DNA of 52,702 bases from Oscillospiraceae bacterium (lineage in GTDB: Bacteria; Bacillota; Clostridia; Oscillospirales; Oscillospiraceae), in assembly GCA_017506735.1 (NCBI GenBank), contig JAFVMW010000054.1, positions 1 to 52,702 of the forward strand. The letters run 5' to 3'. The notes beneath the pieces were generated by a model. The model saw nothing but the letters and a program-made list of their open reading frames with translations. It was not told the origin of the DNA and searched no databases. The translations under genes and the position numbers were made by a program. Of this stretch, positions 1-52,702 are shown one piece after another (the stretch's first letter is position 1; every line of letters begins with the position of its first letter).

Positions 1-471
1 TGCCACAACGTACTGGATATTGTCGATGTAGCCACTGGCGGTGGAATCCCGGTAAATGCAGATCTTGCTAACCGTAGCAGGGATACTATCCAAATTATCC
101 TTGTTGTTGGTACGCTCTACATCCGCTGTTGTAACGGTCACACGGATATAACCGTCATCAAGCTTTTCACATTCCACACCGGCATAATTCTGAACCTCAC
201 CGTTGGCATTAAACTCGAAGCCACCGTAGTAGGGGGTATCCGAGGGGCTTCTGAGCATTACATTGATCTCGCCATCGGTAGTCAGCTTATATTCAAAGCT
301 GATGGTGGCGTAGTTCCCTTCGGGAATCATATAGTTTGTCTTTTCGCCGGCATTATATACTTCGCCGCGAACCACAGGCTCCTCAGGAATTTCCGGTTCG
401 GCAGGCTCTTCGGGCTCGGAAGGCTTCTCAGGGGCTTCACCCTGCTTATAAAGCTGAAGGACATGACGAAG
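1..471 (-). CDS. Fragment of a secreted or surface protein: Pro/Glu-rich linker plus beta-rich domain (partial at both ends)
   Basis: The minus strand is open from about 471 to the window edge in a frame different from galE. It reads LRHVLQLYKQGE, then a repetitive Pro/Glu linker with PEKPSEPEEPAEPEIPEEP, then about 110 residues rich in alternating Tyr, Thr, Val and Asn (for example NYATISFEYKLTTDGEINV and YIRVTVTTADVERTN). Acidic Pro linkers of this type separate modules in extracellular enzymes and adhesins of Firmicutes, and the following part resembles a carbohydrate-binding-like beta-sandwich; that is inference from composition only. No start, stop, signal peptide or sorting signal is inside the window. 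The piece joins directly to galE codons, so it is probably not in its native context. Confidence 0.55.
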
Positions 472-950
472 AGAATCTGCTCGGTCATGTACTTGGTCCA
501 GCCGTAGGGATTGGTGCAGTTGCCGGTCTTGGAGGTCTCCCGGAGGGGCATCTCGTTGTCGCCGGAGTAGACGGTGGCAGAGGAGGAGAAGATGATCTTC
601 TTGCAGCCCACTTCCTCCATAACCTTGGTCAGAACCAGGGTGGAGTTCAGGTTGTTGTCATAGTAGCGCCAGGGCTGGGCCACGGACTCGCCAACGGCCT
701 TCAGACCGGCGAAGTGGATGACGCAGTCGATCTCGTTCTCAGCGAAGATCCTGCGCAGCAGAGCCTCGTCCCGGACGTCGCCTTCATAGAAGTGAAGGTC
801 CTTGCCGGTGAGTTCCCGGACACGGTCCAGGCTCTTGGGATTGGAATTGCACAGATTGTCAATGACGACCACGCCGCAGCCTTCGTTCAGAAGCTCGACG
901 CAGGTGTGGGAGCCGATATAGCCGGCGCCGCCGGTGACCAGAACATTCAT
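471..950 (-). CDS. galE: UDP-glucose 4-epimerase, N-terminal half only, ending at a chimeric junction
   Basis: The first 160 residues are clearly GalE: Rossmann NAD-binding motif TGGAGYIGSHT (residues 6-16), the HFAGLKAVGES segment, SSSATVYSG and the catalytic Tyr/Lys pair in NPYGWTKYMTEQIL. The enzyme interconverts UDP-glucose and UDP-galactose in the Leloir pathway. After residue 160 the homology stops and the frame runs into unrelated sequence until a stop at 327. The family is usually about 330-340 residues, so the substrate-binding C-terminal half is missing. The start at 950 has a good Shine-Dalgarno site (GGAGG) and a promoter at 999-1027. Either the gene is truly disrupted or, more likely, the contig is misjoined at 471-480. 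Confidence 0.85.
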
Positions 951-998
951 GGGAAGTACCTCCTGCTTTTACGGGAAAACCCGAATTTATCTATTTCT

Positions 999-1027
999 AT
1001 TTTATCCCAGAGAAAGGAAAAAAGCAA
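999..1027 (-). promoter_or_regulatory. Sigma-A promoter of galE
   Basis: On the minus strand there is a -35 TTGCTT (1022-1027), a 17 bp spacer and a -10 TAAAAT (999-1004), about 50 bp before the galE start. It is back to back with the asparaginase promoter. Confidence 0.6.
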
Positions 1028-1058
1028 TGGCGGCGGTGTGCAGGAACGAACATTTTTC

Positions 1059-1130
1059 TTGCTATTGCCACGCGGAACGGATATAATTGTGGTAAACAAA
1101 AAAGGTTGAATACGGAGCGCATTCCGTATT
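1059..1130 (+). promoter_or_regulatory. Sigma-A promoter and leader hairpin of the asparaginase gene
   Basis: The -35 TTGCTA (1059-1064) and -10 TATAAT (1082-1087) are 17 bp apart. The predicted transcript starts near 1094 and contains a perfect 8 bp stem, AATACGGA/TCCGTATT (1109-1116 and 1123-1130, loop GCGCAT), just before the ribosome-binding site at 1140-1147. The hairpin could stabilise or control the mRNA; no known riboswitch class is recognised. Confidence 0.6.
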
Positions 1131-1153
1131 GCGCAAGGACAGGGAGGTTTCCC

Positions 1154-2152
1154 ATGGAACAGAGCAAAAAACACATTCTGCTGCTGACCACCGGCGGCAC
1201 CATTGCCAGCCTGCCCGGGGGAGAGGGACTGGAGCCCCACCGCTCCGATGTGATGGAGCGGCAGATCAATCAGCTGGGCAGCTATTTTGATATTACGGTG
1301 GAGGATCTGATGTGCATCGACTCCTCCAATATGCGCCCGGCGGAGTGGCAGCAGATTGCCCAGCGGGTGTTTGAGGTAAGGCTTGACTATGACGGCATTG
1401 TGATTTCTCACGGCACGGATACTATGGCCTATACCGCCTCGGCCATGACCTGGATGCTGCCGGGCATTGACCGGCCGGTGGTGCTCACCGGTTCCCAACT
1501 GCCTCTGGCGGATGTGCTCAGCGACGGCCCGGACAATCTGCGCACCGCCTTTGCCATGGCTGCGGCAGGCTATCCGGGCGTGTATCTGGCCTTTGACCGG
1601 AAGGTGATGCTGGGCTGCCGGGCAGTAAAAGTCCGGGCAAACGGCTTCTCTGCCTTTGAGAGCGTGAACGCCAAGTATGCCGCCCAGGTCAGCAGCCTGG
1701 GTCTGGTCATCGACAGGAAGGCCCTGCCGCCCCAGATGGGCTTCCCCCAGCTGATGACCGGCATCTCCGGCGATGTGTTCCTGCTGAAGCTGACACCGGG
1801 TCTGGATCCGAAGATTTTTGATATGCTGGGGGATATGGGATACAGGGGCATCGTCATTGAGGCCTTCGGCCTGGGCGGCGTGAATGTGCTGAACGAGGGC
1901 CTTCACGGCATCCGCAAGGCACTGGACCGGGGCATCAGCGTGGTGGTGACCACCCAGTGCCTGTATGATTCCTCGGATCTGGGCGTGTACCAGGTGGGCA
2001 AGCGGCTCCTTGACCTGGGTGTGATTCAGGGCCGGGACATGACCTCCGAGGCCGCCATGACCAAGCTCATGTGGGCCCTGGGGCAGGGCATGAATCAGAA
2101 GCAGATCACCGCCCTGTTCCGCCGGAATCTGGCTGGAGAGATTACGGTTTGA
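1154..2152 (+). CDS. L-asparaginase
   Basis: This encodes a 332-residue asparaginase, which hydrolyses L-asparagine to aspartate and ammonia. Both family signatures are present: LLLTTGGTIAS near the N-terminus, carrying the nucleophilic Thr, and SHGTDTMAYTA near residue 95, carrying the second catalytic Thr-Asp pair. There is no signal peptide, so it should be cytosolic. The ATG at 1154 is chosen because AGGGAGG (1141-1147) sits at ideal distance; an upstream in-frame start at 1106 has no ribosome-binding site. The gene is followed 39 bp later by the pyrophosphatase gene on the same strand, with no terminator between them, so the two are probably cotranscribed from the promoter at 1059-1087. 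Confidence 0.92.
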   Translation: MEQSKKHILLLTTGGTIASLPGGEGLEPHRSDVMERQINQLGSYFDITVEDLMCIDSSNMRPAEWQQIAQRVFEVRLDYDGIVISHGTDTMAYTASAMTWMLPGIDRPVVLTGSQLPLADVLSDGPDNLRTAFAMAAAGYPGVYLAFDRKVMLGCRAVKVRANGFSAFESVNAKYAAQVSSLGLVIDRKALPPQMGFPQLMTGISGDVFLLKLTPGLDPKIFDMLGDMGYRGIVIEAFGLGGVNVLNEGLHGIRKALDRGISVVVTTQCLYDSSDLGVYQVGKRLLDLGVIQGRDMTSEAAMTKLMWALGQGMNQKQITALFRRNLAGEITV

Positions 2153-2191
2153 TATTCGCAATGACAGCGATTTTTGGAAGGGAGGCGCATT

Positions 2192-3805
2192 ATGGAACCC
2201 ATTTATGTAACGGGTCACCGGAATCCGGACACGGATTCCATTGTGGCGGCGCTGAGCTACACGGCTCTGCGCAATGCCATCGGCGAAAGGGAATATGAGG
2301 CCGCCTGTCTGGGCCACATCCCGGACGATACCATGCGTGTGCTGAACCGGTTCGGGTTTCAGCCGCCCAAGCGGATTTATGATGTTTACACCCAGATCAA
2401 GGATCTGGAATACGATACACCGCCGGTGCTGTCTGCCGGTGTGACGGTGGGCCGTGCCTGGACGGTGCTGCAGGGACAGAAAAATGTGTCCAGCCTGCCG
2501 GTGGCCAATGAGGACGGCACCCTCTACGGAATGCTGAGCTGGGACGATATGGCCTCCTACCACATGGGGCTGGTGTCCAGCGCCTATTTACGGCCGGTGC
2601 CGGTGTTCAACCTGCTGTCGGTGCTGGAGGGCAGGCTTCTGAACGATGTGGGCAGCGGCAGCGATATGATCTCCGGCGAAGTGACCATTGCCCTGCCCCA
2701 GAGCAGGGAGAATCTGATGTTCCGCAAGGCGGATTCCATCGTGCTCTGCGGCGACCAGCCGGATATGATCCGCCGGGCCCTGGAGCTGGGGGTCAACTGT
2801 CTGATCATCTGCCAGGCGGAGGTGGGGCAGGAGCTGCTGGAGGCGGACTGCCGGACCAGCATTATTGTGACGCCCTATGATGCCTACCGGGCCCTGCGGC
2901 TGATCTTCCAGTCCGCGCCGGTGGGACGGGTGTGCCGGAGCAAGCATCTGACCGCCTTTCATCTGGAGGACCGGGTTGACGATGTCCGGGATGTGGTGCT
3001 GAAAAAGCAGGAGCACTGCTACCCGATCCTGGACAGCCGGGAGCAGGTGGTGGGCATTCTGACCCGGCAGCATTTGCTGCGTCCCCGGAGAAAACGGGTG
3101 GTGCTGGTGGATCACAACGAGGCGGCCCAGTCCGTGCCGGGGCTGGAGGAGGCGGAGATCCTGGAGATCATCGACCACCACCGGCTGGCGGATATCCAGA
3201 CCACCAATCCCATTTACGTCCGCAACGAGCCTGTGGGCTCCACCAATACCATCATTGCCGGAATGTTCCAGGAGCGGGGCCTGATGCCCTCGGAGCGGAT
3301 GGCAGGCCTGATGGCCGCGGCCATCGTGTCCGACACCGTGATGTTCAAATCCCCCACCTGCACCGACCGGGACAAAAAGATGGCCGAGCGGATGGCCCGG
3401 GTGGCCGGGGTATCCCTGGAGGAGCTGGGCCGGGAGATTTTCTCCACCGCCCCTCTGGGCAAGGACCCCAGGGAAATGCTCCTGTCCGATTACAAGGAAT
3501 TCCACATCGCAGGCTACAACCTGGCGGTGGCCCAGATCACCTGCGTGGACAGCAAGGGCCTGCTGGAGCGGAAGGCGGAATTCCTGGCGGAGATGGAAGC
3601 CATTGCCCGGAACCGGAATTTTGCCATGGTGCTGCTGATGATCACCGATGTGCTGATGGAGGGCACCCACCTGTTGTATGTGGGCGACGACGATGTGATC
3701 CGTCAGGCCTTCAGCGTCACCCCGAAGGACAATTACGCGTTCCTCAGCCGGATCATGAGCCGGAAAAAGCAGATCATTCCCAGTCTGTCCGCGCTGTGGG
3801 GTTAA
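2192..3805 (+). CDS. ppaC: Manganese-dependent inorganic pyrophosphatase with CBS and DRTGG regulatory insert
   Basis: The 537-residue protein is a family II (DHH) pyrophosphatase. The catalytic motifs are split: GHRNPDTDS at residues 8-16, then VVLVDHNE and EIIDHHRL around residues 310-335, then DTVMFKSPTCTDRD, and a DHHA2-type C-terminus. Between the first and second motif sits an insert of about 230 residues that reads as CBS (about 72-130), DRTGG-like (about 150-250) and CBS (about 255-305). In characterised clostridial enzymes of this layout, adenine nucleotides bound to the CBS pair inhibit or activate the enzyme; that is family knowledge. The start at 2192 follows GGGAGG. It likely pulls biosynthetic reactions by removing PPi. 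A bidirectional terminator follows at 3814-3842. Confidence 0.93.
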   Translation: MEPIYVTGHRNPDTDSIVAALSYTALRNAIGEREYEAACLGHIPDDTMRVLNRFGFQPPKRIYDVYTQIKDLEYDTPPVLSAGVTVGRAWTVLQGQKNVSSLPVANEDGTLYGMLSWDDMASYHMGLVSSAYLRPVPVFNLLSVLEGRLLNDVGSGSDMISGEVTIALPQSRENLMFRKADSIVLCGDQPDMIRRALELGVNCLIICQAEVGQELLEADCRTSIIVTPYDAYRALRLIFQSAPVGRVCRSKHLTAFHLEDRVDDVRDVVLKKQEHCYPILDSREQVVGILTRQHLLRPRRKRVVLVDHNEAAQSVPGLEEAEILEIIDHHRLADIQTTNPIYVRNEPVGSTNTIIAGMFQERGLMPSERMAGLMAAAIVSDTVMFKSPTCTDRDKKMAERMARVAGVSLEELGREIFSTAPLGKDPREMLLSDYKEFHIAGYNLAVAQITCVDSKGLLERKAEFLAEMEAIARNRNFAMVLLMITDVLMEGTHLLYVGDDDVIRQAFSVTPKDNYAFLSRIMSRKKQIIPSLSALWG

Positions 3806-3813
3806 TCAAATGC

Positions 3814-3842
3814 AAGGCGTGCCGTATCCTGCGGCACGCCTT
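3814..3842. terminator. Bidirectional terminator hairpin
   Basis: A perfect 11 bp stem, AAGGCGTGCCG (3814-3824) with CGGCACGCCTT (3832-3842), separates the plus-strand pyrophosphatase gene from the convergent small minus-strand gene that ends at 3863. Confidence 0.75.
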
Positions 3843-3862
3843 CAAATTGGGGTTTACCGGGG

Positions 3863-4030
3863 TCACATCATGTGTTCCTCGGCGCAGTTGTCCAGGACCC
3901 GGAAGCCCATTTCGCCGGGGGCTGGGGCGGCGAATTTCTTGATGCTTTCAGAGTCGAAAAGCGGACACAGCCGGGCTTCCGGGTCCAGGCGGAGATCCAT
4001 GACCTGATCCGGGGATTTCTTTTGCTTCAT
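3863..4030 (-). CDS. Small unrecognised protein, 55 residues
   Basis: A short minus-strand gene with a very good translation start: GAGGTGA lies 6-7 nt before the ATG at 4030. The product starts MKQKKSPDQVMDLRLDPEAR and ends VLDNCAEEHMM. It is charged, has two Cys (residues 22 and 49), one Pro/Ala stretch (AAPAPGE, residues 34-40) and no membrane segment or signal peptide. Its codons match those of its neighbours, and a perfect hairpin terminator follows 20 bp after the stop. These signs support a real gene, but I do not recognise the family. It is transcribed away from the esterase operon at 4259 and may share its upstream control region. Confidence 0.6.
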   Translation of the reverse strand: MKQKKSPDQVMDLRLDPEARLCPLFDSESIKKFAAPAPGEMGFRVLDNCAEEHMM

Positions 4031-4185
4031 AATAGTCACCTCACGGACAGTATGCCCGGGAGCATGGGATTCCAGCCGGGACGGAAAGTATTGGCGTTGA
4101 TTACAAGAAACGGCAGTATTTCACCGGGAAAATTGCGAAATATACAAAATCTAACCGGTTGCACCCATTATTTCCCCGGCAGTGA

Positions 4186-4214
4186 TTGACAATATGCCAA
4201 ATTCAATTTATACT
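4186..4214 (+). promoter_or_regulatory. Near-consensus sigma-A promoter of the hydrolase/ATP-grasp operon
   Basis: TTGACA (4186-4191), a 17 bp spacer and TATACT (4209-4214) give a very strong promoter 45 bp before the first gene of the operon (4259), with GGAAGGAAG at 4241-4249 as its ribosome-binding site. Confidence 0.8.
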
Positions 4215-4258
4215 TACAAAATAAGACACTGTATGACCACGGAAGGAAGTTTTCCCAA

Positions 4259-5011
4259 ATGATGATCAAATGGGATGTGACCATCCCCGAACTCACCGGC
4301 GATGCCCCCAGACGGGCTTACGTGTATCTGCCGGATTACTACAACGATGATCCCCAGCGGCGTTTTCCCGTGATGTATATGTTCGACGGACACAACGTGT
4401 TTTTCGACGAGGACGCAACCTTTGGAAAAAGCTGGGGTATGTATAATTTCATGACCTGGACCCGGAAGCCTCTGATCATTGTGGCGGTGGAGTGCAACAC
4501 CCAGGGCCAGCGGTTCAGCGAGTACGCACCCATGACCTATGACAACAGAGAGCACGGTCATGTGAAGGGCAGAGGCAGAGTCTATATGGACTGGCTGGTC
4601 AGGACGCTGAAGCCCTACATTGACGCCAATTACCGGACCTTGCCGGACCGGGACAATACCCTGATCGCAGGCTCCTCCATGGGCGGTCTGATGGCCCTGT
4701 ACGGCGTGTGCTGCTACAACAAGGTGTTCCGCCGGGGTGCCTGTCTGTCCCCCAGCCTGTGGGTGGACCCCATCAAGATCTACAATCTGATCGCCCGGGC
4801 CAATATCAAAAATGATACCACCATTTATATGGACTACGGCTCCCGGGAGATGACCAACCACGAGGGAAGCCCCGACGCGCTGATCTCCATGACCCATCTG
4901 CTGCTGAAAAAGCGGGTGAACCTGACCTTCCGCATCGTGCCCGGCGGCACCCATTCCGAGGCGAGTTGGGAGCAGTCCATCCCTGTGTTCATGGACTGCC
5001 TGGGTCTGTAA
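4259..5011 (+). CDS. Esterase-family alpha/beta hydrolase (Esterase D / PF00756-like)
   Basis: The 250-residue protein has the putative-esterase fold: an N-terminal strand region with YVYLPDYYND and the block FPVMYMFDGHNVF, nucleophile elbow GSSMGG (Ser140), a likely acid at Asp192 (MDYGSRE) and a catalytic His at 232 in GGTHSEASW. Members of this family cleave acyl, formyl-glutathione, feruloyl or siderophore esters; the substrate here cannot be told from sequence. There is no signal peptide, so it should be cytosolic. It is first in a three-gene operon with another hydrolase (5099) and an ATP-grasp enzyme (5929), driven by the promoter at 4186-4214. Start choice between 4259 and 4262 is open. 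Confidence 0.85.
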   Translation: MMIKWDVTIPELTGDAPRRAYVYLPDYYNDDPQRRFPVMYMFDGHNVFFDEDATFGKSWGMYNFMTWTRKPLIIVAVECNTQGQRFSEYAPMTYDNREHGHVKGRGRVYMDWLVRTLKPYIDANYRTLPDRDNTLIAGSSMGGLMALYGVCCYNKVFRRGACLSPSLWVDPIKIYNLIARANIKNDTTIYMDYGSREMTNHEGSPDALISMTHLLLKKRVNLTFRIVPGGTHSEASWEQSIPVFMDCLGL

Positions 5012-5059
5012 CAGCTGCCCCGGGAGGGCAGAAATAAAAATAATGAAAAATGATTGAAA

Positions 5060-5074
5060 TTCATGATTCATGAA
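5060..5074. repeat. Odd-centred palindrome between the two hydrolase genes
   Basis: TTCATGA-T-TCATGAA is a perfect 7+1+7 inverted repeat in the AT-rich 87 bp gap between the two hydrolase genes. It may be an operator or an mRNA hairpin; no function is assigned. Confidence 0.4.
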
Positions 5075-5098
5075 ATAAACAAATGGAGCGATAAAGAG

Positions 5099-5839
5099 AT
5101 GAAAATTGAGTACCACAAGCATTACAGCGGACATCTGGGCCGGGACATGGAATTCAAGGTCTATGGCCACGGCGGCAAGCCCGTCTTGTTCATCCCCTGC
5201 CAGGCAGGCCGGTTCTGGGACTTTGAGAGCTTCAAGATGGTGGACTACTGGGCAAAGTGGATTGAAGAAGGCAAGTGCATGGTCTTCTCCATTGACACCA
5301 TCGACAACGAGGCCTGGGCTGCCAAGGGCGGCGACGGCCGCAAGCGCATCGAGCAGCACGAGAAGTGGTTCAACTATGTGACCACCGAGATGGTTCCCAC
5401 CATCCATCATCTGAGCGGCAGACAGGACATTATGACCTTTGGCGCTTCCATGGGTGCAATGCACGCTGCAAACCTGTACTACCGCCGTCCCGATCTGTTC
5501 AGCGGCGGCTGTCTGGCCATCTCCGGTCTGTATGACCACAAGGAGTTCTTCGGCGACTACTGCGACAACCTGGTTTACGACAACTGCCCCTGCCTGTATC
5601 TGGCCAATATGCCCGACGACCACTACTACAAGAGTATGTACAACAGCCAGAAGAGCCTGATCCTCTGCGGTCAGGGCGCATGGGAGGAGCCGCTGCTGGA
5701 GTCCACCCGCTGGCTGGACACCGTGTGCTGCCAGAAGGGCATCAACACCCGGTTTGAGTACTGGGGCTACGATGTGAACCACGACTGGCCCTGGTGGTAC
5801 CGGATGGTGGAGGTCTACGTCCCCTGGTTCCTTAATTGA
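5099..5839 (+). CDS. Second alpha/beta hydrolase of the operon (esterase-like)
   Basis: A 246-residue esterase-like hydrolase of the same broad superfamily as its neighbour but only distantly similar. It has a conserved block KPVLFIPCQAGRFWDF near residues 27-42, nucleophile elbow GASMGA with Ser117, and a C-terminal His228 in VNHDWPWW. No signal peptide or membrane segment is seen. The start ATG at 5099 is preceded by GGAG; an upstream TTG at 5054 is less likely. Proteins of this kind are often annotated as esterase or polyhydroxyalkanoate-depolymerase-like without a known substrate. Adjacency to another esterase and an ATP-grasp ligase suggests joint handling of one ester- or amide-linked metabolite; this is inference. 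Confidence 0.8.
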   Translation: MKIEYHKHYSGHLGRDMEFKVYGHGGKPVLFIPCQAGRFWDFESFKMVDYWAKWIEEGKCMVFSIDTIDNEAWAAKGGDGRKRIEQHEKWFNYVTTEMVPTIHHLSGRQDIMTFGASMGAMHAANLYYRRPDLFSGGCLAISGLYDHKEFFGDYCDNLVYDNCPCLYLANMPDDHYYKSMYNSQKSLILCGQGAWEEPLLESTRWLDTVCCQKGINTRFEYWGYDVNHDWPWWYRMVEVYVPWFLN

Positions 5840-5840
5840 G

Positions 5841-5870
5841 TTGACAGTTGAAAGTTAACGGTTCAAATCA
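5841..5870. repeat. Short direct repeats of a GTTGA(A/C)AGTT type
   Basis: The gap between the second hydrolase and the ATP-grasp gene begins with GTTGACAGTTGAAAGTTAAC, a small tandem direct repeat. Simple repeats of this kind are scattered between genes in related genomes (from memory). No function is proposed. Confidence 0.35.
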
Positions 5871-5928
5871 ATTTGCAATATAAAACCCCGATTTATCTAT
5901 AGAAAAAATTAGAAAGGAGCAAAAGAGC

Positions 5929-7125
5929 ATGAAAAACTTTATTTTCATCTCCCCCAATTTTCCGCTGACCTACTGGCGGTTCTGCAAGGAACTGAAGAAC
6001 AACGGTCTGCGGGTTCTGGGCATCGGCGACTGTCCCTATGACGAGCTGACCCAGGAGCAGAAGGATTCCATGCACGAATACTACAAGGTCTCCAGCCTGG
6101 AGAACTATGACGAAGTATTCCGCGCTGTGGCATTCTTCTCTTTCAAGTACGGCAAGATCGACTGGCTGGAATCCAACAACGAGTACTGGCTGGAGCGTGA
6201 TGCCAAGCTGCGTACCGAGTTCCACATCACCTCCGGCTTCCAGGAGGAGGACATGATTCGTACCCGTTACAAGTCCGGCATGAAGGCCTACTACGCCAAG
6301 GCCGGCATCCCCACCGCCCGTTACCATCTGGTGAAGGACCGCCAGAGCGCCCTGGACTTTGCCCATCTGGTCGGCTACCCCGTGGTTGTCAAGCCCGACA
6401 ACGGCGTGGGCGCAAATGCCACCTACAAGCTGAAGTCCGACGAGGATATGGACTTCTTCTTCGCCACCAAGGACAACTCCATCGGCTTCATCATGGAGGA
6501 GTTCGTCAACGGTGAAGTTCGTACCTACGATGCCATCATCAACTCCAAGGGCGAGCCCGTGTTTGAGAGCGGCAACGTTACCTGTGACTCCCTGATGGAC
6601 GTGGTCAACGAGGCCAGAGATTCCATCTTCTACATCGTCAAGGAGCTGCCCGAGCACATGAAGGAGCTGGGCCGCAAGACCGTCAAGGCATTCAACGTCA
6701 AGAGCCGTTTCGTCCACTTCGAGTACTTCGTTCTGAAGGCTGACCAGGAAGGCCTGGGCAAGAAGGGCGACATCTTCGGCCTGGAGGTCAACATGAGACC
6801 CCCCGGAGGCTACGCTCCCGAGCTGGCCAATTTCGCCAACTCTGTGGATGTGTACAAGATCTGGGCGGACATGATCGCCTATGACTCCACCCTGGTGCCC
6901 ATGAACGGCCCCCACTACTTCTGCGGTTTCGTGGGCCGCCGTGACGCCAAGAACTACAAGATGAGCCATGATGACATCATGCGTGAGTTCGGCCACAAGA
7001 TGAAGCTGGCTGCCCGTACTCCCGTGGCTCTGGCCGGCGCTATGGCTGACATGATGTACGTTGCCAACTACGACACCGAGGAAGAGATGTACGACGCCTT
7101 CCGCCGGATGTGCGAAACCTGGTAA
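5929..7125 (+). CDS. ATP-grasp domain ligase of unknown substrate
   Basis: The 398-residue protein has a pre-ATP-grasp N-terminal domain (residues 1-110) and an ATP-grasp fold. Visible ATP-site elements are the beta-strand Lys155 in PVVVKPDNGVGA, the hinge MEEFVNGE near residue 190, and the metal/substrate segment LEVNMRPPGGY (285-295). ATP-grasp enzymes activate a carboxylate as acyl phosphate and join it to an amine, thiol or hydroxyl. A strong AGAAAGGAG site precedes the start. Its codon choice (mostly AAG, AAC, CGT, CTG) resembles that of aspS and suggests high expression. It is the last gene of the operon with two hydrolases and is followed by a strong terminator. Substrate and product are unknown. 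Confidence 0.85.
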   Translation: MKNFIFISPNFPLTYWRFCKELKNNGLRVLGIGDCPYDELTQEQKDSMHEYYKVSSLENYDEVFRAVAFFSFKYGKIDWLESNNEYWLERDAKLRTEFHITSGFQEEDMIRTRYKSGMKAYYAKAGIPTARYHLVKDRQSALDFAHLVGYPVVVKPDNGVGANATYKLKSDEDMDFFFATKDNSIGFIMEEFVNGEVRTYDAIINSKGEPVFESGNVTCDSLMDVVNEARDSIFYIVKELPEHMKELGRKTVKAFNVKSRFVHFEYFVLKADQEGLGKKGDIFGLEVNMRPPGGYAPELANFANSVDVYKIWADMIAYDSTLVPMNGPHYFCGFVGRRDAKNYKMSHDDIMREFGHKMKLAARTPVALAGAMADMMYVANYDTEEEMYDAFRRMCETW

Positions 7126-7143
7126 TGTTTTCGGAATAAGCTG

Positions 7144-7178
7144 AGGGCCGCCCCAAACCGGGGCGGCCCTGATTTTTG
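7144..7178 (+). terminator. Rho-independent terminator of the ATP-grasp operon
   Basis: An 11 bp perfect stem AGGGCCGCCCC/GGGGCGGCCCT (7144-7154 and 7160-7170, loop AAACC) is followed by GATTTTTG. Confidence 0.85.
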
Positions 7179-7188
7179 ATCAAAAAGA

Positions 7189-7211
7189 AGGACGCCCTGG
7201 AAAGGCGTCCT
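7189..7211 (-). terminator. Terminator of the tRNA-Gly gene
   Basis: The inverted repeat AGGACGCC/GGCGTCCT (7189-7196 and 7204-7211) is read on the minus strand directly after the tRNA and is followed there by TTCTTTTTG. Confidence 0.75.
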
Positions 7212-7220
7212 GTTTTCTGG

Positions 7221-7291
7221 AGCGGGTAATGGGAATCGAACCCACCTCTCAAGCTTGGGAAGCTCGCATTCTACCGATGAACTATACCCGC
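7221..7291 (-). tRNA. tRNA-Gly, anticodon CCC
   Basis: The minus strand folds into a full cloverleaf. Acceptor stem GCGGGTA pairs with TACCCGC with T as discriminator. The anticodon arm is CGAGC-TTCCCAA-GCTTG, placing CCC at positions 34-36. The T arm is GTGGG-TTCGATT-CCCAT. CCA is not encoded. The tRNA reads GGG glycine codons. It has its own promoter (7305-7333) and terminator (7189-7211), so it is a single-gene transcription unit. Confidence 0.93.
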
Positions 7292-7576
7292 ATCGACAGA
7301 AAGCATTATAGCACAGTCCGCTGGTAAATGCAAGAAAAATCCTTCGTTAGATTGCGACGGAATCCTACAGGCAGAAAGCGGCTGTTCCGGAGATCCTCCG
7401 ATATCCGGAGGGGCAGGACGCTGGAGAAAATGTGGACAGGCAGGCGCGTCTGATCTGCGGTGTTTTGTTTTGTCGTACAGACAATGACCACATCCGGTTT
7501 TGGAAAATGTTCCGCTGTGCCATGGAATATAGTGATGGACGAAATAAAGGCATTGCTTGCAGCTTGGTTTCTCCAT
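7271..7576 (-). CDS. Small Cys-rich protein, probable metal-binding, tail possibly frameshifted
   Basis: The minus-strand ATG at 7576 follows GGGGGTGAT and gives MEKPSCKQCLYFVHHYIP followed by GCGHCLYDKTKHRRSDAPACPHF. Five Cys and nearby His (C6, C9, C29, C32, C47) form a zinc-ribbon-like pattern. I recall similar short proteins (CxxC...CGHC...ACxHF) in Clostridia, with no known function. The normal family tail after ACPHF is not seen in this frame. The open frame runs on and overlaps the tRNA by 21 nt, whereas a -1/+1 shifted frame gives a more protein-like tail (ISEDLRNSRFLPVGFRRNL) that stops at 7306. So the end is uncertain and the gene may be decaying. It is divergent from the HTH gene at 7682. 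Confidence 0.5.
   Translation of the reverse strand: MEKPSCKQCLYFVHHYIPWHSGTFSKTGCGHCLYDKTKHRRSDAPACPHFLQRPAPPDIGGSPEQPLSACRIPSQSNEGFFLHLPADCAIMLSVDAGIVHR
7305..7333 (-). promoter_or_regulatory. Promoter of tRNA-Gly
   Basis: Minus-strand -35 TTGCAT (7328-7333), 17 bp spacer and extended -10 TGCTATAAT (core at 7305-7310) end 14 bp before the tRNA 5-prime end. The site lies inside the 3-prime part of the Cys-rich reading frame. Confidence 0.75.
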
Positions 7577-7598
7577 ATCATCACCCCCTAATGGGGCT

Positions 7599-7641
7599 AT
7601 TATATCAAAGATACTGCGCATACGCAAGTGCGTATACGCAG
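7599..7641. promoter_or_regulatory. Promoter of the Cys-rich gene overlapped by a palindromic operator
   Basis: On the minus strand an extended -10 TGATATAAT (core 7599-7604) lies 17 bp from -35 TTGCGT (7622-7627). A 13+2+13 inverted repeat with one mismatch, CTGCGCATACGCA (7614-7626) and TGCGTATACGCAG (7629-7641), covers that -35 box and sits in the 105 bp gap shared with the HTH gene. This is a likely operator for the HTH protein. Confidence 0.6.
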
Positions 7642-7681
7642 AAGCGAATGTTTTTGTATGATGCCATTGAGGTGATGGGTG

Positions 7682-7924
7682 ATGGGTGTAAAGCAAGCAG
7701 TCGTATGCCGATTTCAGGGAATTTGTAAAGAGCGAAATATGGCATATAACGAATTGGCTTCTGTTTCCGGCGTAACCCCGTCCAGTGTATACAGCATGAT
7801 GAATCCAAGCAGGGAGAATGTGTCCATTGTGTTGATTAAAAAGCTATGTGATGGACTGGATATGTCATTGGGCGAATTTTTCAATGCCAGAGAGTTTGAT
7901 GAGCTGGAACAGGAAATCCGATAA
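7682..7924 (+). CDS. Small XRE/Cro-type helix-turn-helix regulator
   Basis: The 80-residue protein is almost all HTH domain: an alpha-helix ending CKERNMAYNELASVSG, then the recognition helix TPSSVYSMMNP, and the typical closing motif IKKLCDGLDMSLGEFF. It should bind DNA as a dimer. The ATG at 7682 is preceded by GAGGTGAT; a GTG three bases earlier is a less likely alternative. It is divergent from the Cys-rich gene, and a large palindrome between them (7614-7641) is the obvious binding site, which suggests autoregulation plus control of the partner. Convergent hairpin 7951-7978 separates it from murA. Confidence 0.85.
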   Translation: MGVKQAVVCRFQGICKERNMAYNELASVSGVTPSSVYSMMNPSRENVSIVLIKKLCDGLDMSLGEFFNAREFDELEQEIR

Positions 7925-7950
7925 GGATGGTAATCGTTGTGAATATGCGG

Positions 7951-7978
7951 AAAGAGGACGCTGTGATGCGTCCTCTTT
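7951..7978. terminator. Bidirectional terminator between the HTH gene and murA
   Basis: Perfect 11 bp stem AAAGAGGACGC (7951-7961) / GCGTCCTCTTT (7968-7978), loop TGTGAT, lies between the two convergent genes. Confidence 0.65.
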
Positions 7979-7987
7979 GTGTCTTGA

Positions 7988-9253
7988 TCAGTCATCAATC
8001 CGGCGGATGTTGGCGCCGATGGCGGTGAGCTTGTCGATGATGTGCTCGTAGCCGCGCTCCACATAGTGGATGTTTTTGACCACGGTGGTGCCCTGGGCGG
8101 CCAGGCCGGCGATGATCAGGGCAGCGCCGGCACGGAGGTCCTTGGCGTGGACGGTGGTGCCGCGAAGCAGGGGAACGCCGGTGACGGAGGCGGTCTTTTC
8201 GTTGATCTTGATCTTGGCGCCCATGTTTTCCAGCTCAGAGCAGTAGCCGAAGAAACGGGTCTCATAGACGGACTCGGTCAGACGGCTGACACCGTTTGCC
8301 AGGGCCATGCAGACGCAGATCTGGGCCTGCATATCCGTGGGGAAGCCGGGGTAGGGCATGGTTTTGACGGTGATGCGGCGCAGGGGGGCGGTGCGCTGGA
8401 CCCGGATGGCGTCATCAAACTCCACGATCTTGCAGCCCATTTCCCGGAGTCGGGTGGTGATGCACTCCATGTGCTTGGGGATGACGTTCTTCACCAGAAC
8501 ATTGCCGCCGGTGACTGCGGCCGCGGCCATGTAGGTGCCAGCTTCAATCTGGTCGGGAATGATGGCGTAGTTGCCGCCCTTCAGCTTCTCCACACCGCGG
8601 ATCTTGATGGTATCCGTACCGGCACCGGAGATCCGGGCGCCCATGGTATTCAGGAAGTTGGCCAGATCCACGATGTGGGGCTCCTTGGCGGCGTTCTCAA
8701 TGATGGTCTGGCCCTGCATCAGGGTGGCGGCAAGCATGATGTTCACAGTCGCGCCTACGCTGACCACGTCCAGGCTGATCCGGGCACCCTGAAGGCCCTC
8801 GGGGCCTGCGGAGATGTCCACATACTCCTCGGTTTCCTCCACATCGGCACCCAGACACAAAAAGCCCTTGATGTGCTGGTCGATGGGCCGGGAAGCAAAA
8901 TTGCAGCCGCCGGGAAGGGCAACGTGGGCCTTGCCGTAACGGCTCAGCAGCGCGCCCATCAAATAGTAGCTGGCACGCATCTTCCGCACCAGGGTGGGGT
9001 CGGGCTCGGTGCAGGTAACGTCGGAACAGTCGATTTCCAGGATGCTTTGCTCCACCCATTCAAATTTTGCGCCCATGCTGGCAAGAATGTCCAGCAGGGT
9101 ATGTACGTCGGAAATATCCGGTACGTTTTCAATGCGGCATTTGCCCGGAACCAGAAGGGCGGCAGGCAGAATCGCTACAGCGGCATTCTTCGCGCCGCCG
9201 ATGGTGACAGTGCCGCTCAACGGGGTGCCGCCAATGATCTCATATTTAGCCAA
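7988..9253 (-). CDS. murA: UDP-N-acetylglucosamine 1-carboxyvinyltransferase
   Basis: This 421-residue EPSP-synthase-fold enzyme transfers enolpyruvate from PEP to UDP-GlcNAc, the first committed step of peptidoglycan synthesis, in the cytosol. Catalytic residues are visible: Lys22 in GGAKNA and the PEP/fosfomycin-reactive Cys117 in GGCNFASRPIDQHI. The length is standard. The start is a TTG at 9253, with AAGGAG 10 nt before it; no in-frame ATG exists upstream before a stop. It has its own promoter at 9327-9355. No cell-wall gene flanks it, which fits the second MurA copy of Firmicutes, often located away from the main cluster. Confidence 0.95.
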   Translation of the reverse strand: MAKYEIIGGTPLSGTVTIGGAKNAAVAILPAALLVPGKCRIENVPDISDVHTLLDILASMGAKFEWVEQSILEIDCSDVTCTEPDPTLVRKMRASYYLMGALLSRYGKAHVALPGGCNFASRPIDQHIKGFLCLGADVEETEEYVDISAGPEGLQGARISLDVVSVGATVNIMLAATLMQGQTIIENAAKEPHIVDLANFLNTMGARISGAGTDTIKIRGVEKLKGGNYAIIPDQIEAGTYMAAAAVTGGNVLVKNVIPKHMECITTRLREMGCKIVEFDDAIRVQRTAPLRRITVKTMPYPGFPTDMQAQICVCMALANGVSRLTESVYETRFFGYCSELENMGAKIKINEKTASVTGVPLLRGTTVHAKDLRAGAALIIAGLAAQGTTVVKNIHYVERGYEHIIDKLTAIGANIRRIDD

Positions 9254-9326
9254 GGATCATCCACTCCTTGCAGTTTGATGTATTCTTGCGCCCAAAGGGG
9301 CGATTAGGTGGCTATAACTCAAGGAT

Positions 9327-9355
9327 AGTATAACATAAAACCGTCATTATGTAAA
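9327..9355 (-). promoter_or_regulatory. Extended -10 promoter of murA
   Basis: Minus-strand -35 TTTACA (9350-9355), 17 bp spacer and extended -10 TGTTATACT (core 9327-9332), about 75 bp before the TTG start. Confidence 0.7.
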
Positions 9356-9366
9356 GTATCAAAAGC

Positions 9367-10692
9367 TCAGCGGCGCAGACCCTTGGGATAGTGGTTTTTC
9401 AGCACCCTGCCGTCGCCCTTGCCCCAGCCGATGGAGAGACCTCCGGCGGTGACAAGACACCAGCCCTTCCGGTGGGAGGGGATCACCTCGCCGTGGAGGT
9501 AGGCGGCGATTTCCGGGGAATCGGGGGCGTAATCCTGCATGGTTTTGCAGCTCTTCAGCCACAGGGCCAGGGCATGGGCAGGCTCGAAGCGGCCTTTTTT
9601 GCACTCGCCCAGCTCCAGGCCGGGACGGAGAACCTTCAGGCCCTTCAGGTCGGGGAGCTGCACCGGGGCCCAGAACAGGGAGGTTCCGAAGCGGACGGGC
9701 TTGCCATCGGGGAGGGAGATGGACAGGTCTTTGGCGAAGTCCTGCCACTCCTTCGGGGTGCTTTCGGGTTTGGAGGGGGTGAGGGTGGAGGCTTCGTCCC
9801 CTGCTTTCCGCAGGACGGCGGCGTAGTGACCCTCGCCGTGCTGATGGTGGGGCCAGAGGCGGAAGGTGTGCTCCAGGCCCGGGGCAGGGTCGTCGATGAG
9901 CTCCGGGCGGCCTGGGGACAGGGTGGGGGCGGAAACCGCCTCGATGGAGAAATCCGGGTGGGTTTTCAGAAATGCGGAGATGGCACCTTCGTCCTCCTCG
10001 GGAGCGAAGGTGCAGGTGGAGTAGACCAGCCGTCCGCCGGGGCGCAGGAGCTTGGCGGCGGTTTTCAGAATCTCCGCCTGCCGGGCGGCGCACATGGTTA
10101 CGGTTTCCGGACTCCAGTCGGTGATGGCGGCTTCCTCCTTGCGGAACATACCCTCGCCGGAGCAGGGGGCATCCACCAGAACCTTGTCAAAGGCTCCGGT
10201 GAAATGGCGTTCCAGGTCGCTGGGGTGATGGTTCAGCACCAGAGCGTTGGATACTGCCATCCGTTCGATGTTCCGGGCCAGGATTTTGGCACGTTTGGGG
10301 TTGATCTCGTTGCAGATCAGCAGGCCGCGGCCCATCATTTTGCCGGCGATCTGGGTGGTCTTGCCGCCCGGGGCGGCGCAGAGGTCACAGATGATCTCGC
10401 CGGGCTGGGGGTCCAGAAGCTGGACGGGAGCCATGGCGCTGGCCTCCTGGAGGTAATAAAGGCCGGCTTCATGCCAGACATGAAGGCCGGGACGGGCATC
10501 GGGGTTGTAGTAATAGCCATAATCCGCCCAGGGGACGCTTTCGCCCAGGAAGGGCAGGGAGGGGAACGCTTCGGTTTTCAGAGGGTTGAAGCGAAGGGCC
10601 ACCGCCCGGGGCCGGTCCAGGCTTGCAAGGTAGGCGTCATATTCGTCGCCCAGCTGGTGATGAAGGCGCTGTAAGAATAATTCAGGGAGCAT
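9367..10692 (-). CDS. rsmF: RsmB/RsmF-type rRNA (cytosine-5-)-methyltransferase
   Basis: The 441-residue protein is a NOL1/NOP2/Sun-family methyltransferase. It has the S-adenosylmethionine motif DLCAAPGGKT (103-112), the motif VDAPCSGEG with Cys177 and the catalytic STCTF with Cys227. A C-terminal RsmF-like domain (about 300-441) follows and is expected to bind RNA. It should place 5-methylcytosine in 16S rRNA; the exact base cannot be read from sequence. The ATG at 10692 follows CAGGAGG. Its likely promoter lies over 200 bp upstream (10907-10935), so the mRNA leader would run through the palindromic repeat at 10733-10873. Confidence 0.88.
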   Translation of the reverse strand: MLPELFLQRLHHQLGDEYDAYLASLDRPRAVALRFNPLKTEAFPSLPFLGESVPWADYGYYYNPDARPGLHVWHEAGLYYLQEASAMAPVQLLDPQPGEIICDLCAAPGGKTTQIAGKMMGRGLLICNEINPKRAKILARNIERMAVSNALVLNHHPSDLERHFTGAFDKVLVDAPCSGEGMFRKEEAAITDWSPETVTMCAARQAEILKTAAKLLRPGGRLVYSTCTFAPEEDEGAISAFLKTHPDFSIEAVSAPTLSPGRPELIDDPAPGLEHTFRLWPHHQHGEGHYAAVLRKAGDEASTLTPSKPESTPKEWQDFAKDLSISLPDGKPVRFGTSLFWAPVQLPDLKGLKVLRPGLELGECKKGRFEPAHALALWLKSCKTMQDYAPDSPEIAAYLHGEVIPSHRKGWCLVTAGGLSIGWGKGDGRVLKNHYPKGLRR

Positions 10693-10732
10693 GGAAAACC
10701 TCCTGTGGAGAAATTACGTTTTGACGAGCAAA

Positions 10733-10873
10733 TGGCTCCCCTTGAGGGGAGCTGGATGCCCGAAGGGCAGACTGAGGGGTGAGAGGTTACGACCAGCGCC
10801 ATCTAAAATCGATGGCTTTCACCCCTCCGCCCAGTGTGCGCACTGGGCACCTCCCCTTTGAGGGGAGGCTTTT
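10733..10873. repeat. Dispersed palindromic element (REP/MITE-like)
   Basis: The left end has GGCTCCCCTTGAGGGGAGC and the right end has CCTCCCCTTTGAGGGGAGG. Inside are GCCCGAAGGGC and a perfect GCCCAGTG-TGCG-CACTGGGC (10829-10848). Both ends are themselves hairpins of one type. I recall near-identical intergenic elements in Oscillospiraceae genomes. No ORF is inside. A shorter cousin of the end motif occurs at 37381-37405. Confidence 0.65.
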
Positions 10874-10906
10874 GGACCACGAAATCGTAAAATGAATGAT
10901 GCAATC

Positions 10907-10957
10907 ATTATAGAAAACCGCGGTGTGGTTGTCAAGGTTGGGGATTTGTGGTAAAAT
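10907..10957. promoter_or_regulatory. Overlapping divergent promoters sharing one -35 region
   Basis: Minus strand (toward the methyltransferase): -35 TTGACA (10930-10935), 17 bp, -10 TATAAT (10907-10912). Plus strand (toward the C_GCAxxG_C_C gene): -35 TTGTCA (10929-10934), 17 bp, -10 TAAAAT (10952-10957). The two -35 boxes overlap by five bases, so only one polymerase could bind at a time. Confidence 0.7.
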
Positions 10958-10985
10958 GGAGGAAACTGGATTGGAGGGATCTTCT

Positions 10986-11432
10986 ATGGATCATGGAATC
11001 AAGGCGGCGGAGCTGTTTTTGCAGGGGTACAACTGTGCCCAGGCGGTGGCGGTGGCGTTCTGCGATGTGACGCGTCTGACGGAGTCTCAGGCGGCGAAGA
11101 TGGCCAGCGCCTTTGGCGGCGGTATGGGAAGAATGCGTGAGGTCTGCGGCGCGGTCAGCGGAATGCTGATGGTGCTGTCGCTGTGCTACGGCTATGACAC
11201 CCCGGGGGATGATGTGTCGAAAAAGGAGCTGTACACCCGGGTGCAGGCTCTGGCGGCCCGGTTCCGGGCGGAAAACGGCAGCATCATCTGCAGGGAGATT
11301 CTGAAAAATCCCCCTTCTGACCCCAATCCCACCCCCCGGACGGCAGATTTTTACGCAAAGCGGCCCTGCGCGAAAATGGTGATGACTGCCGGGCGGCTGC
11401 TGGACGAATTTATGGAGGAGAACCCCCTGTGA
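10986..11432 (+). CDS. C_GCAxxG_C_C family protein (putative redox-active)
   Basis: The 148-residue protein belongs to the family named after its cysteine pattern. It carries GYNCAQAV (Cys17), Cys26, REVCGAVSG (Cys54), Cys67, Cys102 and Cys128, plus the glycine-rich FGGGMGRM. Family members are small helical proteins found mainly in anaerobes; some are thought to bind metal or take part in redox chemistry, but no firm role is known. The start at 10986 follows GGAGGG. The stop overlaps the GTG start of the next gene by 4 nt, so the two are translationally coupled. Confidence 0.85.
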   Translation: MDHGIKAAELFLQGYNCAQAVAVAFCDVTRLTESQAAKMASAFGGGMGRMREVCGAVSGMLMVLSLCYGYDTPGDDVSKKELYTRVQALAARFRAENGSIICREILKNPPSDPNPTPRTADFYAKRPCAKMVMTAGRLLDEFMEENPL

Positions 11433-11932
11433 AGGATCTGATTTACTGCCAGAAAGAGATTCCCGGGGATCAGTGCCGGTACGGCTTCCGGACCAGCGCG
11501 GACACGGGCTGCGGCTGGATCGCAACCTACAACGCCCTGCGGCTCCTGGGCTACCGGGCAGAGCCGGATGACTTGATCCGGATGTATGAAAGGATGCTGC
11601 CTCTGGTTCATGGAAATGCCGGAACCACCATGCTTGCCCCGGCTTTGTGCTTCAAAAAGTGGGGATTTCCGGTGGAGGTATCCATCTGCCGGGAGAAATA
11701 CGATGATCTGGTGAATTCGTCGGATGTGTGCATTCTGTTCTACCGCTGGAGGCGGAAGTGGAAGCTGGGCGCACATTTTGTAGCCCTCCACCGGAGGGAG
11801 GAGGGAATTGTGGGATACAACACCTACACCAATTCCCAAGGGCCTGACCGGTATGGGGAAAGCCTGGATGGCTGGCTCCGGGAGCGGAAGTATTTTGGAT
11901 CGGTGCTGATCGGTATCCGGGATAAACGATAA
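11429..11932 (+). CDS. C39-like cysteine peptidase-fold protein
   Basis: A 167-residue protein with GTG start overlapping the previous stop. The block TGCGWIATYNALRLLGY (Cys28), with Gln15 before it, GAHFVALH (His116) and YNTYTN (Asn131) have the order and spacing of a papain-like Gln-Cys-His-Asn catalytic set as in C39-like peptidase and transglutaminase folds. It lacks a signal peptide, transmembrane segment and ABC domain, so it is not a bacteriocin exporter peptidase. Coupling to a Cys-rich partner suggests that the two act together, perhaps with one modifying the other; this is inference. A strong terminator follows. Confidence 0.6.
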   Translation: MKDLIYCQKEIPGDQCRYGFRTSADTGCGWIATYNALRLLGYRAEPDDLIRMYERMLPLVHGNAGTTMLAPALCFKKWGFPVEVSICREKYDDLVNSSDVCILFYRWRRKWKLGAHFVALHRREEGIVGYNTYTNSQGPDRYGESLDGWLRERKYFGSVLIGIRDKR

Positions 11933-11936
11933 AAAA

Positions 11937-11977
11937 AGCTGTCATTGCGAACCAGTGGGCAATGACAGCTATTTTTT
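11937..11977. terminator. Bidirectional terminator
   Basis: AGCTGTCATTG (11937-11947) pairs perfectly with CAATGACAGCT (11960-11970). It is flanked by an A-tract on the left and ATTTTTT on the right, serving the plus-strand pair and the convergent MATE gene. Confidence 0.85.
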
Positions 11978-11981
11978 GTAG

Positions 11982-13361
11982 TTATTCGTTGTACAGGGGC
12001 TTGATGAGCTTGCGGTAGTTGCGCAGGAAGAAGAACAGGGTGACGGCAAGACCCATGCCCTCGGCGATGGGGTAGGCCCACCACACATAGTTGACGTTGC
12101 CCAGCAGGCTCAGCAGGTAAGCGGCAGGCAGCAGAACCAGCATCTGGCGGCACAGGGAGACCAGGGTGGAGTAAATGCCGGTGCCCAGAGCCTGGAAGGT
12201 GGAGCCCAGAATGATGCACACAGCGGCCACGGGGAAGCACCAGGAGATGGTCCGCAGGGCCTGGATGCCCATGGCCATGAACTCGGCACTGGGGTTAAAG
12301 ATGCCCAGCAGAACCTGGGGGATGAGCTGGAAGGCGGCCAGACCGACGAGCATGATGCAAAGACCGGCACCGGCGGCACGCTTGACGGTGCCCATCATGC
12401 GCTGAGGGTTCCGGGCGCCGTAGTTGAAGGCCACGATGGAGATGACGGCGTTGTTGATGCCGAACAGGGGCATGAAGAAGAAGGACTGGAGCTTGAAGTA
12501 GATGCCGAAAACGCTGGTGGCGGTTTCGGAGAAGCTCTGGAGGATCTGGTTCATGCAGAAGTTCATTACGGAGCCGATGCCAACCATAATGACCGAGGGG
12601 ACGCCCACGTTCAGAATCATGCGGATCACATAGCTGTCGGGCTTGGCGTGCTTGCGCAGCAGCTTCAGATCGGTGTTGTACTTTTTGTTCAGACCCATGG
12701 CCAGGATGGCGGCGCACCACTGACCGATGACGGTGGCCAGGGCGGCACCGGCAATGCCCATGGCAGGCAGGCCGAACCAGCCGAAGATCAGAATGGGGTC
12801 GAGAATGATGTTGATCACGGCACCGGTGGTCTGGGTGATCATGGACTGGAAGGAGTGGCCGGATGCCTGCAGGAGACGCTCAAAGAGAATCTCGATGAAA
12901 ATGCCGATGCTGCCTACAGTAACGATGGTCAGGTAGACGGCACCGCCCTCCACGGTTTCAGCCACGGTGGACTGCATCCCGAAGAAGGGACGTGCGAAGA
13001 ACAGACCGAAGAGCAGGAACAGTACGGAGCAGATCGTGGACATCAGGAAGCCGTTGCCGGCGGTACGGCAGGCACGGTCGTAGTTCTGCTCGCCCAGGGA
13101 CTTGGAGAGCAGGGAGTTGACACCCACGCCCACACCGGTGGCAAAGCCGATGAGCAGGTTCTGCACCGGGAAGGCCAGGCTCAGGGCGGTGACGGCGGAC
13201 TCGGAGATCCGGGACACATAGATGCTGTCCACCACGTTGTACAGGGCCTGGACCAGCATGGAGATCACCAGAGGGAGTGCCATGTTGACCAGCAGTTTGC
13301 CCAGGGGCATGGTGGCCATCTTGTTGCCGGAAAGGGGTGTTTCTTTCTTCATTTCGGACAT
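11982..13361 (-). CDS. MATE family multidrug/toxin exporter (1)
   Basis: The 459-residue membrane protein has twelve hydrophobic segments and the typical MATE start: PLGKLLVNMALPLVISMLVQ, then NVVDSIYVSRISESAVTALSLAFP and GVGVGVNSLLSKSLGE, with the second half repeating the pattern. MATE proteins expel drugs, cationic compounds or metabolites by Na+ or H+ antiport across the cell membrane. The ATG at 13361 follows TGAGGT. It stands alone, with a promoter at 13399-13427 and terminators on both sides. No regulator is adjacent, so the substrate cannot be guessed. It is one of three MATE genes in the window. Confidence 0.9.
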   Translation of the reverse strand: MSEMKKETPLSGNKMATMPLGKLLVNMALPLVISMLVQALYNVVDSIYVSRISESAVTALSLAFPVQNLLIGFATGVGVGVNSLLSKSLGEQNYDRACRTAGNGFLMSTICSVLFLLFGLFFARPFFGMQSTVAETVEGGAVYLTIVTVGSIGIFIEILFERLLQASGHSFQSMITQTTGAVINIILDPILIFGWFGLPAMGIAGAALATVIGQWCAAILAMGLNKKYNTDLKLLRKHAKPDSYVIRMILNVGVPSVIMVGIGSVMNFCMNQILQSFSETATSVFGIYFKLQSFFFMPLFGINNAVISIVAFNYGARNPQRMMGTVKRAAGAGLCIMLVGLAAFQLIPQVLLGIFNPSAEFMAMGIQALRTISWCFPVAAVCIILGSTFQALGTGIYSTLVSLCRQMLVLLPAAYLLSLLGNVNYVWWAYPIAEGMGLAVTLFFFLRNYRKLIKPLYNE

Positions 13362-13398
13362 GATGATAACCTCAATTTCACATATATTTCCATTCTAA

Positions 13399-13427
13399 AG
13401 TATAGCGGATTCTGCCGGGGATTGCAA
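13399..13427 (-). promoter_or_regulatory. Promoter of MATE gene 1
   Basis: Minus-strand -35 TTGCAA (13422-13427), 17 bp spacer, -10 TATACT (13399-13404). Confidence 0.7.
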
Positions 13428-13493
13428 GTGGGAATGGGTGTGGGAATTGGGAAAGATGGTGCAGAAATGGGAGGAGGGAGTTGACGCAAAAAA

Positions 13494-13519
13494 ACATCCC
13501 CCTCCGGAGAGGGGGATGT
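13494..13519 (-). terminator. Terminator of the cooS-cooC-acsB operon
   Basis: Perfect 11 bp stem ACATCCCCCTC/GAGGGGGATGT (13494-13504 and 13509-13519, loop CGGA), followed on the minus strand by a run of seven T. It lies about 120 bp after the acsB stop. Confidence 0.8.
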
Positions 13520-13637
13520 GAGGGATGTATCAGGTTCCACGGCGTGGCTCAGCGACAACGCAGCGGTCGAGCGGTTTTAACTCGCATAGCGAATCAAAAC
13601 AGACCTGCGCACGAATCGCCTGCCGGGGCGTCCCAGC

Positions 13638-15773
13638 TTACATATCGAAGGGCTCCATGCCCAGGACGGGATGACCGACCTCGGACAGGTAGTTCAGCAG
13701 CTCCTCGGGATCCTCGGTGCAGACGGTCTCGTCAGCGATCATGTCGGTGAAGTTCTCAACACCGTACATATCCAGGATGGTGGCATCCAGACGCTCACGC
13801 ATCTGATCCTTCAGCATCTTGGGCATCCAGACGATACGGCCGGGGCCGCCTTCTGCTGCGATGAACTTCTTGGAGGAGATGAAGTGCTTGCCGTGGCCCA
13901 TGAAGCCGGGGGTCTGAACGCCGCCGCCGGTCATGGAAGCCATTTCGGAGAAGCTCATGCCCAGAGGAGTGACACCAGCGTGCTCACGGCAGGTGATGAC
14001 GACACCCATGGAAACGGGCTCGACACCGCAGATACACTCGAAGCAGCCGCAGGAGGTCATGGGATCCTCGAACAGGGAGTACAGGGTGATCTTCTCAACA
14101 GCACCGTGGGAGTACTTATTGACAGCCTCGTCCATGGAGTCGTAACGGCCCAGGCGCTCGTCCTGGCAGCCTTCCTTGGTGATGGGCTGGCAGGGACCGT
14201 GGGGGTCCAGCTCCTTGGTGGCCTTGGCATCCAGCCAGGACACGGCGCCGCACAGACCCAGACGCTCGGGGGTAACGATACAGACGTGGCTGGGGGAGAA
14301 GGCCTGGCACATGATGCAGGTGTAGAACTCCTTGACGGACTCGTCGGTCATGGAGGCCAGTCTTGCGTCACGGGCGTTGAAGACCTCGTTGGCCTGAGCG
14401 CGCAGTTCCTTGTTCTGCTCAGCGTCCACGACGATCTTGACCTGGCACTTGTCAGCGATGGCCTCGAACTCGCTCATGACCTTTGCGTACAGGACTTCGC
14501 CGATGTGGGCGAACTTGAAGCCTGCGCCGAAGGTGGACTTGCTGATACGGACACGGATCATGTCACGCTGGCCGGTGTGCATGACGCCCTCGATGCAGTT
14601 GATCCAGGAGTGGATCTTACGCTCGATGACGGACTCGAAGTCGGGCTGCATGGCCTTGCCGGCGATCTCGATGGTGTAGGACAGGGAGATCTTGGAGCCA
14701 ACGGGGACTTCGTCGATCTCGGGGCCGATGACGGTGATCTTGTGATCCTCGACCTCCTGGGCGGTCTTGGTCTGAACCAGCTCGAAGCAGTCCACACGGG
14801 AGCCGTCCACTTCCACCTGCATATCGCCGCGGCGGATGATTTCGCCCTCGAAAGCGGTGGCGAAGGAAACGGGGATGTCGATCTTGGTGATCTTCAGCTT
14901 GATGCCCCGGGCCTCCAGAGAGGTGGCGTTCCACTTGGAGGTGTCCAGCTGCTGGATCAGGGACATGGGAACACGGAACATGTTCTCAGTCTCGTTGGAG
15001 ATGACGGGGAAGCCCAGGCAGATGGCACCGGCACCGTAGGAGACGATCTCATCGGACAGGGACTTGTAGGCGTTGACGAAGGCCTTGACGCGGTCCATGG
15101 TGTACTTGTACAGAGCCTTGGTGTCGCCGGGCTGGATGTTGCCGAAGATCAAAGCGGCACGCAGAGCGACGGTGACAACATGGATGACGGACTGCATCTC
15201 GTAGCCCAGGGGAACCACGCGGACGCCCTCGCCCAGGCTCATGCCGGCCTCGTGGCAGTGACGGATGGACTCGCCGGTCAGGGTGACCAGGATGCCCTGA
15301 GCCTGGTAGGACTTGGCCAGTTCCACGGTCTCAGCAGGGTTCTCGGCACCGCCGATGATAACGGCAACACCGGGGATATCGCCGGTAACCAGGGGCAGAC
15401 CCAGGTTACGGACGAAGGAGTCGGACAGGAAGCCCATCTCGGGCTCAGCGTAGGGCTCAGCACCGTTCAGATACTTCAGAACTTCCAGGAATTCGGCGCA
15501 CAGGGCGGAAGCAACACCGCTGTCGAACACGTCCTGCAGACGCTTGTTGCGGGTCATCATGGGCTTGACATCGTTTTCCAGAGCGGCCTTCAGCTCGCCC
15601 AGGTTGTTGATCTTCTTGCCGGTGATGGAGTAGTATGCAGGCAGATTGTATGCGGTATTGGGGAATGCAACGGGCTCAGCTTCGCCGTACTGGGCAATGG
15701 CTGCGTCGATGGCAGTCACGGTACGGGCGTAATTGTAGTCGTTGCCGTTAAAAACTCTTTCAAAAAGTGTCAC
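13638..15773 (-). CDS. acsB: Acetyl-CoA synthase subunit of the CODH/ACS complex
   Basis: At 711 residues it is close to the usual length of about 730. It joins CO, a methyl group from the corrinoid protein and CoA into acetyl-CoA, the last step of the Wood-Ljungdahl pathway. The A-cluster ligands are intact: Cys486, 489, 498 and 508 in CIMCQAFSPSHVCIV and TPERLGLCGA hold the [4Fe-4S] cluster and proximal metal, and Cys575-Gly-Cys577 in TSCGCFECICG holds the distal nickel. It is the last gene of cooS-cooC-acsB on the minus strand, 38 bp after cooC. acsC, acsD and acsE (corrinoid iron-sulfur protein and methyltransferase) are not in the window. Confidence 0.96.
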   Translation of the reverse strand: MTLFERVFNGNDYNYARTVTAIDAAIAQYGEAEPVAFPNTAYNLPAYYSITGKKINNLGELKAALENDVKPMMTRNKRLQDVFDSGVASALCAEFLEVLKYLNGAEPYAEPEMGFLSDSFVRNLGLPLVTGDIPGVAVIIGGAENPAETVELAKSYQAQGILVTLTGESIRHCHEAGMSLGEGVRVVPLGYEMQSVIHVVTVALRAALIFGNIQPGDTKALYKYTMDRVKAFVNAYKSLSDEIVSYGAGAICLGFPVISNETENMFRVPMSLIQQLDTSKWNATSLEARGIKLKITKIDIPVSFATAFEGEIIRRGDMQVEVDGSRVDCFELVQTKTAQEVEDHKITVIGPEIDEVPVGSKISLSYTIEIAGKAMQPDFESVIERKIHSWINCIEGVMHTGQRDMIRVRISKSTFGAGFKFAHIGEVLYAKVMSEFEAIADKCQVKIVVDAEQNKELRAQANEVFNARDARLASMTDESVKEFYTCIMCQAFSPSHVCIVTPERLGLCGAVSWLDAKATKELDPHGPCQPITKEGCQDERLGRYDSMDEAVNKYSHGAVEKITLYSLFEDPMTSCGCFECICGVEPVSMGVVITCREHAGVTPLGMSFSEMASMTGGGVQTPGFMGHGKHFISSKKFIAAEGGPGRIVWMPKMLKDQMRERLDATILDMYGVENFTDMIADETVCTEDPEELLNYLSEVGHPVLGMEPFDM

Positions 15774-15811
15774 GGTTTTTCCTCCTATTTTAGTTTCATC
15801 TCGGTCCGGAT

Positions 15812-16582
15812 TCAGGCTTCATCCCGATCCAGGATCGATTTGATTTTCCGGATTTCTTCGATTGCGGCAGGGCTGAAATCGTAAGGGGACTTGCCCTGGC
15901 GGTCGGCATCCATAATCTCCAGATTGTAGTGGATCATTCCCAGCAGGTCATCGGCAGGAATGGAATCCCGGATGAACTGCTCGTCCCGTTCGTCACGGAC
16001 CTTGTTGGCAACCACACGGACCTTCTTCACGCCCAGGTCAGAGGCCAGCCGCTTCACGTTGCGGTAGGTCTGGACGGAACGGGCACCGGGCTCGATGACC
16101 ACGATGAACTGATCCATGTTCATGGCAGTGCCCCGGCCAAGATGCTCCAGGCCTGCCTCCATGTCCATGATGACCACATCGTTTTCCCGGTAGGTCAGGC
16201 TGGACAGGATGGACTTGAGCATCACGTGCTCAGGACAGACACAGCCGCTGCCGCCCACGTCCACCGTGCCCATGACCAGCAGCTTGACGCCGTTGATGTC
16301 CTTGGAGAAGGTGTCGGGGATGTCTGCCACGTAGGGATTGAGTTTGAAGAACTTGTTGGCGGCGGTGGCGCCGGTGCGCTCCTCCACCAGGGTTCGCATT
16401 TTGGAGATGGGGATGATGGCATCCACTTCCTCCTGAGAAAGGCCCAGGGCCAGACCCAGATTGGCATCGGGGTCCACGTCGGCGGCCAGAACGGTGCGGC
16501 CTTCGTCGGCGTAGAGCCGGGCCAGGGTGGAGGACAGGGTGGTTTTACCCACGCCGCCCTTGCCGGTAATCGCTAGTTTCAT
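15812..16582 (-). CDS. cooC: CooC/AcsF-type nickel-insertion ATPase
   Basis: The 256-residue MinD-type ATPase has the deviant Walker A motif GKGGVGKT (7-14). It also has the Cys114-x-Cys116 pair in GSGCVCPE that in CooC proteins binds nickel at the dimer interface. It loads nickel into CO dehydrogenase and/or acetyl-CoA synthase using ATP. Its position between cooS and acsB agrees with this role. Compared with the type protein, length and motifs are complete. A palindromic dispersed repeat (16606-16657) fills the gap between cooS and this gene. The C-terminus ends about 38 bp before acsB. Confidence 0.93.
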   Translation of the reverse strand: MKLAITGKGGVGKTTLSSTLARLYADEGRTVLAADVDPDANLGLALGLSQEEVDAIIPISKMRTLVEERTGATAANKFFKLNPYVADIPDTFSKDINGVKLLVMGTVDVGGSGCVCPEHVMLKSILSSLTYRENDVVIMDMEAGLEHLGRGTAMNMDQFIVVIEPGARSVQTYRNVKRLASDLGVKKVRVVANKVRDERDEQFIRDSIPADDLLGMIHYNLEIMDADRQGKSPYDFSPAAIEEIRKIKSILDRDEA

Positions 16583-16605
16583 TGGAAAAAGACCTCATTG
16601 TTTCT

Positions 16606-16657
16606 ATGTAGGGGCGTGCATTGCACGCCTGCGGACGACCGATGGTCGCCCCTACAT
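16606..16657. repeat. Dispersed palindromic repeat inside the CODH/ACS operon
   Basis: Outer arms ATGTAGGGGCG (16606-16616) and CGCCCCTACAT (16647-16657) are perfectly complementary. Inside are GGCGTGC-ATT-GCACGCC (16613-16629) and CGACC-GAT-GGTCG (16636-16648). It is related in outline to the element at 33156-33243, which also has GTAGGGG/CCCCTAC ends. Confidence 0.7.
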
Positions 16658-16670
16658 GGGTAATCTAAAA

Positions 16671-18575
16671 TTAGATGCCCAGAGCTTCGCGCTTGGCTTC
16701 GATGCAGGCGATCATCTTGTCGCCCAGAGCCTCGATGTCGGTATCGACAACGAACTTGGCCTCGACCCACTGGTTGATGCCGTCCTCGCCCTGGAGCAGG
16801 CGGGTGACTTCCTCGGAGCCCTTGGAGTAGGGATCAACGCCCAGGAAGGTCTCGATACCGGTAGCAACGACGTAGTTACCGATGGAGACAGCCTTCTCGG
16901 ACATCCACTCGGGAGCGCAGCCGACAACGGGAACCTGGGAGATGTTGATGCCCCAGTCCTTGGCGATGTCGGAGGCCAGAACCATCATACGGGAGATGTC
17001 AACGCAGGAGCCCATGTGCAGCACGGGAGGAATGCCGGCCAGCTCGCAGACGCGCTTCAGACCTGCGCCGCAGTATTCCTTGGCCTGCTCGGGATCCATC
17101 AGACCTGCCTTGGCGGCAGCCTGTGCGGAACAGCCGGTGGTGATGACGATAATGTCGTTCTCCAGCATCTTCTTCATCAGGCCGATGTGAGCGGTGTCGG
17201 GACGGACCTTGGGGTTGTTACAGCCGACCATGGCAACAGCGCCGCGGAGGACGCCGGAGTGGACACACTCGACCAGGGGCTTGGTGGTGCCGAACTCGTC
17301 CAGCTGGGAGTTTGCAACGCCGTCCAGAACGGTCTTGATGGCCTCGACGGAGTAGCCGACGCGGGCCTTCTGCTTCTGGTTGGGGATGTTGACCAGCTCG
17401 GGGGTACGGTTCTTGAAGTTGTGGATAGCCATCTCCACGATTGCCTTTGCGCTCTCGCCGGCGGACTCAACGGAGAACTGAATGAACTCGGAGTCGGGGA
17501 TGCGGGCAATGGGGGAGGTGGTGATGAACTTGGTGTGGAAGCACTTGGACAGGGGGCCCAGAGCGGGGAAGATACACTGAACGTCAACAACGATGGCTTC
17601 GCAGGCACCGGTGAGAACCACGTTCTCCTGGTTCAGGTAGTTACCGGCCATGGGGATGCCGTGACGCATGGTGACTTCGTTGGAGGTGCAGCAGACACCG
17701 GAAACGGTGATGCCCTTGGCACCAACGGACTTGGCCAGAGCGATCATGTCGGGATGGTTTGCGTAGTAGACGACCATCTCGGACAGGGAGGGATCGTGAC
17801 CGTGGACGACGATGTTGACATTGTCCTTCTCCATAACGCCGATGTTGGCCTCGGTGTCGATGGGACGGGGAGTGCCGAACATAACGTCAGAGAACTCGGT
17901 GCCCATCATGGAGCCGCCCCAGCCGTCGGACAGACCGGCGCGCAGAGCCTGACGGATCAGAGCCTCTGCCAGAGAGGAGTTACCCATGTGGGTCATGTGC
18001 ATGGCGGTGGCGATTTCGCGGTCGATGGCGCGGGGCATAATGCCGGCTTCACGCCACAGCTCCTTGGTGTGCTCGGGAGCGCGCTGTGCGAACTTCTGCT
18101 CGCCGAAGGGGAAGCCGTACTCCAGCAGGCCGATCTCAGCCATCTCGTGGGCCAGATCATAGATGTCCTTGCCCTCGGTCTCAACGCCCCACTCCTTGGC
18201 GATGCGGATCAGCTTATCAGCGTCCTTGATCTGATAGTTGCCGCCCTCGCGGGTCTGGTGCAGGGTGTGCATGATTTCACGGCCGTGGTCGGAGTGCGCG
18301 GCAGTACCGCCAACGGTAAAGCGCAGGTAGTTACGGGCAACGATGCCGTGGACATCGCAGCCGCAGATGCCCCGGGGAGCCTTCTTGGTGATACGGCAGG
18401 GACCCATGGAGCAGATACGGCAGCAGGTACCGCCTTCGCCGAATCCGCAGTGAGGAGTCTGGTTCTTGACACGCTGCTGCCAGGTGTCGGCGCCAACTTT
18501 CTGCGCAGTCTCCAGCAGAGAATTGGTGGCAGCTTCCATCTCCTCGATGGTTGTAGTAAATGCCCAATCCTTCAA
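16671..18575 (-). CDS. cooS: Anaerobic (Ni-Fe) carbon monoxide dehydrogenase catalytic subunit
   Basis: The 634-residue protein reduces CO2 to CO for acetyl-CoA synthase or oxidises CO. The N-terminal cysteines for clusters D and B are present (Cys43, 51, 52, 55, 60, 71 and 73 in PHCGFGEGGTCCRICSMGPC and GICGCDVHG). Further on are SGVCCTSNE, VGCNNPK, TTGCSAQAA and GSCVDISR, which supply C-cluster (Ni-4Fe-4S) ligands. The start is a TTG at 18575 with a perfect AGGAGG 8 nt upstream. It heads the operon with cooC and acsB and has a promoter at 18675-18703. Together they form the carbonyl branch of the Wood-Ljungdahl pathway, in the cytosol. Confidence 0.96.
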   Translation of the reverse strand: MKDWAFTTTIEEMEAATNSLLETAQKVGADTWQQRVKNQTPHCGFGEGGTCCRICSMGPCRITKKAPRGICGCDVHGIVARNYLRFTVGGTAAHSDHGREIMHTLHQTREGGNYQIKDADKLIRIAKEWGVETEGKDIYDLAHEMAEIGLLEYGFPFGEQKFAQRAPEHTKELWREAGIMPRAIDREIATAMHMTHMGNSSLAEALIRQALRAGLSDGWGGSMMGTEFSDVMFGTPRPIDTEANIGVMEKDNVNIVVHGHDPSLSEMVVYYANHPDMIALAKSVGAKGITVSGVCCTSNEVTMRHGIPMAGNYLNQENVVLTGACEAIVVDVQCIFPALGPLSKCFHTKFITTSPIARIPDSEFIQFSVESAGESAKAIVEMAIHNFKNRTPELVNIPNQKQKARVGYSVEAIKTVLDGVANSQLDEFGTTKPLVECVHSGVLRGAVAMVGCNNPKVRPDTAHIGLMKKMLENDIIVITTGCSAQAAAKAGLMDPEQAKEYCGAGLKRVCELAGIPPVLHMGSCVDISRMMVLASDIAKDWGINISQVPVVGCAPEWMSEKAVSIGNYVVATGIETFLGVDPYSKGSEEVTRLLQGEDGINQWVEAKFVVDTDIEALGDKMIACIEAKREALGI

Positions 18576-18674
18576 AGTGATTTCCTCCTATGATGAAAGT
18601 TATTGAGTAAACATACAGATACGGGGCAGAGAAACAGCACGAGGCTATAATTCCGCTCATTATGTATCAGTATC

Positions 18675-18703
18675 ATTTTATCCATTGGCGGTGCGAAAGT
18701 CAA
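18675..18703 (-). promoter_or_regulatory. Promoter of the CODH/ACS operon
   Basis: Minus-strand -35 TTGACT (18698-18703), 17 bp spacer and -10 TAAAAT (18675-18680) place the start of transcription roughly 90 nt before the TTG start of cooS. Confidence 0.7.
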
Positions 18704-18861
18704 TTGGAGAAATTACCATATATTATCCAATTTTTTTGAACCCCCCCGGAGGGATTTTGTTTGTTTTTGTGGGAAATAACAGTTCCGAAGGGAAACCTGT
18801 GGTGAATAATGCCAAATCATCCGGAAATTTCCAGAATTTCGGGGACTTTTTCAAAGAAAAA

Positions 18862-18892
18862 CGGCGTGCCGCGCAGGGTGCGCGGCACGCCG
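18862..18892 (-). terminator. Terminator of the phosphoribosyltransferase gene
   Basis: Perfect 13 bp stem CGGCGTGCCGCGC/GCGCGGCACGCCG with loop AGGGT, followed on the minus strand by TTTTTCTTTG. Confidence 0.85.
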
Positions 18893-18906
18893 GAACAGGC
18901 AGCAAA

Positions 18907-19461
18907 TCAGCCCAGAACGGTGCCGTCGGGCTTGAACAGGGGCAGGGGCTCCAGGTAGATGATGTCATCGCGGTCGATGGCGTCGCCCTCGGCCAGGATG
19001 GCCATGCGGCCGCAGATGATGCCGCCGGCCTTCTCCACCAGGGCCTCCAGGGCCTTCAGGCTCTCGCCGGTGGAGATCACGTCGTCCACAACGAGAATCC
19101 GCTTGCCCTTCATCAGAGCGGCATCCGCACCGTCCAGATAGAGCTTCTGCTCCTTGGCGGTGGTGATGGAGTTGACGGTGACGGAGAAAATGTCACGCAT
19201 ATAGAGCTTGGGACCTTTACGGGCCAGGATGTACTTGGCGTCGCCGGCCTGGCGAGCCATCTCGTGGGCCAGGGGGATACCCTTGGCTTCGGCGGTGATG
19301 ATGTAGTCATACTCCGGGGCCTTGGCAAGCAGATCCCGGGCGCAGGCCACGGTCAGCTCCTGGTCGCCGAAGATGACAAAACCGGCGATGGACAGATTCT
19401 CGTTCAGGGGGCAGATGGGCAGGTCACGCTCCAGACCCGCAACGGTCATGCGATAGTACAT
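18907..19461 (-). CDS. Purine-type phosphoribosyltransferase (adenine/xanthine PRTase-like)
   Basis: The 184-residue type I phosphoribosyltransferase has the PRPP-binding motif ILVVDDVISTGE (123-134) and the segment YIITAEAKGIPLAHEMAR with the conserved acidic-to-basic stretch typical of Apt/Xpt-like enzymes. These enzymes make a nucleotide from a free purine base and PRPP. The exact base is uncertain; adenine or xanthine are likeliest. It lies 67 bp downstream of the purine nucleoside phosphorylase gene on the same strand, which releases free bases, so the two make a salvage route. It also has its own strong promoter at 19497-19524. Confidence 0.82.
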   Translation of the reverse strand: MYYRMTVAGLERDLPICPLNENLSIAGFVIFGDQELTVACARDLLAKAPEYDYIITAEAKGIPLAHEMARQAGDAKYILARKGPKLYMRDIFSVTVNSITTAKEQKLYLDGADAALMKGKRILVVDDVISTGESLKALEALVEKAGGIICGRMAILAEGDAIDRDDIIYLEPLPLFKPDGTVLG

Positions 19462-19496
19462 AAAAAACGCTCCTTTTCATGTTTCTGGATAGATTT

Positions 19497-19524
19497 ATTA
19501 TAGCTTATCGGGGGGAATTGTCAA
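19497..19524 (-). promoter_or_regulatory. Promoter of the phosphoribosyltransferase gene
   Basis: Minus-strand consensus -35 TTGACA (19519-19524) and consensus -10 TATAAT (19497-19502) with 16 bp spacer, within the 67 bp gap after the phosphorylase gene. Confidence 0.8.
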
Positions 19525-19528
19525 GATT

Positions 19529-20347
19529 TTAGAGCAGGGCAAGAATCAGATCCACCAGGGAATGGAAGGTGTCGTGAACCTGGGCGGCGATGTCCATGAC
19601 CTCCTGGTGGCTGAGCTTTTCGCCGGTGACACCGGCGGCCATGTTGGTGATGCAGGAGATGCCCAGCACACCGATGCCGCACTGGGCGGCCACCAGGGCC
19701 TCGGGGACGGTGGACATACCCACGGCATCCGCACCCACGATCCGGGCCATGCGGACCTCGGCAGGGGTTTCGTAGTTGGGGCCGGAGAACATCATGTAAA
19801 CGCCCTGCTGGAGGACGATGCCCTGACGGGCGGCCTCCAGGCGGATTTTCTCCCGGAGGGCTTTGGAATAGAGGTCGGTGACATCGGGGAACCGGGGGCC
19901 GAATTCAGGCATATTCACGCCGATGAGGGGATTGGCGCCGGAGTAATTGATGTGGTCGGTGATGAGCATCAGATCGCCGGGGCGGAAATTGTAGTTGACA
20001 CCGCCGGCGGCGTTGGTCAGCACCAGCTGCTTTACGCCCAGCAGGGCCATGATGCGCACGGGCAGGGTCAGCTCCTGCATGGAGTGGCCCTCATAGTAGT
20101 GGAGCCGGCCCTGGAGGGCCACCACGTACTTGCCCTGGCAGGAGCCAAAAACAAAGGCACCCACATGGCCCTCCACTGTGGCCTGGGGGAAGTCGGGAAT
20201 GTCAGAGAAGGGAATCACGATCCGGTCGGAGAGGGTATCGGCGTAGTCGCCGAGGCCGCTGCCCAGGATCAGACCAATGGAGGGACGCTCCGGAATACGG
20301 GCGGAAAGGAAATCCGCGGCGGCGTGGATGCGCTGGGAAAGGGTCAT
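19529..20347 (-). CDS. punA: Purine nucleoside phosphorylase (PNP/MTAP trimeric type)
   Basis: The 272-residue enzyme splits purine nucleosides with phosphate into base and ribose 1-phosphate. Family features are GLILGSGLGDYAD (25-37, phosphate loop), GRLHYYEGHSMQE, TNAAGGVN, the purine-binding Glu in PNYETPAEVRM and the conserved Asn in CITNMAAG. The size is right for the trimeric class that prefers guanosine and inosine. The ATG at 20347 has GGAGG 9 nt upstream. Its promoter is at 20381-20409. Purine salvage continues with the phosphoribosyltransferase gene downstream. On its other side the phage-type gene block begins, divergently. Confidence 0.93.
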   Translation of the reverse strand: MTLSQRIHAAADFLSARIPERPSIGLILGSGLGDYADTLSDRIVIPFSDIPDFPQATVEGHVGAFVFGSCQGKYVVALQGRLHYYEGHSMQELTLPVRIMALLGVKQLVLTNAAGGVNYNFRPGDLMLITDHINYSGANPLIGVNMPEFGPRFPDVTDLYSKALREKIRLEAARQGIVLQQGVYMMFSGPNYETPAEVRMARIVGADAVGMSTVPEALVAAQCGIGVLGISCITNMAAGVTGEKLSHQEVMDIAAQVHDTFHSLVDLILALL

Positions 20348-20380
20348 GGGGGATACCTCCTTGCGGTTATTTCTGATTCT

Positions 20381-20409
20381 TTTATACCAAAGGTTGAAAA
20401 AGAATGCAA
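20381..20409 (-). promoter_or_regulatory. Promoter of the purine nucleoside phosphorylase gene
   Basis: Minus-strand -35 TTGCAT (20404-20409), 17 bp spacer and -10 TATAAA (20381-20386). Confidence 0.65.
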
Positions 20410-20425
20410 GAAATATTCTCCTGTC

Positions 20426-20457
20426 ACCCGGGGAAGGTTGAAACCGCCCGGGTTTTT
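20426..20457 (+). terminator. Terminator- or attenuator-like hairpin directly before the phage block
   Basis: ACCCGGG (20426-20432) pairs with CCCGGGT (20447-20453), with an inner GGTT/AACC stem, and is followed by TTTTG. It ends only 28 bp before the terminase small subunit start, so it would stop or regulate any transcript entering the block. Confidence 0.65.
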
Positions 20458-20484
20458 GCTTACCGGTGAAAGGAGGAGGAAGGC

Positions 20485-20814
20485 TTGGCAGGAAGGAACA
20501 AGCAGGAAACCGGGCTGAAAAGCCGCATCCGGCAGGGCAGAATCCGCCGGGAGGATGTGACCCGGCGGCTGGCGGAGCTGGCCTTCGGACAGCCCAATGA
20601 CTGTGTGCGGCTTGCCCTGGAGGAGGTGGAGGATCTGGAGGGTCTGGACTTAAGCCTGCTCAGCGAAATCAAGCGCAGCGAAAAGGGTATGGTGGAAATC
20701 AAGCTCATTGACCGGCTCCGGGCCCTGGAGCAGCTGGCACAGGCCGCCGGTGAGGATCGGGGACAGGTGGAGGAATTTCTGAAGGCCCTGGGTTCGGCAG
20801 GTGAGGGGTCGTGA
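20485..20814 (+). CDS. Phage terminase small subunit
   Basis: A 109-residue, highly charged helical protein, beginning at a TTG codon preceded by AAAGGAGGAGG. It overlaps the large terminase gene by 4 nt. The position directly before a clear terminase large subunit, the size and the helical pattern with a C-terminal coiled segment (KLIDRLRALEQLAQAAGED) support a small terminase, which would recognise phage DNA and start packaging. The N-terminal KSRIRQGRIRREDVTRRLAEL may be the DNA-binding part. Sequence alone does not reveal a classic HTH, so the call relies on context. Confidence 0.7.
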   Translation: MAGRNKQETGLKSRIRQGRIRREDVTRRLAELAFGQPNDCVRLALEEVEDLEGLDLSLLSEIKRSEKGMVEIKLIDRLRALEQLAQAAGEDRGQVEEFLKALGSAGEGS

Positions 20815-22067
20815 GCTACAGTGCCTTTTCGGAAAAGCAGCGCAGGGCCATGCTGTGGTGGATGCCGGGAAGCGGTGAGGCAGGGTATGAGGCCATTGTC
20901 TGCGACGGGGCGGTAAGGTCTGGAAAGACCCTGGCCATGGGGCTGGGATTTTTTCTGTGGGCCATGGTTTGCTTTGAGGGGAAGCGGTTTGCCCTGTGCG
21001 GCAAGACCATTGCCGCCCTCCGGCGGAATGTGCTGTCGGAGATCCTGCCCCGGATGGAGGGGCTGGGGGCGGTATGGAAGGAGAAGCGGACGGAAAACAA
21101 GGTCACCATGACCTTTGGGGGCCGGAGCAACGAATTTTACATCTTCGGGGGACGGGATGAGTCCTCGGCCTCCCTGATTCAGGGCATGACCCTGGCAGGG
21201 GCGCTGTTTGATGAGGCGGCGCTGATGCCGAAAAGCTTTGTGGAGCAGGCCTGCGCCCGATGCTCGGTGACGGGGAGCCGCCTGTGGTTCAACTGCAATC
21301 CGGCAGGGCCCACCCACTGGTTTTACAGGCAGTGGATTCTGGAGGCGGAGCAGCGGAAATGTCTGCACCTGCATTTTGTGATGGAGGACAACCCATCCCT
21401 GGATGAGGCCATCCGGCAGCGGTATCAAAGGCTGTACACCGGGGTGTTTTACCGGCGGTTTGTGCTGGGACAGTGGGCCCAGGCCGAGGGACGGGTTTAC
21501 GATTTCTTCGGGCCGGAGTATGTGAAGCCCGCGCCGGAAGGTGGGTACACTGGGTGGTATATCTCCTGCGATTACGGCACTGTGAATCCCACCAGCATGG
21601 GGCTGTGGGGACAGCATCAGGGGGTGTGGTATCGGGTGAAGGAATTTTACTTCGATTCCCGGCAGAAAATGCGGCAGATGACCGACGGGGAATATGTCCG
21701 TGCCCTGGCGGAGCTGGCAGGGGGACGGAGGATCAAAGCGGTGATCGTGGACCCGTCGGCGGCCAGCTTCATCCAGGCCCTGCGGAGGGAAGGCTGGACG
21801 GTGCGGCAGGCGGACAACGATGTGATTTCCGGCATCCGGGCCACGGCAGAGGCCCTGAAAACCGGGAGGATCGTGATCTGCGACGGCTGCGGTGACTGCC
21901 TCCGGGAGATGGAGGAGTATGTGTGGGATCTGAAGGACGGCACCCGGGATCGGGTGAAGAAGGAGCATGACCACGCCATGGACGATATGCGCTATTTCGT
22001 CGCCACGGTGCTGGGCCCCCGGCAGGGGGGCTTCGCTGTGGCAGGCGTCCGGCGGCAGAAAGGATGA
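20811..22067 (+). CDS. Phage terminase large subunit (PBSX/Terminase_3-like)
   Basis: The 418-residue packaging ATPase-nuclease begins at GTG, overlapping the previous stop. It has Walker A GAVRSGKT (33-40), Walker B GALFDEAAL with Asp134-Glu135, coupling motif FNCNPAGPTHWF, and a RNase H-like nuclease domain starting at YISCDYGTVNPTSMGL with further acidic residues in AVIVDPSAASF and HAMDDMRYF. It would drive DNA into the prohead and cut it. All core motifs look intact, so this is not an obviously decayed gene. It overlaps the portal gene by 4 nt. Confidence 0.93.
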   Translation: MSYSAFSEKQRRAMLWWMPGSGEAGYEAIVCDGAVRSGKTLAMGLGFFLWAMVCFEGKRFALCGKTIAALRRNVLSEILPRMEGLGAVWKEKRTENKVTMTFGGRSNEFYIFGGRDESSASLIQGMTLAGALFDEAALMPKSFVEQACARCSVTGSRLWFNCNPAGPTHWFYRQWILEAEQRKCLHLHFVMEDNPSLDEAIRQRYQRLYTGVFYRRFVLGQWAQAEGRVYDFFGPEYVKPAPEGGYTGWYISCDYGTVNPTSMGLWGQHQGVWYRVKEFYFDSRQKMRQMTDGEYVRALAELAGGRRIKAVIVDPSAASFIQALRREGWTVRQADNDVISGIRATAEALKTGRIVICDGCGDCLREMEEYVWDLKDGTRDRVKKEHDHAMDDMRYFVATVLGPRQGGFAVAGVRRQKG

Positions 22068-23212
22068 AGCGAAGGATGAAACGGAAAAACCAGGCCCTGC
22101 CGGTGGCGGCGAAATGCCAGATCCGCAGCGGCGAAACCCATCCCTTTGGGATGCTCCGGGGGTACATCCCCCTGGGAGGCGGAGAGGAACGGATCTACCG
22201 GCAGCTGAGGGAGGCGCTGCCTGTGCTGGATGCGGCCATCGGGAAGCTGATCCGGCTCTCCGGGGGCTTTGATGTGAGATGCCCCGGGAAGCAGGCGGAG
22301 GACGGCCTCCGGACCTTTTTGAAAACCGTGAACTGCGGCAGAGGCCAGAGGGGCATTGACAGCTTCCTTGCCGGATATCTGGACAGTCTGCTGACCTGCG
22401 GCAGGGCTGTGGGGGAGATGGTGGTGGCGGACCGGAGGCTCCGGGGGGTCTGCTGGGCGGATGTGACCCTTTTGCAGATCCGGCAGGGGGAGGACCCTCT
22501 GGATGTGGAGCTGTGCATGGCAGATGAACATGGTCAGATACGGCCCCTGCCCTGGCAGAATCTGCTGCTGTTTACCACGTTGAATCCGGAGCCGGAGCAT
22601 CCTTACGGGGTGAGTATGCTCCGGGGGATGCCCTTCCTGGCGGAGATTCTGATGAAAATCTACCACACCCTGGGGGTGAACTGGGAACGGGCCGGAAATG
22701 TGCGCTACAGCGTGGTATGCAGGCCCGGAAACGATGTGGACCCCATGACCGCCCAGGAACGGGGCAGCCAGATCGCCGCCGAGTGGGCCAGGGCCATGGA
22801 GGACGGGAAGAACGGCATGGTAAGGGACTTTGTGGCGGTGGGTGATGTGGAGATCAAGGTCATCGGCGGTGAGAGTCCCATTCTTGACTCCCAGGTGCCG
22901 GTGCGGCAGATTCTGGAACAGCTCATTGCCAAGACCGGGCTGCCTCCCTTCCTGCTGGGCTTCAGCTGGAGCACCACGGAACGGATGAGCGCCCAGCAGG
23001 CGGATCTGCTGACCAGCGAGCTGTGGGCCCTGCGCAGGACTGTGGAGCCTGCACTGGAGAAGATCTGCAGAACCTGGCTGGCGCTGGAGGGCTTTGACCC
23101 CAGGGTGGAGATCCTGTGGGATGACATCAGCCTGCAGGACATCACCGAGCAGGCCAAGGCGGAGTATTACAAGGCCCAGGCGGCGAAGTATTACAAGGAA
23201 GCGGAGGAATGA
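22064..23212 (+). CDS. Phage portal protein
   Basis: The 382-residue protein sits in the invariant portal position between large terminase and protease. It shows portal-like features: a long mixed alpha/beta body with QNLLLFTTLNPEPEHPYGVSML, a segment VRQILEQLIAKTGLPPFLLGF typical of SPP1/DUF-type portals, and a C-terminal helical region ending in AKAEYYKAQAAKYYKEAEE. Portals form the dodecameric ring through which DNA enters the head. It starts with ATGA overlapping the terminase stop and ends overlapping the next gene. It is somewhat shorter than many portals (450-500 residues). Confidence 0.85.
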   Translation: MKRRMKRKNQALPVAAKCQIRSGETHPFGMLRGYIPLGGGEERIYRQLREALPVLDAAIGKLIRLSGGFDVRCPGKQAEDGLRTFLKTVNCGRGQRGIDSFLAGYLDSLLTCGRAVGEMVVADRRLRGVCWADVTLLQIRQGEDPLDVELCMADEHGQIRPLPWQNLLLFTTLNPEPEHPYGVSMLRGMPFLAEILMKIYHTLGVNWERAGNVRYSVVCRPGNDVDPMTAQERGSQIAAEWARAMEDGKNGMVRDFVAVGDVEIKVIGGESPILDSQVPVRQILEQLIAKTGLPPFLLGFSWSTTERMSAQQADLLTSELWALRRTVEPALEKICRTWLALEGFDPRVEILWDDISLQDITEQAKAEYYKAQAAKYYKEAEE

Positions 23213-24108
23213 CAATGGAAGTAAAAAAGCAGACCCAGGCGCTGGGAGGCGGCGTTCCCACGGCGCAGCAGCTTGGGGCCATCAATGCCCAGGCGAAGGC
23301 AGAGCTGAAGGCGGAGGAGGTTTACGTCTTTTCCCTGCGGCTGTGCGACGATCAGGTGGATCGGGATCACGAGCGGTTTGACACGGAGGCTCTGCCGGAG
23401 CTTGCCCGGATGTTTGTGGGAAAGTCTGGCATTGTGGATCACCAGTGGTCAGCAAAGCAGCAGGTGGCCCGGATCTTTGAGGCCGGGGTGGTCACAGAGG
23501 CTGGGGTGAGCTACATCAAGGCCTGGGCCTACATCCGCCGGGGCGGCGCCGGGGACGAGTGGATCGCGGACATTGAGGCCGGAATCAAGAAGGAGGTTTC
23601 CGTGGGCTGTGCCATGGGCAGAAGCGTCTGCTCGGTCTGCGGACTGGAATACGGCACCTGCGGCCATCAGAAGGGCAATGTGTATGACGGACAGAGCTGT
23701 GTGGCGGTGCTGAAGGAGCCTGTGGATGCCTACGAGTTTTCCTTTGTGGCGGTGCCTGCCCAGGCCAATGCCGGAGTGCTGAAGGGCATGGGTACGGGGA
23801 AGGCGAGCCTGAAGGAGCTGGCAGACCGGTTCGGCGCCCAGGAGGAGTACCGGAATCTCTATAAGCAGGCGGCGCTGGGGCAGGAATATGCCGGGCTTCT
23901 GGCAGACCAGACCGTTCGGCTGTGTCTGGCCCTGGAGCTGGGGCTGGAGGAAAAACTCCTGCGGCAGATGACGGGCAAGCTGGGAACGGCGGAGCTGAAG
24001 GCGCTGTGCAGGGCGCTGTCTGAAAAGGCGGACCGGAAATTCCCTGCCCGGGTGCAGATTGCTGCGTCGGAGGAAGCAGGGGATTGGGACACTGGTTATC
24101 TGATCTGA
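23209..24108 (+). CDS. Prohead maturation protease with zinc-ribbon-like insert
   Basis: A 299-residue protein with the order of S78-like prohead proteases: DQVDRDHERFD near the N-terminus, a likely catalytic His78 in GIVDHQW followed by VARI, and Ser131 in KKEVSVGCAMG. Directly after comes a Cys/His cluster C141-x2-C144-x6-C151-G-H153...C164, which I have seen in similar proteases of other phages. The C-terminal third is helical and could act as the internal scaffold, cleaved during maturation. It overlaps the portal gene by 4 nt. The next gene is 46 bp away. Confidence 0.75.
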   Translation: MTMEVKKQTQALGGGVPTAQQLGAINAQAKAELKAEEVYVFSLRLCDDQVDRDHERFDTEALPELARMFVGKSGIVDHQWSAKQQVARIFEAGVVTEAGVSYIKAWAYIRRGGAGDEWIADIEAGIKKEVSVGCAMGRSVCSVCGLEYGTCGHQKGNVYDGQSCVAVLKEPVDAYEFSFVAVPAQANAGVLKGMGTGKASLKELADRFGAQEEYRNLYKQAALGQEYAGLLADQTVRLCLALELGLEEKLLRQMTGKLGTAELKALCRALSEKADRKFPARVQIAASEEAGDWDTGYLI

Positions 24109-24156
24109 GTTTCTCCGGGAAACCGGTGAACATATTTATTCATGGAGGTACGAATG

Positions 24157-24495
24157 ATGAAGGTAGCATTTGAAGAAATCGGCCGTGTGGCGGCGACCTT
24201 TGCCGCTGACGGGGTCAAGGCCGGGACGGTTTGCAAGATGGCCGGGAATGGCATGGTGGCTCCCTGCGCCGATGGGGAGGAATTTGTGGGTCTGGTGGAG
24301 CATGTCCGGAAGGGCTTCTGCGGTGTTCAGCTCCACGGCTTTGCCCAGGTGGCGTACACCGGCACCGCGCCCGGTCTGGGGTATGTGAATCTGGCGGCCA
24401 ATGGGGGCGGCGGCGTGAAGGTCAGCTCTGGCGGCCGGGGTCATCTGGTGGTCGCCGTGGATGAAAATGCCATGAAGGCTGTCATCGAACTGTAA
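24157..24495 (+). CDS. Probable head decoration or capsid-stabilising protein
   Basis: A 112-residue beta-rich protein (FEEIGRVAATFAADGVKAGTV, VAYTGTAPGLGYVNLAANG, GHLVVAVDENAM), located between protease and major capsid, exactly where decoration proteins such as lambda gpD or DUF2190-type proteins sit. The pattern of a short Gly-rich barrel fits that group, but no diagnostic motif exists. The start at 24157 has GGAGG 8 nt upstream; 24154 is the alternative. It ends 14 bp before the capsid gene. Confidence 0.6.
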   Translation: MKVAFEEIGRVAATFAADGVKAGTVCKMAGNGMVAPCADGEEFVGLVEHVRKGFCGVQLHGFAQVAYTGTAPGLGYVNLAANGGGGVKVSSGGRGHLVVAVDENAMKAVIEL

Positions 24496-24509
24496 GGAGG
24501 AATGGGAAA

Positions 24510-25535
24510 ATGGCATACGATAATCTGAGATTGGAAAAGGGCATGTACCGCCAGGAGGGTATGACCTTTACCCAGGTTCTGGAGAGCATGGACCCCAGCG
24601 AAAATTACCGGGGCACTGCCCTGGAGAACACCGACGCCTTCCAGCGTCAGCTTAAGCGCTTCGGCATCAAGGTGAAGGGCGCAGGCTCCTCCACTGTGGA
24701 GAAATTCTTCCGCACCATGGATTCCGCGGTGCTGTTCCCCGAGTACATCGCCCGGGCCGTCCGGCAGGGCATGGAGGAGAACGACATTCTGCCTGCCATT
24801 ACCGCCACCACCACCGTCATCGACGCCATGGACTATCGCTCCATCTACGCCGAGAGCGACGAGGATGGTTTCGGCATGAAGGCTGTGGCAGAGGGTGCCC
24901 AGATTCCTGCCACCCACATCAGAACCCGGGAGCATCTGATCAATCTGACCAAACGGGGCAGAATGCTGGTTTGTAGCTATGAGGCTGTCCGGTTCCAGAA
25001 GCTGGATCTGTTCAGCGTCATGCTGCGCCAGATCGGCAGCTACATCCAGAAGATGGTTTTGGCGGATGCCATCGATGTGCTGGTCAACGGCGACGGCAAC
25101 GGCAACGCTGCCCAGGTGTACCAGGTGGGGACTGATCCCATCAGCGGCCAGGCAGGTGCGCTGGGCTATGACCAGCTGGTGGAATTCTGGGGCCAGTTTG
25201 ATCCCTACACCATGAACGGTCTGGTGTGCAGCCCTGCCATGATGACCAAGCTTCTGAAGGTGCCTGAGCTGCAGAATCCTCTGACCGGTCTGAACTTCCA
25301 GGGCACCGGCGAAGTTGGTACTCCCCTGGGCGCCAAGCTCCACCGCACCGGCTGTGTGGCGGACGATCTGATCATTGGCCTGGACAGCCGCTATGCCCTG
25401 GAGCTGGTGCGGGCCGGGGATGTGCTGGTGGAGTATGACAAGCTCATTGACCGTCAGCTGGAGCGGGCTGCCATCACCGCTGTTTCCGGCTTTGGCAAAA
25501 TCTGTGACGGTGCGGTGAAGCTGCTGCAGGTATGA
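24510..25535 (+). CDS. Phage major capsid protein (HK97-fold type)
   Basis: The 341-residue protein is placed after the protease and decoration genes. It has a capsid-like pattern: an N-terminal arm with TFTQVLESMDPSENY, then an E-loop and P-domain helix area (LFSVMLRQIGSYIQKMVLADAIDVLVNG), then NGLVCSPAMMTKLLKVPEL and the closing strand YALELVRAGDVLVEYDKLI. Such capsids assemble the icosahedral shell and are matured by the protease. The ribosome-binding site AAGGAGG before 24510 is strong, and the codon choice is more biased than in its neighbours, as expected for a high-copy protein. It overlaps the next gene by 4 nt. Confidence 0.85.
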   Translation: MAYDNLRLEKGMYRQEGMTFTQVLESMDPSENYRGTALENTDAFQRQLKRFGIKVKGAGSSTVEKFFRTMDSAVLFPEYIARAVRQGMEENDILPAITATTTVIDAMDYRSIYAESDEDGFGMKAVAEGAQIPATHIRTREHLINLTKRGRMLVCSYEAVRFQKLDLFSVMLRQIGSYIQKMVLADAIDVLVNGDGNGNAAQVYQVGTDPISGQAGALGYDQLVEFWGQFDPYTMNGLVCSPAMMTKLLKVPELQNPLTGLNFQGTGEVGTPLGAKLHRTGCVADDLIIGLDSRYALELVRAGDVLVEYDKLIDRQLERAAITAVSGFGKICDGAVKLLQV

Positions 25536-25888
25536 TCCTGACGGAACGGATCTTCGCCCAGGCCCTGACCCTGGCCGGAGATCTGGACGCCCGGCAGACG
25601 GCGCTGCTGCGGGTGCTGTGCAGGGGAGCGGAACGCTCCCTGGCAGCCCAGCTCCGCAGGGGACTGACGGCGGAGGATTGTCTTGCGGACTTTACCTCTG
25701 CCGCCGGTCTGATGGCACTGGCGGCGCTGTCTGAAACCGGGGAAGAGGATTCTGTGGAGCGGTTTACCGCCGGGGATGTGACCATCCAGAAACGCTCGAA
25801 CAGCGCGGCGGCAAACTGCCTGCGCTATCAGGCCAGGGTTATGATGACGCCCTATCTCCGGGACAATTTCCTGTTTCAGGGGGTGTAA
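25532..25888 (+). CDS. Head-tail connector / head completion protein
   Basis: A 118-residue mostly helical protein immediately after the capsid gene (ATGA overlap). Size, position and helical content (AQALTLAGDLDARQTALLRVL, AERSLAAQLRRGLT) match adaptor proteins of the HK97 gp6 or SPP1 gp15 type, which dock under the portal ring. No diagnostic motif, so the assignment is from context. Confidence 0.6.
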   Translation: MILTERIFAQALTLAGDLDARQTALLRVLCRGAERSLAAQLRRGLTAEDCLADFTSAAGLMALAALSETGEEDSVERFTAGDVTIQKRSNSAAANCLRYQARVMMTPYLRDNFLFQGV

Positions 25889-25891
25889 GCC

Positions 25892-26230
25892 GTGAAGCGG
25901 ATGGTGGAGAAGATGATGGCAAGCCACGGCAGAACCATCACCCTGGAACAGGAAGGCGTGCGCAAACCGGTGAAGGCTTTTTTGCAGCCGGTGAACGCCA
26001 ATGTGGAGCGGATCTCCCTGCCGGCCATGGGGCCGCTGGGCAGAGAGTCCCGGGAGCGGTTTCTCTACATTGGTCCGGCAGAGCCTGGGCTGCGGCCGGA
26101 TGACCGGCTGGAGGCCCAGGGGAAGGGGTATCTGGTTCGCAGCGCGGAGCTGGTGTATGCCGGGGAACAGGCCCTGTACTGCTGGGCCATGTGCGTGAAG
26201 GAAGGCGGTGAGGGAGTCTGGAATGGCTGA
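25892..26230 (+). CDS. Phage head closure-like protein
   Basis: A 112-residue protein with a GTG start three bases after the previous stop. The beta-rich core (KAFLQPVNANVERISL, RERFLYIGPAEPGLRPDDRLEAQGKGYLVRSAEL) resembles small stopper/closure proteins, in which a barrel seals the head after packaging. The phrase DDRLEAQGKGYLVRSAE has the look of proteins that report instrument-like parameters in minor head/tail genes of PBSX-type phages. The call comes from gene order. Confidence 0.55.
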   Translation: MKRMVEKMMASHGRTITLEQEGVRKPVKAFLQPVNANVERISLPAMGPLGRESRERFLYIGPAEPGLRPDDRLEAQGKGYLVRSAELVYAGEQALYCWAMCVKEGGEGVWNG

Positions 26231-26235
26231 CGGAA

Positions 26236-26916
26236 GTGATACGGGTGCTGGAAAGCAGCGGAATCCCGGCCGGGGAAGCCTTTCCCGGCGCAGAGCTTTC
26301 CGGACTCCGGGAACCCAGAGCGCTGGTAAACGTACAACGGGCAGACCAGGGAACCGGCAGGGCGGAATTGTCCGTCCGGGTGATGAGTCCCCGGCGGCTG
26401 GGCCTTTGGGAATGCCAGAACACGGCGGTGAAGGCCATGCAGGCTCTGGCTGTGACGGGCATGGCCTGCCGGATGGAGCAGATGACCTTCGAGGAGGGCT
26501 GTGACTGCTTTTGCGTGAAGGTCATCGCCACTGTCTGCGGCCTTCTGGCTGGAAGCTGGCTGAAGGTGAAGGCAGATCAGACGGAGCTTTCCTGTGTTAC
26601 GGAATTTACCGCCGAGCAGGACCGGGGCCGGCGGCTCATCGGGGGCGTGAATCAGGAAACGCCGGTGGGGGTGACTGCCGGCACCGGCGGATGGAAGTTC
26701 CGGCTGGTTCGGATTGCGCCCAACTTTGGCTCGCTGGAACGGGAGCCGGAGGAACCCTTTCAGCTGACGGTGGCGGAGGGGAGCTGCGCAGCTCTGTTTT
26801 CCGGCTGTGTGCTGAACCGGGTGAAACAGACCGTGAACCGGGAGGAAGCGAGAGTGGAATGGGAGGGCTTTGCCCTGACCAGAGAGGAGCTGGAGGATGG
26901 AGAAGCTGAAGTTTAA
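26236..26916 (+). CDS. Phage head-tail joining / tail completion-like protein
   Basis: A 226-residue protein in the next slot of the module. No ATG is near: the frame opens after a stop at 26209. Possible starts are GTG 26236 or the CTG codons at 26218 and 26227, with GGTGAGGGAG (26207-26216) as ribosome-binding site, so the start is uncertain and could be 3-6 codons upstream. The N-terminal ESSGIPAGEAFPGAELSG is typical of tail-terminator-type proteins; the rest (about 90-226) contains several strands and four Cys and may be a second domain. It overlaps the next gene by 20 nt. Confidence 0.5.
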   Translation: MIRVLESSGIPAGEAFPGAELSGLREPRALVNVQRADQGTGRAELSVRVMSPRRLGLWECQNTAVKAMQALAVTGMACRMEQMTFEEGCDCFCVKVIATVCGLLAGSWLKVKADQTELSCVTEFTAEQDRGRRLIGGVNQETPVGVTAGTGGWKFRLVRIAPNFGSLEREPEEPFQLTVAEGSCAALFSGCVLNRVKQTVNREEARVEWEGFALTREELEDGEAEV

Positions 26917-27298
26917 GGGCTGGAGCTGGCCGGAAAACCCGGAGACCTTTCTGATGGAGGCAGTCCGGGAGCCGGAATACAGCAAGGCAGAGGATGGGAC
27001 TGTGACCTATGACGGGCTGGGCGCCCTTTGCCGGACGATCACCGGCAAGGGAATCTTCCAGGGGCCCTCGGCGGCGGCCAGCTTCCGGACGCTGCTGAGC
27101 TTTCTGGAGTCCGGGGAGGCAGGGCCGCTGATCCATCCGGTGTGGGGAACCATCAACGCCTGTCTGACGGAGCTGAAGATGGAGGAGGGCAGCGGTGAAC
27201 ACTGCATCACCTACGCCTACGCCTTCCGGGAGGTGGACGAAAAGGGTGGAATCCCTGCCCTGTCCCGGCCCGGGAACTGGGTGATCTATACCTACTAA
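26897..27298 (+). CDS. Phage tail/baseplate-associated protein similar to the Mu DNA-circularisation N-terminal domain
   Basis: A 133-residue protein beginning MEKLKFKGWSWPENPE. The segment GIFQGPSAAASFRTLLSFLESGEAG followed by PLIHPVWGTINACLTEL and the closing FREV recall the DNA_circ_N domain (N-terminal part of Mu gpN and related baseplate proteins), where a short conserved HP-W-G motif occurs. Such proteins are normally encoded after the tape-measure gene and are much longer. Here the protein stands alone as the last gene of the block, which suggests that the tail genes between were lost or never present. A strong terminator follows at 27320-27347. Confidence 0.55.
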   Translation: MEKLKFKGWSWPENPETFLMEAVREPEYSKAEDGTVTYDGLGALCRTITGKGIFQGPSAAASFRTLLSFLESGEAGPLIHPVWGTINACLTELKMEEGSGEHCITYAYAFREVDEKGGIPALSRPGNWVIYTY

Positions 27299-27319
27299 AG
27301 TGTGTTAAAATAATAAAAA

Positions 27320-27347
27320 GCGCCCGTTTCCAGGTGGAAACGGGCGC
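27320..27347. terminator. Bidirectional terminator between the phage block and glgP
   Basis: Perfect 11 bp stem GCGCCCGTTTC/GAAACGGGCGC (loop CAGGTG). It is flanked by AAAAAG on the left (T-tract on the minus strand) and AATTTG on the right. Confidence 0.8.
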
Positions 27348-27361
27348 AATTTGTTTGGTTT

Positions 27362-29692
27362 TTAGCGGACGGTGGGCTCAATGTGCCAGATCTCGGCGGC
27401 GTACTGACGGATGGTACGGTCGGAGGAGAACTTGGCGGCGGAGGCCACGTTCATCAGGCACTTGCGGCCGAAGGACAGACGGTCGGCATACTCGGCATTG
27501 GCACGCAGCTTGGTGTCAATGTAGGATGCGTAGTCCATCAGCACATAGTACTGGTCAGAGGAGGGACCCCAGTTGATCAGCTTGTTGTAAACCTCACGGA
27601 TGCCGTTGTCGGTCTCGATGGTGCCGTTGACCATGGTATCCACAGCCCGGCGCAGATCGGAGTTGGAGTCGTAGTAATTCTTGGCCCAGTAGCGGCCCTT
27701 GACGTTGTTGATGTCGGTGACGGTGGCGCCGAAGATATACTCGTTGGCATGGCCTGCCTCCTGAGCAATCTCCACGTTTGCGCCGTCCAGAGTACCCAGA
27801 GTCACAGCGCCGTTGAGCATCAGCTTCATGTTGCCGGTGCCGGAGGCCTCCAGACCTGCGGGAGAGATCTGCTCGGAGATGTCAGCGGCAGGAATGATGT
27901 GCTCGGCGTAGGAGCAGTTGTAGTTCTGCACGAAGCAGACGCGCATCTTGTTGTTGACAGCGGGATCGTTGTTGATCAGCTTGGCCAGACGGTTGATATA
28001 GCGGATGACGCTCTTGGCATCCTCGTAGCCGGGAGCGGCCTTTGCGCCGAAGATGAAGCAGGTGGGCTGGAAGTTGGGCAGACGGCCCTCCTTCAGGCGG
28101 AAGTAGATGTCAGCGATGGAGATGGCGTTCATCAGCTGGCGCTTGTACATATGCAGACGCTTGACCTGAACATCGAACATGAAGTCGGGGTTCAGCTGGA
28201 CGCCTTCCTTCTCAGCGATGATGGCGCACAGCTGCTCTTTCTTCTGATGCTTGATGAAGTTGAAGCGACCCACCATCTCGTCGTCGATCATACCCTTCAG
28301 GGCGCCGATCTCATCCAGGTTCTTCAGGAAGTCAGCACCGACCTTCTCGCGGACCAGACCGGTCAGCTCGGGGTTGCACAGACCGAACCAGCGGCGGGGA
28401 GTGATGCCGTTGGTCTTGTTCTGGAAACGCTCGGGGAAAACCTTGTACCACTTGTTGAACACGTCATCCACCAGAATCTTGGAGTGGATCTCGGCAACGC
28501 CGTTGACGTAGGAACCAACGTAGATGGACAGGTTTGCCATGTGAACGATGTCATCGTTGATGATCCACAGGCCGGTGTTGGGATGCTCCTGACGCAGCTT
28601 GTGGTCGATCATGCAGATGATGTCAGCGACCTTGGGCACAACGGAGCGCAGCAGGTGCAGGGGCCACTTCTCCAGAGCCTCACCCAGAACGGTGTGGTTG
28701 GTGTAGGAGAAGGTCTTCTGAGCGACAGAGAAAGCCTGCTCGAAGGTCATGCCTTCCTTCATCAGCAGACGGATCAGCTCGGGGATGGACATGGCAGGAT
28801 GGGTGTCGTTGAGCTGAACGGCGTTGTACTTGGCAAACTCGTTCAGATCGGAGTGAACCAGACGGAAGGCACGGAGCATATCCTGCAGGGAAGCGGAGGA
28901 CAGCACGTACTGCTGCTTGATGCGCAGGCGCTTGCCCTCGTCGTTGGAGTCGTTGGGGTACAGAACACGGGTGATGTCCTCGGCCTTGTTTTTCTCGGAC
29001 AGAGCCTTGTCGTAGTTCTGCTTGTTGAACTCGTCGAAGTTCAGGTCAGACAGGGGTTCGCACTGCCACAGACGCAGGGTGTTGATGTTGTTGGTGCCGT
29101 AGCCGATGACGGGAACGTCATAGGGGACAGCCTTGACGGTGTGGTCGGGGAAGGTGATGGTGACGGTGTGTTTGTCACGGCGGAAGGACCAGGGATCGCC
29201 GTGGGCAGTCCAGTCGTCAGCGGCCTGGCACTGCTCGCCCTTCTCGTTGAAGGACTGCTTGAACAGGCCGTGCTTGTAGCGCAGGCCATAGCCGCTCAGG
29301 GGCAGATCGCAGCTGGCGGCGGAGTCCATGAAGCAGGCAGCCAGACGGCCCAGACCGCCGTTGCCCAGAGCATCGTCCTCAATGTCCTCCAGGATGGACA
29401 GGTCCACGCCCTTGGCGGCGAACAGGGTCTTCATCTCGTCCAGAATGCCCAGGTTGAACAGGTTGCTGTACACCAGGCGGCCGATCAGGTACTCGGCAGA
29501 GATGTAGTAGGCCTTGCGGTGGGTGGAACGGGCCTGCTTGCTGGCGCTCCAGTTTTCGTGGATTGCCATCATGACAGCCTCGCCCAGAGCGTTGTGCAGC
29601 TCGGTGGCGGAGGCCTCAGTCAGGGCCACGTCGTACTTGTACTTGAGCTGGGTTTCAGTCCAGTACAGGATGTTTTCGCAGTTGTAACTCAT
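27362..29692 (-). CDS. glgP: Glycogen/starch phosphorylase
   Basis: The 776-residue enzyme removes glucose 1-phosphate from alpha-1,4-glucans. The pyridoxal-phosphate Lys is Lys623 in EASGTGNMKLMLNG, and other family blocks are intact (GNGGLGRLAACFMDS, ALQLND-like VQLNDTHPA, TNHTVLGEALEKWP, NGITPRRW). The start at 29692 is preferred since AGGAG lies 8 nt upstream; a longer frame to 29728 lacks a site. It is 60 bp after malQ on the same strand, so the two form a glycogen/maltodextrin breakdown operon. The product feeds glycolysis. Codon use points to high expression. Confidence 0.97.
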   Translation of the reverse strand: MSYNCENILYWTETQLKYKYDVALTEASATELHNALGEAVMMAIHENWSASKQARSTHRKAYYISAEYLIGRLVYSNLFNLGILDEMKTLFAAKGVDLSILEDIEDDALGNGGLGRLAACFMDSAASCDLPLSGYGLRYKHGLFKQSFNEKGEQCQAADDWTAHGDPWSFRRDKHTVTITFPDHTVKAVPYDVPVIGYGTNNINTLRLWQCEPLSDLNFDEFNKQNYDKALSEKNKAEDITRVLYPNDSNDEGKRLRIKQQYVLSSASLQDMLRAFRLVHSDLNEFAKYNAVQLNDTHPAMSIPELIRLLMKEGMTFEQAFSVAQKTFSYTNHTVLGEALEKWPLHLLRSVVPKVADIICMIDHKLRQEHPNTGLWIINDDIVHMANLSIYVGSYVNGVAEIHSKILVDDVFNKWYKVFPERFQNKTNGITPRRWFGLCNPELTGLVREKVGADFLKNLDEIGALKGMIDDEMVGRFNFIKHQKKEQLCAIIAEKEGVQLNPDFMFDVQVKRLHMYKRQLMNAISIADIYFRLKEGRLPNFQPTCFIFGAKAAPGYEDAKSVIRYINRLAKLINNDPAVNNKMRVCFVQNYNCSYAEHIIPAADISEQISPAGLEASGTGNMKLMLNGAVTLGTLDGANVEIAQEAGHANEYIFGATVTDINNVKGRYWAKNYYDSNSDLRRAVDTMVNGTIETDNGIREVYNKLINWGPSSDQYYVLMDYASYIDTKLRANAEYADRLSFGRKCLMNVASAAKFSSDRTIRQYAAEIWHIEPTVR

Positions 29693-29752
29693 CAAATAAT
29701 CTCCTATCTCATGCGGAGGTTTCCGCAAAAAATGCTGTTCAGGGGAAGTGGG

Positions 29753-31285
29753 TTATTCAGCCGCAGTCTCCTCGGCTTCCGCCTTGGGCTCGGGAGCCAG
29801 ACGGCCGTAGAGCTTGGTCATGGCGCGGATGCGCTTGGCCAGATCCGCGCTTGCGAAGCCGGGCTCGGCGCGCCAGGTCCAGTTGGCGTTGGTCATGGTG
29901 CCGGGGAAATTCATCCGGGACTCGCCGCCCAGGGTCAGGTAGTCCTGCATCTGGATCACGGTCAGGTCGGAAACGGAAGCCATTGCGGTGCGGATCAGGC
30001 CCCAGACCATCTCCTCCAGGCCCAGCAGGCCGGTGACCTCATCCAGGCCCATGTACTCGCAGACGTAGTCGATGGCATCCTTGGAAGCGGTCTGGAACCA
30101 CTGCAGGGTGGTCATGTTGTCGTGGGTGCCGGTGTAGCACACGGAGTTGGCAGGGAAGCAGTAGGGCAGGTACTCGGAGGGCTCACGGGAATCGAAGGCG
30201 AAGCCCAGAACCTTCATGCCGGGGTAGCCGGAGTTGTCCCGGAGATCCAGAACCGCCTGGGTCAGGGTGCCCAGATCCTCGGCGATGAACTTCAGCTCGG
30301 GCAGGCCGGTCTTGAGGGCGTTGACAAAGTCCATGTCGGGGCCCTTGATCCACTGGCCGTTCTTGGCGGTGGTGTCACCGTAGGGGACGGACCAGTAAGC
30401 CTCGAAGCCGCGGAAGTGGTCCAGACGGACAACGTCATACAGCTTGCCGGCGGCACCCAGACGGCGCAGCCACCAGCCGTAGCCGTCCTTGGCGATCTTC
30501 TTCCAGTTGTACAGGGGGTTGCCCCAGAGCTGGCCGTCGGCGGAGAAGGCATCGGGGGGGCAGCCTGCGATGGCAGTGGGAGTCAGATCCTTGTCCAGCT
30601 GGAACAGCTTGGGCTCGCACCAGACCTCCACAGAGTCGTAGGGAACATAGATGGGCACGTCACCGATGATCTCGATGTCCTTGCCGTTGGCGTAGGCGCG
30701 GAGGGCGCTCCACTGCTTGTAGAACAGGAACTGCACAAAGGCGTAGAACCGGATCTCGTTGGCCAGACGCTTCCGGGCGGCATTCAGTGCCCGGGCCTTG
30801 CGGAACTTCAGCTCCTCCTCCCAGGTGTACCAGGCGGCGGAGTTGTTCTCACCCTTCAGAGCCATGAACAGGCAGAAGTCGGGCAGCCATGCTGCGTTCT
30901 CCTCCTGGAAGGCGTCAAAGGCGGCGCTGCCCTGGAAATTGGCGTAGGCCTTGCGCAGGACGGCGTTCTTGTTATTGTACTGCTTGCCGTAGTCCACACG
31001 GGTCTCGGAATCGGCCCAGTCGATGGACTCAAAGTCAGCCTTCTCCAGCAGACCGTCGGCCACCAGCAGATCGAAATCAATCAGGTAGGGATTGCCGGCG
31101 TAGGCGGAGCAGGACTGGTAGGGGGAATCACCGTAGCCGGTGGGAGTCAGGGGCAGAATCTGCCAGCTGCGCTGACCGGCATCAGCGAGAAAATCAACAA
31201 AATCAAAGGCGCTCTTGCCCATGGTGCCAATGCCGCAGGAACCGGGCAGAGAGGTGATGTGCATCAGAATACCGCTTTTTCTCAT
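29753..31285 (-). CDS. malQ: 4-alpha-glucanotransferase (amylomaltase)
   Basis: A 510-residue GH77 enzyme that moves glucan chains between maltodextrins and releases glucose. It starts MRKSGILMHITSLPGSCGIG and carries the GH77 landmarks: AYAGNPYLID, the nucleophile block VRLDHFRGFEAYW, acid/base FIAEDLGTL and the THDNMTTLQW segment. Size is normal. It precedes glgP with a 60 bp gap. The C-terminal tail APEPKAEAEETAAE is an acidic extension. Promoter 31400-31428, with two palindromes beside it, suggests control by sugar availability. Cytosolic. Confidence 0.96.
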   Translation of the reverse strand: MRKSGILMHITSLPGSCGIGTMGKSAFDFVDFLADAGQRSWQILPLTPTGYGDSPYQSCSAYAGNPYLIDFDLLVADGLLEKADFESIDWADSETRVDYGKQYNNKNAVLRKAYANFQGSAAFDAFQEENAAWLPDFCLFMALKGENNSAAWYTWEEELKFRKARALNAARKRLANEIRFYAFVQFLFYKQWSALRAYANGKDIEIIGDVPIYVPYDSVEVWCEPKLFQLDKDLTPTAIAGCPPDAFSADGQLWGNPLYNWKKIAKDGYGWWLRRLGAAGKLYDVVRLDHFRGFEAYWSVPYGDTTAKNGQWIKGPDMDFVNALKTGLPELKFIAEDLGTLTQAVLDLRDNSGYPGMKVLGFAFDSREPSEYLPYCFPANSVCYTGTHDNMTTLQWFQTASKDAIDYVCEYMGLDEVTGLLGLEEMVWGLIRTAMASVSDLTVIQMQDYLTLGGESRMNFPGTMTNANWTWRAEPGFASADLAKRIRAMTKLYGRLAPEPKAEAEETAAE

Positions 31286-31399
31286 AATGAAGATCTCCTT
31301 TATGTCAGAGTGAATACGAGGGGAAAAGTACAGTGATTAAGTGACAGAAAGCCGAAAATGGGTATGCCTCCGGCATCCCATTGGTGGGCTGCAAGACTA

Positions 31400-31456
31400 A
31401 GAGTAACCTGTTTTTACAGATTTGTCAAGTCTTTGAAAGGGCGCAACCGGATGCGC
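31400..31456 (-). promoter_or_regulatory. malQ-glgP promoter with two candidate operators
   Basis: Minus-strand -35 TTGACA (31423-31428), 17 bp spacer and weak -10 TACTCT (31400-31405). CTGT-TTTT-ACAG (31408-31419) lies within the spacer. GCGCA-ACCGGA-TGCGC (31441-31456), centred on CCGG as in several LacI-family sites, lies just upstream. A weak -10 with operators suits a regulated promoter. Confidence 0.5.
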
Positions 31457-31572
31457 TTTGGTTTTTCGGTGGGATTTACAAATTTTATCCTTCAACCGGG
31501 CCGTTTTCATTATGAAAGACGAAAGAAAATTGAAATTGATACTCCTTTTCCCATGCTCCGAAAGACAAAAAA

Positions 31573-31599
31573 GCGCTGCCGCGGAAACCGCGGCAGCGC
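31573..31599 (-). terminator. Terminator of ugpC/msmX
   Basis: Perfect 12 bp stem GCGCTGCCGCGG/CCGCGGCAGCGC with loop AAA, followed on the minus strand by TTTTTTG. Confidence 0.85.
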
Positions 31600-31614
31600 A
31601 GGAATGCAAAGGAA

Positions 31615-32811
31615 TCAGGCTTCCAGGTTGATGCCGGTCTCCTTGTTGAAGACGTGGCAGACATGGCCGGGGAAGGTGAAGTTGACGGTGTTGCCGTTGG
31701 CCAGAGCAGCGACCTCAGCACCGGTCATGTTCATGGTGGAAACAACCATGACGACATCGCGGCCCATGGAGGTGACGTGCAGGTGGACAGAGGAACCCAT
31801 CATTTCGGAAACGTCGACCTTGCCAGTGAAGCCGGTCTTGTCCAGAGTGATGTGCTCGGGACGGACGCCCAGAACGATATCCTGAGGCTGAACGTTGTTC
31901 TTAGCCAGGGCAGCCTGCTTGTCCTCGGACAGAACCACGGTCTGGCCGCCGACGGTGACAGCATACTTGCCGCCTTCCTTAACCAGCTTGGCGTCATTGA
32001 AGAAGTTCATCTGGGGAGTGCCGATGAAGCCAGCGACGAACAGGTTGTAGGGATGGTTGAACACTTCCTGAGGAGTGCCGATCTGCTGGATGAAGCCGTC
32101 CTTCATGATGACGATACGATCGCCCAGGGTCATAGCCTCGGTCTGGTCGTGGGTAACGTAGATGAAGGTGGTCTGGATGCGCTCACGCAGCTTGATGATC
32201 TCAGCACGCATCTGGTTACGCAGCTTGGCGTCCAGGTTGGACAGAGGCTCGTCCATCAGCAGAACCTTGGGCTCACGGACGATAGCACGGCCGATGGCGA
32301 CACGCTGACGCTGACCACCGGACAGAGCCTTGGGCTTACGGGGCAGATACTGGGTGATGTCCAGGATCTCAGCAGCTTCCTTAACCTTGCGGTCGATCTC
32401 GTCCTTGGGAGTGTGACGCAGCTTCAGAGCGAAAGCGATGTTGTCATAAACAGTCATGTGGGGGTACAGAGCGTAGTTCTGGAAGACCATTGCGATGTCG
32501 CGGTCCTTGGGAGCCACGTCGTTGACCAGACGGCCATCGATGTACAGCTCGCCCTCGGAGATGTCTTCCAGGCCGGCGATCATACGCAGGGTGGTGGACT
32601 TACCGCAGCCGGAGGGACCGACCATAACGATGAACTCCTTGTCGGCGATCTCCAGGTTGAACTGCTGGACAGCGACGACACCCTTCTCGGTGATCTGCAG
32701 GTTGACCTTCTTCTTCTCAGGCTCCTCACCCTTCTTGACCTTCTTGGCCTTCTTGGTGTCCTCGGAATGAGGATAGATCTTCATGACGTTCTTCAGGGAC
32801 AAACTTGCCAT
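31615..32811 (-). CDS. ugpC: Sugar ABC transporter ATP-binding protein (MsmX/UgpC/MalK type)
   Basis: The 398-residue ATPase powers carbohydrate importers. Walker A is GPSGCGKST (65-73), signature ALSGGQRQRVAIGRAI, Walker B VLLMDEP, followed by a regulatory TOBE-type C-terminal domain. No permease or binding protein is adjacent, as usual for multi-system energisers such as MsmX. Unusual is a Lys/Glu-rich insert of about 30 residues (14-44: KKAKKVKKGEEPEKKK) between the first beta strand and Walker A. The ATG at 32811 (MASLSLKN) matches orthologues but has no Shine-Dalgarno; a longer start at 32850 is possible. Its leader is long. Confidence 0.92.
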   Translation of the reverse strand: MASLSLKNVMKIYPHSEDTKKAKKVKKGEEPEKKKVNLQITEKGVVAVQQFNLEIADKEFIVMVGPSGCGKSTTLRMIAGLEDISEGELYIDGRLVNDVAPKDRDIAMVFQNYALYPHMTVYDNIAFALKLRHTPKDEIDRKVKEAAEILDITQYLPRKPKALSGGQRQRVAIGRAIVREPKVLLMDEPLSNLDAKLRNQMRAEIIKLRERIQTTFIYVTHDQTEAMTLGDRIVIMKDGFIQQIGTPQEVFNHPYNLFVAGFIGTPQMNFFNDAKLVKEGGKYAVTVGGQTVVLSEDKQAALAKNNVQPQDIVLGVRPEHITLDKTGFTGKVDVSEMMGSSVHLHVTSMGRDVVMVVSTMNMTGAEVAALANGNTVNFTFPGHVCHVFNKETGINLEA

Positions 32812-32968
32812 AACATTACGACTCGAAACGGGCCTAAATTTCGCGCCCATTCTCGCACTGTGCAGAGCAAAACCGCACAGGCATTACGACAGGTCTCCAC
32901 ACTGCCGCACCGTGAGTCAGACGGATTTGTTTTCCTCCTTTTTTGACGCAATATACCTATTTTGTGGA

Positions 32969-32995
32969 GTAGGCATACCACGCCGGTATGCCTAC
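32969..32995. repeat. Perfect inverted repeat upstream of ugpC
   Basis: GTAGGCATACC (32969-32979) pairs with GGTATGCCTAC (32985-32995), loop ACGCC. There is no T-tract on either side, so an operator, leader hairpin or repeat end is likelier than a terminator. Confidence 0.6.
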
Positions 32996-33155
32996 ATGAT
33001 ACCACGGAACCGGTTGCGCCGCAATGGTGGGATGTGACAATTTTTACCGGTTTTTTTGGACGAATTGCCCACTGTCGGGAACAGCCCTGCAAAAAGCAGG
33101 AAAAGATGTGCAGATTGCAGTTTGGCGACGTGGTAAATATCCACCAATGGCCGCC

Positions 33156-33243
33156 CGTAGGGGTCGGCGTCCTCGACGACCCGTGCCGCATTAGCGGCAA
33201 TCTGACGATTGCCGGCGGGACGTCCGGGAGGCCGTCCCCTACG
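33156..33243. repeat. Dispersed palindromic repeat, GTAGGGG/CCCCTAC family
   Basis: Ends CGTAGGGGTCGGC (33156-33168) and GCCGTCCCCTACG (33231-33243) pair with one mismatch. Inside, GCCGC-ATTA-GCGGC (33185-33198) and GGCAATC-TGAC-GATTGCC (33196-33213) overlap and exclude each other. It shares its end pattern with 16606-16657. I recall very similar intergenic copies in Oscillospiraceae. Confidence 0.65.
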
Positions 33244-33281
33244 ATTGCATCAGCCCTACAAACTGCAATTTGACCGCCCGG

Positions 33282-34436
33282 TCAGGGATTGGCCGCTCCG
33301 GTGATCATGCGCAGCAGTTCCAGGAACAGATCCTTCCAGGTCAGCCGCGCAACGGCGGTCTGGGCCACCATGGGCACTGTGGCGATGGTCTGCTCCCCCT
33401 TCGTCACCGTCAGCTCTCCCAGCACCTGGCCCTGGTGGATCGGGGCGGTAAGGGACTCCGGCAGCGCAACCCGGATGTTCATCCTGGACAGCTCCCCCCT
33501 GGGAATCAGCAATGCAACCTGCTCCCCGGGAAGGGCGGTGACGGAAGCCTGTTTTCCCAGGGTTACGGGGATTGGGTCCGCGGAGGGAACCTCCGGGGTG
33601 TACAGGGCGTAGTTGGCAAAGCCGTAGTCCAGCATTCCCCGGCAGGCGCTGAACCGGTCGGCGGAGGTGGAGCAGCCCAGCACCACGGCGATAAGCTCCA
33701 TGCCATTGCGCTGGGCAGAGGCAGAAAGGCAGTACCCTGCCGAGGAGGTGAAGCCGGTTTTCAGTCCCGTGCAGCCGTCATAGAACCGGACCAGCTTGTT
33801 GGTGTTGGACAGGCCGAAGGCACCGCCCCGGACGGTGTCCATCCAGATGGTGGTGTATTTTTTAATGTCCGGGTGACGGGTGAGCAGCTCCCGGCTCATC
33901 AGGGCGATGTCGTAGGCGCTGGTTTTGTGATCCTTGGCAGCCGGATCGTCGTCCAGGCCGGTGCAGTTGACAAAATGGGTGTCCTTCATTCCAAGCTCTG
34001 CCGCCCGGGCGTTCATTTTGTCCACAAAGGCGCTTTCGCTCCCTGCCAGAAGCTCCGCCATGGCGCAGGCACAGTCGTTGGCAGAGGATACGGCGATGGA
34101 TTTGACCATCTCCTCCACGGTCATGGCTTCTCCCACCTTCAGATAGACCTGGCTTCCGCCCTTTGCGGCGGCGGACTCGGAGGCGGTGACGGTGTCCGTC
34201 CATTTGATGTGCCCTGTGTCGATGGCCTCCATGATCAGCAGCAGGGTCATTATTTTGGTGACGCTGGCAGGCGCCAGTGGTTCGTGTTCATTGCTGGCGG
34301 CAAGCACTGTGCCGGTGGCTCCATCCATCAGACACCAGGCCTTCCCCGGATACGCCTCCCCCTCCGCCCGGACGGCAGCTGTTCCCAGGGAACCCACCAG
34401 AATCAGACTCAGCAGCAGACAGCAAATTCGCTTCAT
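33282..34436 (-). CDS. Serine-type D-Ala-D-Ala carboxypeptidase (DacA/DacF-like)
   Basis: The 384-residue penicillin-binding protein trims the terminal D-Ala of peptidoglycan stem peptides outside the membrane. It has a signal peptide (1-24, ending AVRA-EG) and the active-site set S58-V-T-K61, S118-A-N120 and K226-T-G228. A beta-rich C-terminal domain follows and a short amphipathic end (LFLELLRMITGAA) for membrane attachment. The start at 34436 fits the GGGAGG site, giving MKRICCLLLSLILVG. It is divergent from an M23 gene (34553). In Bacillus and clostridia DacF and SpoIIQ-type proteins are made in the forespore; a sporulation role is plausible but not shown. Confidence 0.92.
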   Translation of the reverse strand: MKRICCLLLSLILVGSLGTAAVRAEGEAYPGKAWCLMDGATGTVLAASNEHEPLAPASVTKIMTLLLIMEAIDTGHIKWTDTVTASESAAAKGGSQVYLKVGEAMTVEEMVKSIAVSSANDCACAMAELLAGSESAFVDKMNARAAELGMKDTHFVNCTGLDDDPAAKDHKTSAYDIALMSRELLTRHPDIKKYTTIWMDTVRGGAFGLSNTNKLVRFYDGCTGLKTGFTSSAGYCLSASAQRNGMELIAVVLGCSTSADRFSACRGMLDYGFANYALYTPEVPSADPIPVTLGKQASVTALPGEQVALLIPRGELSRMNIRVALPESLTAPIHQGQVLGELTVTKGEQTIATVPMVAQTAVARLTWKDLFLELLRMITGAANP

Positions 34437-34500
34437 AACCATATCCCTCCCATGCTTTTGAAAAAAGATATGTGCTTTTTCCGAAAAAAGAACCGCTCCG

Positions 34501-34515
34501 CCGGTTTGAAACCGG
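34501..34515. repeat. Palindrome in the divergent DD-carboxypeptidase/M23 gap
   Basis: CCGGTTT-G-AAACCGG is a perfect 7+1+7 palindrome in the 116 bp between the two starts. It may be a shared operator. No sigma-F or sigma-A promoter could be assigned with confidence here. Confidence 0.4.
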
Positions 34516-34552
34516 AAAAACCCGTCCATAATGGGCTTCGGAGGTGCTTATG

Positions 34553-35209
34553 ATGAGCAATCACAAATCAAACCGCTTCAGCGGCAAGGGCCGTTACATC
34601 GCCCTGATCCTGTGCGCGGCGGCGCTGGGGATCTCGGGCTATGTATACTATCAGAATCAGCCGGTTTCGGAGCCTGCGGATACGCCTGTGCTGTCTACGG
34701 AGCAGATTCCCAAAAATCAGCAAACCAAGCCCCAGCCCTTCACAGAGACCACAGCGCCCACGGGCCAGCCTGATACACCGACCCAGCCCACTGCCGGGAA
34801 GCTGGCGGTCTGCGACCCGGTGCAGGGGGAGATTGTGGCCTGCTTCAGCGTGGAGGCACTGAGCTACAATCAGACCACCCGGGACTGGCGCACCCACAAC
34901 GGCATTGACATCGCGGCGGAAGCCGGAACCAGCGTGGTGGCCGCGGCGGCAGGGGAGGTCTATACGGTGTACGAGGACGAGCGTATGGGCATGACTGTGG
35001 TGATCCGCCATGAGGGGGGCTACACCACCCGGTATTCCTCCCTGGGGGAGGATGTGCTGGTGTCCCCGGGGGACCGGGTGGCTCTGGGACAGGCCATCGG
35101 CACGGTGGGTGCCACAGCGCTGATGGAGACGGCCCTTGGGGATCATGTCCATTTCAGCGTCACGAAGGATGACCAGCCCCAGGACCCGGAGGCGTTTCTG
35201 GGCCGGTAA
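34553..35209 (+). CDS. Membrane-anchored M23 peptidase, SpoIIQ-like
   Basis: The 218-residue protein has a short basic N-terminus, one transmembrane helix (about 14-32), a Thr/Pro/Gln-rich linker (40-80) and a LytM/M23 domain (about 85-210). Zinc ligands look intact: His115 and Asp119 in THNGIDIAA and His198-Val-His200 in GDHVHFSV. Layout and size match SpoIIQ of clostridia, which spans the forespore membrane and pairs with SpoIIIAH during engulfment; other septal M23 hydrolases look similar, so this is not certain. The GGAGGTG site favours ATG 34553. It is divergent from the carboxypeptidase gene and followed by a terminator. Confidence 0.8.
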   Translation: MSNHKSNRFSGKGRYIALILCAAALGISGYVYYQNQPVSEPADTPVLSTEQIPKNQQTKPQPFTETTAPTGQPDTPTQPTAGKLAVCDPVQGEIVACFSVEALSYNQTTRDWRTHNGIDIAAEAGTSVVAAAAGEVYTVYEDERMGMTVVIRHEGGYTTRYSSLGEDVLVSPGDRVALGQAIGTVGATALMETALGDHVHFSVTKDDQPQDPEAFLGR

Positions 35210-35246
35210 GCAAGCTCTTTTTCATTTTTCTTTCCTCTTTGTTTTT

Positions 35247-35282
35247 GCCCCCGTCCGGAAGCTCGGACGGGGGCGCTTTTTT
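35247..35282 (+). terminator. Terminator of the M23 gene
   Basis: Perfect 11 bp stem GCCCCCGTCCG/CGGACGGGGGC (loop GAAGCT) followed by GCTTTTTT. Confidence 0.88.
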
Positions 35283-35490
35283 GGAGCGGATTGCGGCGAG
35301 TCGCCGCTGACGATTCGGGCCTTCAGGGCCCTGCGTGTCCAACGCCATTGGGCACCGCCCGACTGGAATGCAGGGTAAATGGACAGCCAAACTCCAATTA
35401 TAACGACATCTCTTTCCGGACGGGTTGGGGAGCTGCATCGTTTGAAAAGGTACATTTTCCGGCTTTCTGCCGGGAAAAGCGTGGAAACGA

Positions 35491-35519
35491 TTGACTTTTT
35501 TCACACTTCGTGTCATAAT
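35491..35519 (+). promoter_or_regulatory. Promoter of aspS
   Basis: -35 TTGACT (35491-35496), 17 bp spacer, -10 CATAAT (35514-35519), with a short leader to the ATG at 35559. Confidence 0.7.
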
Positions 35520-35558
35520 ATATCAGTTAAAAAATACTGCTAAGAGAGGGAATATACC

Positions 35559-37340
35559 ATGTTCCAGTCCAGAACACATAACTGCGGCGAGCTGCGGCTC
35601 TGCAACGCAGGCGAAACCGTCACTCTGGCCGGTTGGCTGGAGAACGTCCGCGAGGTGGGCAATAACTTTGCCTTCTGCGTGGTTCGTGACTACTACGGCA
35701 CCACCCAGGTGGTCATTGAGAACGCCGAAATGATGGGAGTCATCAAGGGTATCACCAAGGAGTCCACCATCAATGTCACCGGCGTCGTCCGGGAGCGTGA
35801 GAGCAAGAACACCAAGATCCCCACCGGTGAGATCGAGGTTGTGCCCACCGAAATCAAGGTGCTGGGCAAGTGCCGCCATCCCCAGCTGCCCTTTGAGATC
35901 AACAAGAGCAAGGACGCAGACGAGAATGTTCGTCTGAAGTACCGCTATCTCGACCTGCGCAACCCTGCTGTGAAGCAGAACATCATCCTGCGCTGCCAGG
36001 TGGTGGCTGAGCTCCGCCGTCTGATGACCGAGAAGGGCTTCCTGGAGATCACCACCCCCATCCTCACCGCTTCCTCCCCCGAGGGCGCCCGTGACTATCT
36101 GGTTCCTGCCCGGAACCACCCCGGCAAGTTCTATGCCCTGCCCCAGGCTCCCCAGCAGTTCAAGCAGCTGCTGATGACCTCCGGCTTTGACCGCTATTTC
36201 CAGATCGCTCCCTGCTTCCGGGATGAGGATGCCCGCGCTGACCGTACCCCCGGCGAGTTCTACCAGCTGGATATGGAGATGGCCTTCGCTTCCCAGGCTG
36301 ACGTTCTGCAGACCCTGGAGGAGGTCATCCGCCCCGTGTTTGAGAAGTTCGGCAAGTACGACCGGATCTCTGCCGCGCCCTTCCGTCACATCCCCTTCAA
36401 CGAGGCTCTGGAGCGCTACGGCTCCGACAAGCCCGACCTGCGTATTGACCTGGAGATCCAGGACATCACCGCTGAGGTCTCCGGCTGCGGCTTCGGCCCC
36501 TTCGGCAACGGCGCGACCGTCAAGGCGGTTGTGGTTCATGACTTCAACCAGGCCAGAAAGTGGATCGACAAGCTGCTGGCCGATGTGGAAGTTCAGACCG
36601 GCAACAAGGCCTGCTGGGTCAAGGTGGACGACAACGGCAACCTGACCGGCGGCGTAAGCAAGTTCCTCGCTGACTGCACCCCTGCGCTGACCGAGAAGCT
36701 GGGCCTGAAGCCCGGCAGCTTCGTCTGCATGGCCGCCGGCAAGAAGGCTGTGGCCCAGAAGACCGCCGGCGTGATCCGCACCATGCTGGGCAAGCGTGTT
36801 CCCGGCCACTTCGATGAGAACCAGTACGCCATCTGCTGGATCGTGGACTTCCCCATGTACGAGCTGGACGAGGAGACCGGTTCTGTGGACTTCTGCCACA
36901 ATCCCTTCTCCATGCCCCAGGGCGGTATGCAGGCTTTGGTGGAGGCCGAGGGCGACGTGGAGAAGCTGCTGGCCATCAACGCCGACCAGTACGACCTGGT
37001 CATCAATGGCTACGAGTCCGCCTCCGGCGCCGTCCGTAACCACGATCCCGAGATCATGATCAAGGCCTTCGAAATGGTTGGCCGGGGCGAGGAAGAGGTC
37101 AAGGCCAAGTTCCCCGCCATGTACAACGCCTTCACCTACGGCGCGCCTCCCCACGCAGGCGCTGCCCCCGGCGTTGACCGCATTGTCATGCTGCTCACCG
37201 GCGAGGAGTCCATCCGGGAGGTCATCACCTTCCCCATGAACAAGAACGCCCAGGACCTGATGATGGATGCCCCCACCACGGTTTCCCAGAAGCAGCTGGA
37301 CGACGTCCACATCCTCATCAACGAGGCACACCTGAACTGA
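35559..37340 (+). CDS. aspS: Aspartyl-tRNA synthetase
   Basis: At 593 residues it has the full bacterial-type layout: N-terminal OB-fold anticodon domain (1-110), class II catalytic core with motif 2 FRDEDARADRTPGEF, an inserted GAD domain (about 300-420) and motif 3 GVDRIVMLLTG near the C-terminus. It charges tRNA-Asp with aspartate. AGAGAGGG precedes the start. Codon usage is strongly biased (CGT, AAG, AAC), in keeping with high expression. The gene is monocistronic, between promoter 35491-35519 and terminator 37347-37378. Confidence 0.98.
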   Translation: MFQSRTHNCGELRLCNAGETVTLAGWLENVREVGNNFAFCVVRDYYGTTQVVIENAEMMGVIKGITKESTINVTGVVRERESKNTKIPTGEIEVVPTEIKVLGKCRHPQLPFEINKSKDADENVRLKYRYLDLRNPAVKQNIILRCQVVAELRRLMTEKGFLEITTPILTASSPEGARDYLVPARNHPGKFYALPQAPQQFKQLLMTSGFDRYFQIAPCFRDEDARADRTPGEFYQLDMEMAFASQADVLQTLEEVIRPVFEKFGKYDRISAAPFRHIPFNEALERYGSDKPDLRIDLEIQDITAEVSGCGFGPFGNGATVKAVVVHDFNQARKWIDKLLADVEVQTGNKACWVKVDDNGNLTGGVSKFLADCTPALTEKLGLKPGSFVCMAAGKKAVAQKTAGVIRTMLGKRVPGHFDENQYAICWIVDFPMYELDEETGSVDFCHNPFSMPQGGMQALVEAEGDVEKLLAINADQYDLVINGYESASGAVRNHDPEIMIKAFEMVGRGEEEVKAKFPAMYNAFTYGAPPHAGAAPGVDRIVMLLTGEESIREVITFPMNKNAQDLMMDAPTTVSQKQLDDVHILINEAHLN

Positions 37341-37346
37341 TCTTTT

Positions 37347-37378
37347 ACCGCCGCTCCGAAACCGGGGCGGCGGTTTTG
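37347..37378 (+). terminator. Terminator of aspS
   Basis: 12 bp stem ACCGCCGCTCCG/CGGGGCGGCGGT with one T-G wobble, followed by TTTG. Confidence 0.85.
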
Positions 37379-37380
37379 TT

Positions 37381-37405
37381 AAGGCTCCCCTCCGAGGGGA
37401 GCCTT
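37381..37405. repeat. Hairpin related to the ends of the 10733-10873 element
   Basis: AAGGCTCCCCT-CCG-AGGGGAGCCTT is a perfect 11 bp stem directly after the aspS terminator. The GGCTCCCCT/AGGGGAGCC core is the same as at the left end of the repeat at 10733, so it may be a solo end of that element or a second terminator. Confidence 0.6.
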
Positions 37406-37415
37406 ATGATCCCTG

Positions 37416-37444
37416 TTGCCAAAATGGATTTTTTCGGGTATACT
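37416..37444 (+). promoter_or_regulatory. Promoter of the ymdB operon
   Basis: -35 TTGCCA (37416-37421), 17 bp spacer, -10 TATACT (37439-37444). Confidence 0.75.
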
Positions 37445-37475
37445 ATATAAAAATATGCGAAAAGAGGGTGAAACG

Positions 37476-38252
37476 ATGGAATTCAAGGTACTCTGTGTGG
37501 GCGATGTGGTTGGCACGCCGGGTCTGAAGCGGTTGGGAAAGACCCTGCGGAAGCTGAAACGGGACACAAAGGCGGATTTTGTCATTGTCAACGGCGAAAA
37601 CGCCAGCAATCTGGGTATGACCCCGGACCAGGGTGAGGATATTTTTGATGCCGGTGCCGATGTGATCACCATGGGCAACCATACCTTCTCCCGTCGGGAG
37701 ATTGTGCCCTATATCGAGGAGAACCGGTATGTCCTCCGGCCTGCCAACCTGCCCCCCCAGCAGCCCGGCCGGGGCTGGGAGGTCTATGAAACCAGGGCAG
37801 GGGATGTGGCGGTCATCGACCTGATCGGAAGGGTGGGTATGGACTATACCCCGGACAACCCCTTCCTGCTGATGGACAAAATTCTGAAGAAAATCACGGC
37901 GAAGATTATTCTGGTGGAGCTTCACGCCGAGGCTACCTCCGAGAAGCTGGCCATGGGCTATATGCTGGACGGAAAAGTATCTGCTGTCTGGGGCACCCAT
38001 ACCCATGTGCCCACGGCGGACGCGCAGATTCTGCCCAGGGGCACCGGCTACGTTACGGATCTGGGCATGACCGGCCCCAGCATCTCCGTGCTGGGCATCC
38101 AGCCCAAGCTCTCCATCGACAAATTCCGGGGAGAGCTGTACCAGCGCTACCAGTGCGCTGACGGCCCCACCAAGCTCAACGCGGTGCTGTTCACCATTGA
38201 CGGAGCTACGGGAAAATGCCTGGAAGTAAAGAGGGTGGATGTGAATGATTAA
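37476..38252 (+). CDS. ymdB: YmdB-family metallophosphoesterase
   Basis: The 258-residue protein has the calcineurin-like metal motifs VLCVGDVVG, VNGENASN, MGNHTFS and GTHTHVPTAD, all typical of the YmdB/TIGR00282 group. In Bacillus subtilis YmdB acts on cyclic nucleotides and influences biofilm, motility and late adaptive responses; whether this holds here is unknown. Length is normal (about 260). GAGGGTG precedes the ATG at 37476. Its stop overlaps the next gene by 8 nt, tying it to the two SbcD/SbcC-like genes in one operon, an arrangement that links a signalling enzyme to DNA processing. Confidence 0.93.
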   Translation: MEFKVLCVGDVVGTPGLKRLGKTLRKLKRDTKADFVIVNGENASNLGMTPDQGEDIFDAGADVITMGNHTFSRREIVPYIEENRYVLRPANLPPQQPGRGWEVYETRAGDVAVIDLIGRVGMDYTPDNPFLLMDKILKKITAKIILVELHAEATSEKLAMGYMLDGKVSAVWGTHTHVPTADAQILPRGTGYVTDLGMTGPSISVLGIQPKLSIDKFRGELYQRYQCADGPTKLNAVLFTIDGATGKCLEVKRVDVND

Positions 38253-39327
38253 GATTCTGCATTCAGCCGACTGGCATATGGACGCGACCCTGCGTGCCTT
38301 TACACCGGAACAGCGGATTGCCCTGCGCCGGGAAATGCTGGCCCTGCCGGGAAAAATCGCGGACATCTGCATCCGGGAGGACTGTGACCTGGTGCTGCTG
38401 TCCGGCGACCTGTTTGACGGCTTTTCCTATACCCCCGAAAGTGTCTCCGCGGTGCGCAACGCCCTGCTGCGGATGGAGGTGCCGGTATTTATCGCTCCGG
38501 GCAACCATGACTACTGCCGGGGCGGCAGTCCCTGGATGCAGGAGGACTGGCCGGTAAACGTATTTATTTTTGACAAACCCCAGATCACCTCCTACCGTCT
38601 GCCGGAGCTGAGCTGCCGGGTGTACGGCGCAGGCTTCGACAGCATCGACTGCCCCGGCCTTCTGAACGGCTTCCAGGCCGACGCGGAGGAGCGGTACGCG
38701 GTGATGGTGCTCCACGGCGACCCCACGGCGGCGGATTCCCCCTACTGCCCGGTGACGGCGGCCCAGGTAAGGGATTCGGGGCTTGACTATCTGGCCCTGG
38801 GCCACATCCATGCCGCCGGACGGTTCGGCGCAGGTGGGGGCCTGTGCGCCTGGCCCGGCTGTCCCATGGGCAAGGGCTATGACGAAACGGGCATCAAGGG
38901 TGTGCTGGTGGTGGAGCTGGAACGGGACCGGGAAACGGTCCTCCAGTTCGTGCCGGTGGATGGCACCCGATTCTACGACTGGAATACAGAAGCCGGAGAG
39001 AACCCGGTCCGGGCACTGGAAAGGGCCCTGCCTGCCGAAGGCTCGGAGGATTTCTACCGGATTCACCTGACCGGCGAAAGCCAGGGCATCGACCTGGAAG
39101 CGCTGAGAAAACACTTCAGCCGGTTTCCCAATCTGACACTGCTGGACGAAACTGTGCCTGTGACTCCCCTGTGGGAACGGGCCGGGGAGGACAGCCTGGA
39201 GGGGGTCTGCTTCCGGCTTTTGCAGGATGCCATGGCCACGGCAAACCGGGAGCAGCGGGAGGAGCTGGAGCTTGCGGCCCGGCTCTGCCGGTCCATTCTC
39301 CAGGGACAGGAGGTGACGCTGCCGTGA
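38245..39327 (+). CDS. SbcD/YhaO-like DNA repair nuclease
   Basis: A 360-residue metallophosphoesterase with motifs HSADWHMD, SGDLFDGFSY, APGNHDY, MVLHGD and GHIHAAGRF in the order seen in SbcD/Mre11 nucleases. It begins with ATG overlapping the ymdB stop and its own stop overlaps the GTG of the next gene by 4 nt. SbcD-type proteins cut DNA ends and hairpins together with an SMC-like ATPase, which is the next gene. The protein resembles Bacillus YhaO more than classic SbcD, judging from its partner. The C-terminal 100 residues form the capping part. Confidence 0.88.
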   Translation: MIKILHSADWHMDATLRAFTPEQRIALRREMLALPGKIADICIREDCDLVLLSGDLFDGFSYTPESVSAVRNALLRMEVPVFIAPGNHDYCRGGSPWMQEDWPVNVFIFDKPQITSYRLPELSCRVYGAGFDSIDCPGLLNGFQADAEERYAVMVLHGDPTAADSPYCPVTAAQVRDSGLDYLALGHIHAAGRFGAGGGLCAWPGCPMGKGYDETGIKGVLVVELERDRETVLQFVPVDGTRFYDWNTEAGENPVRALERALPAEGSEDFYRIHLTGESQGIDLEALRKHFSRFPNLTLLDETVPVTPLWERAGEDSLEGVCFRLLQDAMATANREQREELELAARLCRSILQGQEVTLP

Positions 39328-41204
39328 GGATTCTTTCCATGATCGCCACCTTTGGCGGCCTCAACGGCGCCACGCTGCGGCTGGAGCCGGGGATGAATGT
39401 GATTTGCGCCCCCAATGAATGGGGCAAAAGCACCTGGTGCGCCTTCCTTGCCGCCATGCTCTACGGCGTGGATACCAACCAGCGCACCACCAAGGGAACC
39501 CTTGCGGACAAGGAAAAATACGCTCCCTGGTCAGGCCAGCCCATGGAGGGTCTGCTCCGGGTGGAGCATGACGGACGGGACATCACCATCCAGCGCAGAA
39601 CCCGGGGCCGGGTTCCCCTGGGAGAGTTCCAGGCCTACGAGACCCGGACGGGTCTGGCGGTGCCGGAGCTGACGGCGGACAACTGCGGCCAGGTGCTGCT
39701 GGGTGTGGAAAAAAGCGTGTTCCTCCGGACGGGCTTCATCCGGTTTTCCGACTTGGCGGTGGTGCCGGACGAGGCCCTGTGGCAGCGGCTCCACGCCCTG
39801 GTGACCACTGGCGACGAAAGCGGAAACGGCGCCCTGCTCCAGACCCGGCTCCGGGCCCTGAAAAACAAATGCCGCTCCAGCCGGGGCGGACGAATCCCGG
39901 AAACGGAGCAGCGTCTTCAGGAGCTGGAAACGGCCCTGTCTGACCGGCAGATGCTGGAAAAACGGGAGCTTCAGCTCCGGAGCCAGTACGAATCCGCCAG
40001 TCAGGAGATGCAGGCCCTCCAGCGCCACCGGGCGGTCTGCGATTACCGGGACGCGGAAACCCTGCGCCGCCAGACCATGGAAGCCATGGAAGCGGCGGAC
40101 CAGGCCCGGGATGCCATGGAGGAGCTGGAGATCCAGTGCCGGGACATTCCGGAAACCGAAGAACTGGAAAGCAAGCTGGAGGAGGCCCGGGGCCTCATTG
40201 ACAAGCTCCGCAGCGTGCCGGAGGAGGAGCCGCCCTCGGTGATGGGTGCGGTGCTGGCCTACATTCTGGGCGCCCTGGCTATGATGGGGGCGGTGCTGTA
40301 TCTTCTGACGGCAGAGCTGCTCTGGGCAGGTGGTATGATCCTGGCAGGAATCATTCTGCTGCTGGTGGGCGGCATGCTTACCGACCGCCGGAGAAGGACA
40401 GTGCTGCAGCAGCATCTGGCCCAGAAAAAACGGGAAAAGCTGGTTCATGAGCTGCTGGATGCCACGGTGAAGCTGCAAAAGCAGCTCGCGCTTCGGGAAG
40501 AGCTGAATCAGGCCTGCCGGACTGCCGACCAGGCCCGGCTCCGGCTCCAGAGCCTGGCCGCCGCAGGGAGGCAGATTCTGAATCCCGAAACAGAGGACGC
40601 CCTGGAGCTGACCCTGGAGGAAACGGAAACCCGGATGGCCCAGGTGACGGAGCGGCTTCGTCTGATTCAGCTGCGCCTTGGTCAGTGCCAGGGCCGGATG
40701 GAGAGCCTGCCGGAGCTGGATGCCATTTTGAGAGAGCAGGAGGTCTGCCGGACCCGGCTTGGGGAGCTGTTGAAGCTGGAACGGGCCCTGGAGCTGGCGC
40801 TGAATGCCCTGGAAGAAGCCACCCGGGAGCTGCAGCGCCGGTTTGCCCCCCGGATCACGGCCCAGGCCCAGGAATACTTAAGCCGGCTGACCCACGGCCG
40901 GTACAGCCGGGTGCTCATCGGCGAGGATCTGTCCATCCTGGCGGCCAGCCAGGTGGAAACCACCCTGCGGAGCAGTCAGTGGCGCAGCGACGGCACGGCG
41001 GATCTGATGTATCTGGCTCTGCGGCTTGCGGTGTGGGTTACGCTGAATCCGGAAGGCCCTCTGGTGCTGGACGATGCCTTTGTCCGGCTGGATGATGACC
41101 GGCTGAAGGAGGTTCTGGCCTTGCTCGCGGAGCTGAGCCAAAGCCGCCAGATTATTCTGTTCTCCTGCCAGGAACGGGAAAAGCGGATGATGGCAACCCT
41201 TTGA
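39324..41204 (+). CDS. YhaN/SbcC-like SMC-type ATPase with central membrane segments
   Basis: A 626-residue protein with a GTG start overlapping the previous stop. It has Walker A APNEWGKST (29-37), a long coiled-coil region (about 190-300), two hydrophobic helices (about 305-350: GAVLAYILGALAMMGAVLYLL and AGGMILAGIILLLVGGML), a second coiled coil (about 355-560), and Walker B LVLDDAFVRLDDDRL near the C-terminus. The central membrane pair in place of the zinc hook identifies the YhaN type. With the YhaO-like nuclease it should form a membrane-tethered Mre11-Rad50-like complex. A strong terminator follows. Confidence 0.85.
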   Translation: MRILSMIATFGGLNGATLRLEPGMNVICAPNEWGKSTWCAFLAAMLYGVDTNQRTTKGTLADKEKYAPWSGQPMEGLLRVEHDGRDITIQRRTRGRVPLGEFQAYETRTGLAVPELTADNCGQVLLGVEKSVFLRTGFIRFSDLAVVPDEALWQRLHALVTTGDESGNGALLQTRLRALKNKCRSSRGGRIPETEQRLQELETALSDRQMLEKRELQLRSQYESASQEMQALQRHRAVCDYRDAETLRRQTMEAMEAADQARDAMEELEIQCRDIPETEELESKLEEARGLIDKLRSVPEEEPPSVMGAVLAYILGALAMMGAVLYLLTAELLWAGGMILAGIILLLVGGMLTDRRRRTVLQQHLAQKKREKLVHELLDATVKLQKQLALREELNQACRTADQARLRLQSLAAAGRQILNPETEDALELTLEETETRMAQVTERLRLIQLRLGQCQGRMESLPELDAILREQEVCRTRLGELLKLERALELALNALEEATRELQRRFAPRITAQAQEYLSRLTHGRYSRVLIGEDLSILAASQVETTLRSSQWRSDGTADLMYLALRLAVWVTLNPEGPLVLDDAFVRLDDDRLKEVLALLAELSQSRQIILFSCQEREKRMMATL

Positions 41205-41214
41205 TCCAAACAGT

Positions 41215-41251
41215 AAAACTGACCTGTGAGCGCTTCACAGGTCAGTTTTTT
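41215..41251. terminator. Bidirectional terminator
   Basis: A perfect 15 bp stem AAAACTGACCTGTGA/TCACAGGTCAGTTTT (loop GCGCT) lies between the yhaN-like gene and the convergent PPC gene. Confidence 0.9.
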
Positions 41252-41311
41252 GTGGGTGTGGATGATGGTTTGGGGTGACAGATTGGAGTTCTGTTTTATT
41301 AAGAGTTCGTA

Positions 41312-41740
41312 TTATTTCCGGGTGAATACAATCTCGTCATAGCCCGTTTCCGGGTCTGCTTCCACGCCGTAGGAGATCCCCGGCAGCTCCAGGATCACCA
41401 GCTCGCAGGTGGTGTTGACGATGCAGCCGGGGCAGAGGTGGCCGCCGATGGTGGACAGATCCTCCTTCGACAGGCTGATGTGCAGATGGCACCGGGCCTG
41501 GCTGACGGTGCCGTTGAGGCTGACGATTTCGCAGTGCTCCTCAAGCTGTCGGATGGTAACGCCGCTGGCGTCCCGGAGTCTGGCCCGGAGCAGACAGCCT
41601 ACGCCGGACAGCACAACACCTGCGGAGATGTCCTTTTCCCGGCACAGTGCCCGGATTTCCTCCATCAGATCCTGCCCCCGACGGAGCCGCAGGCAGTGGA
41701 ATGTCCCCGCGCCTTCCGCGGTCAGTATGGTGTCTGACAT
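41312..41740 (-). CDS. PPC domain (DUF296) DNA-binding-type protein
   Basis: A 142-residue single-domain PPC/PCC protein. It begins with GAGTFHCLRLRRGQDLMEEI, typical of DUF296, and has GVVLSGVGCLLRARL. The His cluster in CHLHISLSKEDLSTIGGHL, which binds zinc in structural homologues, is present. In plants the domain is fused to AT-hook motifs; bacterial single-domain members form trimers with unknown role and are often simply called DNA-binding. The ATG at 41740 follows AAAGGAGG. It stands alone and is convergent with the yhaN-like gene. No promoter was assigned. Confidence 0.88.
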   Translation of the reverse strand: MSDTILTAEGAGTFHCLRLRRGQDLMEEIRALCREKDISAGVVLSGVGCLLRARLRDASGVTIRQLEEHCEIVSLNGTVSQARCHLHISLSKEDLSTIGGHLCPGCIVNTTCELVILELPGISYGVEADPETGYDEIVFTRK

Positions 41741-41853
41741 GGCCCATCCTCCTTTTCTTTGTATTTTTCAATTATAGAGCGGCGGAAGAAAGGAAGTCAA
41801 GTTACAAAATAATATCAAAATACCACAAAAAACCACTGAATTGTAAATATTGC

Positions 41854-41882
41854 TTGAAATATTAAGGGGAATATGGTAATAT
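41854..41882 (+). promoter_or_regulatory. Promoter of the N-acetylhexosamine kinase gene
   Basis: -35 TTGAAA (41854-41859), 17 bp spacer, extended -10 TGGTAATAT (core 41877-41882). It leaves a leader of about 90 nt containing the weak hairpin GGCCCGGC...GGCCGGTC. Confidence 0.65.
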
Positions 41883-41978
41883 GGAACAACGTGAAAGCTT
41901 TTTTCTCATGGCCCGGCAGTTTTCGGCCGGTCAAATGCCATATCATATATATTATCATTCAAACAAGGGGGACCTCAA

Positions 41979-43055
41979 ATGCCCATCGAAAAGGCTGCAT
42001 ACGCATTCCAGATGAACGGTATGCCCATCGCCTGCCGGCACATCGGCAACGGTCATATCAACTCTACCTTCAAGATTGATACGGATGCCGGCGCAGAGTA
42101 TGTTCTGCAGAAAATCAACAAGTACGTGTTCAAGGACCCGGTGAGCCTGATGCGCAACGCCGGAGCCATTACCGATTTCATCCGTCAGAAGGTGAATGAT
42201 CCCAGACTGGCCCTGCACTTCATCACCACCCAGGACGGCAAGTTCTATCACGAGGATGAGGACGGCGAATTCTGGAGAATGTACGACTTCGTCGGCGGTT
42301 TCTGTCTGGATACCCCCGAGTGCGAGGAGGATTTCTATCAGAGCGCCCTGGCCTTCGGCCGGTTCCAGCAGCAGCTGTCCGATTTCCCTGCCGAGACCCT
42401 GACCGAGACCATCCCCGAGTTCCACAACACCGTGGATCGGTTCCGTCAGTTCAAGGAGGCTGTGAAGGCCGATCCCGAAGGCCGTCTGGACGGTGTCCGG
42501 GAGGAAGTGGCATTTTTGCTTGCCCGGGAGGAGCGCGGCACCTGCCTGCAGCGGATGCGTGAGAACGGAGAGCTGCCCCTGCGCGTGACCCACAACGATA
42601 CCAAGCTGAACAACGTTCTGCTGGACAGAAAGACCCGGAAGAGCCTGTGTGTTCTGGATCTGGATACCGTTATGCCCGGCCTGTCCGTCCACGACTTCGG
42701 TGATTCCATCCGCTTCGGCGCGGCCACCGCTGCTGAGGACGAGAAGGATGTGAGCAAGATGTCCATGGATCTGCATCTGTTCGAGGTGTATACCCGTGGC
42801 TTCCTGGAGAGCGCCACCGCTCTGACCGAGCAGGAAATCAAGATGCTGCCCATGGGTGCCTTTGTCATGACCCTGGAGGTTGCTACCCGGTTTTTGAAGG
42901 ACTACCTGGAGGGCGACCACTACTTCAAGGTGGACTATCCCGAGCACAACCTGGTCCGTGCCAGAACCCAGATCGCTCTGGTGGCCGACATGGAGAAGAA
43001 AATGGCAGATATGGAGCGGATCGTGGCGGAGGTTGCCGCTGAGGTCCGGAAGTAA
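41979..43055 (+). CDS. nahK: N-acetylhexosamine 1-kinase (NahK/LnpB-like)
   Basis: The 358-residue phosphotransferase closely follows the NahK of Bifidobacterium as I remember it: GNGHINSTF near residue 23, VLQKINKYVFKDPVSLMRN, LRVTHNDTKLNNVL with catalytic Asp207, LDLDTVMPG, and DFGDSIRFGA (239-248). NahK phosphorylates GlcNAc and GalNAc at C1, feeding the lacto-N-biose/galacto-N-biose route that releases host mucin or milk sugars. That route also uses a GalE-type epimerase; a galE fragment lies at the other end of the window, but no lnpA phosphorylase is present. AGGGGG precedes the start. A generic choline/aminoglycoside kinase is less likely. Confidence 0.85.
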   Translation: MPIEKAAYAFQMNGMPIACRHIGNGHINSTFKIDTDAGAEYVLQKINKYVFKDPVSLMRNAGAITDFIRQKVNDPRLALHFITTQDGKFYHEDEDGEFWRMYDFVGGFCLDTPECEEDFYQSALAFGRFQQQLSDFPAETLTETIPEFHNTVDRFRQFKEAVKADPEGRLDGVREEVAFLLAREERGTCLQRMRENGELPLRVTHNDTKLNNVLLDRKTRKSLCVLDLDTVMPGLSVHDFGDSIRFGAATAAEDEKDVSKMSMDLHLFEVYTRGFLESATALTEQEIKMLPMGAFVMTLEVATRFLKDYLEGDHYFKVDYPEHNLVRARTQIALVADMEKKMADMERIVAEVAAEVRK

Positions 43056-43139
43056 TACATAAATGAAGAGTGGAGAGTGGAGATTGAAGAGTGGAAATTC
43101 TTTCATCGTCCCTCTCCTCTTTTTTTGCGAAGGAGAATT

Positions 43140-44525
43140 ATGAGACTTCAGAAAAAAGGATTTGACTGGCCCTTTTACCGGCGGCTTCTGATGGTGGCTC
43201 TGCCCATCATCGTCCAGAACGGCATTACCAACGTGGTGCAGCTGCTGGATAATGTGATGGTGGGCCAGGTGGGTACGGTGCAGATGTCCGGCGTGGCCAT
43301 CGTCAACCAGCTCATTTTTGTGTTCAGTCTGTGCGTATTCGGCGCCACCTCCGGCGCGGGCATTTTCACCGCCCAGTTCCACGGCTCCGGCAATCCGGAG
43401 GGCGTCCGGGATACCTTCCGGTTCAAGCTCCTGGTGGCGGCGCTGCTGACGGCAGCCGGTGTGACCATATTCCTGGTGGGAGCTGAACCGCTGATCGGCC
43501 TGTATCTGGAGGGGGACCCCGGCTCCGAGGCGGCTGCCCAGACCCTGTCCTGCGGCAGGGAATACCTGTTCATGTCCCTGGTGGGACTGCCGCCCTTCGC
43601 CCTGTCCAATGCCTATTCCAGCACCCTCCGGGAAACCGGCCAGACCGATGTGCCTATGAAGGCCGGCATTACCGCGGTGTTTGTGAATCTGGTGCTGAAC
43701 TATGTGCTGATTTTCGGCAATTTCGGCGCGCCGGCCATGGGCGTGGTGGGCGCCGCTCTGGCTACGGTGATTTCCCGGTATGTGGAGCTGGCCATCATGG
43801 TGGTCTGGACCCATACCCACGAAAGGGAATGTCCCTTCATCCGGGGGGCTTACCGCTCCTTCCGGATTCCCGGAGCCCTGGCCAAGCAGATCATTGTCAA
43901 GGGAATGCCCCTGCTTGCCAACGAGTTTTTCTGGTCCACCGGTGTGGCCTTCCTGTCCCAGTGCTACTCCACCCGGGGCCTTGTGGTGGTGGCTGCGCTG
44001 AACATTGCCAACACCATCAACCAGGTGTCCAATGTGGTGTTCCTGTCCCTGGGCAATGCTGTGGGCATTCTCATGGGTCAGATGCTGGGCGCCGGTGTGC
44101 CGGAACAGCAGATCCGCCGGGACAACCGGCGGATGATCGGTGTGAGTGTGGGGGTGTGCTTTGTCATCGGCGGCGTGATGATCGCCCTGTCGGGTCTGTT
44201 CCCCCGGATGTACAACACCACCGACGAAGTCCGGGCCATGGCAGCGGCGCTGATCTGCATTTCCTCTGCCATGATGCCGGCGTTTTCCTACAACAACGCC
44301 ATGTACTTCACCCTCCGTTCCGGCGGTCAGACCTTCATCACCTTCCTGTTTGACAGCGGCTTTTCCTGGGCGGTCAGCGTGCCCCTGGCCTTCGTGCTGA
44401 GCCGGTTTACGGAGATGCCCATTCTGTGGCTGTATGCCTGCTGTTCCGCGGTGGATGCCCTGAAGATCGGCCTGGGTGCCTATTTCCTGAAAAAGGGAAC
44501 CTGGATCAGACGGCTGGCGGACTAA
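43140..44525 (+). CDS. MATE family exporter (2)
   Basis: A 461-residue membrane protein with twelve hydrophobic segments. It opens with FYRRLLMVALPIIVQNGITNV and NVMVGQVGTVQMSGVAIVNQ; later come the second-half hallmarks MPLLANEFFWSTGVAFLSQC and GNAVGILMGQMLGAG. It belongs to a different MATE branch than copy 1. The ATG at 43140 follows AAGGAG. It lies 84 bp after nahK in the same direction, and the gap has short GAGTGGA direct repeats, so cotranscription is possible. The substrate is unknown. A terminator follows at 44533. Confidence 0.9.
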   Translation: MRLQKKGFDWPFYRRLLMVALPIIVQNGITNVVQLLDNVMVGQVGTVQMSGVAIVNQLIFVFSLCVFGATSGAGIFTAQFHGSGNPEGVRDTFRFKLLVAALLTAAGVTIFLVGAEPLIGLYLEGDPGSEAAAQTLSCGREYLFMSLVGLPPFALSNAYSSTLRETGQTDVPMKAGITAVFVNLVLNYVLIFGNFGAPAMGVVGAALATVISRYVELAIMVVWTHTHERECPFIRGAYRSFRIPGALAKQIIVKGMPLLANEFFWSTGVAFLSQCYSTRGLVVVAALNIANTINQVSNVVFLSLGNAVGILMGQMLGAGVPEQQIRRDNRRMIGVSVGVCFVIGGVMIALSGLFPRMYNTTDEVRAMAAALICISSAMMPAFSYNNAMYFTLRSGGQTFITFLFDSGFSWAVSVPLAFVLSRFTEMPILWLYACCSAVDALKIGLGAYFLKKGTWIRRLAD

Positions 44526-44532
44526 ATAATAT

Positions 44533-44560
44533 GGGCGGCTGCGTTTGCAGCCGCCCTTTT
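44533..44560 (+). terminator. Terminator after MATE gene 2
   Basis: Perfect 10 bp stem GGGCGGCTGC/GCAGCCGCCC (loop GTTT) followed by TTTT. It lies just before the rubrerythrin stop, convergent. Confidence 0.85.
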
Positions 44561-44577
44561 GGTGTTTTGGGGATCGC

Positions 44578-45117
44578 TTAGTAATTTTCAGCGTGGACTT
44601 CGAAGTAAGCCTTGGGATGATCGCAGGTGGGGCAGAGCTCGGGAGCCTTGGTGCCGACGATGATGTGACCGCAGTTGCGGCACTCCCAGACCTTGACCTC
44701 GGACTTTTCAAAGACCTGAGCGGTTTCCACGTTCTTCAGCAGGGCACGGTAGCGCTCCTCGTGGTGCTTCTCAATGGCGGCAACCAGACGGAACTTGGCG
44801 GCCAGCTCAAAGAAGCCCTCGGCCTCGGCGGTCTTGGCGAAGCCGTCGTACATATCGGTCCACTCGTAGTACTCGCCCTCGGCGGCGTGGAGCAGGTTCT
44901 CGGCGGTATTGCCGATGCCGCCCAGCTCCTTGAACCACATCTTGGCGTGCTCCTTCTCGTTGTCGGCGGTCTTCAGGAACAGGGCAGAGATCTGCTCATA
45001 GCCCTCCTTCTTGGCCTTGGATGCAAAGTAGGTGTACTTGTTCCGGGCCTGGGATTCGCCTGCGAAGGCCTCCATCAGGTTCTTCTCGGTCTGAGTGCCT
45101 GCGTATTTGTTGCTCAT
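44578..45117 (-). CDS. rbr: Rubrerythrin
   Basis: A 179-residue non-haem iron protein. It has an N-terminal ferritin-like four-helix domain with diiron ligands (Glu21 in [10 protein letters not shown]54-x2-H57 in EKEH, E116-x2-H119 in EKHH and further Glu), then a C-terminal rubredoxin domain with Cys146-x2-Cys149 and Cys162-x2-Cys165. It reduces hydrogen peroxide in anaerobes using electrons from rubredoxin or NADH, in the cytosol. The ATG at 45117 follows CTGGAGG. Its promoter (45175-45203) is strong and a leader hairpin sits at the very start of the transcript. Confidence 0.96.
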
Positions 45118-45147
45118 ATGATAATCCTCCAGACAGTTTAATTGATG

Positions 45148-45203
45148 ATTGAAGGGGTGCCCCTTTCAATGACCATCATACCCGGCTTTTCTCAAAAAGT
45201 CAA
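45148..45203 (-). promoter_or_regulatory. rbr promoter and 5-prime leader hairpin
   Basis: Minus-strand -35 TTGACT (45198-45203), 17 bp spacer, -10 TATGAT (45175-45180). The predicted transcript begins right at a stem of ATTGAA/TTCAAT and GGGG/CCCC (45148-45170) with one bulged base, possibly protecting the mRNA end. Confidence 0.65.
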
Positions 45204-45224
45204 TCGATATCTGCACGAAAAGAG

Positions 45225-45245
45225 GAGCGCACCGGCGGTGCGCTC
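45225..45245 (-). terminator. Terminator of the pullulanase gene
   Basis: Perfect 9 bp stem GAGCGCACC/GGTGCGCTC (loop GGC), followed on the minus strand by CTCTTTTCG. It ends 10 bp after the pulA stop. Confidence 0.7.
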
Positions 45246-45255
45246 TCAAAGTATA

Positions 45256-47307
45256 TCAGTTGTCCTTTTTCTTCTTCCGGTTCAGATAGGCCACGGTACC
45301 GCCGATGGCGGCGGCAGCGGCTGCGATGCCGCCCAGCAGCAGGGGAATCCGGTTGTTTTTGTCGTCGGTGCCCACGGTCAGAGGCTCCAGGGTCAGCACC
45401 ATGGCGCTGATGGGGGCCACTTCCACAGAACCCTCGGCAATGGCCAGGGGAGCGGTACCGGCGAAATCGGCGTTGACCACCACGTTCCACTTGCCCTGGG
45501 GCAGGGAAACAGCGGCGGCAGTCCGGTTGGGATTGAACAGCACAATCAGACCCTGGGCAGAATCATCCACACTGCCCCTCAGGTGGAAGCCGGTCACATT
45601 GGCAGGCAGGCCGGCCAGGGGGAATACCTGCTGGCGAACCTGGTCAGCGGTGGGCAGACGGAGGGTGGGATGGGCTTTGCGCAGGGCGATCAGCCCCCGG
45701 TAGTAGTCCGCGACCTTTGCGTATTCGGGTCTGGACAGGTCGTTCCACTTGATCTGGTTCAGACTGTCGGGGCTGCGGTAGCTGTTATGCTCAAAGCTGC
45801 CGTCCCCCCGGGGCTTGGAGCGGAGCAGCTCCTCGCCAGCCTGGAAGAAGGGAATGCCCTGGCTGGTCATCACCATGGCGGCGGAGAGACAGTTCATCCG
45901 GATCCGGTCGGCCACCGTGTCCTCCGGGGTGGAAACCGTCAGCCGGTCGAACAGGGACATATTGTCATGGCAGGAGGCGTAGTTCACGGTCTGGCTGGGC
46001 TCGGGGCACCAGTCGGGGCAGCCCATGAAGCACTTTGCCACCAGATTGGGATCGGCAGGCTCGCCGGCGATGTAGCCCCGGGCATGATCGTCGAACACAT
46101 AGCCCCGGAGCAGATCCCGGAGGGTGTCGCTGAAATAGGCGAAGCCGGGGGTCAGGTGGGAATTGGTCTGGGTAGCCATCAGCACATCGGGCTTGGTCAG
46201 ATCCGTGGGCATGGTCCAGCCCTCGCCGTAGAAGATCACGTCGGGATGGCTCTGATGGACGGTGGCCACGATCTCGTTGATGGTCTGCACATCCAGCAGG
46301 CCAACCAGGTCAAAACGGAAGCCGTCAATGTGGTATTCGTCCGCCCAGTATTTCACGGAATCCACAATATACTTGCGGACCATGCTCCGCTCGGAGGCGG
46401 TATCGTTGCCGCAGCCGGAGCCGTTGGAATAGGCACCGCTCTTGGTGCGGCTGAAGTAGTCGGGAACGATGCGGTTAAAGCAGAAGTCCTTTGCCTCGTA
46501 CACGTGGTTGTACACCACATCCATGACCACGCTGATGCCGTTTTCATGGAGGGTCTTGATCATCTGCTTCATTTCCTTCACACGGACCTCGCCGTGGTAA
46601 GGATCGGTGGCGTAGCTGCCCTCGGGAACATTGAAGTTCACCGGATCGTAGCCCCAGTTGAACTGGGGGACATCCAGCTTGGTTTCGTCCACGCTGCCGT
46701 AGTCATAGCTGGGCAGCAGGTGCAGATGGGTGATACCCAGCCCCTTGATGTGGTCCAGACCTGTGGGAATGCCGTCGGGGGTGGCGGTGCCGGTTTCGGT
46801 GAGGCCCAGGAATTTGCCCTTGTTGACGATGCCGGAGGCCGGATCTGTGGACAGATCCCGGATGTGCAGCTCATAGATCACCGCGTCGGTGGCAGGCAGA
46901 CCTGCGTGGGGAGGAGCGTCATGATCCCAGTCCTGGGGATCGGTGGAGGACAGATCCAGAACCATGGCACGCTGGCCGTTGACGCCGGTGGTGACGGCAT
47001 AGGGATCGCAGACCTCGTTCACCCGGTCCTCCAGCTCTACCAGATAGGTATAGTAAACGCCGTTGAGGTCGCCGTCAGCGTCTGTGGTCCAGGTGCCTGC
47101 CACGGCCCGCTTCATGGGAATGCGGCCCACAGCGTCCTGGGCATCCGGATCGCCGGAGCGGTACAGGCAGACCGTGACGCTCTTGGCGGTGGGAGCCCAC
47201 AGCCGGAAGGCAGTGCTGTCCTTGCTCCAGCGCGCGCCAAGATCCGGGCCGAGATAGGTATATTTCCGTTCAAAATCTTCGGTGGAATACAGATCGGAGA
47301 TAGCCAT
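45256..47307 (-). CDS. pulA: Type I pullulanase with C-terminal membrane tail
   Basis: A 683-residue GH13 debranching enzyme. It has a CBM48-like N-terminal domain (about 30-130), then FNWGYDPVNFNVPEGSY (the YNWGYDP motif of type I pullulanases), MDVVYNHV, DGFRFDLVGL with nucleophile Asp333, FYGEGW with the acid Glu, and NYASCHDN. It cuts alpha-1,6 branches in pullulan, starch or glycogen. There is no signal peptide. The C-terminal 30 residues are a hydrophobic helix (654-676) followed by RKKKKDN, like a tail-anchor or the end of a sorting signal without LPXTG. Start 47307 follows AAGGAACG. Control by a LacI-type operator at 47356-47369 is likely. Confidence 0.93.
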   Translation of the reverse strand: MAISDLYSTEDFERKYTYLGPDLGARWSKDSTAFRLWAPTAKSVTVCLYRSGDPDAQDAVGRIPMKRAVAGTWTTDADGDLNGVYYTYLVELEDRVNEVCDPYAVTTGVNGQRAMVLDLSSTDPQDWDHDAPPHAGLPATDAVIYELHIRDLSTDPASGIVNKGKFLGLTETGTATPDGIPTGLDHIKGLGITHLHLLPSYDYGSVDETKLDVPQFNWGYDPVNFNVPEGSYATDPYHGEVRVKEMKQMIKTLHENGISVVMDVVYNHVYEAKDFCFNRIVPDYFSRTKSGAYSNGSGCGNDTASERSMVRKYIVDSVKYWADEYHIDGFRFDLVGLLDVQTINEIVATVHQSHPDVIFYGEGWTMPTDLTKPDVLMATQTNSHLTPGFAYFSDTLRDLLRGYVFDDHARGYIAGEPADPNLVAKCFMGCPDWCPEPSQTVNYASCHDNMSLFDRLTVSTPEDTVADRIRMNCLSAAMVMTSQGIPFFQAGEELLRSKPRGDGSFEHNSYRSPDSLNQIKWNDLSRPEYAKVADYYRGLIALRKAHPTLRLPTADQVRQQVFPLAGLPANVTGFHLRGSVDDSAQGLIVLFNPNRTAAAVSLPQGKWNVVVNADFAGTAPLAIAEGSVEVAPISAMVLTLEPLTVGTDDKNNRIPLLLGGIAAAAAAIGGTVAYLNRKKKKDN

Positions 47308-47355
47308 AAAGATTCGTTCCTTCAAAAAAGTGATATTTTGTAGAATACGGCAAAT

Positions 47356-47407
47356 TGGAAACGTTGCCATACAGGAAAATTATATAGGATGTTGCTGTGG
47401 TTGTAAA
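47356..47407 (-). promoter_or_regulatory. pulA promoter with LacI/CcpA-type operator
   Basis: Minus-strand -35 TTTACA (47402-47407), 17 bp spacer, -10 TATAAT (47379-47384). Right after the expected start point lies TGGAAACGTTGCCA (47356-47369), an almost perfect palindrome with the central AACGTT typical of catabolite-responsive elements and other LacI-family sites. A repressor bound there would block initiation. Confidence 0.7.
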
Positions 47408-47447
47408 GTGGAAACTGGAAACTTTTGTGTAAAAAGAGTGGAGGAAA

Positions 47448-47960
47448 TCAGAGGGTTTTTTTGTCGGTATAGCCGATTTCTTCCAGTTCCAGCAGCTTCC
47501 GCTTCCGTTCCGGCCCGAAGGCGTAGCCTCCCAGCCGGTTTCCGGCGGCGAGGCACCGGTGGCAGGGGATGAGGATGGGGATGGGATTCGCGCCCACCGC
47601 CTGACCGATGGCCTGGGCCGACATCCGGGGCTTTCCCAGCCGCCGGGCCGCTTCCCGGGCAAGCTCGCCGTAGGTGACGGACTGCCCCCGGGGCGTTTGG
47701 AGAAGCAGTTCCCACACAAGCCGCTGGAAGGGCGTGCCCTCCGGGGCCAGGGGAATGTCCCGGAAATCCGGGTCCAGTCCGGCAAAATACCCGTCCAGCC
47801 ACCGGGCGGCCCGGGTGAGAACCGGATGTGCCTCCGGCCCGGGCAGCAGGGTAAAAGGGATTCCGGGAGGAACATCAAACCACAGCGCCCGGAGTCCGGC
47901 GCTGTCCGCCGCAAGCCCCAGAATCCCCAGGGGAGAATCATAAAAGCAAACCCAATACAT
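47448..47960 (-). CDS. ogt: Methylated-DNA-[protein]-cysteine S-methyltransferase
   Basis: The 170-residue suicide repair protein moves methyl groups from O6-methylguanine to its own Cys133 in the invariant IPCHRC motif. Before it stand GTPFQRLVWELLLQTPRGQSVTYGELA and AVGANPIPILIPC, typical of Ogt/MGMT C-terminal domains, with a degenerate N-terminal domain (1-70). The ATG at 47960 follows GAGG. The hairpin terminator of the preceding MATE gene ends only about 18 bp before it, so its own promoter must lie within or after that hairpin, or it depends on read-through. The 47308-47447 gap to pulA carries the pulA control region. Confidence 0.95.
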   Translation of the reverse strand: MYWVCFYDSPLGILGLAADSAGLRALWFDVPPGIPFTLLPGPEAHPVLTRAARWLDGYFAGLDPDFRDIPLAPEGTPFQRLVWELLLQTPRGQSVTYGELAREAARRLGKPRMSAQAIGQAVGANPIPILIPCHRCLAAGNRLGGYAFGPERKRKLLELEEIGYTDKKTL

Positions 47961-47977
47961 GGCGAAACCTCAAAAAA

Positions 47978-48002
47978 CCGGGGCAGGATGGACCTGCCCC
48001 GG
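47978..48002 (-). terminator. Terminator of MATE gene 3, abutting ogt
   Basis: Perfect 10 bp stem CCGGGGCAGG/CCTGCCCCGG (loop ATGGA) with TTTTTT on the minus strand, whose end merges with the ribosome-binding site GAGG of ogt. Confidence 0.85.
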
Positions 48003-48041
48003 AAGCGGAATGAAGGAAGCTCTGATTTATTCAGAGGGTCC

Positions 48042-49424
48042 TTAAAGAATGTCCATCATCTTGGTCTTCCATTTGCCTGCGGCAAAGGCGACAGAGCTCA
48101 TCACCGCGCCCAGTACCCAGCTGATCAGCAGGGAAGAGGACAGGGCGAAGGGATGGCCATGGGGCCATTCCGGGGAAGCGGTGAAGTGAGCGATGATGTA
48201 GGCCACGGGGACCCGGAGGGCGATGGTGGAGATGATGGAGATCCACATGGGCGTCAGGGTGTCGCCTGCGCCGCGCATGACACCGCCCAGCACCTGGGTC
48301 ACGGCAACGCCCAGATAACCCACAGCCATGATGGTCATCATCCGGCTGGCCAGATCAATGAGGGCCTGGGTATCGGTGAAGATGCCGAAGAGGAACTTGT
48401 TGGCGAACAGCAGAATGCAGGTAATGGCAGCGGAGCAGCCCACGGCGATGACGGAGCCCTGCTTCACACCGGCAGTGACCCGGTCATACTTTCTTGCGCC
48501 CACGTTCTGGCCGGTATAGACGGACATGGCTTGACCGAAGGAGAAGTTGGGCATCATGGCGAAGCCGTCCACACGCATGATGATGACGTTGGCGGCGATG
48601 ACCATCTCGCCCATGGAGTTGGTCAGGGTCTGAACCACCATGCCGGCGCAGGCCATGATGGCCTGGGTGATGCCGGAGGGCACGCCGATGCGGATGATGC
48701 GCATGGCCATATTGCCGTCCAGCTTCACGGTAGAGCGGTTCAGATCGAAATGCTCGCTCATCTTCATGATCTTGCGGAAGCAGAAGATGGCGGAGATGGC
48801 CTGGGCGATGGCGGTGGCCAGGGAAACGCCGGGAACGCCCATCTGGAAGAACGCCACGAACACCAGATCCAGAATCACGTTCAGGATGGCGGCCAGCAGC
48901 AAAAAGCCCAGCGCAGATACGGAGTCGCCCAGACCCCGGAGAACGCCGGAGAGCATATTATAGAAGAAGAAGCCAACGATGCCGATGAAATAGATGTTCA
49001 GATAGTCCGCGCACCAGTCCATGATGGAGTCCGGGGTATCCAGCATTCGGAGCATGGGCCGGGTAATCAGGGGACCCACCACCATAATGACCACGGTGGC
49101 GATGGCAGCCAGGGTGATGCAGTTGCCGATGGCCTTGGAAAGACCCTCCCGGTCCCGGGCACCGAAGGACTGGGAAATGACGATGCCTGCGCCGGTGGCG
49201 ATGCCCACGAACAGGGCAAGCAGCAGGTTCAGAATGGGCATGGCGCTGCCCACCGCCGCAAGGGCGTTGTCACCCACATAGATACCGACGATGACCGAGT
49301 CCGCGGTGTTGTACAGCTGCTGGGCAATGTTGCCGAGCAGCATGGGCACGGAGAATTCCAGGATTCTCTGCCAGGGCGCACCCTGGGTCATGTCCCTTGC
49401 TGCGAATAATGATTTCAGACTCAC
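48042..49424 (-). CDS. MATE family exporter (3)
   Basis: A 460-residue protein with twelve hydrophobic stretches and MATE landmarks: WQRILEFSVPMLLGNIAQQLYNTADSVIVG, VGIATGAGIVISQSFGA, then FSFGQAMSVYTGQNVGA in the second half. The GTG at 49424 (product begins MSLKSLFAARD) has AAGGAG 8 nt upstream; a GTG three codons earlier (49433) is too close to the site. The promoter at 49456-49484 faces away from the SDR gene. The substrate is unknown. It is the third MATE exporter of the window, each in its own transcription unit. Confidence 0.9.
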   Translation of the reverse strand: MSLKSLFAARDMTQGAPWQRILEFSVPMLLGNIAQQLYNTADSVIVGIYVGDNALAAVGSAMPILNLLLALFVGIATGAGIVISQSFGARDREGLSKAIGNCITLAAIATVVIMVVGPLITRPMLRMLDTPDSIMDWCADYLNIYFIGIVGFFFYNMLSGVLRGLGDSVSALGFLLLAAILNVILDLVFVAFFQMGVPGVSLATAIAQAISAIFCFRKIMKMSEHFDLNRSTVKLDGNMAMRIIRIGVPSGITQAIMACAGMVVQTLTNSMGEMVIAANVIIMRVDGFAMMPNFSFGQAMSVYTGQNVGARKYDRVTAGVKQGSVIAVGCSAAITCILLFANKFLFGIFTDTQALIDLASRMMTIMAVGYLGVAVTQVLGGVMRGAGDTLTPMWISIISTIALRVPVAYIIAHFTASPEWPHGHPFALSSSLLISWVLGAVMSSVAFAAGKWKTKMMDIL

Positions 49425-49455
49425 GTTGTTCACTCCTTTTGTTCAAGCTGTTTTT

Positions 49456-49484
49456 ATTTTACTTCACGTTTTGACAAAATGCAA
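49456..49484 (-). promoter_or_regulatory. Promoter of MATE gene 3
   Basis: Minus-strand -35 TTGCAT (49479-49484), 17 bp spacer, -10 TAAAAT (49456-49461). Confidence 0.65.
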
Positions 49485-49532
49485 CTGGGATTATTGCTGT
49501 GGAGCAGGGGGATATCTTGTGAAATCTTACAG

Positions 49533-49561
49533 TTGCCCCAGGATTTGAAATGCGTTATACT
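49533..49561 (+). promoter_or_regulatory. Promoter of the SDR-fbp unit
   Basis: -35 TTGCCC (49533-49538), 17 bp spacer, -10 TATACT (49556-49561). A further TATAAT directly after could be a shifted alternative. Confidence 0.65.
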
Positions 49562-49649
49562 ATATAATGTATACAGTTGCGGAATGATGCTGAAGGGTTC
49601 TGAGGGGGACCGGTTATTCCGTGGCGACAAAAAAGAGGAGGAACTACAT

Positions 49650-50504
49650 ATGGAGAAAAACGTTCTGAATACCGATCTGACCGGTAAGGTGGCAGTGGTC
49701 ACCGGTGCCGGCGGTGTGCTGTGCAGCCACATGGCAAAGGTTCTGGCCAGAGCCGGTGCCAAGGTGGCCCTGGTAAACCGTTCCGATGCCGCCATCATCC
49801 AGTACGCCGCCGAGATCGAGGATGAGGGCGGTGTGGCCAGAGCCTACAAGGGCAATGTGCTGGACCGGGATTCCATGGAGGAAGTGGCAAAGCAGGTCAT
49901 GAAGGACCTGGGCCCCTGCGACATTCTGATCAACGGCGCCGGCGGCAACAGCCCCCGTGCCCAGACGGACAAGGAATACTACGAAAAGGGCGACCTGCGG
50001 GACCCTGCCACCCGTTCCTTCTTCGATCTGGATGACGCTTCCGTCAACGGCGTGTTCAATCTTAACTACAACGGTACCCTGATTCCCACCCAGATCTTCG
50101 CCCAGCAGATGGTGGAGCGCGGCGGCGGCAACATCATCAACATCTCTTCCATGAACGCCATCCGTCCCCTGACCAAGATTCCTGCCTACTCCGGCGCAAA
50201 GTCCGCGGTATCCAACTTCACCCAGTGGCTGGCAGTCCATTTCTCCCGGGTGGGCATCCGGGTCAACGCCATCGCACCCGGCTTCTTCGCCACTAAGCAG
50301 AACAAGCAGCTGCTGTTCAATGAGGACGGTACTCCCACCGCCCGTACCGGCAAGATCCTGGCAGCCACCCCCATGCAGCGCTTCGGCGAAACCGAGGAGC
50401 TGGAGGGCGCCCTGCTGTTCCTGGTCAATGACAAGGCAGCCGGCTTCGTCACCGGCGTGGTTCTGCCTGTGGACGGCGGCTTCTCCGCCTATTCCGGTGT
50501 GTAA
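49650..50504 (+). CDS. SDR oxidoreductase, D-mannonate/fructuronate-reductase-like
   Basis: A 284-residue short-chain dehydrogenase with the Rossmann motif VVTGAGGVLCSHMA (17-30), LINGAGGNSP, catalytic Ser in INISSMNA, Tyr180 and Lys184 in AYSGAKSAV and the closing GFVTGVVLPVDGGFSAYSG. The long middle part (DKEYYEKGDLRDPATRSFFDLDD) matches the SDR-type D-mannonate oxidoreductases that replace UxuB in many Firmicutes; the substrate call is from memory and uncertain. No uxuA or uxaC is near. The ATG at 49650 follows GAGGAGGAAC. The codons show high-expression bias. fbp follows 39 bp downstream, probably in the same transcript. Confidence 0.8.
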   Translation: MEKNVLNTDLTGKVAVVTGAGGVLCSHMAKVLARAGAKVALVNRSDAAIIQYAAEIEDEGGVARAYKGNVLDRDSMEEVAKQVMKDLGPCDILINGAGGNSPRAQTDKEYYEKGDLRDPATRSFFDLDDASVNGVFNLNYNGTLIPTQIFAQQMVERGGGNIINISSMNAIRPLTKIPAYSGAKSAVSNFTQWLAVHFSRVGIRVNAIAPGFFATKQNKQLLFNEDGTPTARTGKILAATPMQRFGETEELEGALLFLVNDKAAGFVTGVVLPVDGGFSAYSGV

Positions 50505-50543
50505 CCCCCTTCTATATTGAATGATTCCTGAAAGGAGCTTTCC

Positions 50544-52535
50544 ATGAAAGCAAAAACCACCTTCTCCCATGAGCGCCTGCGCTATCTCCGGCTTCTGGCC
50601 CAGCAGTATCCAACTGTCCAGGCCGCAGGCACGGAGATCATCAAGCTTCAGGCTGTGCTGAACCTGCCCAAGGGTACGGAGCACTTTATGTCCGATATTC
50701 ACGGCGAGTACGACGCCTTTCTACACATTCTCAATTCCTGCTCCGGTGAGGTCAAGGAAAAGCTGAAGGAGGTCTTCGGCACCACCATGTCCTCCCGGGA
50801 GCGCAACGATCTTGCCACCCTGATCTACTATCCCAAATCCAAAATGGCCCTGGTGGCGGACGGGGAGGAGGATATGGAGGAATGGTATCGGATCACCCTC
50901 CACCGGCTGGTGCAGGTCTGCCGGTATGTTTCCATCAAGCATACCCGGAATAAGGTCCGTTCCTTCATGCCCGAGGGCTATGCCGAGATCATCGACGAGC
51001 TGGTTCACCTCCGGGACGAGGACGGCTCCAAGCGGTATCATTTTGAAAACATCATTGATTCCATCATCGCCATCGGTCAGGCGGCGGATGTGATCCAGGC
51101 CATCTGCTCCGTGATCAAGGCTCTGACGGTGGACCATCTGCATATTGTGGGCGACATCTTTGACCGGGGCCCCCGTGCGGACATCGTCATGGACTCTCTG
51201 ATGAACTGCAACAGCGTGGACATCCAGTGGGGCAACCATGACATTCTGTGGATGGGCGCCGCCTCCGGCTCCCGGACCCTGGTGGCGACTGTGCTGAGTA
51301 ACTCCATCCGCTACAACAATCTGGACGTGATCGAAACGGGCTACGGCATCTCCCTGCGGCCCCTGTCCATCTTCGCCAACGAGGTCTACCGGGACTGCGA
51401 CACCTCCTGCTTCAATGTCAAGCTCACCGACACCGATGCCGACCAGTATACGGAAAAGGACAAGCTGCTCTCCGCCCGGATGTACAAGGCCATCACCGTC
51501 ATCCTCTTCAAGCTGGAGGGCGCCAAGGTTCTGCGCCGCCCCGAGTACGGCATGGAGGACCGGGCCCTGCTCCACCGGATCAATTATGCCGACAGGACCA
51601 TTACCATCGGCGGCACCGTGTATCCCCTGAAGGATGTGGACTTCCCCACAGTGGACCCGGAGAACCCCTACGAGCTGACCCCCGAGGAGCATCATGTGAT
51701 CAACCAGCTCACTGAGTCCTTCCTCCATTCCGAAAAGCTCCAGCGGCATACCCGGTTCCTGTACTCCAAAGGCGCGCTGTACAAGGTGCATAACGGCAAT
51801 CTGCTGTTCCACGGCTGCATTCCCATGAACACCGACGGAAGCCTGATGTGCTTCACCATCGGCGGCGCGGAGCGCTCCGGCAAAGCCTTCATGGACTACG
51901 CCGACAAGACCGCCCGGAAGGCCTATTACGCCAAACGGGGCACCCCCGAACGGGAGTTCGGCATGGACTTCCTCTGGTGGCTCTGGGCAGGCCGGAACTC
52001 TCCCATCTTCGGACGGGACCGGATGACCACCTTTGAGCGCCGGTTCATTGCCGACGAGAGCACCTGGTCCGAGCCTAAGAACGCCTACTATTCCTATTAC
52101 CACGATCCTGCGGTCTGCGATATGCTGCTGAAGGAATTCGGTCTGGAGGGCAAGCACTGCCACATCATCAACGGCCATGTGCCGGTGAAGGCCAAGAAGG
52201 GCGAAAGCCCCATCAAGGGCGGCGGCAAGCTCATCGTCATTGACGGCGGCTTCAGCAAGGCCTACCAGTCCACCTCCGGCATCGCCGGCTATACCCTGAT
52301 CTTCTCCTCCCGGCATTTCCGCATTGTGTCCCATCAGCCCTTCGCAGGCAAGTACGAAGCCCTGCACCGCAACCATGACATCGACAACGATGCCAACATC
52401 TTCGAGCGAATGAACACCCGTATGAAGGTGGCCGAAACCGATGAAGGCAGAATCCTCCAGGAAAAGGTCAATGACCTTCTGGACCTGCTGGAGGCCTTCC
52501 GTTCCGGCGCGGTGGCGGAGGATCATAAGGAATAA
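50544..52535 (+). CDS. fbp: Fructose-1,6-bisphosphatase, class III
   Basis: A 663-residue enzyme of the Firmicutes-specific class III. It has metallophosphoesterase motifs MSDIHGEYDAF (near 50), VGDIFDRGPRAD and WGNHDILWMG, with the conserved N-terminal MKAKTTFSHERLRYLRLLAQQYP and C-terminal HVPVKAKKGESPIKG...LIVIDGGFSKAYQ. It splits fructose 1,6-bisphosphate into fructose 6-phosphate, a key gluconeogenic step, and lets carbon fixed by CODH/ACS or from organic acids reach glycogen. GAAAGGAG precedes the start. The length fits (about 640-670). Confidence 0.97.
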   Translation: MKAKTTFSHERLRYLRLLAQQYPTVQAAGTEIIKLQAVLNLPKGTEHFMSDIHGEYDAFLHILNSCSGEVKEKLKEVFGTTMSSRERNDLATLIYYPKSKMALVADGEEDMEEWYRITLHRLVQVCRYVSIKHTRNKVRSFMPEGYAEIIDELVHLRDEDGSKRYHFENIIDSIIAIGQAADVIQAICSVIKALTVDHLHIVGDIFDRGPRADIVMDSLMNCNSVDIQWGNHDILWMGAASGSRTLVATVLSNSIRYNNLDVIETGYGISLRPLSIFANEVYRDCDTSCFNVKLTDTDADQYTEKDKLLSARMYKAITVILFKLEGAKVLRRPEYGMEDRALLHRINYADRTITIGGTVYPLKDVDFPTVDPENPYELTPEEHHVINQLTESFLHSEKLQRHTRFLYSKGALYKVHNGNLLFHGCIPMNTDGSLMCFTIGGAERSGKAFMDYADKTARKAYYAKRGTPEREFGMDFLWWLWAGRNSPIFGRDRMTTFERRFIADESTWSEPKNAYYSYYHDPAVCDMLLKEFGLEGKHCHIINGHVPVKAKKGESPIKGGGKLIVIDGGFSKAYQSTSGIAGYTLIFSSRHFRIVSHQPFAGKYEALHRNHDIDNDANIFERMNTRMKVAETDEGRILQEKVNDLLDLLEAFRSGAVAEDHKE

Positions 52536-52540
52536 CCCAC

Positions 52541-52561
52541 AGGGCCCCAAGCCGGGGCCCT
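52541..52561 (+). terminator. Hairpin after fbp
   Basis: Perfect stem AGGGCCCC/GGGGCCCT (loop AAGCC), 5 bp after the fbp stop. No T-tract follows, so it is a weak terminator or an mRNA-end stabiliser. Confidence 0.55.
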
Positions 52562-52702
52562 GCAGCTTGTCGAAAAATACCCATGCTAGACCAGCACCAC
52601 GATCAATGAAATAGGAGCGGTTGCTCTTTGCGTAGTGTAGTGTTATAGTAGAAGTACGGCAAAAGTCGATTAACTTTTGGGGAACTGAACCCCGTTCGAA
52701 AA
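52562..52702. other. Right-end sequence of unknown kind, likely a repeated or mobile element edge
   Basis: The last 140 bp have lower GC and different texture. They contain CAAAAGT-CGATTA-ACTTTTG (52660-52679) followed at once by GGGG-AACTGAA-CCCC (52679-52693). No start codon with ribosome-binding site is seen on either strand. Ending the contig here suggests a repeat that assemblers cannot cross; no family is assigned. Confidence 0.4.

What the first reader, a model, noticed from the sequence alone, without database searches (positions are those of the whole stretch)
20485..27298. Tail-less phage head and packaging module, intact and host-like
Ten overlapping genes encode small and large terminase, portal, protease, decoration, capsid and connectors with intact motifs. 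There is no integrase, repressor, tape measure, tail tube, baseplate set or lysis gene, and the block is flanked by purine salvage and glycogen genes with terminators on both sides. Codon use and GC look like the host. It may be a prophage remnant, a capsid-forming satellite, or a domesticated particle similar to a gene transfer agent.
Basis: partly seen in the sequence, partly recalled or inferred. Interest (0 to 1): 0.72.

Follow-up and report, generated by a model that had tools for sequence, protein, structure and literature searches.

The report
Tail-shedding domesticated phage head module
A gut bacterium carries, as part of its normal chromosome, a set of virus head-and-DNA-packing genes that its relatives appear to have inherited from parent to daughter over a long time while more than once losing the virus tail, which suggests the bacteria keep these shells for their own use, perhaps to move pieces of their own genome.

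Summary
The block is real and intact: terminases, portal, probable protease, decoration, capsid, two connectors, a terminator-plus-tube protein (g9) and a shortened baseplate-type protein (g10). It does not look like a decaying prophage. One stop-free capsid gene per genome occurs in 50 of 101 sampled genomes of the window's genus (Candidatus Faecousia group) and 107 of 300 of its family. The terminase/portal/capsid tree follows the RpoB tree (15 of 26 splits shared; relabelled trees at most 2). In syntenic pairs, head-gene dN/dS equals that of flanking chromosomal genes (both medians 0.085). Most family relatives outside the genus carry a fuller, roughly 13 kb cluster with sheath, tube, hub and Baseplate_J; the window's genus lacks sheath and baseplate, and terminator and tube are one protein. 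Sheath loss also occurred in three other genera that still hold sheath-bearing members. The small terminase has no room for the DNA-binding N-terminus that several relatives keep, the proposed mark of gene transfer agents (GTAs). Best reading: a vertically inherited, GTA-like particle of Oscillospirales reduced to a head with a stub neck. A GTA was reported in Faecalibacterium in January 2026; homology could not be tested. Particles, packaged DNA and delivery were not tested.

The parts
20485..20814 (+). TerS, small terminase, 109 aa, TTG start behind AGGAGG; lacks the N-terminal DNA-binding part of Terminase_2
   Evidence: Pfam PF03592 matched only at profile 54-128/141; open frame from the previous stop holds 114 codons at most; five relatives match from profile position 1-6; start region
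20811..22067 (+). TerL, large terminase, 418 aa, PBSX/D6E type
   Evidence: TIGR01547 168.9 bits; 49.6% identical to D6E TerL 5OE8; R36, E135, R150, D254, D314, D391 invariant in the 36 aligned sequences
22064..23212 (+). portal protein, 382 aa
   Evidence: phrog_30703 E 7.9e-153; 120 of 186 candidate stretches of genome contigs encode a relative
23209..24108 (+). probable prohead protease, 299 aa, with a conserved Cys/His cluster
   Evidence: phrog_16951 E 2e-94 (unknown function); H78, S131, C141, C144, C151, H153 invariant in the 39 aligned sequences
24142..24495 (+). decoration-type virion protein, 117 aa; often absent in the genus
   Evidence: phrog_4588 E 1e-26; called in 12 of 49 genus loci
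24510..25535 (+). major capsid protein, 341 aa
   Evidence: Phage_capsid_4 E 3e-15, phrog_3922 E 9e-103
25532..25888 (+). g7, probable head-tail adaptor, 118 aa
   Evidence: position; called in 49 of 49 genus loci; no significant family match; function inferred
25892..26230 (+). g8, probable neck valve/stopper, 112 aa
   Evidence: called in 48 of 49 genus loci; Minor_capsid_1 only at E 0.33; function inferred
26236..26916 (+). g9, tail terminator (about 1-106) plus tail-tube fold (about 106-222), 226 aa
26897..27298 (+). g10, DNA_circ_N baseplate-type protein, 133 aa, without the C-terminal LysM of a full-length relative
   Evidence: PF07157 E 4e-6, phrog_184 baseplate hub E 3e-8; L057 relative (196 aa) has LysM at 152-195; called in 22 of 49 genus loci
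27320..27347 (.). bidirectional intrinsic terminator between the block and the convergent glycogen phosphorylase gene
   Evidence: 12-pair stem, listed on both strands

Best explanation
A domesticated, vertically inherited gene-transfer-agent-like element of Oscillospirales, in a tail-reduced form. Supported by comparison: a cluster of about 13 kb (packaging, head, sheath, tube, short tail-interior genes, baseplate) follows the host lineage; in the window's genus the sheath, the tail-interior genes and the baseplate set are absent, tail terminator and tube form one protein, and TerS has no room for a sequence-specific DNA-binding part. Inferred mechanism: when expressed, TerS and TerL load host DNA without a preferred start site into a capsid built by the capsid protein, protease and portal; g7 and g8 close the neck; g9 forms a two-layer ring (terminator plus one tube layer), giving a head with a stub instead of a contractile tail. 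Release and any receptor binding would need unlinked genes (holin, endolysin and BppU-type fibre cassettes exist in some congeners, but the link is not shown). Delivery to other cells is inferred only by analogy with known GTAs.
For: Single copy without stops: 50 of 101 genus genomes; 107 of 300 family genomes in 49 of 106 genera (G202 shows two pieces, and a few matches are partial, e.g. G180 and G215); 43 of 295 in the order sample; in the class sample of 291, 7 matches, 2 of them outside the order. Co-inheritance with RpoB: Mantel r 0.86 over 29 genomes and 0.76 within 13 of the genus, 0 of 2000 permutations each; 15 of 26 splits shared, relabelled mean 0.22, maximum 2 in 1000 relabellings. 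Selection: TerL/portal/protease/capsid dN/dS median 0.085 (83 values) versus 0.085 for flanking genes (98 values), from 22 non-independent locus pairs. TerS truncation, the feature proposed for GTA-type TerS (PMC6854486, passages). Tail loss: of 107 capsid-bearing family genomes 95 have a sheath match and 12 do not; reduced maps in g52, g13 and g102, genera that also hold sheath-bearing genomes. Terminator-tube protein. GTA-like packaging reported in Oscillospiraceae and Ruminococcaceae, with an operon described for Faecalibacterium (PMC12946183: abstract, section 9 and passages).
Against: No particle, packaged DNA or transfer is shown. Half of the genus sample lacks the block (51 of 101; 13 of 28 of the more complete genomes), so it is dispensable. 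Rear genes are less constrained: over all unsaturated genus pairs g9 has median dN/dS 0.81 and g7 0.51 (divergent alignments), against 0.07-0.30 for g9 in syntenic pairs. g9 is only 103-130 aa in 6 of 49 loci and g10 is not called in 27 of 49 (some loci end at contig edges). The block's codon use deviates more than any host segment of the window. The short TerS is not special to tail-less forms: tailed family members (e.g. L262) and some loci of other families (L239, L249) are short too, and g52, tail-reduced, keeps the longer form. No linked lysis gene; holin co-occurrence in the genus is weak and confounded by prophages (strong hits 9 of 13 in capsid-bearing genomes, p 0.15; all hits 15 of 21, p 0.03). 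Two tree conflicts with support of 95 or more on both sides. g7 and g8 functions rest on position.
Confidence: 0.73

Rival explanations
1. A prophage remnant: the head end of a contractile-tailed prophage left after deletion, drifting towards loss.
For: Half of the genus sample lacks it; sheath and baseplate were lost more than once; rear genes are less constrained; one of 49 genus loci has an apparently split portal (L227).
Against: No stops in the capsid matches; head-gene dN/dS equals that of chromosomal neighbours in 22 locus pairs; host-like phylogeny; TerL catalytic residues invariant in 36 aligned sequences.
Confidence: 0.1
2. A head-encoding satellite (capsid-forming island) that borrows tails from a helper phage. 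The same genome does carry a separate tailed prophage.
For: Head genes without a tail; a prophage with its own terminase, tape-measure-like, lysis and recombinase genes sits beside rpoB in the same genome.
Against: No integrase or regulator seen in the block or the scanned flanks; inherited with the host; same flanks as close relatives; no room in TerS for the part that would select its own DNA.
Confidence: 0.06
3. A domesticated capsid kept for something other than gene transfer, for example DNA removal, decoy or cargo shells; the repeated tail loss would then reflect selection against injection.
For: Repeated loss of sheath and baseplate while packaging genes stay constrained in the genus; no tail-fibre gene linked.
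Against: TerL/portal conservation implies DNA packaging; the Faecalibacterium GTA-like particles also showed no identifiable tails yet held DNA of about 9 kb (PMC12946183).
Confidence: 0.11

Closest known systems
FpGTA of Faecalibacterium (PMC12946183; abstract, section 9 and passages seen)
   Same: Recalled to be of the same order; [quoted passage not shown] no identifiable tail; further structural and lysis genes unlinked.
   Different: A sheath-bearing form, the terminator-tube protein and host-tree congruence do not appear in the parts of that paper that I saw.
RcGTA of Rhodobacter capsulatus
   Different: Independent origin and a non-contractile tail (recalled); the window genus has no tail beyond the stub.
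Geobacillus phage D6E large terminase
   Same: TerL 49.6% identical over 399 residues; that 5OE8 is the D6E protein is recalled and fits the paper found (PMC5727402, passages).
   Different: D6E is a phage; only TerL was compared.
phiCD508 tail terminator gp53
   Different: In phiCD508 a sheath follows (PMC11948020, passages); no sequence match of the g9 profile to any solved chain.
PBSX-like defective prophages
   Same: TerL belongs to the NCBI PBSX-family model.
   Different: PBSX keeps a full tail and lysis genes (recalled); none linked here.

Membership tests
Gene transfer agent (GTA) | encoded by the host and inherited with it | tested here: met
   tree congruence with RpoB over 29 genomes, two supported conflicts
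Gene transfer agent (GTA) | no own replication, integration or repressor genes | tested here: met
   ten block genes and 7 scanned flanking genes; the rest of the window was not annotated gene by gene
Gene transfer agent (GTA) | TerS without the specific DNA-binding domain | tested here: met
   criterion from PMC6854486 passages
Gene transfer agent (GTA) | structural genes under purifying selection | tested here: met
   for head genes; rear genes weaker
Gene transfer agent (GTA) | packages random host DNA | not testable with these tools
   needs particle DNA
Gene transfer agent (GTA) | delivers DNA to recipient cells | not testable with these tools
   needs a transfer assay
Gene transfer agent (GTA) | lysis genes for release, linked or unlinked | tested here: inconclusive
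   holin and CHAP genes beside some tailed relatives; unlinked holins in the genus not clearly associated
FpGTA | homologous structural genes | not testable with these tools
   no named Faecalibacterium genome or FpGTA sequence was held; gene order agrees with the text
Capsid-forming phage-inducible island (features recalled) | integrase and island regulators | tested here: not met
   none in the block or the 7 scanned flanking genes
Capsid-forming phage-inducible island (features recalled) | head genes encoded, tail genes not | tested here: met
   only a terminator-tube stub and g10 remain
Temperate tailed phage | complete tail, lysis and lysogeny genes | tested here: not met
PBSX-family terminase | score above the NCBI model cut-off | tested here: met
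   168.9 bits, cut-off 105.05

The most novel reading that the evidence does not exclude
An ancient, order-wide GTA lineage in gut Oscillospirales that descends with its hosts and has repeatedly and independently discarded its contractile tail, ending in Faecousia as DNA-packaging capsids with a one-ring stub that the host keeps under housekeeping-strength selection. Delivery would no longer use sheath contraction, so the particle either borrows an adhesion and entry route encoded elsewhere or serves a purpose other than injection. It could also be the unidentified agent behind the GTA-like packaging reported in Oscillospiraceae.
Probability: 0.42. Interest if true: 0.87.

Novelty: new variant of a known kind. 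Interest (0 to 1): 0.74.

Why it matters
Studied GTAs are few and predominantly in Alphaproteobacteria (PMC12946183, passages). Here is a GTA-like family in gut bacteria with a readable series of forms: full contractile cluster, interrupted sheath, neighbouring terminator and tube, joined terminator-tube, head with a stub. It offers a natural experiment on which phage parts a host keeps, a candidate for packaging activity seen in gut Oscillospiraceae without a named operon, and a caution that IMG/VR and GenBank phage collections list such clusters as viral.

Tried and rejected
Prophage remnant, satellite and ordinary prophage were tested and disfavoured (see rivals). An empty site was sought with PNP and glycogen phosphorylase in 101 genus genomes (matches within the E-value limits set: PNP in 23, phosphorylase in 88). 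Both genes flank the block in the window and G042; in G025 only the phosphorylase side and in G044 only the APRT side is visible. No other genome showed the two genes as neighbours on one contig, so no empty site was seen, and insertion versus loss at this locus stays open.

Unlinked sheath, Baseplate_J and hub in the own genome: none; the hub search found nothing in 101 genomes and had no positive control in that call. The Baseplate_J matches in 6 of 101 congeners were looked at only as short gene maps. Unlinked holin: weak association. A cassette on an own-genome contig (fibre, holin, CHAP-SLH lysin; L312) is byte-identical to a contig of another species' genome (G030), so its assignment is unsafe and it is only a lead.

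The first tree used wrong reading frames for some RpoB loci and was discarded; one search replaces it. Of 30 genomes, G026 was dropped for a short RpoB fragment. dN/dS kept reciprocal best pairs of at least 90 aa, 50% identity and dS 0.05-1.5; 22 of 27 locus pairs in 7 chosen syntenic groups gave values. All-pair dN/dS is higher, most of all for g9. Gene maps come from a gene caller of my own; starts and small genes may be wrong. Profile searches of solved structures with the capsid, protease, tube and g9 alignments found nothing. Foldseek searches 'pdb' and 'viral' could not be run. Ten paper searches listed one paper on GTAs in these bacterial families, PMC12946183; several returned only the top of long lists, and subscription papers and preprints are not held, so absence from print is not claimed. 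PMC11841831 was searched for six terms with no occurrence. A search for the source of the MT835 records found none.

Full report
OBSERVATION. The window holds ten tightly packed + strand genes at 20485-27298. Pfam, PHROGs and NCBIfam identify TerS, TerL, portal, a virion protein, the capsid protein and, in g10, a DNA_circ_N baseplate-type domain. The protease reading rests on conserved residues. The flanks are chromosomal: APRT, PNP, glycogen phosphorylase, MalQ. The held genome (2.31 Mb, 117 contigs, 81% complete) has one portal match and no sheath, Baseplate_J or hub match. A strong terminator separates the block from glycogen phosphorylase. GC3 is host-like, but synonymous codon use deviates more than that of any host segment of the window.

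RELATIVES. A scan of genome contigs with the portal found 120 relatives among 186 candidate stretches (best 80 kept); titles include Oscillospiraceae, Faecousia, Flavonifractor, Oscillibacter, Evtepia and unclassified Clostridia or Bacillota. In viral contigs, 160 of 167 candidate stretches encode a relative of the capsid protein (best 80 kept), several being whole records of 13-14 kb. Gene maps (my own gene caller) fall into two main kinds. The fuller kind continues after g8 with a terminator, a sheath of about 350 aa, a tube, a chaperone-position gene, a short gene, g10 with LysM, a hub, two small wedge- or spike-position genes, Baseplate_J and a tail protein; in L057 and L123 the sheath, LysM, DNA_circ_N, hub and Baseplate_J matches are clear and the rest weaker. 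The reduced kind, found in the window's genus, ends with g9 or g10. Identical sequence pieces (L014 and L187, 67 of 67; L015 and L200, 88 of 105) tie the genus to contigs titled Candidatus Faecousia.

DISTRIBUTION. The capsid profile matches 50 of 101 sampled genomes of the genus, one match each, no stops (15 of 28 of the more complete ones). In the family it matches 107 of 300 genomes in 49 of 106 genera, one match each except G202 with two pieces. In the order sample it matches 43 of 295. In the class sample of 291 it matches 7: the window genome, 4 of the same order and 2 others, one of them partial. Presence is patchy, so the element has been lost often or is gained rarely.

VERTICAL DESCENT. 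RpoB and the joined TerL-portal-capsid alignment of 29 genomes give similar trees: distance correlation 0.86 overall and 0.76 among 13 members of the genus, 0 of 2000 permutations reaching either; 15 of 26 splits are shared, against a mean of 0.22 and at most 2 for 1000 relabelled trees. Two conflicts have support of at least 95 on both sides: the grouping among G000, G042 and G044, and G267 with G393 or with G317. Shared deep splits set apart the window genus, g52, the other family members, and the six genomes of two other families. The window shares both flanks with G042, the phosphorylase side with G025 and the APRT side with G044. Across the genus the surroundings fall into several groups, so the locus is not fixed.

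SELECTION. In 22 locus pairs from syntenic groups (not independent of each other) the four head genes have a median dN/dS of 0.085 (83 values), the same as flanking genes (0.085, 98 values); g9 lies at 0.07-0.30 and g10 at 0.05-0.34 in those pairs. Over all unsaturated genus pairs the medians are higher: TerL 0.21, portal 0.21, protease 0.26, capsid 0.16, g10 0.24, TerS 0.38, g8 0.46, decoration 0.48, g7 0.51, g9 0.81. TerL is 49.6% identical to D6E TerL. The residues matching its tested R44, E143 and R158 (paper passages; mapping by a constant offset, inferred) are R36, E135 and R150 and are invariant in the 36 aligned sequences, as are D254, D314 and D391, read as nuclease aspartates from recalled knowledge.

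TerS. The window TerS matches Terminase_2 only at profile 54-128, and its open frame from the previous stop holds 114 codons at most, so the N-terminal part cannot be there. Of ten other TerS scanned, five match from position 1-6 (L163, L237, L246, and L251 and L254 of g52), L232 from 46, and four from 53-62 (L002, L022, L041, L262). The short form is therefore shared with tailed family members, while the tail-reduced g52 keeps the long form; some loci of other families (L239, L249) have little or no room for it either. In the genus 28 of 42 TerS frames are under 150 codons even when counted from the previous stop; the other 14 were not scanned upstream of the called start. [quoted passage not shown] also a PMC7947584 passage).

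MECHANISM. Supported: conserved, selected packaging and head genes without a contractile tail, following host descent. Inferred: sequence-independent loading of host DNA, a stub neck, release by unlinked lysis genes. Some tailed relatives carry CHAP endolysin and holin genes beside the cluster. In the genus, isolated fibre/holin or lysin/holin cassettes exist (L303-L305, L307) but holins co-occur only weakly with the capsid gene. Not shown: particles, DNA content, transfer.

KNOWN SYSTEMS. [quoted passage not shown] The same paper reports GTA-like packaging in Oscillospiraceae (Onthomonas, 3 of 25 events) and, among the genomes it searched for an operon, names a strong candidate only in Faecalibacterium. 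Homology between FpGTA and this family could not be tested.

VERDICT. A GTA-like domesticated particle is the best explanation (0.73). It is a new variant of a known kind: descent with the order's hosts, repeated sheath loss and a terminator-tube protein are the new points.

Noticed in passing
L311, L315, L316 (own genome contig C68, beside rpoB): A separate siphovirus-type prophage with its own terminase (PBSX-family model below its cut-off), tape-measure-like and lysis genes and a tyrosine recombinase; different layout from the block.
   Followed up: partly
L312:1537-4594 and L320: Small cassette: BppU_N/collagen fibre, unknown 307 aa, holin, CHAP-SLH lysin, on a 4.7 kb contig that is identical in two different species' genomes.
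   Followed up: partly
L303, L304, L305: Fibre gene (BppU_N in L303) and holin alone between housekeeping genes at the same place in three congeners; looks like an isolated cassette.
   Followed up: partly
L307:6987-8028: Stand-alone holin plus peptidoglycan-binding M15 peptidase pair with no other obvious phage gene around it.
   Followed up: no
L323 (G350): Mirror-image reduction: terminases, sheath, tube and baseplate genes present, but portal, protease and capsid not called between TerL and sheath, as if heading towards a tail-only particle.
   Followed up: no
L232-L235 (family f26): Compact homologous blocks (TerS, TerL, portal, protease, capsid, connector-position genes, hub-like gene, no sheath), two of them with the same neighbours; possible relatives of FpGTA but unnamed.
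   Followed up: partly
window 20400-20484: By eye, a hairpin followed by a T run directly before the TerS ribosome site on the + strand; could act as an attenuator (leader folding z -1.97).
   Followed up: no
L162, L163 (MT835769, MT835508): GenBank 'Bacteriophage sp.' records from human faeces carry this element together with what may be bacterial flanking DNA; possibly host chromosome rather than phage.
   Followed up: no
L123:13083-13699, L060, L120: Two short ORFs of one family in the tail-chaperone position between tube and g10, a single ORF in others; resembles the frameshifted tail chaperones of phages (recalled).
   Followed up: no
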